A stretch of 28,443 nucleotides of DNA, from positions 1-28,443 of IMG/VR virus record IMGVR_UViG_3300048838_000702; one strand, written 5' to 3'. The position numbers were made by a program, and so were the translations under genes. Below, piece after piece: positions 1 to 28,443 of this stretch. Numbering within the stretch: the stretch's first letter is position 1; the number at the start of each line of letters is the position of its first letter. This DNA comes from a virus. Below the pieces are notes generated by a model, which was not told the origin of the DNA, ran no database searches, and worked only from the letters and a program-made list of their open reading frames with translations.

Positions 1-724
1 ACCATGTTGTTGTCGTAGGGCCATATATAAGACGAGGCAGCGGCGTGGATGTTATGATGCTGGTCGATTGCACCGCTCCTGACGGCGATGACCCATACCA
101 CCACTCAACAGGCTGCGCGGATATGACACGCCAACCAGACGTAATACTGTGCATCTCGACAAGGGTTTCAGTCCACCGCCGTTCCGGCGAACGTGTCCAT
201 CTGGCTACGATGTTTGTAACATAATTCGTCCCTACGGTGACAACGTTTGTGTAAACCAAGCCAACGCCTATTTCAGAGAAAAGGCCCGCCTTCGTGTACG
301 CCCCATAGTCTAGTGATGGATACAGGTAGATATTCGTCGAGGCAAACTTAGGGATTAGCTCGTCTATCGTCTCATCAAACTCGGAAAGCATCGAGTGAGT
401 GACTGTGGGATATGCCAGTCCATTAGTATATGAGTTTGTGTAGGCAACAGGAGCGATTGCATTTGTCACAATCATGGTTGACACAGTACCCGTTGCGCTG
501 CTGTCTATGTAAAGTGTTTGGGTCCACTGCGGCAACGCAACGTCGACAACCCCACATCGCTCGACTATGCCGCTGTAAATCTGGGCTATTGGCGCATATT
601 CTGCGTTTATACTGTACCAGTTGAAGTTCGTGCCTGCTGCAAGCGGGAACCCATCGAAGCCACCGCTACATGGTAGGTGTATCGAGATGAATATCGCCGA
701 GATTATGTATAGTCTGAAGGGCAT
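1..724 (-). CDS. Distal tail-region protein with lipoprotein-like N-terminus (partial, runs off left edge)
   Basis: Reading the minus strand from an ATG at 724 gives an uninterrupted frame of 241 codons to the window edge, so the C-terminus is missing. The N-terminus is MPFRLYIISAIFISIHLPC followed by SGGFDG: a short positive start, a hydrophobic stretch, then Cys-19 followed by small residues. This resembles a type II (lipoprotein) signal peptide, although LPC is a poor lipobox. The rest is rich in Thr, Tyr, Ser and Trp, as in beta-rich surface or tail proteins. The start overlaps the preceding gene by 59 bp in another frame and has no clear ribosome binding site, so translation may be coupled. 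Position after the tape measure block suggests a tail-tip, fibre or lysogenic-conversion protein. The open frame is seen; the lipoprotein and tail roles are inferred. Confidence 0.6.
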   Translation of the reverse strand, partial: MPFRLYIISAIFISIHLPCSGGFDGFPLAAGTNFNWYSINAEYAPIAQIYSGIVERCGVVDVALPQWTQTLYIDSSATGTVSTMIVTNAIAPVAYTNSYTNGLAYPTVTHSMLSEFDETIDELIPKFASTNIYLYPSLDYGAYTKAGLFSEIGVGLVYTNVVTVGTNYVTNIVARWTRSPERRWTETLVEMHSITSGWRVISAQPVEWWYGSSPSGAVQSTSIITSTPLPRLIYGPTTTTW

Positions 725-1214
725 GGCTATTTGTGCTTTCGTTATAGGTGAATGTATGTAACGGAAATCTGTAATGCGTATTGCTTGTGGCTGAGGGGGA
801 TGCGCTTACAAGAATACTGCCATCCATATAGCTATTACGCGCACATTGCGCGTAGACGGTGCATGTTTCTGCAAGTAGCGTAACGTCTACCTGTGGGAAT
901 GTGATGGAACCCAGCCCGTGTTTATGTATCCTTCCAGCAGACACAGTGCAGACGGTCACCGGCGGGTCTTCTTCCGTCTCGCCTGCGTCTTTTGTCAATG
1001 CGAAGCCGAACGCCCATTTGGAGTAATCGACCCCGCTGCCCGTACCGCCGCCGCCGATGTGCAGTCCGTTCTGCGTCGCCTTGATCCAGAGGCCGTCGAA
1101 CGCCTTGATCCCGTTGAGCAGCGAGCCTAGCGCGTTCCACTGCAAGGCACTGATCGCGTCGCCCTTCTGCAGGTTCGTATCGAACCGGGGTAGCGTGTTG
1201 GAGGTCCGGCCCAT
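666..1214 (-). CDS. Hypothetical tail-region protein, 182 aa
   Basis: I do not recognise the family. The N-terminal 60 residues look like a helical adaptor (LQWNALGSLLNGIKAFDGLWIK), followed by a Gly-rich turn (GGGGTGSGVDYSKW) and a Thr/Val/Ser-rich, beta-like C-terminal half. That arrangement is common in baseplate or tail-tip proteins. Its ATG overlaps the stop of the upstream 130 aa gene by one base (TAATG), and its own 3' end overlaps the start of the lipoprotein-like gene, so it belongs to the tail operon. There is no signal peptide and no membrane segment. Base composition drops toward AT in its 3' half (666-900) and in the next gene, unlike the GC-rich tail genes upstream, which may mean these distal genes were acquired later. 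Confidence 0.7.
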   Translation of the reverse strand: MGRTSNTLPRFDTNLQKGDAISALQWNALGSLLNGIKAFDGLWIKATQNGLHIGGGGTGSGVDYSKWAFGFALTKDAGETEEDPPVTVCTVSAGRIHKHGLGSITFPQVDVTLLAETCTVYAQCARNSYMDGSILVSASPSATSNTHYRFPLHTFTYNESTNSHALQTIHNLGDIHLDTPTM

Positions 1215-1606
1215 TATTCACCGCCCTCGGGTTCCGCCTCCGTGGCGCCGCCTTCCGGCATCCATCCTTCGGGCGCATCGCGCCACATGGAGTAATACTC
1301 CCAGATCTGCCGCTCGCGCCCGAAGGCGGCCGGGTGCTCGTAGGGCTCGACCTTGTCCTTGACGCAGATGTACTTGCCCGCGGTAAACGTGCGGCTGAAG
1401 GTCGTCCCTCCTAGCTGGGCGGAGACGGATGCGGACTCATCGCCGACCTTGCTGTCCCAGAAGGCAACTTCTGCCGCCGTCAACAGGCGCGAGCGGGCAA
1501 ACACGTAATGATCGCGGATCTGTATCTTGACGACCTCCTCGCCCTCGACCACGTCGTTCACGTCCAGCGTGTCGTCCCAGTCATCCAACACCCACGGTTC
1601 ACTCAT
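1214..1606 (-). CDS. Hypothetical tail protein, 130 aa, acidic
   Basis: Family not recognised. The protein opens with a very acidic stretch (MSEPWVLDDWDDTLDVNDVVEGEE), has a mixed alpha/beta middle, and ends in a Glu/Gly-rich tail (GGATEAEPEGGE). Its start codon overlaps the stop of the tape measure gene (ATGA, 1603-1606) and its stop overlaps the next start (TAATG), so it is translationally coupled on both sides. In siphophage tail operons this position, just downstream of the tape measure, is usually a distal tail or tail-tip protein, but 130 residues is short for a Dit protein. The reading frame is well supported by the coupling; the role is unknown. Confidence 0.75.
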   Translation of the reverse strand: MSEPWVLDDWDDTLDVNDVVEGEEVVKIQIRDHYVFARSRLLTAAEVAFWDSKVGDESASVSAQLGGTTFSRTFTAGKYICVKDKVEPYEHPAAFGRERQIWEYYSMWRDAPEGWMPEGGATEAEPEGGE

Positions 1607-3504
1607 GGCCGCATCCCTCCCGGCGGTTTCTTGTTGATGTCGTCAAGCGTCTTGTCGATCTTCTTGAGCAGGTCAACCTGCTGGACGGCGGGATCCTTGG
1701 CACCGCCGAGCCCCTGGCCGTGAATGCGAGTGAAGATCTCGCCCAGGTCTACGCCCTTGCGTGCCTGTCCTTTCGTCAGCCGTCCGTCGTCGCCGCCCCA
1801 GCCGGTAAGCCCTCGCATATCGCCGTCCATGGTTGGCGCAGCAATGCCGGCAAAGCGGTTGCGCCTGCCCGCCCAGATGCCGCGCTTGCCGGAGACGTCG
1901 CCGTCCGACCAGCCGCGAAGGCCGTCGCTGGGTGCTGGTTTTTCTTTTTCTGGTTTCTCCAGGTAACGCGCGACCAGGTCGTCGTCGGACTGGTTGTCGT
2001 ACTGAGGGATTGCCCGGAAGTACTTCAGTACGCCCTCGCGCGTTGTCAAATCCTTTTCCCCGGTATCACGCCCGGTTCGCGGCTCTGCAAGCGCCGCCTC
2101 GATCGCCGCCCGCTCCGGCTTCACCAGATCCTTGAGATTCGCGATTGCACCTTCAAGACCGCCTTTTTTACCAAGCATTCCCGCCATATCGGCACCGGGA
2201 CGGTAATCACCAGCCAGTAGCTTATCCGGATCGACCCCCAGTTTTCCCAGACCCCTCGCAAACTTCTTGGCACCCTCAATGTCCTTTTTGTCGATCAGTG
2301 AGCGGAATTCCTTTTCAAGGTCGATGTACATCGACGGGTCGGCTTCCAGAGCGCCTTTCAGTTTTCCTGCATCCCAGCCATCGCCATTCATCAGGCCTTT
2401 CATCCCTCCCATAAATCCGCCAAAGCCCGGTTTGGCACTATTGATTGATGCCTTTGCCGCTTCACCAAGAACGCGGCCGAGAATCGGCATCGCCTTCAAT
2501 AGAAGGCTAACCGCCACGCTGGCACCGGCTTTGAATGCCTCCCAGATCACGTCGCCAATTGCCTTCATCACATCGCCGCTCTTGCCTGGCGTGGCCAGCG
2601 CCTTGCCGACCGCGCCGATGTCCATCAGCAGCCCCTTGACCTTGCCCGCCCACTCCTCGATCAGCTTCGATTCCTTGATCTTGTTGATGAACCCGCCGAT
2701 CCCGCGCTCCATGGCACCGAACACCGCAGCCAGCCCGAGCCCCTCGACGATCTGATTGCCGACCTCCACACGGAAGCTCTTGAAGACGGAGACCAGCCCC
2801 ACCCAGCGGTTAGCCAGACTGCTGGAGGTGCGCACGGCATCCCCCTGTGCGTCACTGGTGCCCTTCTGGATCATCTTCAGGCGTACTAGTAGCTTCTGCT
2901 GCTCCGTAAGCGGTTTGTTGGCCTTGCCGAAGCCCATCGCCGCCGCCTCGGCCTTCATGGATGCTTCGGTGATTACCACGCCAAACTTGCGGACGTTCTC
3001 GTGGTTGCCGACGAGTGCCCCGATGATCCGCTCCACCGCCTCGCCGCTGTCGATGTTGGAGAAGCTGCCGATGTCAACACCCAGTGCCGTGATCTCCTGC
3101 GAGAGTTTCGCCGCCTCGCCGCGGGCAATGCCCATCGGGACGAGGGTGTCCTGGATGCTTGCCATCCATCCCCTGACATCGTACTCGCTGCGCTTGGTAC
3201 TGCTGGCGAAGTCCTTTGACCATGCACGCGCGGATCCGGACATGGCCTTGAACACCGCGTCGAACTTGCTTTCCATCTCGCCCACGGCCATGGAGTCCTT
3301 GACCGACCAGATCGCCCCCGCAATCGTGCCGGCAAACCCCACCTGCAGACCGCGCTTCATGATGCTGGCCATTCCGGAGACCATGCCCCCCGCCACCTTC
3401 AGCCCGGCACGCGAGAGCTTGCCAAGGGCACCGATGGCCCCGCCCACGGCGTGCCCGAGCTGGTTCTCACCAAAGATGCGGTACTTCAAATCACGTTTCG
3501 ACAT
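1603..3504 (-). CDS. Tail tape measure protein, 633 aa
   Basis: This protein sets tail length and is carried inside the tail tube. The N-terminal ~290 residues have the familiar tape-measure pattern: Gly/Ala-rich amphipathic helices (GGAIGALGKLSRAGLKVAGG), then a conserved region with a 'GVDIGSFSNIDSGEAVERIIGALVGN' type segment and a 'KLLVRLKMIQKGTSDAQGD' segment. Hydrophobic, possibly membrane-active stretches lie near residues 57-66 and 325-345 (ASVAVSLLLKAMPILG). At about 0.15 nm per residue, the usual rule for tape measures, the tail would be near 95 nm, a short siphovirus tail. The start overlaps the upstream gene by 14 bp and the stop overlaps the next ATG. The family call is strong from the N-terminus, the length and the gene position. 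Confidence 0.88.
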   Translation of the reverse strand: MSKRDLKYRIFGENQLGHAVGGAIGALGKLSRAGLKVAGGMVSGMASIMKRGLQVGFAGTIAGAIWSVKDSMAVGEMESKFDAVFKAMSGSARAWSKDFASSTKRSEYDVRGWMASIQDTLVPMGIARGEAAKLSQEITALGVDIGSFSNIDSGEAVERIIGALVGNHENVRKFGVVITEASMKAEAAAMGFGKANKPLTEQQKLLVRLKMIQKGTSDAQGDAVRTSSSLANRWVGLVSVFKSFRVEVGNQIVEGLGLAAVFGAMERGIGGFINKIKESKLIEEWAGKVKGLLMDIGAVGKALATPGKSGDVMKAIGDVIWEAFKAGASVAVSLLLKAMPILGRVLGEAAKASINSAKPGFGGFMGGMKGLMNGDGWDAGKLKGALEADPSMYIDLEKEFRSLIDKKDIEGAKKFARGLGKLGVDPDKLLAGDYRPGADMAGMLGKKGGLEGAIANLKDLVKPERAAIEAALAEPRTGRDTGEKDLTTREGVLKYFRAIPQYDNQSDDDLVARYLEKPEKEKPAPSDGLRGWSDGDVSGKRGIWAGRRNRFAGIAAPTMDGDMRGLTGWGGDDGRLTKGQARKGVDLGEIFTRIHGQGLGGAKDPAVQQVDLLKKIDKTLDDINKKPPGGMRP

Positions 3505-4231
3505 GTGGCGCCCTTTCCTTTACGATCCGGTCGCGCAGCGCGATCAGCGTATTCATGGCCCGGAACTCATACGAATCCGCCGAAACCATCGGCTTCTTTT
3601 CGGCCTTCGCAAATTCCTTTCGCTCGGCCTCACCGCGTTCGCCCATCACCGAGAGCTTGGACTCCACCTCGTCATTGCCGGCAATCCACAGCCAGTGGTC
3701 GTGATCCTTGCCGTACTCCCTCACCAGGGTTTCTAGCAGCAGGTGCAGACCCATGCCGCCGCCGTTCGCTCCCGCCACCGCCTTGAGCACGGCGTACTCG
3801 CGCAGCTTCAGCTCGTCGAGTGCCGTCACCAGCTCGATCACCGTGGCATCCATCCGCCGTGCCCACCGGCGCACCAGGCGCAGGAACGCACGCGGGGAGG
3901 GCGGGGACTGCCAGAATGCCGTTTCTTGCGTGTGTGCGGCTGCGTAGGCCTCTGCAAGCCTCACGTCCAGCTCATTGCACGGGACCGCCCCCAGAAGCTC
4001 GCCCAGGACCGCGTCCACGCCGATCGGCAGGCACCGCATCTGTGCGCCGCCCACCGTGACCACGGGAGAGAGCAGCCGACGGGCAAGCGCGGGGTCGGTC
4101 GGCTCCAGCACGCGCCGGGCGCAGAGCATGATCTCGGAAAGCGTCTCCAGGTCGTCGTGCGCATCGAGCACGACTCCCCGGTCGCGTAGTTCGCGGATTG
4201 TCTTGCGGGCAAGTTCAAGGTACCTGTGCAT
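3491..4231 (-). CDS. Probable tail assembly protein in the chaperone position, 246 aa
   Basis: The gene lies between the tail tube and tape measure genes, the slot that holds tail assembly chaperones (lambda gpG/gpGT) in most siphophages. It is largely helical, with a central Arg-rich helix (RAFLRLVRRWARRMDATVIELVTALDEL) and a Lys/Glu-rich C-terminus. The start is supported by a GGAGG 12 bases upstream of the ATG. The gene overlaps the tape measure start by 14 bp, and I saw no obvious heptameric slippery site supporting a frameshifted second product. The function is inferred from position only; the sequence itself is not one I recognise. Confidence 0.72.
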   Translation of the reverse strand: MHRYLELARKTIRELRDRGVVLDAHDDLETLSEIMLCARRVLEPTDPALARRLLSPVVTVGGAQMRCLPIGVDAVLGELLGAVPCNELDVRLAEAYAAAHTQETAFWQSPPSPRAFLRLVRRWARRMDATVIELVTALDELKLREYAVLKAVAGANGGGMGLHLLLETLVREYGKDHDHWLWIAGNDEVESKLSVMGERGEAERKEFAKAEKKPMVSADSYEFRAMNTLIALRDRIVKERAPHVET

Positions 4232-4247
4232 CCGGCGGCCTCCGCTC

Positions 4248-4931
4248 TTATGCTTCGGGAGCGGCGACGGCGTCCATGTACTCCCACCAGGAGGCGTTGT
4301 AGAGTTTCACGCCGTCGCGGGTCTCCTCGGTCGGCTGCTCGGTCACGTAGGCCCCCACCGGCGTGGTGATCGCCCCGCGAGCCTGCGCCGTGCAACTCTT
4401 CTTGAACCCGTAACGGTAGATCCCGCCTGTGCAGAAGTCGCTGACGCCAGCGGTGGCCGCTTCCTTCGGTACGTCGATTGAAAGCATCTCGACCGAGCAG
4501 CTCGACGCCGCGAATTCACCGGTGGATGTCGCGCCGAACTTGTTGACCACGCCGAAACCGCCGACAATCTCGATTTCAATCGTGCCGTCGTAGGTCGCGA
4601 TCAGACCCGCCGCGCTCGGCTTCATCACATCAATCGTCACCTGCGGGTAATCGCTGTCCGAGCAGTTCGCGCTGAATCCAGTGACCAGGTAGTTCGTGTT
4701 GACGGCCACACCAAACGGAATCGTCAGCGTCGCTCCGGCCAGCAGCTCGATCGTCACCTGATACGTTTCCACCGGACGCAACGTGACCACGCCATCAGAA
4801 CGGTACTTGCCCGCACCGCCCATTACTTCGTGGAACTCCTTGACCGGACCGCCGCGCACCCCGATCAGGTGAATGACGCCGTCCACCGTCGCCAGACCCA
4901 GAGGGTCATCTGAAACAACATGAAAATCCAT
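4248..4931 (-). CDS. Probable major tail (tube) protein, 227 aa
   Basis: This is the likely subunit of the tail tube. The protein is beta-rich with alternating hydrophobic residues (VTLRPVETYQVTIELLAGATLTIPF and TYDGTIEIEIVGGF) and no signal peptide, and it lies between the tail terminator and tape-measure-side genes. The order terminator, tube, assembly protein, tape measure is the standard siphovirus order. The start is well set by an AGGAGG seven bases before the ATG at 4931, a strong ribosome binding site, as expected for a highly expressed structural gene. I recognise it by position and composition rather than by a specific motif; another beta-rich tail component is possible. Confidence 0.65.
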   Translation of the reverse strand: MDFHVVSDDPLGLATVDGVIHLIGVRGGPVKEFHEVMGGAGKYRSDGVVTLRPVETYQVTIELLAGATLTIPFGVAVNTNYLVTGFSANCSDSDYPQVTIDVMKPSAAGLIATYDGTIEIEIVGGFGVVNKFGATSTGEFAASSCSVEMLSIDVPKEAATAGVSDFCTGGIYRYGFKKSCTAQARGAITTPVGAYVTEQPTEETRDGVKLYNASWWEYMDAVAAPEA

Positions 4932-4993
4932 CGCACCGCCTCCTTTTTACCGTTACCGATCAACACGCCCGCCCTAAAGCAATAGCCCGCGCG

Positions 4994-5443
4994 TCAATAC
5001 CGGATCCGCAGTACCGCCTCCAGCTCCAGCGTCACCTGCCAGCAGCCGACCTTGTATTTCTCGACGCCCTTGTCGTCCATGACCGGGATATAGCCCCAGG
5101 TGACCTTCGGTGGCGCACTTGCCCGGCAGACGTAGACCGGCCCGTCCTGCTGGCGGATCGGCAACACCGAGAGCCACTGCAAAGCCGTCCGCTGGGCAAG
5201 GTCGCGAGCGGTCGGGGCGAAGTGCGTCTGCAGTATGCCGTCAAACTTGATTTCACCAGGGGGCATGTCCTTGAACGGGCTCGATTCCACGCCGCCGCCG
5301 ATGTCCAGTGCCCAGGAGCCTGTCTGCGGGGGCAGCATCCCCAGGAACGCCGTCTTACTGGGGACCGCCCCGGTCGCCTCGCACAACACGCCGAAGATAT
5401 AAGCCTCGCCCTCCGTCCACGCATCTGCCCTGTACTCGCTCAT
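4994..5443 (-). CDS. Probable tail terminator / tail completion protein, 149 aa
   Basis: The length and gene order (after a gp10-like protein, before the tube protein) match tail terminator proteins of the lambda gpU / HK97 gp10-gp11 neighbourhood, which cap the tail and join it to the head. The protein contains two beta-rich stretches (GEIKFDGILQTHFAP and KYKVGCWQVTLELEAVLRIRY at the C-terminus), consistent with the small alpha/beta terminator fold. The ATG overlaps the stop of the upstream gene (ATGA at 5440-5443), so translation is coupled. About 60 bp separate it from the tube gene, holding that gene's ribosome binding site. The family assignment is inferred mainly from synteny. Confidence 0.62.
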   Translation of the reverse strand: MSEYRADAWTEGEAYIFGVLCEATGAVPSKTAFLGMLPPQTGSWALDIGGGVESSPFKDMPPGEIKFDGILQTHFAPTARDLAQRTALQWLSVLPIRQQDGPVYVCRASAPPKVTWGYIPVMDDKGVEKYKVGCWQVTLELEAVLRIRY

Positions 5444-5925
5444 AGCAACACCTTCCTAACCTCGTTTTGTATGATCTGGCCAAACTGCCCCTCGTTCTCG
5501 AACACCGCGCGCTCGATGAACTTGTCATCGGCCCGCCCGCCCTTCTGGATCGTTCCCGGCCCGCGCTCGTGCCACGAGATGCCCTTCTGCTCGTGGATCC
5601 TGAAAGCGTACTTGCCGGCCTCTGAATTGGTGGCGATGAACACCTCGGCATTGTCGGAGCCGTGCGTCATGGAGATGGAGCGTTCGAGACCGCCCGGCTT
5701 GGCACGGCTGGTGGACCGTTCACCGGCAGCCCGCCGCCGCTTGATCTTGCGCAGGTTGTTTTTCGTGGACTGGGTGGAGGAGCGGGGGGCATTGCGGACG
5801 GCCTCGCGCTTGGCGATCATGCCGCACTTTAGCATCGCCCGCGGCAGCGCCTTGTCACGGACGCCCGCCGCCGAGGCTCGAAGCAGGGCGATTTCCGCGC
5901 CGATGTTGGGTGGTATGATCTGCAT
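5440..5925 (-). CDS. HK97 gp10-like / minor tail neck protein, about 161 aa
   Basis: The C-terminal half has the pattern of HK97-gp10-like connector proteins: a residue run around RIHEQKGISWHERGPGTI followed by DDKFIERAVFENEGQFG, matching the usual 'aYa..vE.Gt ... pFl..A' layout. The N-terminal half is very basic (KNNLRKIKRRRAAGERSTSR). These proteins sit at the head-tail junction next to the tail terminator, as here. I chose the ATG at 5925; a longer frame opens with a TTG at 5997 but would overlap the DUF2335 gene by 32 bp. Neither start has a clear ribosome binding site, so the N-terminus is uncertain. Confidence 0.65.
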   Translation of the reverse strand: MQIIPPNIGAEIALLRASAAGVRDKALPRAMLKCGMIAKREAVRNAPRSSTQSTKNNLRKIKRRRAAGERSTSRAKPGGLERSISMTHGSDNAEVFIATNSEAGKYAFRIHEQKGISWHERGPGTIQKGGRADDKFIERAVFENEGQFGQIIQNEVRKVLL

Positions 5926-5965
5926 ACAGATGGCAGATCGGTCAAGCGCAAGATCTTTCGCTCGC

Positions 5966-6367
5966 CTATTTACGCTTGGCAGAACGCCGACCGGCAATCA
6001 GCATCCCGACCACGGCGGCCAGTCCGGCACCACCAAGCAAAGTGCCGCCGACATTCCGATCGTGCAGGATGCAGACGACGGAACCGGCGATAGCGGCGGT
6101 ACAGATCAGGAATGCGCACAAAAGGCCAGCCCCTCCGTAGAGATGCTCCAGCACCTGCTCGCGGTGCTCCATCTGTCGCCGGTGCAGGCTCTGGTCCTCC
6201 GCCATCTTCATCATGCGTTCTGCCGCACCCGGAAGAATGGCGTTAAACTGCGCGAAATGCTCAGGATGCGGGAGCGGTCCTGAATACCCCTCAAGCCGCT
6301 GGTGCTGCACTTGCACCTGCCGCACACTGGGGGACTGCCTACTTTGCCGCTGCATGCTTCTCGACAT
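5966..6367 (-). CDS. DUF2335 family membrane protein, 133 aa
   Basis: The core segment (HFAQFNAILPGAAERMMKM, then AEDQSLHRRQMEHRE) is the signature of DUF2335 predicted membrane proteins. It is followed by two hydrophobic segments at about residues 78-100 and 107-125 and a basic tail (GRRSAKRK), giving a helical hairpin membrane anchor. The family's function is unknown; members are frequent in prophages. The start at 6367 is chosen because AGGGAG lies just upstream; the frame stays open to 6496 but that extension lies over the upstream gene. The gene overlaps the 67 aa gene by 29 bp and shares its promoter. It interrupts the head-tail gene order, so it looks like an added cargo gene. Superinfection exclusion is possible but is only inference. 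Confidence 0.75.
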   Translation of the reverse strand: MSRSMQRQSRQSPSVRQVQVQHQRLEGYSGPLPHPEHFAQFNAILPGAAERMMKMAEDQSLHRRQMEHREQVLEHLYGGAGLLCAFLICTAAIAGSVVCILHDRNVGGTLLGGAGLAAVVGMLIAGRRSAKRK

Positions 6368-6542
6368 GGTGCTCCCTAGCGAATCCATCAAGCGCAGCCT
6401 GCATATCCTGCCCGACCACCTTCCAGTCGGAAGCCAGCGCGGCGGCATCGGTCGCATAACGGTAGCGACGCTTGCGCGGAGGCAAAGGTCCCGCAAACAT
6501 CATCGCGGCACCCTTGAAAAGATATTTCACTCGTTCGGTCAT
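6339..6542 (-). CDS. Small basic hypothetical protein, 67 aa
   Basis: The start at 6542 follows an AGGGTG six bases upstream. A GTG three codons earlier (6551) is possible but less well placed. The protein begins MTERVKYLFKGAAMMFAGPL, a short amphipathic or weakly hydrophobic stretch, then PPRKRRYRYATDAAALASDWKVVGQDM. It overlaps the DUF2335 gene by 29 bp and is the first gene after the promoter at 6573-6602. Together they form a two-gene unit, so a joint membrane-associated role is plausible. I do not recognise the family. Confidence 0.6.
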   Translation of the reverse strand: MTERVKYLFKGAAMMFAGPLPPRKRRYRYATDAAALASDWKVVGQDMQAALDGFAREHHVEKHAAAK

Positions 6543-6572
6543 GGCAATCACCCTGTTTTTGTTGGTGACGCC

Positions 6573-6606
6573 ATATTAAACCGATCCGCCGGTTAATGTC
6601 AACCGG
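6573..6606 (-). promoter_or_regulatory. Sigma70-type promoter with two overlapping dyads (operator candidate)
   Basis: On the minus strand there is a perfect -35 TTGACA (6597-6602), an 18-base spacer and a -10 TAATAT (6573-6578). The expected start of transcription is about 24 bases before the ATG at 6542. Two inverted repeats cover it: TTAACCG-N6-CGGTTTAA fills the spacer and reaches the -10, and CCGGTT-N6-AACCGG (6589-6606) encloses the -35. A protein bound to either dyad would block the polymerase, so regulated expression of the 67 aa and DUF2335 genes is likely. Confidence 0.6.
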
Positions 6607-6629
6607 GAATGGCCTCCGCAACAATCCGC

Positions 6630-6659
6630 TTGCCATCACACGCCGGAAACAGGCACAAT
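6630..6659 (+). promoter_or_regulatory. Possible weak promoter for the small plus-strand gene
   Basis: TTGCCA (6630-6635), an 18-base spacer and CACAAT (6654-6659) lie 28 bases before the ATG at 6687 on the plus strand. Both boxes are only partial matches to consensus. It is the best candidate in the 144-base divergent intergenic region, which otherwise holds the opposing promoter with its dyads. Confidence 0.28.
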
Positions 6660-6686
6660 GCGAGCAACCAACAAAAGGAGGGTGAT

Positions 6687-6830
6687 ATGTCGGCAAAGAA
6701 ACAAAGCACGAGCAAAACATCAACACTTGCGGCCAAAGTTCTGACAGGTGTCAAGAAACCGACGACCAAGGAGGTAAAGAGTCTGGCGGCTTCCGTGCTT
6801 GGACAAGACGAGAAAAAAGGCAAGCGCTAA
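6687..6830 (+). CDS. Small basic Lys/Ser/Thr-rich protein, 47 aa, opposite strand
   Basis: The start is fixed by a near-perfect AGGAGG six bases before the ATG. The product is highly basic and low in complexity (MSAKKQSTSKTSTLAAKVL ... GQDEKKGKR), resembling small hypothetical proteins often seen in proteobacterial genomes and mobile elements. No catalytic motif is visible; nucleic-acid or acidic-partner binding would fit the charge. It is the only plus-strand gene in the structural region, and its stop abuts the stop of the 82 aa gene (6830/6831) with no spacer. It is therefore transcribed against the late operon, which suggests expression in the lysogen. Confidence 0.7.
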   Translation: MSAKKQSTSKTSTLAAKVLTGVKKPTTKEVKSLAASVLGQDEKKGKR

Positions 6831-7079
6831 TCAACGCAACTTGCGGCGTCCGGTAATGCAGCATTTCGGGATCTGCATCCGGCCGCCGCATTGAGGATTG
6901 TCGTCGGCCAGGTCAGCCATACTCTGCGCCAGCATTATCGCCGATTCATCCTCTGCGACCACGAAACCGACCGACACGCACTCGCACACCCCAAGTGATT
7001 CAATATCATCCATCCGGACCCACGAGGATGAAGGCTGCACGCTGTCAAGCCAACGGATAAGCTCGGGAACACGCTTCAT
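6831..7079 (-). CDS. Small phage/prophage protein, 82 aa
   Basis: The sequence has a pattern I recall from many small phage proteins that lie among structural genes: an N-terminal 'IRWLDSVQPSSSWVRMDDI', then CVSVGFVVAEDESAIMLAQSM, a DNPQCGG turn, and a C-terminal 'MQIPKCCIT'. I know no function for it. No clear ribosome binding site precedes the ATG at 7079, so the start could lie elsewhere. It ends exactly where the opposite-strand 47 aa gene ends. The conserved pattern makes it a real gene. Confidence 0.68.
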   Translation of the reverse strand: MKRVPELIRWLDSVQPSSSWVRMDDIESLGVCECVSVGFVVAEDESAIMLAQSMADLADDNPQCGGRMQIPKCCITGRRKLR

Positions 7080-7126
7080 ACCGATGGCCGCGCGGTCAAG
7101 CCTCTAGCGGCTCGAACCGGATGCCG

Positions 7127-7321
7127 TTAAGTCAAAATATCAGGATCATCCTCGTAGGGATCCTCAATCGGCTCGCCGGTCAGTAGAGCCGTCTTGAGAA
7201 GCTCAAGAAGCCCCTCTTCACCACCGCCATCAAATATGTCTACTGGGCACTCACCAAAGCGTTTCTCGTATAATTTAGACGCTTCCCGTAAGTTCTCGAC
7301 AGTTATGTCTTCAATCTTCAT
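7127..7321 (-). CDS. Small acidic protein downstream of MuF-metallopeptidase, candidate immunity protein, 64 aa
   Basis: Its ATG overlaps the stop of the MuF-metallopeptidase gene (ATGA, 7318-7321). The protein is strongly acidic (about 19 Asp/Glu against 6 Lys/Arg), mostly helical, and ends in EPIEDPYEDDPDILT. Small acidic proteins encoded directly behind a polymorphic toxin domain are commonly their immunity partners, and an acidic C-terminus could block an active-site cleft. It also has an apparent promoter of its own inside the end of the upstream gene (7328-7356), which would let it be made without the late toxin-bearing head gene. Its existence is well supported by coupling; the immunity role is inference, and a small structural role is the alternative. 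Confidence 0.6.
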   Translation of the reverse strand: MKIEDITVENLREASKLYEKRFGECPVDIFDGGGEEGLLELLKTALLTGEPIEDPYEDDPDILT

Positions 7322-9327
7322 AACCCTATACTACTCCTGATCCATTTCATTGTCAACGGCATCATTTCGTCATATTCCGTCCAGTTGTTTATGGCTGCGC
7401 GATAACCGTTTGCATAAACCTCTTTGTACCCCTGTACTCCGTCCAGTTTTTTGTAGTAGGAAACAGGATGTCCTTCACCAAGCGCCCCCTTGCTGATGCC
7501 TCCAAGCGAATCACGCATCCCTATAACCCTTTGCCTTAAATCAATATTCGCCGTGTAATAGTTTTCTACTCCCAGAGCTTTGGCAATCTCTTGTTTATGC
7601 GTCAATGAGTTCCTGTCGTATTCGCTTTTCCATCCGCCACCATGCTTTTCCTTGGCTGTCTTCTTAAACGCATCGTAATCGGCTTCGATCGCCTTGCGCA
7701 GACCTTCATCAATCACACCATCCTTGATCACGCCGGTCTTTGTGTGGATTGCATGGGCAATCTCATGATCGAACACGCTTGGTGCTCCGTACCAATTCAA
7801 CGGATCAGTGTTCATATAGACCTTATGCTCACTTGGTCGGTAAAACGCCTTGTTTTTGTTGCTTCCTTTTTCGGTCTTCGAATCCACCAGCGGCGGCAGG
7901 TCAGGCATCAGCTTCAGTACCTGTTCCGGGATCGCATCAATCCGGGCAAGCAGTGCATCACTGAATCCGGCCTGTTTGGCGGCCTCCTTGTACGCATCAA
8001 GCACCGGATTCGCCTTCGGCTTCTCTGCAACCGCAACCGCCTTCGCCGTCACGTCCACGCCCCGCTTGGTCTGCAGCGAGTAGAACCCCTTGTCGAACTC
8101 CGCCTTGCCCGCCCCGGCACGGTCCAGCACCACCCAGCCGCCCTTGGGAGAGTTGCGCGAGAACGCGGGTTCCTCGCCCTTCTTCGCCAGCCGGAAGTGC
8201 GGCAACTGGTCCAGCCGCATCTGGTCCAGCACATTGTCCGGAATCGCATCGATCGCCTCGTCGAACCGCTCGCTCACCATGCCCGACCGCGCCCTGTCCT
8301 TCAGCCGGTCCCGCATCACCGCCCGCCTGGCCTCCGCTGCCGACATGCCGCCATCGCGGTAGCGCTTCTGGTTGATCCCGTCGGAGTACGCCCTGACCGC
8401 GTCCGGATCCTCCCAGGCACCCGGCGACGGCTGCTCCGCCTGCCGTTTGATCTCGTCGGCTTCCAGATCCTCGTCGATGTACTCCAGCCGGTGCGTGCAG
8501 TTCGGGTGCCACATGCCCGCGTCCAGACTCTGCTGGTACGTCGGGAACCGCCCGCCACCCTCACCGCTACCGGCCACGCGGATAATAACGCCCTGCCACG
8601 CCTCGCAGATGGGGCAGGGGTCGCCAGCGTCAGAGCTGATCCGGGCCAGGGAGAAGCCGTTATCCGCCAGCGTGTCAATCTCCACCTCCCTCGAAACCCG
8701 TTGCATCGTCGTGCGTGTCAGCATCTGGAGGTAGCGGCTGTTCGTCCATTCGTTGCCGCCGCGATCGACAAACCGCCGCCCGCTCTCGTTGCCGGTCTGC
8801 CGGTCCCAGGCCTGCTGCAGCCGCTTGTGTGTCTCGTTGGCCGTCCAGCCCTCGATGACCTGCTGGCGAAAGGTGTCTACCGTCGCGCTTCGCAATTGGC
8901 GAATCGAGGCGTCGGTCATGCTGCGGGTGAAGACGGCCGCCAGGTGCTCACCATTCTGTGCGTTGATCATCTCCTGGTACCGCTGTACCCGCTCCCGGTC
9001 GAACCGCATCAGGGGGAGCTTCTTCCCGGTCGCCTGCATGATCTGCCCGGCCGTCTCTCCCGCCCAGACCGGACCGCCCGTCCTGACGATGTCGCCCAGC
9101 CATTTATCGAAGTCCAGGGAGAGGGAGGCGTAGATGCGCGTTATTTCCGCCTCCAGCGCGTCACGGTGGCGCTTGGATGTGGCGGCCTTGGGATCACGCG
9201 CCATTGATGCGATCTTGCGGTTGGCGCTCTCCTGGGCGGTTCTGAGGCGCTCCTTGAGTTCAGCGGTGCCGGTCGCCTCGATCCGGCGTTCCAGCTTGCG
9301 GATCTGGAATGATGTAAGGCGACTCAT
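7318..9327 (-). CDS. MuF-type minor head protein fused to a C-terminal HExxH metallopeptidase (polymorphic toxin candidate), 669 aa
   Basis: The N-terminal ~300 residues are a phage head morphogenesis (Mu gpF / SPP1 gp7) protein: helical start, then the Cys/His cluster CPIC (238-241) and HPNCTH (274-279), the metal-binding end of the MuF domain. Such proteins are packaged in the capsid and may enter the cell with DNA. The C-terminal part carries DHEIAHAIH with HExxH at 521-525, and a later KEVYANGYRAAI segment whose Glu-636 could be the third zinc ligand. This matches zinc metallopeptidase domains used as toxins in MuF polymorphic toxins. The start at 9327 is chosen for the AGGAG upstream; the frame stays open to 9375. 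An internal repeat near residues 352-412 and 458-510 suggests domain turnover. The head call is strong, the protease call good from the motif, and the toxin role inferred. Confidence 0.85.
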   Translation of the reverse strand: MSRLTSFQIRKLERRIEATGTAELKERLRTAQESANRKIASMARDPKAATSKRHRDALEAEITRIYASLSLDFDKWLGDIVRTGGPVWAGETAGQIMQATGKKLPLMRFDRERVQRYQEMINAQNGEHLAAVFTRSMTDASIRQLRSATVDTFRQQVIEGWTANETHKRLQQAWDRQTGNESGRRFVDRGGNEWTNSRYLQMLTRTTMQRVSREVEIDTLADNGFSLARISSDAGDPCPICEAWQGVIIRVAGSGEGGGRFPTYQQSLDAGMWHPNCTHRLEYIDEDLEADEIKRQAEQPSPGAWEDPDAVRAYSDGINQKRYRDGGMSAAEARRAVMRDRLKDRARSGMVSERFDEAIDAIPDNVLDQMRLDQLPHFRLAKKGEEPAFSRNSPKGGWVVLDRAGAGKAEFDKGFYSLQTKRGVDVTAKAVAVAEKPKANPVLDAYKEAAKQAGFSDALLARIDAIPEQVLKLMPDLPPLVDSKTEKGSNKNKAFYRPSEHKVYMNTDPLNWYGAPSVFDHEIAHAIHTKTGVIKDGVIDEGLRKAIEADYDAFKKTAKEKHGGGWKSEYDRNSLTHKQEIAKALGVENYYTANIDLRQRVIGMRDSLGGISKGALGEGHPVSYYKKLDGVQGYKEVYANGYRAAINNWTEYDEMMPLTMKWIRSSIGL
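7328..7356 (-). promoter_or_regulatory. Sigma70-like promoter inside the 3' end of the MuF gene
   Basis: On the minus strand a perfect -35 TTGACA (7351-7356), a 17-base spacer and a -10 TAGTAT (7328-7333) precede the 64 aa gene. Only six bases separate the -10 from the ATG, so the transcript would begin at or next to the start codon and be leaderless. These bases also encode the last residues of the MuF protein, so a chance match is possible. Confidence 0.4.
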
Positions 9328-9385
9328 TAACGCTCCTGGTAGCGGGCATCTCACCCGCCTGGTTGCTGTGGGCAACTCCTAAAAC

Positions 9386-9460
9386 TGGTAGCGGGGGCCG
9401 GATTCGAACCGGCGATTACCGGATTATGAGACCGGCGCCTTGCCACTTGGCTACCCCGCA
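9386..9460 (-). tRNA. tRNA with CAT anticodon (Met or Ile2), encoded CCA
   Basis: The 75-base cloverleaf has a seven-base acceptor, GCC...GGC D-stem with AGTGGC loop, anticodon loop CTCATAA, five-base variable region, T-arm GCCGG-TTCGAAT-CCGGC, discriminator A and an encoded CCA. The CAT anticodon means elongator Met, or Ile for AUA if a lysidine synthase modifies it; CTCATAA occurs in both. It lacks the three G-C pairs of initiator tRNA. Two oddities are a U1-U72 mismatch at the top of the acceptor and a U31-U39 mismatch closing the anticodon stem. It starts five bases after the stop of the connector gene, so it must be processed out of the late structural transcript. Confidence 0.85.
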
Positions 9461-9464
9461 GTTA

Positions 9465-9848
9465 TCAACCCCTTGAAAGCATCACGCTGGGAGCACCGCC
9501 CAGCCAGCGCCAGACCGACTGCGGCCAGACATGCGGCCTGGGCGTTTCCCGCGCCGCCTCCACGTCCCCGCTGGACGCACCGATGTACGCCGGGACCGCC
9601 CCACCGCTGCCAGGCGAGGACGAGCACTTGATCAGGTGCATCGCCAGCTCATAGCACGCATAGTCCAACCGCACCCGATCACCCAGCACGCTATCCGCCG
9701 AAGGGATAGCCTCGCCCATGGCCGACTCGATCTCCCGCTGCGCCTGCATGAAGGCAGCCCCACGAAGCTGCTCGCTCACTCCAGCGAACAAGGAGCCGTC
9801 AACGTGCCCCTGGAAGTACCACTGGTATGCTGTAGTGCCGAATGCCAT
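9465..9848 (-). CDS. Head-tail connector / head completion adaptor candidate, 127 aa
   Basis: The sequence has a connector-like helical core (AFMQAQREIESAMGEAI, then DRVRLDYACYELAMHLIK) typical of gp6-like adaptor proteins that dock under the portal after packaging. The ATG at 9848 is chosen because it overlaps the stop of the 52 aa gene (TGATG); an upstream GTG adds one residue. The stop is five bases from the tRNA 5' end. The position between coat and head morphogenesis genes fits a head completion protein. The family is inferred from pattern and context. Confidence 0.65.
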   Translation of the reverse strand: MAFGTTAYQWYFQGHVDGSLFAGVSEQLRGAAFMQAQREIESAMGEAIPSADSVLGDRVRLDYACYELAMHLIKCSSSPGSGGAVPAYIGASSGDVEAARETPRPHVWPQSVWRWLGGAPSVMLSRG

Positions 9849-10006
9849 CACACACCCGCCTTGGTCTCGTCCAGACGCTTCCAGCCCTTCTTCAGCCAGC
9901 CGTCAAGACTGGTACTGGTTACCGTCGCCGAAATCCCGTTCTTGACCACCACCACCAGATGCCGCGTGTCCGTCACAGGTGCCATCTTTTCTTTCGCCTT
10001 TGCCAT
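9848..10006 (-). CDS. Small hypothetical protein, 52 aa
   Basis: The open frame runs from an ATG at 10006 to a TGA at 9848-9850. It begins MAKAKEKMAPVTDTRHLVVV, continues with KNGISATVTSTSLDGWLKKG and ends KAGV. A GGGAG lies seven bases before the ATG, and the stop overlaps the next start (TGATG), so both ends are supported. It is a basic protein with a short beta-hairpin-like middle, possibly a small neck or decoration protein. It is the first gene after the terminator at 10059-10097. Confidence 0.65.
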   Translation of the reverse strand: MAKAKEKMAPVTDTRHLVVVVKNGISATVTSTSLDGWLKKGWKRLDETKAGV

Positions 10007-10037
10007 AGTGATTCTCCCGTTGGTTATGGATGTCTAT

Positions 10038-10058
10038 GCTATTGGCCCGCCCCTAAAC
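10038..10058 (-). repeat. Repeated intergenic motif GTTTAG-N5-GGCCAATAGC, copy B
   Basis: On the minus strand this reads GTTTAG, five variable bases, then GGCCAATAGC. The same 16 fixed bases with a different five-base middle occur at 14336-14356 between TerL and portal. This copy lies directly downstream of the rho-independent terminator and upstream of the 52 aa gene. It may be a transcription restart, processing or regulatory site; the function is unknown. Confidence 0.45.
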
Positions 10059-10097
10059 AAAAAGAGCCCCGACAGACCTTTCGACCTGTCGAGGCTC
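10059..10097 (-). terminator. Rho-independent terminator
   Basis: On the minus strand a 12-bp stem (GAGCCTCGACAG with CTGTCGGGGCTC, one G-U pair) and a ten-base loop containing GAAA are followed by five T residues. It sits between the 50 aa and 52 aa genes. It would end, or reduce, transcripts carrying the abundant coat protein genes before the connector, tRNA and tail genes. Confidence 0.85.
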
Positions 10098-10122
10098 CCC
10101 AACAACTGGAGGGTAATCCAGC

Positions 10123-10275
10123 TTACTTCTTTGTCCGTTTCGGCTTTGCTTCCGGCTCGGATAGAGGAGCCACTTCCCGCTCCCATCCATCAGCCGCCAG
10201 ACGCGCCTCGTCCGACTCGTTCGCAGTAATCCGCTTATCGCCGCGGAATAATTCAACAGTGGGGATCTGGTCCAT
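10123..10275 (-). CDS. Small charged hypothetical protein, 50 aa
   Basis: The open frame begins MDQIPTVELFRGDKRITANE and ends KPKRTKK before a TAA at 10123-10125. The ribosome binding site AGGTG precedes the ATG at 10275 by four bases. The protein is acidic in the middle (ANESDEARLAADGWEREVAPL) with a Lys/Arg-rich tail. Small proteins of this kind (often beginning 'm..v.v.r.g..i....ee...ll..GW') commonly lie between coat and head-completion genes. It is read by preference over the overlapping frame at 10053-10256. It is the last gene before the terminator. Confidence 0.62.
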   Translation of the reverse strand: MDQIPTVELFRGDKRITANESDEARLAADGWEREVAPLSEPEAKPKRTKK

Positions 10276-10290
10276 AATACACCTATCTTG

Positions 10291-10776
10291 TTATTCCGTG
10301 AACACGATTGCCGCGCTTGTCACATAACCACCATCAGCAACCATCAGGTAGTTTGTGCCAGCAGCCTCGCCAACAACAACGGCCGTCGCAGCACCTGTCG
10401 CACCTGTCAAATAGACGTAGTGGGTATTTGCCGTGACGGTTTGTAATGCGGCCCCCCCGGACATGGTAACGCTCTCGACGTTATTCGTCGCGGGAACGCC
10501 ATTGGCAGCATCACCGACCCAGACACGCAACACGCGACGCTGCGCAAGGTTGGCCCCGCCCTGCCCCTTTGCCTGGAGCGTCACCGTATTGGTAACGCCA
10601 GCCGCGACAGCCGTCACACCAGGGGCCCCGACAGACGAGGCCGCCAGCGCATCAACCTGCGCCTTGCGGGCTCCGCCGTCGTAAAAATCGTCCGGAATCG
10701 GAATGTCCGGCAGACCCTGCCCGAAGGACAACACCGCCAAGAGCATCAACACCACGCCCCCTGAAATCCATTTCAT
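10291..10776 (-). CDS. Exported Ig-like capsid-region protein, 161 aa
   Basis: The N-terminus (MKWISGGVVLMLLAVLSFG) is a signal-peptide-like segment: one Lys, a hydrophobic core, then a polar cleavage region near residue 20. The remainder has the layout of Ig-like beta modules found in phage decoration or head-fibre proteins: RVLRVWVGD, a Thr/Val strand region (HYVYLTGATGAATAVV), then TNYLMVADGGYVTSAAIVF. The start is supported by AGGAAGG seven bases upstream. It lies directly downstream of the coat gene. A secretion signal on a virion protein is unexpected, so this may instead be an exported host-surface protein. The beta-module call is a recalled pattern, not a proven homology. Confidence 0.65.
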   Translation of the reverse strand: MKWISGGVVLMLLAVLSFGQGLPDIPIPDDFYDGGARKAQVDALAASSVGAPGVTAVAAGVTNTVTLQAKGQGGANLAQRRVLRVWVGDAANGVPATNNVESVTMSGGAALQTVTANTHYVYLTGATGAATAVVVGEAAGTNYLMVADGGYVTSAAIVFTE

Positions 10777-10807
10777 TTTGCATCCTTCCTACCCCCTTGC
10801 GGGGTTC

Positions 10808-10839
10808 TCCCCGGCGGCCCTTGCCAGAACCGCCGGGGA
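10808..10839 (-). other. Stable hairpin between coat and Ig-like genes
   Basis: On the minus strand TCCCCGGCGG pairs perfectly with CCGCCGGGGA around a 12-base loop, only 14 bases after the coat protein stop. No T-run follows. A second small hairpin (ACCCC ... GGGGT) comes directly after. They may protect the coat mRNA 3' end or attenuate downstream expression. Confidence 0.6.
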
Positions 10840-10852
10840 CGGTTTAACACAA

Positions 10853-11974
10853 TCAACCAGCGACCAGGCAGCCGCCATTCGGCTGGATCACGCGGGCACC
10901 GACGAAGCAGTCGAACACCACGCTATCCGCCAGCGTGGTCAGGCTCGAATCCTGCGAAACGCGGATCCCGATGCCGTTGTACGATTGCACGACGCTATTG
11001 CCGCCCATGAGAGGCTCGGGAGCGACAATCGCGCCCGTCATCGCGTTCGGGTGGAACGCAATGTTCGAGTAGCCCGCCGCCTCGAACGTCACCAGGTCGT
11101 CGTCGGCTTCATCCGCGGTCAGTGCCGGGAAGATGGACAGCGTCGCCTTGTTGGCGGCAATCGTCGCATCCTTGCGCACGACGTAACGGGTGGTCGTCCC
11201 CGCAACCGTGAACACGGTACCGGCCTTGATCGTCCCGGTGGCCTCGGTGAGGTCCTTGATCGCCAGCGTGGTGCTGCCGGCCGCAGTCGTCCCGTCCACC
11301 AGCACCGTGCCGCCAACGTCGCCACGAGCGAACGCGCCAAGCAGCGGATTGCGCACGAAGGTGAATCCGTAGCGCTGCCCCAGCGTGGCGCTGCGCAGGC
11401 CGTTCGGTCCGTCCTGCCCGTAATCCTGGCTGGTGAACTGCGCCAACTGCAGGAAGCTCTCCTCGACGGTCGTGTCGACCATCATCACGCGGCCGGCTTC
11501 CGGAATGAAGTTATCATTCAGGACCTTGTTCGCGCGGGCGATGTGAGCGGCGGTGCTCGGCCGATTCCCGATCGTGCCGGCAAGGTACGCACGGAAGACT
11601 TGCATCTGGGCCGTGAAATACTTGTCGATCGTCTGCGAGAACGAACGCATAACCGGGATCGTCACCAAACGGGTGAAGTCGTGAAGCTGCAGCGACTTCT
11701 GCTTGGTGGTCAGATCCACGCGGTGATACAGGTGCTTCTCCAACGTAAGCGGGACCTCGGTCTCGACGATAGACGTCGCGGACGTGGATCCTGCGAATTC
11801 ATTGGCATCGCCAAGAACGGGCGGGACAGTCACTTTCATCTCGTCGCCGATCTTGTTACCGACGAACTTCGCCTGGTGGTCACGATGGACCAGATTGCCG
11901 GCAACCAGAAGGTTGTCGAGCACGATTGACGCATCACGCGCCACTTCCCCCGGGGTTACGAACTGATTGCTCAT
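10853..11974 (-). CDS. Major capsid protein, P22 coat (gene 5) family, 373 aa
   Basis: This is the shell subunit with the HK97 fold. The N-terminus (MSNQFVTPGEVARDASIVLDNLLVAGNLVHRDH, NKIGDEMKVTVPPVL) matches P22-type coat proteins, which begin with an N-arm helix and a 'KIGDsl.vr.P' strand. The central TTAAGSTTLAIKDLTEATG region is the likely telokin-like insertion domain, and the C-terminus (NIAFHPNAMTGAIVAPEPL ... NGIGIRVSQD) is typical of the family. At 373 residues it is close to the usual 400. A GAGAGGAAG ribosome binding site precedes the ATG. It follows the scaffold gene, the standard order. The family call is strong. Confidence 0.88.
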   Translation of the reverse strand: MSNQFVTPGEVARDASIVLDNLLVAGNLVHRDHQAKFVGNKIGDEMKVTVPPVLGDANEFAGSTSATSIVETEVPLTLEKHLYHRVDLTTKQKSLQLHDFTRLVTIPVMRSFSQTIDKYFTAQMQVFRAYLAGTIGNRPSTAAHIARANKVLNDNFIPEAGRVMMVDTTVEESFLQLAQFTSQDYGQDGPNGLRSATLGQRYGFTFVRNPLLGAFARGDVGGTVLVDGTTAAGSTTLAIKDLTEATGTIKAGTVFTVAGTTTRYVVRKDATIAANKATLSIFPALTADEADDDLVTFEAAGYSNIAFHPNAMTGAIVAPEPLMGGNSVVQSYNGIGIRVSQDSSLTTLADSVVFDCFVGARVIQPNGGCLVAG

Positions 11975-12000
11975 AGCTGCTTCCTCTCACTTTCTGCCTG

Positions 12001-12633
12001 TTAAATCAGGCCTGCTTTTTTTAGATCGGCGGCGCGTTCGGCTGGTGTCATCTCCGACACCGGCTTCCCATCGACGCCCCTTGGTACATTCGGCTGGTGC
12101 GCCGGGCTGCCGCTACCGTGGCCCTGATCCAAGATCACGGCCTTGTTGCGTGCCCGGAAGGTCTCGACAACAGGTTTGATTCGGTCCTTGTCGGCAAGCT
12201 CGTCGTCCGAAAGGGCAGCGAACTCACTGACTAGGGCATTGCGCATGATCATTCCGTCGACTTCCTTGACAAACTGCAGCCCGCTCTGGCGAATCACGTC
12301 GTCAAGCTTCTGCTGGCGGACCAACTGGGCTTTCTCCGTGCTTGCCTGTTCGAACTGCTTGGTGAGCTTCGCTACCTGCTCCTGTAGCTTCTGGGACTCC
12401 GTCTTGCCCTTGCTGCCAGCCTCTTCCAGTTGCGCTTGCATCTCTGCGAGCTTGTCCTGGGTGGCCTTCAGGTCCGCCGCTGCTTTTGCCGCATCGGCTT
12501 CGGCCTTGCGCCGAGCAGCCGTAGCCGCACTACTCAAAGCCTCGTCAGGATCATACGAATCAAGAAATGTTTTCTCCTCGTCCGTAAGTGCCTCGCCCTT
12601 TTTCACCTTCGCCAGTATGTCTTTCAGTTTCAT
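12001..12633 (-). CDS. Capsid scaffolding protein, 210 aa
   Basis: The protein directs procapsid assembly and leaves before packaging is complete. After MKLKDILAKVKKGEALTDEEKTFL it forms a long Ala/Lys/Glu coiled coil (residues about 35-110), then a helical C-terminus with GVDGKPVSEMTPAERAADLKKAGLI, the part expected to bind coat protein. The length, charge and the place between portal and coat genes all match phage scaffolds. A GGAG lies about ten bases before the ATG. There is no sign of a fused protease. About 100 bases between this gene and the portal gene hold no other feature I can see. Confidence 0.85.
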   Translation of the reverse strand: MKLKDILAKVKKGEALTDEEKTFLDSYDPDEALSSAATAARRKAEADAAKAAADLKATQDKLAEMQAQLEEAGSKGKTESQKLQEQVAKLTKQFEQASTEKAQLVRQQKLDDVIRQSGLQFVKEVDGMIMRNALVSEFAALSDDELADKDRIKPVVETFRARNKAVILDQGHGSGSPAHQPNVPRGVDGKPVSEMTPAERAADLKKAGLI

Positions 12634-12733
12634 GCCTTTTCTTCTCCTGTCATCCAGGGTTTTTCATATGGGACCCAGATCCCCAGCCTGATAACGCGCC
12701 CCAGGCAGCAAGGCGATGTCTGTAAATGGCCTG

Positions 12734-14323
12734 TTAATCAAGTTGCAGTGCGCGAATCTTGCCACGCAGTATCTCGGCGAGCTCGTCGTCCTCGTCGGTT
12801 ACGGCGGCAGCCAGTGCCCGGTCAAGCGCATCTACGCCACGGCCACCACTACCGATCATCCCTTGCGCCGGCATTTTGCGAATGGAATCTAGCATCCGTT
12901 CCTTGATGTCGTCCGGGATCTTGTTGATCTGCCCCAGAAGCTCGACTACCGAGATGCGCAACCACTCCTCGACGGGCGCTGGCAGATCAATAAAATTCCC
13001 GAGCTTGATCAGGTTGTCGATATTGCCTTCGGTGTTCGGAATGCTGAATTCATGCGGCCACACGGGCACGTACTCCTTGAACTGCGGGTCTATCTCTTTC
13101 GACATCTGAACCAGCTTGGTCTCCGCCTCTTCGAGCACCCGCGCACGGGCACCGAGCGTGGCCTCGATGTCCAGGTGGTCCCACTGCTTGGCTTCGGCGC
13201 TGGCCACCTGCCGGGATTCCTTGGCAAACATCGCTAGACCCGCCATATCAAACAGGTTTTCGCGTAGGGCCTTGGTTTTTTCCTGCAGGATCTTGAAATC
13301 CTGTGTGTTCGGCGTCAGGTAGCGGGTTAGGCCGCTATCCTCGGAAGATTCTAGGAATGGGTATTCGAGGCCGCGAACCATCTCGCGGACCATACCCATG
13401 ACCTGATCATCCGCGGACACCCCGAAGCGCTCTTGAAGGCGCATGACCATCTGATCGGCGGCATTAGCCGGGATGACGAGCTGCGGGTAGACCGACTGGC
13501 TCAAGTTCTCGTTATCCAGGCTTTCCATGTTCATCGCCGCCGCCTGGATCATTTCCACGTCATCAAACCACCAGGGGGACGCGGAGGGCACTCCGATTAG
13601 GACAAAGGGGATTTCGCTGGAGCTTACGGTTCCGGACCCGCCATCCACCGGCTCCGTGTCCCTGCCGACAATCAGTCGCTGATAGGTGACTACGCCATCC
13701 TTGCGTCGCCAGAGTGTGCGGACATGCGACTCCAGCGCCTCGGTCTCCGGGTCTTGATTGTCGTAGCGCTCCTCATCCGTAACCAGCCAGAGCAGATCCC
13801 CGTTTTGATCGAACGCCCAATCAACGACCTCAATCGATGTCCACACCGACCAATAAACCCGATCCCCGTTCTCTTCGCGTCTTGCGAGCGTCCTGGGCAT
13901 CGGTAATCCTGTCACTGGATCCATTTCGGGCGCACCGCGATCGACCTGCAGCCAGCACCACTGCCCGGCCGTCAGCGTTTCGGAAACATCCTCCCAGAAC
14001 TGATTAACAGTCAGCTTCGTGGTTGTCACGTCCAGACTCCACTCATCACCCATACCGTTGCGGGTGATTTCGCGTGAAAACAGGTAGTCGTTGATCTTTT
14101 TCGAGATCCGCCCCGCATCGTTGATCAAATACGCGCGTTCGCGACGACCAGGGATGCCGGACCCCGAAACCCCGAACCACGAGCGGTCAGACTCATTCGG
14201 TTGCCGCCAAAGCCGGGAACTCACATACGGACGCCCGCCGCGCAAAGCCAGCAGGTTGTAGGTGAGCTGGTCTTCTCGTGTTATCAGAATCTTGTGCTTG
14301 CGGGTGGCGACGATGTTCGGCAT
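12734..14323 (-). CDS. Portal protein (DUF4055-like), 529 aa
   Basis: The portal forms the dodecameric DNA channel. The gene lies between TerL and scaffold and is of normal portal length. It has an N-terminal helical region, a central crown or wing region (YWSVWTSIEVVDWAFDQNGD ... SEIPFVLIGVPSASPWW) and a long stem-like helical segment (DNENLSQSVYPQLVIPA; EKTKALRENLFDMAGLAMFA; SAEAKQWDHLDIEATLG) characteristic of the DUF4055-type portals. The C-terminus (RALAAAVTDEDDELAEILRGKI) is charged and helical. The start at 14323 has an AGGAGG eight bases upstream. The portal call is firm from context; the DUF4055 subfamily is recalled from pattern. Confidence 0.85.
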   Translation of the reverse strand: MPNIVATRKHKILITREDQLTYNLLALRGGRPYVSSRLWRQPNESDRSWFGVSGSGIPGRRERAYLINDAGRISKKINDYLFSREITRNGMGDEWSLDVTTTKLTVNQFWEDVSETLTAGQWCWLQVDRGAPEMDPVTGLPMPRTLARREENGDRVYWSVWTSIEVVDWAFDQNGDLLWLVTDEERYDNQDPETEALESHVRTLWRRKDGVVTYQRLIVGRDTEPVDGGSGTVSSSEIPFVLIGVPSASPWWFDDVEMIQAAAMNMESLDNENLSQSVYPQLVIPANAADQMVMRLQERFGVSADDQVMGMVREMVRGLEYPFLESSEDSGLTRYLTPNTQDFKILQEKTKALRENLFDMAGLAMFAKESRQVASAEAKQWDHLDIEATLGARARVLEEAETKLVQMSKEIDPQFKEYVPVWPHEFSIPNTEGNIDNLIKLGNFIDLPAPVEEWLRISVVELLGQINKIPDDIKERMLDSIRKMPAQGMIGSGGRGVDALDRALAAAVTDEDDELAEILRGKIRALQLD

Positions 14324-14335
14324 GGGAAACCTCCT

Positions 14336-14356
14336 GCTATTGGCCTGTGTCTAAAC
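14336..14356 (-). repeat. Repeated intergenic motif GTTTAG-N5-GGCCAATAGC, copy A
   Basis: This copy spans the TerL stop codon (the TAG inside GTTTAG, 14351-14353) and ends just before the portal ribosome binding site. It shares 16 fixed positions with the copy at 10038-10058. Both copies lie at the start of a late-gene block, so a shared transcription or processing role is plausible. Confidence 0.45.
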
Positions 14357-15610
14357 CAAAACTCCCGATCCGCGCGGCCCGTCGAGCTTCATGACCATGT
14401 ACCGGACCGTGTCCATCGCGTGATCCCGATCCTTTACCGGCTCTTCCTTGTCGTTGCGCCCGTCCTTCGATTCGGGCCAGATGTAGTCGTAGAATTCGCC
14501 GATCACCTCACGGCATGACTCATGCACGATCAGGCGTGGCTTGCCGTCCGGCAACACCTGCAAACGCTTCTTGACGGCGGCAATGCCCGTGGCGACCTTC
14601 TTGTTGGCCGGGATCGTAATGACGCCGTGCCGGTGCAGCGTCGCCCGGTCCTCGGCATCGTGGTCGGCAACCGTCCAGAGCACCGGCCCGGTAGTCGCCT
14701 GCTTAATCGCCGTCGCGTGGTCTTCCACGATTACGCCGGCGACGTATCGCTCCCGCACGATCCACAGCCGCCCGTCCGGATCAATCAGTCCCCAGAGGCA
14801 CACAAACGGATTGGAATAGCCGAAGTCGATCCCACGCACCTTCCGCCAATGCTCGGAACCGGCGGGCAACGCACCGCGCCAGACATGCACATCCTCGTCA
14901 AACTCGTCATAGACCGCACCGTCCGCCTCGCACCACTCCCCCTTGAGCATCCGGCGCCGCTGCGTCCCTGACAGCGCCTCCAGCGTCGCCAGTGCATCAG
15001 TAGGCAGGTGGGGATTATCGTAGGGCGTCCAGTGCTGCCGACGCCAGGTGGCAGCGTCCGGGAACGGCTTGCCGGTCTCCGGGTCCTGGAGCAGCACCCC
15101 CGCCTTGTACAGCCAGTGGCGCTGGTTCTTCGGGTTGCAATCCAGGATCAGCTTGCGGACCGGAACGCCCGGATGCGCCAGGCGGGTAAGCACCGTCTGC
15201 ACCGTGCCCCAGGAGAGCTGGGTAGCCTCGTTCAGGAAAATATGACCGTACTCCGTGCCGAGGATCTTGTCCACCCGGTCCTTGTCATCAAGCCCGCCGA
15301 TACGAATGAACGAGCCGTTGCGGTGCCGGATCTCCAGGTCGCCGTCGCGGAATGACCAACTGCGCCGCCCAGCCAGCAGCCGCCGGAGAGTGTCTTGGTA
15401 CAGCGATGCCTTGGCGTGCTCGCGGAATTTCCGGCCGATCAGGATCGGCGTGCCCCGATAGCGCTCGGCCTCGACCGCCAGCCAGGCGCATATCAAACTG
15501 GTCTTGGTGGACCGCGCCCCGCCGTCGAACAAGATGCGCCGAACGGCCGGATTCTCCAGGATATACAGCCACGCGCCGGACTGCTTCGGCGTTAGATCAA
15601 GCGGAGGCAT
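14351..15610 (-). CDS. terL: Terminase large subunit, 419 aa
   Basis: This is the packaging motor and headful nuclease. The ATPase domain has a Walker A variant GGARSTKTS (30-38) and Walker B IFLNEA (123-128), where Asn-Glu replaces the usual Asp-Glu. The RNase-H-like nuclease domain shows GIDFGYSNP (Asp-262), VADHDAEDR (Asp-316/318) and DRDHAMDTVRY (Asp-396/400), the expected acidic cluster. The length matches Terminase_3/6 proteins. The start at 15610 is chosen because AGGGAG lies nine bases upstream and it overlaps TerS by 14 bp; the frame remains open to 15682. The family call is certain. Confidence 0.93.
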   Translation of the reverse strand: MPPLDLTPKQSGAWLYILENPAVRRILFDGGARSTKTSLICAWLAVEAERYRGTPILIGRKFREHAKASLYQDTLRRLLAGRRSWSFRDGDLEIRHRNGSFIRIGGLDDKDRVDKILGTEYGHIFLNEATQLSWGTVQTVLTRLAHPGVPVRKLILDCNPKNQRHWLYKAGVLLQDPETGKPFPDAATWRRQHWTPYDNPHLPTDALATLEALSGTQRRRMLKGEWCEADGAVYDEFDEDVHVWRGALPAGSEHWRKVRGIDFGYSNPFVCLWGLIDPDGRLWIVRERYVAGVIVEDHATAIKQATTGPVLWTVADHDAEDRATLHRHGVITIPANKKVATGIAAVKKRLQVLPDGKPRLIVHESCREVIGEFYDYIWPESKDGRNDKEEPVKDRDHAMDTVRYMVMKLDGPRGSGVLV

Positions 15611-16139
15611 TACTAGCCACTCCCTGAGGATGCACCACGACAAGCGGCCCCCCTTCATCCCCCGTAACCTCATGACGCTCAACCCACATGCCCAGGTACT
15701 TACCTAGCAGCTCCAACGCCTTGGTCTTATCCAGGAGCTTTATCCGAAGGCCGTGCTGACTCTCGCCCACGGACTCGACGCATCGCCGATGATCATCGTC
15801 CAGATCCTCGGTTGGGGTGATCCGCACCGCCTGTCGCTTGGAGACCGTAACAATTTTCGACGGATCATGAAACGCGATCCGCGACAGTTCCTGCAGAACC
15901 CGGTCCACCGTAATCTCGTTGCGCTTGGCCGCCTCCGCCTGGGCCTTGGCAATTGCCTCGGTAATTGCCGGCATCCGTAACAGCCGCTTCGCCGAATGCA
16001 CAGCCGACCGGGGGGAGTACCCGGCACGGATCGCGGCCTGCGTTGCATTCCCGTCCACCAGGAACTCACGCACGAACGCCGCCCGCCGCGCCTTCATACC
16101 CGGATGCCGTGCCTCGTGTGTTTTTTCGCTGACTGCCAT
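15597..16139 (-). CDS. terS: Terminase small subunit (Terminase_2 family), 180 aa
   Basis: It recognises the pac/cos DNA and recruits TerL. The N-terminal helix-turn-helix segment RAAFVREFLVDGNATQAAIRAGYS followed by SAVHSAKRLLRMPAI is the hallmark of Terminase_2 proteins, with the oligomerising helical part (KTKALELLGKYLGMW) near the C-terminus. I chose the ATG at 16139; an internal ATG at 16094 is possible, and the frame remains open to 16220, but the extra codons would be made from the attP arm repeats. No good ribosome binding site precedes either ATG. It is the first gene of the packaging-head operon and lies next to attP. Confidence 0.85.
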   Translation of the reverse strand: MAVSEKTHEARHPGMKARRAAFVREFLVDGNATQAAIRAGYSPRSAVHSAKRLLRMPAITEAIAKAQAEAAKRNEITVDRVLQELSRIAFHDPSKIVTVSKRQAVRITPTEDLDDDHRRCVESVGESQHGLRIKLLDKTKALELLGKYLGMWVERHEVTGDEGGPLVVVHPQGVASNASA

Positions 16140-16164
16140 GTAAATGGCCAAATCATCAGCATCG

Positions 16165-16374
16165 CGGTAGTCATTCCGGTAGTCATTTAACCCCGGTAGT
16201 CGCCAAATGACTACCGCCAAGACGCAAAAACGCCAATGAAAACACTATTGAAAAGCCTACTAAAGTGTCGGGGGTTCGATTCCCTTCCTCGCCACCACCC
16301 TTCTAAACACCTTGACTCTATTAGTGTTTCGTGATTTCATACCTCTAGGCCGGTAGTCGTTACGGTAGTCATTT
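16165..16374. other. attP: tRNA 3'-end core flanked by arm-type repeats
   Basis: The core is the 3' end of a tRNA, with T-arm GGGGG-TTCGATT-CCCTT, acceptor CCTCGCC and ACCA (about 16269-16297). No complete cloverleaf precedes it, so it is a tail fragment that restores a host tRNA on integration. Around it are copies of CGGTAGTCATTT: 16165 (11 of 12), 16177, 16205-16216 (inverted), 16363, and weaker ones at 16194 and 16351. AAACACTA (16240-16247) and its inverse (16322-16329) also flank the core. This is the layout of arm-type integrase/Xis sites around an attP core. Confidence 0.8.
16312..16340 (+). promoter_or_regulatory. Possible integrase promoter within attP
   Basis: TTGACT (16312-16317), a 17-base spacer and TTTCAT (16335-16340) lie about 55 bases before the int start codon. 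Two arm-type repeats (16351, 16363) follow immediately, so integrase bound there could repress its own gene. The -10 is only a four-of-six match. Confidence 0.3.
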
Positions 16375-16395
16375 GACCGGCTGGGGAGGGTAATC

Positions 16396-17445
16396 ATGGC
16401 AAGCATTGTGTGGAGAGCAGACCGGGGGAAGTGGTATGCCTATTACCACATAAACGGGAAGCATACCGGGACGCCGATCCCGGAGGCACCCGCGCGCAAG
16501 ACGCTGTCCAAGCACGAGCGGGCATTGCTTCAGGCCGAGGCCGAACGAATCGCCGAGGGGAAGCGGGACGTGGCGATTACAGAGATCGACATTGAGACGG
16601 CTTCGGCCTTCTGGCTGGATGACGTCAAAGCAACGTGCTCACTGCGGACATACGAACGCTACAGGACAACGGCAAAGCTGTTTCTTGACTATCTTGTGCC
16701 TGTCGGAAAACGGATACCAGCAACAAATGTGACCATGAGTTCAATCCGAGGGTTTAGGGATAACCGGCTTAACGGACACGCGGCATCGACGGTCATCAAT
16801 GACTTGAAATGCCTGCATGCCATGTTCGAGTGGATCAGGAAGCAGCGGACAGGCGGCATCCGGTGGATACCGGAGAACCCGTGCGAGGATGTCGATTATC
16901 CGAAGCGAGCAGTCAGGAATGTCGTGTTCCCGACTGACACGGAAGTCGGGAAGATGCTGGCCGCCCTAGTTGATAAACCGGTCGAGTTCAAGGCACTCGG
17001 TACGCTGGGTGCGTTCGCGGGTATGCGCCGCAACGAAATCATCCTGCTTCGGTGGGACTGGGTAGACCTCGATCGCGGTTTGATCTATGCCCACGGCAAG
17101 AGCAAGCAGCCCCGTCCGATCCCGATTCACCCGAAGGTCAGAGTGCTTCTGGACAACATACCTCGGTTGGGTGATCTTGTGCTCCCGTCGCCGTATGCAG
17201 CAACCGGGCAGCAGCGAAGCCCGTTCGTGGCCCGCGAGTTCAACGACTGGCTTCGGGATCTTGGATTCAGGTGGACGCATCACGGTCTTCGACGGTGGTT
17301 CAATGACAGGCTGCGACAATCTACCGGATTGACCGCCTCGGCACGAAGGCTTGTGGTAGGTCACGAGGACGAGGCGACGAACCGGCTGTACCAGAATCCG
17401 CAGGCGGAGGAAGCCCGTCCGTTCGTGGAGGCTCTAGCGCCTTGA
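16396..17445 (+). CDS. int: Tyrosine recombinase (phage integrase), 349 aa
   Basis: It carries out site-specific recombination between attP and a host tRNA gene. The N-terminal ~60 residues form an arm-binding-like domain (WRADRGKWYAYYHINGKHTG), followed by a SAM-like core-binding domain (65-170) and the catalytic domain. Visible catalytic residues are Arg-211 (GMRRNE), Lys-235 (HGKSK), His-296/Arg-299 (HHGLRR), His-323 (GHED) and Tyr-332 (LYQNP). The start has GGGGAGGG five bases upstream. It is the only long plus-strand gene in the window. Its last 125 bases overlap, antisense, the excisionase-like gene. Confidence 0.95.
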   Translation: MASIVWRADRGKWYAYYHINGKHTGTPIPEAPARKTLSKHERALLQAEAERIAEGKRDVAITEIDIETASAFWLDDVKATCSLRTYERYRTTAKLFLDYLVPVGKRIPATNVTMSSIRGFRDNRLNGHAASTVINDLKCLHAMFEWIRKQRTGGIRWIPENPCEDVDYPKRAVRNVVFPTDTEVGKMLAALVDKPVEFKALGTLGAFAGMRRNEIILLRWDWVDLDRGLIYAHGKSKQPRPIPIHPKVRVLLDNIPRLGDLVLPSPYAATGQQRSPFVAREFNDWLRDLGFRWTHHGLRRWFNDRLRQSTGLTASARRLVVGHEDEATNRLYQNPQAEEARPFVEALAP

Positions 17446-17605
17446 GAATGGCATCCCCGCGGATGAAGACCTTGCGACTGCGTCCGTAAGGCCTCCTGCC
17501 GCCCCAGGCGAGCAGGCAGCGGGTCAGGGCAGGCGGAGACAGGGACGGGAAGGCTTCGGCGATTTCCGCGCGCTCGTAGACGGTCTGCGGGTCGATCTTG
17601 ATCAT
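17321..17605 (-). CDS. Small HTH protein, excisionase / directionality factor candidate, 94 aa
   Basis: The start at 17605 is supported by AGGAGG six bases upstream and by ATGA overlap with the preceding gene. The first 60 residues (VYERAEIAEAFPSLSPPALTRCLLAWGG; then GRRPYGRSRKVFIRGDAILKAL) look like a small winged-helix DNA-binding protein: a helix-turn-helix, a basic wing and a final helix, as in MerR-like/Xis proteins. The Pro/Arg-rich C-terminus is read from the antisense strand of int. The position beside int and attP and the size fit an excisionase. The gene's existence is well supported; the Xis role is inferred. Confidence 0.68.
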   Translation of the reverse strand: MIKIDPQTVYERAEIAEAFPSLSPPALTRCLLAWGGRRPYGRSRKVFIRGDAILKALEPPRTDGLPPPADSGTAGSSPRPRDLPQAFVPRRSIR

Positions 17606-18126
17606 TTGCGGCCTCCTGACTTGATGAAGCGTTCCATCTGGACACGTGACTTGTAGTCCAGGATCGAGATGAACTCCGGCCACCGGCTGACGATCTCGCG
17701 CAGGACGGTGGACAGGTTCTGGGGGGTACACCGGGCGCGGTGGGCAACCTGGCATTGAGCGACTGGGTTCGACAAGACGTTGCCCTCGACGGCGGCATGG
17801 AAGACCAGCAAGGCGATCTCCCGCTGCCGGTCGGTGAGGTAGAGTAGGCCGCGTCCGATATGCACCTCGGCGGCCATGACCGAGAGGCGTACCTGGTCGT
17901 CCGGATCGTCGCTCGCGGTAGCATCCGCCATGATCGCGGCGGCAACCTGGGCAAGAGTCTGGTCGGACTCGTCGCCGGCCTGCATCGAGACATGCGACTT
18001 GCCGTGATTGTTTTCCTGATCTCCGGTGAAGTGGCATCTAGCGCACGGCGTCTTGCTCCAGGGGCAGCGGGCGTAGTCTCCCCGCTGTACTTTTTCGGCT
18101 TCTGGGCATTTGTGGCATTCGGGCAT
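17602..18126 (-). CDS. Regulatory protein with Cys-rich N-terminus and sigma-region-4-like HTH, 174 aa
   Basis: The N-terminus has Cys pairs (CHKC, CPWSKTPCARCHF) suggesting a zinc-binding site in the first 35 residues. The second half contains LTDRQREIALLVFHAAVEGN followed by AQCQVAHRARCTPQNLSTVLREIV, with the spacing of sigma-70 region 4 or related HTH proteins. That makes it a likely transcription regulator, for example of late genes or of the int/xis switch. It is followed by the excisionase-like gene with ATGA coupling, and begins 12 bases after the 66 aa gene. The ribosome binding site (AAAGAAA) is weak. The specific role is unknown. Confidence 0.72.
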   Translation of the reverse strand: MPECHKCPEAEKVQRGDYARCPWSKTPCARCHFTGDQENNHGKSHVSMQAGDESDQTLAQVAAAIMADATASDDPDDQVRLSVMAAEVHIGRGLLYLTDRQREIALLVFHAAVEGNVLSNPVAQCQVAHRARCTPQNLSTVLREIVSRWPEFISILDYKSRVQMERFIKSGGRK

Positions 18127-18138
18127 GATGTTTCTTTC

Positions 18139-18339
18139 TCAAAACTGCAAAGGTTTGTTGTTTCGTTTTCTGGCGGCCAGGTGGTCGAGGTACTGGCTGA
18201 AGGCGTCGAGTTCGGCTAGCTGCTTGGATTGGTTGGCGGTCACGTCCGGCACGTTCCCGGTCAGCGAGCACCATCGGGAGACGGTACCCGCGAACGCGGC
18301 GAGGGTGACACGTTCGGCTTGTCGTTGGTCGGTCGTCAC
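18139..18339 (-). CDS. Small hypothetical protein, 66 aa, GTG start
   Basis: The GTG at 18339 is preceded by a strong AGGGAGGTGA and overlaps the stop of the 74 aa ORF (GTGA). The product (MTTDQRQAERVTLAAFAGTV ... LDAFSQYLDHLAARKRNNKP) is helical and charged, with no recognised domain. It lies in the same coupled chain as the primase-helicase and the HTH regulator. The Asn-Asn codons near its end supply a CAA-rich stretch just upstream of the next gene. Confidence 0.6.
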   Translation of the reverse strand: MTTDQRQAERVTLAAFAGTVSRWCSLTGNVPDVTANQSKQLAELDAFSQYLDHLAARKRNNKPLQF

Positions 18340-18560
18340 GGCGTCACCTCCCTGGGTTTGAGGGAAGGGGTCGCGGGATTATAAATCTGTGTGTGTGGGG
18401 GGGAGGTGGCGACCCCCCCACATATATATTTATATATATGGCGACTTGCGCACTTGAAAGCCAAGCAGCTAGTGACTTGCGCAGCTTGCGCGAAAGTCAC
18501 GAAAAACAGGCTTGCGCGTTCGCAAGCCAAGTCACTAGAGACTTGCGCAGCTTGCGTCAT
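18336..18560 (-). CDS. Repeat-encoded small ORF between primase-helicase and the 66 aa gene, 74 aa
   Basis: Its ATG overlaps the stop of the primase-helicase (ATGA) and is preceded by GGAGGT, while its stop overlaps the next GTG, so it is placed as a translated link in a coupled chain. The protein contains two copies of AQAAQV-x-S-x-LA, produced by a 33-base DNA repeat, then an HIYKYICGG segment read from the AT-rich tract and a Pro-rich end. The composition is dictated by the DNA elements, so the peptide may exist only to carry ribosomes through a replication origin. I see no domain. Confidence 0.42.
   Translation of the reverse strand: MTQAAQVSSDLACERASLFFVTFAQAAQVTSCLAFKCASRHIYKYICGGVATSPPHTQIYNPATPSLKPREVTP
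18390..18560. other. Candidate replication origin: hairpin, AT-rich tract and repeats
   Basis: In order on the plus strand: a perfect 10-bp hairpin (TGTGGGGGGG, nine-base loop, CCCCCCCACA; 18394-18422); a 20-base tract of only A and T save two bases (18423-18440); then three GACTTGCGCA copies at 18443, 18474 and 18540. The last two lie inside a 33-base direct repeat (18458-18490 and 18524-18556, 29 of 33 identical). Further GCTTGCG copies lie between. Iterons beside an AT-rich unwinding tract, next to the replicative primase-helicase gene, are the usual make-up of an origin. Confidence 0.5.
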
Positions 18561-20827
18561 GATTTACCTCCGTTGATGATTAGGCCGTCATGCCTCTTCA
18601 TTTTTGTATACTTGTCGATGCGTGTTCTTGTCGCTTGCACCGACATGCCCAGCTCTTCGGAGACTGCCTTGACGGTAGCCTGCCCGGCACCGCCGCAGGC
18701 TTCGATAGCGGCCTCGGTTTCGAGGCGCATGGTCTGCGCCTTCTCCTTGGCGGCCTGATCCTTGGCGTTCTGCTGGGCCTTCCAGGGTGGTTCCTCGCCG
18801 GTGGCCTTGGCGTCGGCCAGCAGGTTCCAGTGGTCGGCCTTATGGGTTGGGTAGTCAAACCAGATGCGGATCGGCTTCGGGGTGGCAAACTCGCGGAGAG
18901 TGCCCTCGATGCGCCAGCCGGACATGTGCTCGGCTTTTTCGCGGCCTGCGAACGCGGCCTTCGACAGGTCCGCCGAGTGACGCGACCAGCGGGCCTGGGC
19001 GGCCTTCAGGAAGCGTGCCGGTTCGGCCCTGTCCAGTTCATCCACCTGGCCGGGCACCTGCCCTATATCACGGATGGCCTGCTCGATGGCGACGCATACG
19101 GCCTTGCTGACGACCTCCTTGCGGCGGTTGGCGTCGATCTCCAGTTCGATGAAGTCGAGCACCGCGTCCGGATCCCGTCCGAACACGCCGGAACCGGCGG
19201 CGCGGTCAATCGCGCGTTTCTGGCCCTGGCTGCCCTTGGAGTGATGGTGGCAGTAGATGACAGCCGCCGATAATGCGGCCGCGATCTTGTCGAACTGGTT
19301 GCAAAAGGTAGCCATATCCTCCGCGCTGTTCTCGTCGCCGGTCTGGACCTTGTAGATCGGGTCGATGATCACGGCGATGTAGCCTTTGCGGTGGGCCCGG
19401 CGCAGCAGTTTCGGAACAAGCCGGTCCAGGGGGACCGAGTGGCCACGCAGGTTCCAGACGTCGATGTTTGCCAGATTGTCCGGTTTCCATCCCAGTTCGG
19501 TATAGACATCCTTGAACCGGTGCCAGCAGGAACGGGCATCAAGTTCAAGATTAAGGTAGAGGACCGGTCCGCGCTTGCAGGGCAGCCCCATCCATTCACG
19601 GCCCTCGGCCACGGCGATGCAGAGCTGAATCAGGGCGAAGGACTTTCCGGCCTTGCTAGGTCCGGTGAGCAGCAGCTTGTGACCCGTGCGCAGGATGCCC
19701 GCAATGAGTTCGTCTGCCAGTGGCGGAAGATTGTCCCAGACGCCGGACAACGGTTCCGGGTTCGGAAGGTCGTCCTTGAGATCCTCGACCCAGTCAACCC
19801 AGTCTGTCCAGGAACGTTTCCCGCAGGGGCCGCTGATCATGTACTGGGGTTTGCCGGCGCGGGCGACACCGGGTAGCCTGGAAAGGCGGGATGGGTTGCG
19901 GTTGGCAGGATCCACCTTAAGGCCGTTCTTCTCGACGATCTTATAGAGATAGTCCACCCGTTTCCGGTACTCGTCTCGGTCGGCTGCATCCACCTTCACC
20001 AGGGCGTGGATGGACTTGTTACCAGAGTGCACGATTGCTGAACACGGGAGGTCCAGCTCCCGGATGACGGCGAGCTGCTTGCCGAGATCCTCGTCGTCGG
20101 CTTCAAGGAGCGCATGGCGGAAGGCGGTGACATTCTCGTCGCGGACGCCGTTGCCATCGAGCGGGTTGATCCGGATCCACGCCCCGACCTCATCCTTGGT
20201 GTCGCCGATGACTTTGCCTATGTCCCCCTTGCAGTTGCCAAGCTCCTCTAAAAGCTCCCCGGCCGTACGTTTGTACATACCCTTTTGCGGGAGCCACTTG
20301 CCAAGCCGGTCATTGAACCAGGTCACGGTCACGATGCCAACCAGCTCCTCTGACTCGAACATCGCCTCCAGATAGCGCGAGAGATCCCCTGGTGCCCAGT
20401 CGGACGCCGGCGGCGGGATCTCCTCGGTGGCCAGCCAATTGGCATCCACCACGGACGGGACGTCATCGAACGAGAGCGGCTTTTTCTTTGGCGCGATATA
20501 GAGCGAATCGCCCCAGTCGAGGGCGCCGTCACCGTCGTCATTCCATGCGGTAGAGGTCGGGACCGTGCCTCCCTGCTGCTTGACCAGGTCAACCAAGCTC
20601 GCTATTGTGACGCGTCCGCTGCCGTTACCACGGAACGAATTCCATTTCTCGGTACATTCGCCATTATGGTAGCGGTCTGGATCCCGGCGGCTCCAATCGT
20701 CGAAATCGGATGCTGAGCAGCCTGCATCCTTCAGGGCCATGCCAACACGCATCCATTCGTCGTATGACAGGTTGCGGGGGTCGATTTCATTGAGGCACGC
20801 TCGTGCCCGGTCGGTGTCTTCGCTCAT
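18557..20827 (-). CDS. Replicative primase-helicase (PriCT-2, AEP-like primase, RepA-type ATPase), 756 aa
   Basis: Three parts can be seen. Residues 1-90 match a PriCT-2-like domain (NLSYDEWMRVGMALKD; CTEKWNSFRG). Residues about 160-330 look like an archaeo-eukaryotic primase fold, with LEADDED (241-247), HSGNKSIHALVKVDA (267-281) and DPANRNPSRLSRLPG (306-320). Residues about 365-570 form a RecA-fold ATPase like RSF1010 RepA: Walker A GPSKAGKS (389-396), Walker B AVIIDPIY (485-492) and YCHHHSKG (525-532). The C-terminus carries a small HTH (VKAVSEELGMSVQATRTRI). A single chain would therefore prime and unwind at the fork. The ribosome binding site is weak and follows a pair of direct repeats. 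Confidence 0.88.
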   Translation of the reverse strand: MSEDTDRARACLNEIDPRNLSYDEWMRVGMALKDAGCSASDFDDWSRRDPDRYHNGECTEKWNSFRGNGSGRVTIASLVDLVKQQGGTVPTSTAWNDDGDGALDWGDSLYIAPKKKPLSFDDVPSVVDANWLATEEIPPPASDWAPGDLSRYLEAMFESEELVGIVTVTWFNDRLGKWLPQKGMYKRTAGELLEELGNCKGDIGKVIGDTKDEVGAWIRINPLDGNGVRDENVTAFRHALLEADDEDLGKQLAVIRELDLPCSAIVHSGNKSIHALVKVDAADRDEYRKRVDYLYKIVEKNGLKVDPANRNPSRLSRLPGVARAGKPQYMISGPCGKRSWTDWVDWVEDLKDDLPNPEPLSGVWDNLPPLADELIAGILRTGHKLLLTGPSKAGKSFALIQLCIAVAEGREWMGLPCKRGPVLYLNLELDARSCWHRFKDVYTELGWKPDNLANIDVWNLRGHSVPLDRLVPKLLRRAHRKGYIAVIIDPIYKVQTGDENSAEDMATFCNQFDKIAAALSAAVIYCHHHSKGSQGQKRAIDRAAGSGVFGRDPDAVLDFIELEIDANRRKEVVSKAVCVAIEQAIRDIGQVPGQVDELDRAEPARFLKAAQARWSRHSADLSKAAFAGREKAEHMSGWRIEGTLREFATPKPIRIWFDYPTHKADHWNLLADAKATGEEPPWKAQQNAKDQAAKEKAQTMRLETEAAIEACGGAGQATVKAVSEELGMSVQATRTRIDKYTKMKRHDGLIINGGKS

Positions 20828-20846
20828 GGTCTAAAAATCTTTCTGT

Positions 20847-20885
20847 TGTTATTGAATAGTGCTCTTGGTGCTGTTATTGAATAGT
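20847..20885. repeat. Direct repeat TGTTATTGAATAGT, two copies, upstream of primase-helicase
   Basis: The 14-base sequence occurs at 20847-20860 and 20872-20885, 25 bases apart start to start, in the leader of the primase-helicase gene. The second copy overlaps the end of the 65 aa gene. The spacing is close to 2.4 helical turns. They could be a regulator's binding sites or a recombination scar. Confidence 0.55.
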
Positions 20886-21071
20886 CCCGCATTGCTTGTA
20901 TCCCATTCGTTCACCACGGCCGCAATGCCCAAGCGATATTGCACGCGGATACATTACGCAGTAGTCGCAGCCGCATTCATATCCGTAATACGGCAGATGC
21001 CGACACACGCAAATGGCGAATCTAACAATCCGCCGGACCGTACCAGCAAAATCCGCAAACGGTTTATTCAT
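20874..21071 (-). CDS. Small Cys-rich protein, possible zinc ribbon, 65 aa
   Basis: The ATG at 21071 overlaps the stop of the 83 aa gene (ATGA) and is preceded by AGAGGTG. The product has eight Cys in its last 45 residues (ICVCRHLPYYGYECGCDYC ... GHCGRG ... QCG), a density that suggests metal binding, perhaps in a nucleic-acid-binding ribbon. I cannot assign a family. Its last bases form part of the 14-base direct repeat. Confidence 0.5.
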   Translation of the reverse strand: MNKPFADFAGTVRRIVRFAICVCRHLPYYGYECGCDYCVMYPRAISLGHCGRGERMGYKQCGTIQ

Positions 21072-21319
21072 GATTCACCTCTTTCCCCGGCTTTTGCTGG
21101 CCGGTCAGCGTGGGCGTTGGCAGCCGCCCATGCCATCCGTGCAACCCTGCCGGTATGCTCTTCTATATCCTCACCTGGCTTCGGACCGATGGCGGACCCG
21201 ATTTCATCCCACCAGCGTTCGAACGGTGTCATTTGCAGACGGCGGACGTTGGCGGCTGCGCGCGCAATGGCCTTGTTCTTGGCGTCCATAGTGGTTGCGT
21301 ATTCAGTTGGTGAACTCAT
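21068..21319 (-). CDS. Small phage protein, 83 aa
   Basis: Its ATG overlaps the stop of the helicase gene (ATGA, 21316-21319). The conserved-looking part, MTPFERWWDEIGSAIGPKPG followed by EDIEEHTGRVARMAWAAA, is a pattern I recall from short phage proteins in replication regions, with Trp-rich and Ala-rich helices. No function is known to me. It is coupled at both ends, so it is almost certainly translated. An accessory role to the helicase or primase is possible from its position only. Confidence 0.68.
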   Translation of the reverse strand: MSSPTEYATTMDAKNKAIARAAANVRRLQMTPFERWWDEIGSAIGPKPGEDIEEHTGRVARMAWAAANAHADRPAKAGERGES

Positions 21320-22902
21320 GCTGCGCCGTCCTTCCCTGGCTTAATGTCATCCGGAACGCGCCAGCCGTTGGCCGCGATTCGGGTAATTAGTTTGTTTGCC
21401 GATTCGAACGGCATTGAGCCGACCTTCTTGAAACCGAACTTTTCAAGACAGCGGACCTGCTTGGGCGTCGCGAATCCGGCTGACCGGCGCATCTGGAGCT
21501 TCTCCACGAGCTTGGATGCCATACCCGCGCATGTTACTTCATCCGGGAAGATCCCCGCGTCCTCGAGCTGTTTAAGCTGCTTTTTCGAGGGGGGACCCAT
21601 CTCCCAGCCGAACGCGGGCTGGTAATCAACCAGATCCTCGGCATTGACCGAGACGGCCCACTGTAGCGGATCCACCAGCTTGTTCTTGCGGTGGCGCATC
21701 TTCTCCAGCTTCTCGGCGAGTGCCTTTTCGCGTTCGGCCACCACGCGACGCCGGGCTTCGTCCATTGATTCATCGCTGGTGACTTCGATCTCGACGCCTG
21801 CGGCCGCTTGTTCCTCGGCCATGTCGGTGAGTGCCTTGGCAATCTCGGCATCCTCTGCCACGACGTGCGCCGGACGGCACAGTTCGAGACTGTCGCCAAG
21901 GTAGAGGTTATCCAGAACCAGCAGGTGATCCTTGCCTGGATGAATGCGGGTGCCCCGTCCAACCATCTGGGAGTAGAACGCGCGCGACTTGGTGAACCGC
22001 CAGACGGCGATCAGGTCGACGGGCGGGTGATCGTAGCCTTCGGTCAGCAGCATTGCATTAACCATGACGCTGCCGGGGCCGTCGGCTTCCCAGGCTGCAA
22101 TCTGGCTGCGGTCCTCGCCGCTGCAGTAGTAGGCACGGAGTCCGGCCGCATTCAGGGCCTGCTGTACCTTCTGCCCGGTCGCGCAGAGCGGGACGAAGAT
22201 CAAACCCTTGCGGTCATGGCCATGCTCGGCGAATCCGGCTGCAAGCTGCGGGATGTAGGGATCAAGGGCGGTCGCGCAGTCGTTTGCTGATGGCTCGCGC
22301 TGGCCTTTGGGGATGCCGGTTATGTCAACCCGGATCGGCATTGCCTGAATCCGAATCGGCGCAAGGAACCCCTCGGAGACAGCCTGACCGAGGGAGTACT
22401 CGAAAGCCAGGCTCTCGAAATACTGTCCCAGGTTCTTCTTGTCTGCGCGGTCGGCGGTGGCCGTCACCCCGAGAACCTTGGCCCCATCGAAGTGCCCCGC
22501 AGCCCGCTGGTAGCTTTCGGAAATGCAGTGGTGAGCCTCGTCAATGATGATGTGCGAGTAATGCGCCTGGTCGTAGCGGTCCAGACGCTTCTGGCTCATC
22601 ATGGACTGGACGCTGCCGACGGTGACGCGCTCCAGCGCATTGTGGGCGGTCTCGTCGGCCTTCTCCACGGCGCAGGCGAGGCCGGTAGCGGTCCGCAGTT
22701 TGTCCGCTGCCTGGGAAAGCAGCTCGCCCCGGTGCGCAAGGATTAGGACACGGCCGCCCTTTGCCACGACATCGCGGGCGATGTGCGAGAAAACGATCGT
22801 CTTGCCTGTGCCTGTTGGAAGCACAAGCAGCGTGCGGTCCACGCTTTGCCATTGGTCAAATACCGCCTCTTTGGCGGCCTGCTGGTATGGTCTCAAATTC
22901 AC
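21316..22902 (-). CDS. SF2 DEAD/DEAH-box helicase, 528 aa
   Basis: It unwinds DNA or RNA by ATP hydrolysis. Motifs are clear: Q-like RPYQQAA at the N-terminus, motif I PTGTGKT (29-35), motif II DEAH (121-124), motif III TATA (147-150) and motif VI QMVGRGTRIHPGK (312-324). The C-terminal ~140 residues are charged, with a coiled-coil-like middle (RRRVVAEREKALAEKLEKM) and end in a small helical domain. The gene uses a GTG at 22902, eight bases after AGGAGG. It resembles the UvsW/SSL2-type helicases in phage replication modules. It follows a CAA-repeat leader and is coupled to the 83 aa gene. Confidence 0.9.
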   Translation of the reverse strand: MNLRPYQQAAKEAVFDQWQSVDRTLLVLPTGTGKTIVFSHIARDVVAKGGRVLILAHRGELLSQAADKLRTATGLACAVEKADETAHNALERVTVGSVQSMMSQKRLDRYDQAHYSHIIIDEAHHCISESYQRAAGHFDGAKVLGVTATADRADKKNLGQYFESLAFEYSLGQAVSEGFLAPIRIQAMPIRVDITGIPKGQREPSANDCATALDPYIPQLAAGFAEHGHDRKGLIFVPLCATGQKVQQALNAAGLRAYYCSGEDRSQIAAWEADGPGSVMVNAMLLTEGYDHPPVDLIAVWRFTKSRAFYSQMVGRGTRIHPGKDHLLVLDNLYLGDSLELCRPAHVVAEDAEIAKALTDMAEEQAAAGVEIEVTSDESMDEARRRVVAEREKALAEKLEKMRHRKNKLVDPLQWAVSVNAEDLVDYQPAFGWEMGPPSKKQLKQLEDAGIFPDEVTCAGMASKLVEKLQMRRSAGFATPKQVRCLEKFGFKKVGSMPFESANKLITRIAANGWRVPDDIKPGKDGAA

Positions 22903-22982
22903 GGATACACCCTCCTGATTTACCCTTTGTTGTTGGAAGCGGGCCTTTTATCGCCATGCCCAGGGCGTCCGGGGAGGAATGC

Positions 22983-23450
22983 CTAGAACTGCAAGCCGCC
23001 GGGCTGTTCTCCCGGTGCCAGCCAGGTCTTGATCTCGTTCTGGGATGCGTCGCTGCCGTCCTTCTTTTTCCAGGTGCGCACACCGATCACGCAGTTGCCC
23101 GTCTGCCCTACAATCGCCTTCCTGGACCAGTCCGGGCAGAACGGGCCTTCGGACCCGTGTTCGCGCTGGCCGATTGACGCAAAGAACTGCAGCAGCAGGA
23201 ACTGCAGTTTCTTGTGGAGCGGGAGCTCCTCATCGAATGTGGCGGTTTCTCCGCTCTCGGTGTGTTCGACCAGCAGCTTGAGCACGGCGATGTTGCACTC
23301 GCCAAGCTTGCCCTTGGTCTTCCGCGTCCGGGAGAAGTCCAGGATCTCGAAGGTGGCCGGACCCTCGGGCAGGACTGTATAAACGGTCGGTTCGAGTTCG
23401 TCATCCCAGCCGAGTTCGTCGGGATTCGTGTTCTGTGTCTTTTCGCTCAT
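22983..23450 (-). CDS. DUF669-like protein, probable ssDNA-binding, 155 aa
   Basis: The sequence (VYTVLPEGPATFEILDFSRT; then KGKLGECNIAVLKLLVEH) matches my recollection of phage DUF669 proteins: a short acidic N-terminus, an OB-like barrel, then RKAIVGQTGNCVIGVRTWKKKDG and an acidic/Gly C-terminus. These proteins are found beside recombination and helicase genes and are thought to act as single-strand binding proteins. The place between ERF and SF2 helicase genes fits this. The ribosome binding site GGGAGGA precedes the ATG. The match is by pattern, so the family is probable rather than certain. Confidence 0.72.
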   Translation of the reverse strand: MSEKTQNTNPDELGWDDELEPTVYTVLPEGPATFEILDFSRTRKTKGKLGECNIAVLKLLVEHTESGETATFDEELPLHKKLQFLLLQFFASIGQREHGSEGPFCPDWSRKAIVGQTGNCVIGVRTWKKKDGSDASQNEIKTWLAPGEQPGGLQF

Positions 23451-23483
23451 GGTCTTGGTTCCTCCCTCTCTTGTTGTTGTCGT

Positions 23484-24503
23484 TTATGCCGCAGCCAGAG
23501 CAACAGCTTTGGCGGCGAGTTTCTTCCAGGTCTCCGGGTCGCAGATTTTTTCGACGTAATCGTCGGGCATGTCCGCGGGTTCGACGGTGTCGGGCAGGTG
23601 CCCGGCTGCAACGTAGGTTGCCTTCAGCATGGCTGGGGTAATGCCGTCGCGCTGCATGAGCTTGCGCAGCTTCGGCTGCAGCAGTGATAGCGTGTCGTCC
23701 GCTTGCACTGGATCCGGTTTCGCCTCCTGTTCCGGTTTGGCCTGCTTTGTTGCAGGTTTGGCCTTTGCAATTTCAGGTTTGGCCTGTTTTGTTGCAGGCG
23801 GTTCATCGTCTACCGGTTTCGCCGCCGGTGTGGTCTTGGCTGTCGTGGGGCGGGTCTTCGCAGCCTTGACGGCTTCGACAATTTCCGGCCAGTGGTCGAG
23901 AAGGTGCTGAACCACATCAAGCGGGAGATCGTCTGCCAGTTTGGCGTCCTTGTCGGCCAGGCCTTCCGTCTGGCAGTAGCGGACAAGTCCGATCGGGGAA
24001 ACCGAATCATTGCAGACCCGTTCCATGAGTTCATCGCGCACGGATGCCTCCGCCTTGGTTTCCTTGCTGCCACCGGCGACGCCTTTGGACGCAACGCCAT
24101 CATCATCATCCTCGGCCGCAATGCCAAGGGCGGCGCAGATGCTATAGCGCCGCGCATAGGTGAGATAGCTTCCCAGCTCCTGGGCGGCTGCACCGCGCGG
24201 GAGCGGCAAGGCGCTCTCGATGACCTGGCCGCTCTCGTGAACCAGCATCGTGACCAGCGTTACGCTTTCCGGGCGCGTGTCGATCCGCTGGATCAGCGCG
24301 AGCCCGTTAGCGGCCAGCACTGGCCGCACATGATCAATGATGCTTCCAAGGTCAGCATAGCTGTAACTGTACTTACCCGTGCTGACCGTCTTGTTCTTTG
24401 CCGGGTTCGTCATCTTGCCCTGCGCCTTCACCAGGGCTGACGCCAGCTTCGTGATGTCCGGTGCAGCCGTTGTGATTCCTAATTCTCCCTGAATCGCCTC
24501 CAT
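23484..24503 (-). CDS. erf: ERF family single-strand annealing protein, 339 aa
   Basis: It anneals complementary single strands in phage recombination. The conserved ERF core is plain: ITKLASALVKAQGKM; YSYSYADLGSIIDHVRPVLAANGLALIQ; and QELGSYLTYARRYSICAALGI followed by AAEDDDDG. After residue ~170 the protein becomes Lys/Ala/Pro-rich, with repeats of the type KPEIAKAKPATKQAKPE (residues 230-270), a flexible linker before a small helical C-terminal domain. The start at 24503 has GGGGAGGA upstream, after a CAA-rich leader. It forms a recombination module with the ssDNA-binding, SbcC-like and RusA-like genes. Confidence 0.9.
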   Translation of the reverse strand: MEAIQGELGITTAAPDITKLASALVKAQGKMTNPAKNKTVSTGKYSYSYADLGSIIDHVRPVLAANGLALIQRIDTRPESVTLVTMLVHESGQVIESALPLPRGAAAQELGSYLTYARRYSICAALGIAAEDDDDGVASKGVAGGSKETKAEASVRDELMERVCNDSVSPIGLVRYCQTEGLADKDAKLADDLPLDVVQHLLDHWPEIVEAVKAAKTRPTTAKTTPAAKPVDDEPPATKQAKPEIAKAKPATKQAKPEQEAKPDPVQADDTLSLLQPKLRKLMQRDGITPAMLKATYVAAGHLPDTVEPADMPDDYVEKICDPETWKKLAAKAVALAAA

Positions 24504-24518
24504 GTTCTTTCCTCCCCT

Positions 24519-24532
24519 TGTTGTGTTGTTGT
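24519..24532 (-). promoter_or_regulatory. CAA-repeat leader upstream of erf (best copy of a recurring motif)
   Basis: On the minus strand the leader reads ACAACAACACAACAA, directly followed by GGGGAGGA and the erf start. Similar CAA runs precede other early genes: 18154-18163, 20844-20850, 22927-22935, 23471-23480, 25901-25909 and 26977-26985. They may be translational enhancers or RNA-binding-protein sites. Confidence 0.5.
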
Positions 24533-24536
24533 GAAA

Positions 24537-25886
24537 TCAGTCAAACGATAATGTTTCCGGCAGTGGTTTTCTGGCGGTTGCCTTGGCTATGGGTTTCGCC
24601 GGGGCGCGCTCGCCCACCTGGTGCCCGTCCTCGATGACGAGCGAACACTCGTCCCCGGTGGAGACCCGCGTCCCGATGGCCTGCAGGCCCTTGGCTTCGA
24701 GCCAGGCGGCAAACTGCCGGAGCTGCTTGACGTCCATGCGTTCCATGCTGTCCAGCAGAACGAACCCGCACTCGGGCTTTACGGCCGCGCTGATCGCAAC
24801 CGCGACACGGAGCTGCTCGCTGCCGCTCATGCAGTCCCAGGGCTGGCCGTTGAACAGCAGTTCGCCTGCCTCCCCGATGGCAAGACCGTCCATTGGCATA
24901 TCGACGCTGGAGAGCAGCTTCAGGCGCTGGGCCCGCAGTTCGTCAAGCTTCTCCGTGATCTCCCTGTACTGTCCCTGTAGGTCGGTTGCTTCCGCCTCGG
25001 CCTTGCGTTTGTCCAGGTTGCTCCGGATCTTGGCGTTGGTGGCGTCGATCGCTTCCATTTCCTGTTCAAGGGCGGTGGTGTCCTCATCCTGCAGGTCGAC
25101 GATCGAGGCCTTGGCTTCGCGCTCTTCGAGCTTCAGGCCGGCAACTGTGGCCGTCTTCTCGTTCAGCCGTTCGCGTTCCTCGTTCAAACGGGCTTCCAAC
25201 TCAGCGATCCGTTGCTTCTGGCTGGCAACCTCGGATTCGGCCTGCGCGATCTGCTTGGCAACCTGTCCGGCACGGCGGCGGGTCTCGGCGTTGCGGGCAT
25301 TGATGGCCAGTGCCTTCTGGAGCTTGTCCGTCATCTCACGGCCTGACAGCGGCTCCTCAGGTAGCCCCTCGATGTAGGGCAGGTCTTCCGCATGCTTGGC
25401 CTTGCGCGTGGCGATGACGCCCAGCGCGTGGCGTTCATCGAACATTCGCTTGACCTCTTCATTCATGTCATTGAGCTGCTGCCCTAGATCCGGAAACAGG
25501 TCCAGCAGCATGTGCGCCTTGTCCGTCTGGCTGGCGTTCATGAACTTCGGCAGGTCCAGCGCAAACTGATTCACGAACTCATTCAGCAGTTCCTGGCCAC
25601 TGCGGCCGTCCGGACTGGTGATCTTCAGTGACCCCTGACCGCGACGCTCGACGATTATGCCGTTGGACAGCGTCACCTTGGTTGCCAGCTTCTCGGCACC
25701 CTCGCGCATCGCATTGCCCGGCTTGTACCGGTCCCCGCCCAGCGTCCACATGATGGCGTCAAGCACGCTCGTCTTGCCCTGGGCATTGTTGCCCCCGATG
25801 ACCGTCAGCGTTTCCCCCGTGCAGTCATAGGCGACGGCCTTGACTCGTTTAACATTCTCGACTTCGAACTGATTGATCTTGACCAT
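24537..25886 (-). CDS. Rad50/SbcC-like AAA ATPase, 449 aa
   Basis: The ABC-type ATPase halves are separated by a coiled coil. Walker A GGNNAQGKTS spans residues 31-40; the coiled coil (ESEVASQKQRIAELEARLNE and onward) runs from about 200 to 330; the signature MSGSEQLRVAVAIS and Walker B CGFVLLDSMERMD follow near the C-terminus. No Cys-x-x-Cys zinc hook is visible at the coiled-coil apex, and no partner SbcD nuclease is seen in the window. Such proteins occur in phage recombination modules next to ERF/RecT. The ATG at 25886 follows GGAAGGG; the longer open frame to 26000 overlaps the RusA gene. Confidence 0.87.
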   Translation of the reverse strand: MVKINQFEVENVKRVKAVAYDCTGETLTVIGGNNAQGKTSVLDAIMWTLGGDRYKPGNAMREGAEKLATKVTLSNGIIVERRGQGSLKITSPDGRSGQELLNEFVNQFALDLPKFMNASQTDKAHMLLDLFPDLGQQLNDMNEEVKRMFDERHALGVIATRKAKHAEDLPYIEGLPEEPLSGREMTDKLQKALAINARNAETRRRAGQVAKQIAQAESEVASQKQRIAELEARLNEERERLNEKTATVAGLKLEEREAKASIVDLQDEDTTALEQEMEAIDATNAKIRSNLDKRKAEAEATDLQGQYREITEKLDELRAQRLKLLSSVDMPMDGLAIGEAGELLFNGQPWDCMSGSEQLRVAVAISAAVKPECGFVLLDSMERMDVKQLRQFAAWLEAKGLQAIGTRVSTGDECSLVIEDGHQVGERAPAKPIAKATARKPLPETLSFD

Positions 25887-25890
25887 GATT

Positions 25891-26331
25891 CTACCCTTCC
25901 TGTTGTTGTATTGCTTCCACCCGTATCTGGATTCCCGGCACATCCGCCCAGAATTTCTGGACCTCCAGTCGGGCCACCTGCCCGTCGTCGCGCCAGACAC
26001 ACAGCCTCGTCAGGCAGTCCTCCAGCATCTTGATTAAATTCGAGCAATCCGGCGCCACGTCCATGTGCCGCAGCCCGGACGTGCGGTTGCGCTTCGGCTC
26101 GCTCTTGCGCCACGGCCAGCAGAACGAGACCTCCAGCATGACCGGCCCTTGCTCGATGGTTTCCCATTGCGCGGGCAGCTCCGAGCGGATCAGCAACAGC
26201 AGATCGCTCTCGGCCCGAGCGACGTGCGCCTTCTTGAAGAAGCGCACGCCCCCCGCCACCCTGCACGCCCCTTTCTGCTGGCTTGTCGCCTTCGGGGGCG
26301 TGCAGGGAATCCATAAGGACAGTACGCGCAT
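25891..26331 (-). CDS. rusA: RusA-like Holliday junction resolvase, 146 aa
   Basis: The family cleaves four-way junctions. The C-terminal motif is clear: PDCSNLIKMLEDCL, then VWRDDGQVARLEVQKFW, corresponding to the RusA 'D.DNl.K...Dal ... DD.qv..l...K' pattern. Asp-95, Asn-98, Lys-101, Asp-115/116 and Lys-126 are present, but Ser-97 replaces the second Asp of the DxD pair. The length is slightly over the typical 120. The ATG at 26331 overlaps the stop of the upstream gene (TGATG), with GGAAGG upstream. The family call is good; whether the variant is active is uncertain. Confidence 0.8.
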   Translation of the reverse strand: MRVLSLWIPCTPPKATSQQKGACRVAGGVRFFKKAHVARAESDLLLLIRSELPAQWETIEQGPVMLEVSFCWPWRKSEPKRNRTSGLRHMDVAPDCSNLIKMLEDCLTRLCVWRDDGQVARLEVQKFWADVPGIQIRVEAIQQQEG

Positions 26332-26963
26332 CACGCTGTAGCCTTCCGCTTGATGAACTCCATGCGGGCGGCGTTGTCGCTGCGGCCAAGCTGTTTTGCC
26401 TGATGCAGCCGACGCGAGAGCTGCTCGTCGTCCAGCGTTGCCGGATCGAGGTTGAATAGAGACATATCCGGGGCAGGCTTTGTCTTGACCGCCGCTTCGC
26501 GAACCTTGTAGATCGCTCGGCCCGTGCGTTCGAACACGTCAGGGTTCGAGGGAAGGCTCTTGCCGATCTTTTCGGCGATGTCCTTTGTCGCTGCGATGCC
26601 ATTGCTCGCGACATAGGCGGCCACAACATCGGCGACAGCCATCGGTCCCTTGCCAGCCATGACGGCCATTATGGCGCTTTTGTAGTTATGCCGCGCCGCC
26701 TTGGTCTTGGGCTGCACCTTCGCCTTGACCTTCGCCTTGACCTTCGCCGGCGGTGGCGGCGTTACATTGACCACCTCGACGACCGGAGCACCAGTTACCT
26801 CGGCGTACTGCTCCGCCTGCGTCTGCCCGCGGAAGGCCAGCAGCAAGCCGACCTTGCCGGCACTCTCCGTGATGGTTGCGATGGCCTCGTCGATGCGCGT
26901 GATGTCTTGCTCGGTCATCTCGACGATGACGTTACCCTCTGTTGTTGTCCCGATCTGCTTCAT
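26331..26963 (-). CDS. Hypothetical basic protein with HARE-HTH-like domain, 210 aa
   Basis: The N-terminal ~75 residues are helical (EQDITRIDEAIATITESAGK). A Pro/Lys linker (PPPPAKVKAKVKAKVQPKTK) encoded by 12-base repeats follows, then a domain AARHNYKSAIMAVMAGKGPM ... IGKSLPSNPDVFERTG, ending RAIYKVRE, with the layout of HARE-HTH-like winged helices. The C-terminus (LSRRLHQAKQLGRSDNAARM) is charged. It could bind DNA or RNA in recombination or regulation. The start at 26963 follows GGGA by six bases; an ATG at 26975 (214 aa) is possible. Directly upstream lies the structured element at 26987-27070. Confidence 0.7.
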   Translation of the reverse strand: MKQIGTTTEGNVIVEMTEQDITRIDEAIATITESAGKVGLLLAFRGQTQAEQYAEVTGAPVVEVVNVTPPPPAKVKAKVKAKVQPKTKAARHNYKSAIMAVMAGKGPMAVADVVAAYVASNGIAATKDIAEKIGKSLPSNPDVFERTGRAIYKVREAAVKTKPAPDMSLFNLDPATLDDEQLSRRLHQAKQLGRSDNAARMEFIKRKATA

Positions 26964-26986
26964 TGTGTTTCCCATTCGTTGTTGGA

Positions 26987-27070
26987 TTCCCCGCCGCTGC
27001 TGTTGTCTCGGTCTTTCGAGTAACCGGCCCGTATTCTGCCACTCGGCAGGCGGAGTACAGCGGCGGGGAA
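26987..27070 (-). other. Structured intergenic element, three-way-junction RNA candidate
   Basis: On the minus strand a perfect 13-bp stem is formed by TTCCCCGCCGCTG and CAGCGGCGGGGAA, enclosing 58 bases. Inside, CTGCC-GAGT-GGCAG makes a second hairpin and CTCG-AAAGAC-CGAG (or CGGT...ACCG) a third, giving a three-way junction. The closing stem ends 11 bases before the ATG at 26975. Nothing coding is seen in the gap. It could be a structured leader, a small RNA or a binding site for the adjacent ParB-like protein. Confidence 0.5.
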
Positions 27071-27075
27071 AAGTG

Positions 27076-28443
27076 TTATTTCAGCGTCTGCCTGATCTCG
27101 TTGATGCGCAGGTTCTGCGCGGCGGCAAAGTCCGGCTTTACCAGACCCATAGTTTCCAGCGTGTCCAGCAGCAGGATCAGTTCCTTGAGTCCGGAGCTGT
27201 TGATGAACGTGTACAAGCTTCGCAGATCGCTGATGATCTCGGCCTTGATGTAGTCACAGAAAAGCTCGTCGACTACCGCAAACTCATCACGTCCCCCCTT
27301 GACCTGCTTCTCGACGTACTCCATAAGTCTGGCGATGATCATGTAGGGATCGCCAGGGATACTGTCGTCATCATCCGGGTCAATACCAATAGCCTCCATA
27401 ATGCGAGGAGATTCGACACCACCTTCCAGACCCTGGCACGACAGTTTCTCGCGAATGATGAACCCGAGCGCAACCACCATGAACGAGTTGCCCTTGCTGT
27501 CGGCACGGAAGTCCCGTGGCTCGATGGCGTCGGCGATTTCGCGGGCGATTTCGCGGGATTGCTCGATGTGCCTTGTGTCGCGATACGACGCTGGCTGGTC
27601 TCCTGTCTTGCTGCCTGTGCTGCTGCCATCGCCATCCTCGCCATCCTCTTCCGCCCGTTCAGCGGTCTTCGTGTCGGCATCCAGCACGACCGAGACGCAG
27701 GGCGAGAACTCCCCGTCCTCAACCACGCAGAATGCCGGGCGGATCAGCCGCTTGTACTCGGGTTTGTCAAGGTCATCGCTCATCTGGTACTGCCAGCGGG
27801 GGATGACGCTTGTTTCCTCAGGCAGGTAGTCGGTGTTCATCGTCTGATAGCCTGATGTGACCACCACGAGCCTATCCCCGTGTTTCTGCACGGCCCTCTC
27901 GTATTCGGCCCGCATCCACTCATGCTGCTTGCGCTCGAAGCATTCCGGCGAATGGCAGGTGGCGCGTTCCCCGGCATCCTCGAACAGGTCCGGCTGGCTC
28001 GCGCTGTTGTACTCGCAGTTCTTGCATCGTGGCTCCATCGTCAGGAACGAAGCCGGGGCCTTTTCCAGCGTCGTGAAATGCACCGCCAGCAGGCGGGAGA
28101 AGTCGCTTGCCGAGATCCCGCGGTAGTTTTCCTGCGTTTCCGGACGCATATCTAGGAACAGCTTTGTCTGCACGACGTGGTCCAGCCGGGCCAGCAGCTC
28201 AAGATGCGCCGAGGACCAGCCGCAGATTGTGGAGGCCGGTGTCTCGAAAAGCTCCGCCCAGTGGCTTTCCAGGTCGGCCAATGCCGCGCGACGATATACC
28301 CATGAGACCGACCGGCCAATGTGCGCGGCGACGGCGGCCGGATCCCCGCTGGAGCGCAGCAGCATCTTGATGGAACGGCCCTCCTCCAGCGGCGTCAGGT
28401 CTACGCGCTGCAGGTTCTCCAGGGCGGTGGCCTCGATGGCCTG
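27076..28443 (-). CDS. ParB/RepB/Spo0J-like protein with Cys cluster (partial, runs off right edge)
   Basis: The frame is open to the window edge. Its first visible residues (QAIEATALENLQRVDLTPLE, then EGRSIKML) are the ParB domain C-terminal segment and entry to the HTH, followed by the helix-turn-helix AAVAAHIGRSVSWVYRRAALADL. Further on, CKNCEYNS ... CHSPECFERK is a four-Cys cluster seen in plasmid-type ParB homologues, probably binding zinc. The rest is acidic and low in similarity, with an EEDGEDGDGSSTG linker. In phages such proteins can serve partition or gene regulation. No ParA is visible in the window. The N-terminus lies beyond the right edge. Confidence 0.82.
   Translation of the reverse strand, partial: QAIEATALENLQRVDLTPLEEGRSIKMLLRSSGDPAAVAAHIGRSVSWVYRRAALADLESHWAELFETPASTICGWSSAHLELLARLDHVVQTKLFLDMRPETQENYRGISASDFSRLLAVHFTTLEKAPASFLTMEPRCKNCEYNSASQPDLFEDAGERATCHSPECFERKQHEWMRAEYERAVQKHGDRLVVVTSGYQTMNTDYLPEETSVIPRWQYQMSDDLDKPEYKRLIRPAFCVVEDGEFSPCVSVVLDADTKTAERAEEDGEDGDGSSTGSKTGDQPASYRDTRHIEQSREIAREIADAIEPRDFRADSKGNSFMVVALGFIIREKLSCQGLEGGVESPRIMEAIGIDPDDDDSIPGDPYMIIARLMEYVEKQVKGGRDEFAVVDELFCDYIKAEIISDLRSLYTFINSSGLKELILLLDTLETMGLVKPDFAAAQNLRINEIRQTLK

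What the first reader, a model, noticed from the sequence alone, without database searches (positions are those of the whole stretch)
7127..9327. MuF head protein carrying a metallopeptidase toxin-like domain, with a small acidic candidate immunity gene
The minor head protein ends in a domain with HExxH and a downstream E-x-x-A segment, and is followed by a coupled 64 aa acidic ORF. MuF proteins with C-terminal polymorphic toxin domains are established in temperate phages; this pairing fits a toxin delivered with or made alongside virions and a protector made by the lysogen. The immunity claim is inference from position, charge and coupling.
Basis: partly seen in the sequence, partly recalled or inferred. 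Interest (0 to 1): 0.6.

Follow-up and report, generated by a model that had tools for sequence, protein, structure and literature searches.

The report
Phage head protein carrying protease toxin
A temperate phage's minor head protein ends in a swappable metal-dependent protease domain and is followed by a small gene that travels with that domain, which fits a known class of phage toxin with a self-protection gene, although nobody has tested this pair for killing or protection.

Summary
Window 9327..7318 (-) encodes a 669-aa minor head protein (Phage_min_cap2/MuF) with HEIAH at residues 521-525 and a conserved EVYAN glutamate at 636. A 64-aa ORF (7321..7127) overlaps its stop codon. AlphaFold2 with 11 aligned sequences folds residues 446-669 as a zincin (pLDDT 84.7; best structural matches lethal-factor catalytic domain, Z 10.4, and PPEP-1). 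Residue ~430 to the end of the 64-aa gene is a foreign cassette: GC3 drops from 0.86 to 0.54 where a 64%-identical sister MuF (L002) stops, and a relic (GIRFEPL) of the sister's different small gene lies just behind the 64-aa stop. The domain also sits on other MuF carriers, and its two closest relatives each carry a homologous overlapping small gene. Small-gene clades mirror toxin-domain clades. An orphan homologue stands alone in a bacterial genome. None of the fetched MuF genes without this domain has a clear homologue. The phage carries an integrase. Best reading: a MuF polymorphic toxin of the metallopeptidase type with its immunity gene, a known kind (Jamet 2017) but a domain family not named in Pfam or NCBIfam. 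Toxicity, target and neutralisation are untested.

The parts
7318..9327 (-). 669-aa minor head (MuF) protein with C-terminal zincin domain
   Evidence: ORF and PF06152 match; C-terminal homologues and fold
8056..9327 (-). Carrier part, residues 1-424, shared at 64% identity with the toxin-less sister MuF of L002
7321..8037 (-). Acquired C-terminal part, residues 431-669: linker and zincin protease domain (toxin candidate); low GC3
   Evidence: GC3 change point after residue 430, LLR 48 against at most 8.4 in 500 shuffles; AF2 and VIA-align
7753..7767 (-). HEIAH zinc-binding/catalytic motif, residues 521-525
   Evidence: invariant H, E, H in 11 homologues; coordinates
7453..7479 (-). GEGHPVSYY motif, residues 617-625
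   Evidence: G, G, H, Y, Y invariant in 11 homologues; coordinates
7408..7425 (-). KEVYAN motif, residues 635-640; Glu636 is the expected third zinc ligand
   Evidence: Glu and Ala invariant in 11 homologues; coordinates
7127..7321 (-). 64-aa candidate immunity gene, overlapping the MuF stop by 4 bases
   Evidence: homologues behind the two closest toxin domains (L053, L012) and one orphan
7105..7125 (-). Relic GIRFEPL of the end of the small gene that follows the MuF in sister phage L002; right edge of the cassette
   Evidence: 7 of 7 residues identical, base differences synonymous, only 7-mer identity in six frames; DNA match p about 0.001
7328..7356 (-). Promoter-like TTGACA-17-TAGTAT ending 6 bases before the ATG of the 64-aa gene (weak evidence)
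16396..17445 (+). Integrase (PF00589), marking a temperate phage

Best explanation
A MuF polymorphic toxin with its immunity gene. The N-terminal 424 residues are the minor head protein that places the polypeptide in the virion. The C-terminal ~240 residues are a zinc protease of the lethal-factor/PPEP-like fold, thought to be injected with the DNA (or freed on lysis) and to cleave a cytoplasmic protein of the recipient bacterium. The overlapping 64-aa gene makes a small protein that binds and blocks the protease and so protects the producing lysogen. Shown here by computation: the carrier, the fold and conserved active-site residues, joint acquisition of domain and small gene, their co-occurrence and parallel divergence, and the integrase. 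Inferred: packaging, injection, proteolysis of a bacterial target, and neutralisation by binding.
For: Zincin fold at pLDDT 84.7 and Z 10.4 with invariant active-site residues. Domain and 64-aa gene form one foreign cassette whose two edges match the toxin-less sister L002. Same domain on different MuF carrier families. Homologous overlapping small genes behind the two closest domains, one on an unrelated carrier. Small-gene clades mirror toxin clades, Mantel p 0.004 or less. Orphan small gene in a genome without the protease. Other C-termini, such as an ADP-ribosyltransferase, with other downstream genes on the same carrier family. Integrase. Published precedents for MuF toxins with metallopeptidase domains and for tested MuF toxin-immunity pairs (PMC5576092; PMC11699363).
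Against: No toxicity, substrate, packaging or binding data. Foldseek E-values to solved structures are weak. Small-gene homology outside the window/L053/L012/G629 group is not secure. The overlapping position alone is not diagnostic, since L002 has it with an unrelated gene.
Confidence: 0.76

Rival explanations
1. Injected effector of the polyvalent-protein kind: the zincin is delivered with the DNA to cut a host defence or regulatory protein and help infection, not to kill competitors. The 64-aa protein is a dedicated inhibitor or chaperone that keeps the protease off during assembly.
For: Zincins are the commonest domain of phage polyvalent proteins and MuF is one of their hubs (PMC5512222). 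Weak MPTase-PolyVal similarity in L012 and L014.
Against: The carrier family in related hosts swaps this domain for an ADP-ribosyltransferase and other domains, each with another downstream gene, and an orphan small gene stands alone in a bacterial genome, both of which fit toxin-immunity better. The window protein has one effector domain, not a multi-domain array.
Confidence: 0.14
2. Virion-processing protease: the zincin trims head or portal proteins, or the MuF protein itself, during assembly, and the small gene is a morphogenesis accessory.
For: Zincins can process phage proteins and release effectors by autoproteolysis (PMC5512222). The gene lies in the head operon.
Against: Sister phage L002 has the same head-neck-tail gene set and a MuF that lacks the domain. 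The domain and the small gene are foreign in composition and occur on unrelated head types.
Confidence: 0.06
3. The protector is one of the other genes between MuF and neck (82-aa gene or DUF2335 protein), and the 64-aa gene is a neutral hitch-hiker.
For: These genes are absent from L002. Studied MuF toxins can have two immunity proteins (PMC11699363).
Against: In L053 only the 67-aa homologue lies between toxin and neck. The 64-aa gene is inside the low-GC3 cassette; the others lie outside it, beyond the relic.
Confidence: 0.04

Closest known systems
MuF polymorphic toxins of temperate phages (Jamet et al. 2017, PMC5576092)
   Same: MuF carrier with a C-terminal toxin-like extension, short MuF relatives without it, small downstream ORF, temperate phage; 20% of the reported MuF toxins have a metallopeptidase domain
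   Different: This domain is not recognised by Pfam or NCBIfam, and its small partner is not in any family searched
Bxa and Apk2 MuF toxins with immunity proteins (PMC11699363)
   Same: Prophage MuF toxin with adjacent small non-enzymatic immunity protein
   Different: Bxa is an ADP-ribosyltransferase and Apk2 an alarmone synthetase, both tested; this is a predicted protease, untested
Lethal-factor/PPEP-like zincins (Tox-ALFMetallopeptidase of Zhang et al. 2012, PMC3482391)
   Same: Predicted fold, HExxH, downstream Glu in an E-x-F/Y-A helix
   Different: About 10-17% identity; listed there with other delivery systems (PVC, T2SS), not MuF
Polyvalent-protein zincins (MPTase-PolyVal, PF18818; PMC5512222)
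   Same: Zincin linked to MuF in proteins thought to be delivered with phage DNA
   Different: Only sub-threshold similarity in two homologues; one effector domain here, plus a dedicated small gene

Membership tests
MuF polymorphic toxin | N-terminal MuF/minor capsid domain | tested here: met
   PF06152 48.9 bits, cut-off 26.3
MuF polymorphic toxin | C-terminal extension swapped at a fixed boundary among relatives | tested here: met
   L002 stops at the boundary; GC3 change point at residue 430; other C-termini on the same carrier family
MuF polymorphic toxin | Same C-terminal domain on different N-terminal carriers | tested here: met
   Phage_min_cap2 carriers (window, L053, L013, L014), Phage_Mu_F carriers (L012, L046, L052, L056), Mu portal-MuF fusion (L057)
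MuF polymorphic toxin | Cognate small gene immediately downstream that travels with the domain | tested here: met
MuF polymorphic toxin | Encoded by a temperate phage | tested here: met
   integrase PF00589 over cut-off
MuF polymorphic toxin | Toxic to bacteria, neutralised by the small protein | not testable with these tools
   needs expression and rescue experiments
Zincin metallopeptidase | HExxH plus a third zinc ligand | tested here: met
   H521, E522, H525 and Glu636 invariant in 11 homologues; ligand role of Glu636 inferred
Zincin metallopeptidase | Zincin fold | tested here: met
   AF2 pLDDT 84.7; VIA-align Z 10.4 over 143 residues to the lethal-factor catalytic domain
Zincin metallopeptidase | Zinc-dependent proteolysis | not testable with these tools
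   needs an assay
Lethal factor / PPEP family (M34-like) | Family-level sequence similarity | tested here: inconclusive
   profile against PDB sequences: lethal factor E 0.043; Foldseek E 0.6 and above
MPTase-PolyVal (PF18818) / polyvalent protein | Match to the Pfam domain over cut-off | tested here: not met
   no hit for the window protein; E 0.058 and 0.019 in L012 and L014, below cut-off

The most novel reading that the evidence does not exclude
The domain and its small partner form an uncatalogued protease toxin-immunity family that moves as a cassette among several MuF carriers, including one fused to a portal protein. The immunity gene is either co-directional or, in L039/L040/L050, convergent to the late operon, where it could be expressed in lysogens independently of late genes; orphan immunity genes persist in host genomes.
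Probability: 0.55. Interest if true: 0.55.

Novelty: new member of a known kind. Interest (0 to 1): 0.45.

Why it matters
MuF toxins are widespread in temperate phages, but few have been studied, and none with a protease domain in the papers read here. This locus is a clean natural experiment: a sister phage with the same head and no toxin, sharp cassette edges, a confident model of the protease, and a small gene family that can be searched for and tested for immunity. It would help to show how a packaged phage toxin benefits a lysogen.

Tried and rejected
Single-sequence AF2 of the domain gave pLDDT 39 and was dropped once homologues were found. Direct searches with the domain or the small proteins in viral contigs, phage and plasmid collections, and with the domain in PDB sequences, gave nothing usable. 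Peptidase_M91 (E 0.045) and M78/M90 hits were sub-threshold or hit only some members and were not used for filing. L016, L019-L022 and L033 were weak or partial matches and were set aside. Acidity was rejected as immunity evidence. An overlapping small gene was rejected as evidence by itself, because L002 has one too. The small genes of L013-L015, L038 and L045 could not be shown to be homologous to the window's. A conserved promoter for the small gene was not supported beyond a TTGACA in L053. The host phylum could not be named.

Full report
The observation. On the minus strand, ATG 9327 to stop 7318 encodes 669 aa, and a 64-aa ORF (7321..7127) overlaps the stop by four bases. Residues 137-280 match Phage_min_cap2 (48.9 bits, cut-off 26.3), and PHROGs name the N-terminal part a minor head protein. 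HEIAH is at residues 521-525 and KEVYAN at 635-640. Neither the C-terminal region nor the 64-aa protein reaches a Pfam or NCBIfam cut-off; PHROGs give only a weak partial match of the C-terminus to phrog_4728. The window is a virus record with portal, terminase, coat and neck genes and an integrase at 16396-17445.

A sister phage without the domain. Only one close MuF relative was found among viral contigs by direct search, L002. It keeps the gene order, with about 40-90% identity across most head, neck and tail genes. Its MuF is 64% identical up to residue 424 and then ends within a few residues. It is followed by an overlapping 59-aa gene of another family (phrog_33375) and then the neck gene. 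The head can therefore be built without the domain, and an overlapping small gene by itself is not evidence of immunity.

A foreign cassette. GC at third codon positions is 0.86 for residues 1-430 and 0.54 from there to the end of the 64-aa gene. The change point falls after residue 430 (window 8037), with a log-likelihood ratio of 48 against at most 8.4 in 500 shuffles. The genes around it range from 0.66 to 0.82, and the 64-aa gene is 0.48. Directly behind the 64-aa stop, 7125..7105 reads GIRFEPL, identical at 7 of 7 residues to the end of L002's 59-aa gene, with all base differences synonymous. It is the only 7-residue identity to that protein in six frames of the window; the DNA match has p about 0.001 against random windows. 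So the C-terminal domain and the 64-aa gene replaced the older gene end as one unit.

Relatives of the domain. Searching 388 genomes of the phylum of the genome that holds L005 gave L012-L015, MuF proteins with the same kind of C-terminal domain. A DNA motif for the D..G.(I/L)TxGxYGxGH signature then found about nine further distinct MuF proteins in viral contigs. An alignment of eleven sequences has invariant HExxH residues, D, the GxGH and YY residues, a Glu and an Ala. The carriers belong to different families: Phage_min_cap2 (window, L053, L013, L014), Phage_Mu_F (L012, L046, L052, L056) and a Mu portal-MuF fusion of 958 residues (L057).

Fold. AlphaFold2 of residues 446-669 with the eleven-sequence alignment gives pLDDT 84.7 and pTM 0.85. 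VIA-align gives Z 10.4 (3.2 A over 143 residues) to the catalytic domain of lethal factor, 10.2 to Certhrax and about 9 to PPEP-1. The best match among predicted viral proteins is a minor capsid protein (TM 0.67 on the query). Foldseek E-values to solved structures are weak (0.6 and above). This supports a zincin fold of the lethal-factor/PPEP kind, but not membership in that family, and no substrate can be read from it.

The small gene. Most complete loci with the domain have a short ORF overlapping or abutting the MuF stop: 58-80 aa in L012-L015, L045, L046, L052, L053, L056 and L057, and 111-127 aa in L034 and L032. In L039, L040 and L050 a homologous trio of small genes lies convergent, overlapping the 3' end of the MuF gene by about 15 bases. 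The window's protein matches L053's (z 5-5.6) and L012's (z about 4), with unrelated controls near 0. These two also have the closest toxin domains. [quoted passage not shown] Across 14 loci toxin similarity and small-gene similarity correlate (Spearman 0.39; no permutation of 3000 reached it, or p 0.004 after removing two of the close trio), and nearest neighbours mostly agree. Linked genes diverge together by descent, so this test alone is not proof of co-evolution. A profile of the three small proteins was run on 388 and 198 genomes, two sets that overlap. It found L012 itself and one credible new hit, a stand-alone gene in G629 (z 8.8 to the window, 14.7 to L053), in a genome where the protease profile found nothing. 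That is how orphan immunity genes look.

Control loci. In 198 genomes of one class, 13 Phage_min_cap2 MuF matches were found. Nine without this domain were fetched. Their C-termini include an ADP-ribosyltransferase (L089, PF03496 at its cut-off, 23.3 against 23.4 bits) and HExxH-bearing domains of other sequence (L092, L093, L095); the rest were not identified. One locus ends with its contig; the other eight are followed by other genes. None resembles the window's 64-aa protein (z at most 1.5) except a borderline 3.6 behind L095, itself an HExxH protein.

Mechanism and ranking. The best explanation is a MuF polymorphic toxin of the metallopeptidase type with its cognate immunity gene (0.76). 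An injected anti-defence effector with a dedicated inhibitor is the main rival (0.14). Head processing is unlikely because the sister phage does without the domain. Packaging, injection, proteolysis of a bacterial target and neutralisation by binding are inferences from published MuF toxins (PMC5576092; PMC11699363). A promoter-like TTGACA-17-TAGTAT ends six bases before the small gene's ATG; it could allow expression in a lysogen but is only a consensus match.

Novelty. Jamet et al. [quoted passage not shown] This is therefore a new member of a known kind. What appears new, as far as the libraries and papers searched show, is this domain family and its co-diverging small partner.

Noticed in passing
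window 5966-7079: Between the cassette and the neck gene the window has genes that L002 lacks: an 82-aa ORF (homologue in L014, E 9e-7) and a DUF2335 membrane protein of a moron-type PHROG (phrog_3996).
   Followed up: partly
window 6609-6830 (+): Small lysine-rich ORF on the strand opposite to the head genes, beside the DUF2335 gene; possibly an independently expressed moron.
   Followed up: no
L057 9142-12018 (-), L058: A single 958-residue ORF joins a Mu-type portal protein (PF06074), a Phage_Mu_F domain and the zincin domain, so the portal itself seems to carry the toxin candidate.
   Followed up: partly
L039 2085-2288 (+), L040 4054-4269 (-), L050 about 1192-1452 (-): Three homologous small genes convergent to the MuF-zincin gene, overlapping its 3' end by about 15 bases; an immunity candidate outside the late operon.
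   Followed up: partly
L078 about 6409-6597 (+): Orphan homologue of the 64-aa gene in a bacterial genome contig without MuF or zincin nearby, behind a gene resembling translation initiation factor SUI1.
   Followed up: partly
L089, L092, L093, L095, L096: Phage_min_cap2 MuF proteins of one host class with varied C-termini (ADP-ribosyltransferase, other HExxH domains, unidentified), each followed by its own small gene: further MuF toxin candidates.
   Followed up: partly
L036 about 3310-4125 (-): Stand-alone copy of the domain (HEYGH and EIFAN but no GxGH..YY) without a MuF part or a small gene; looks degenerate.
   Followed up: no
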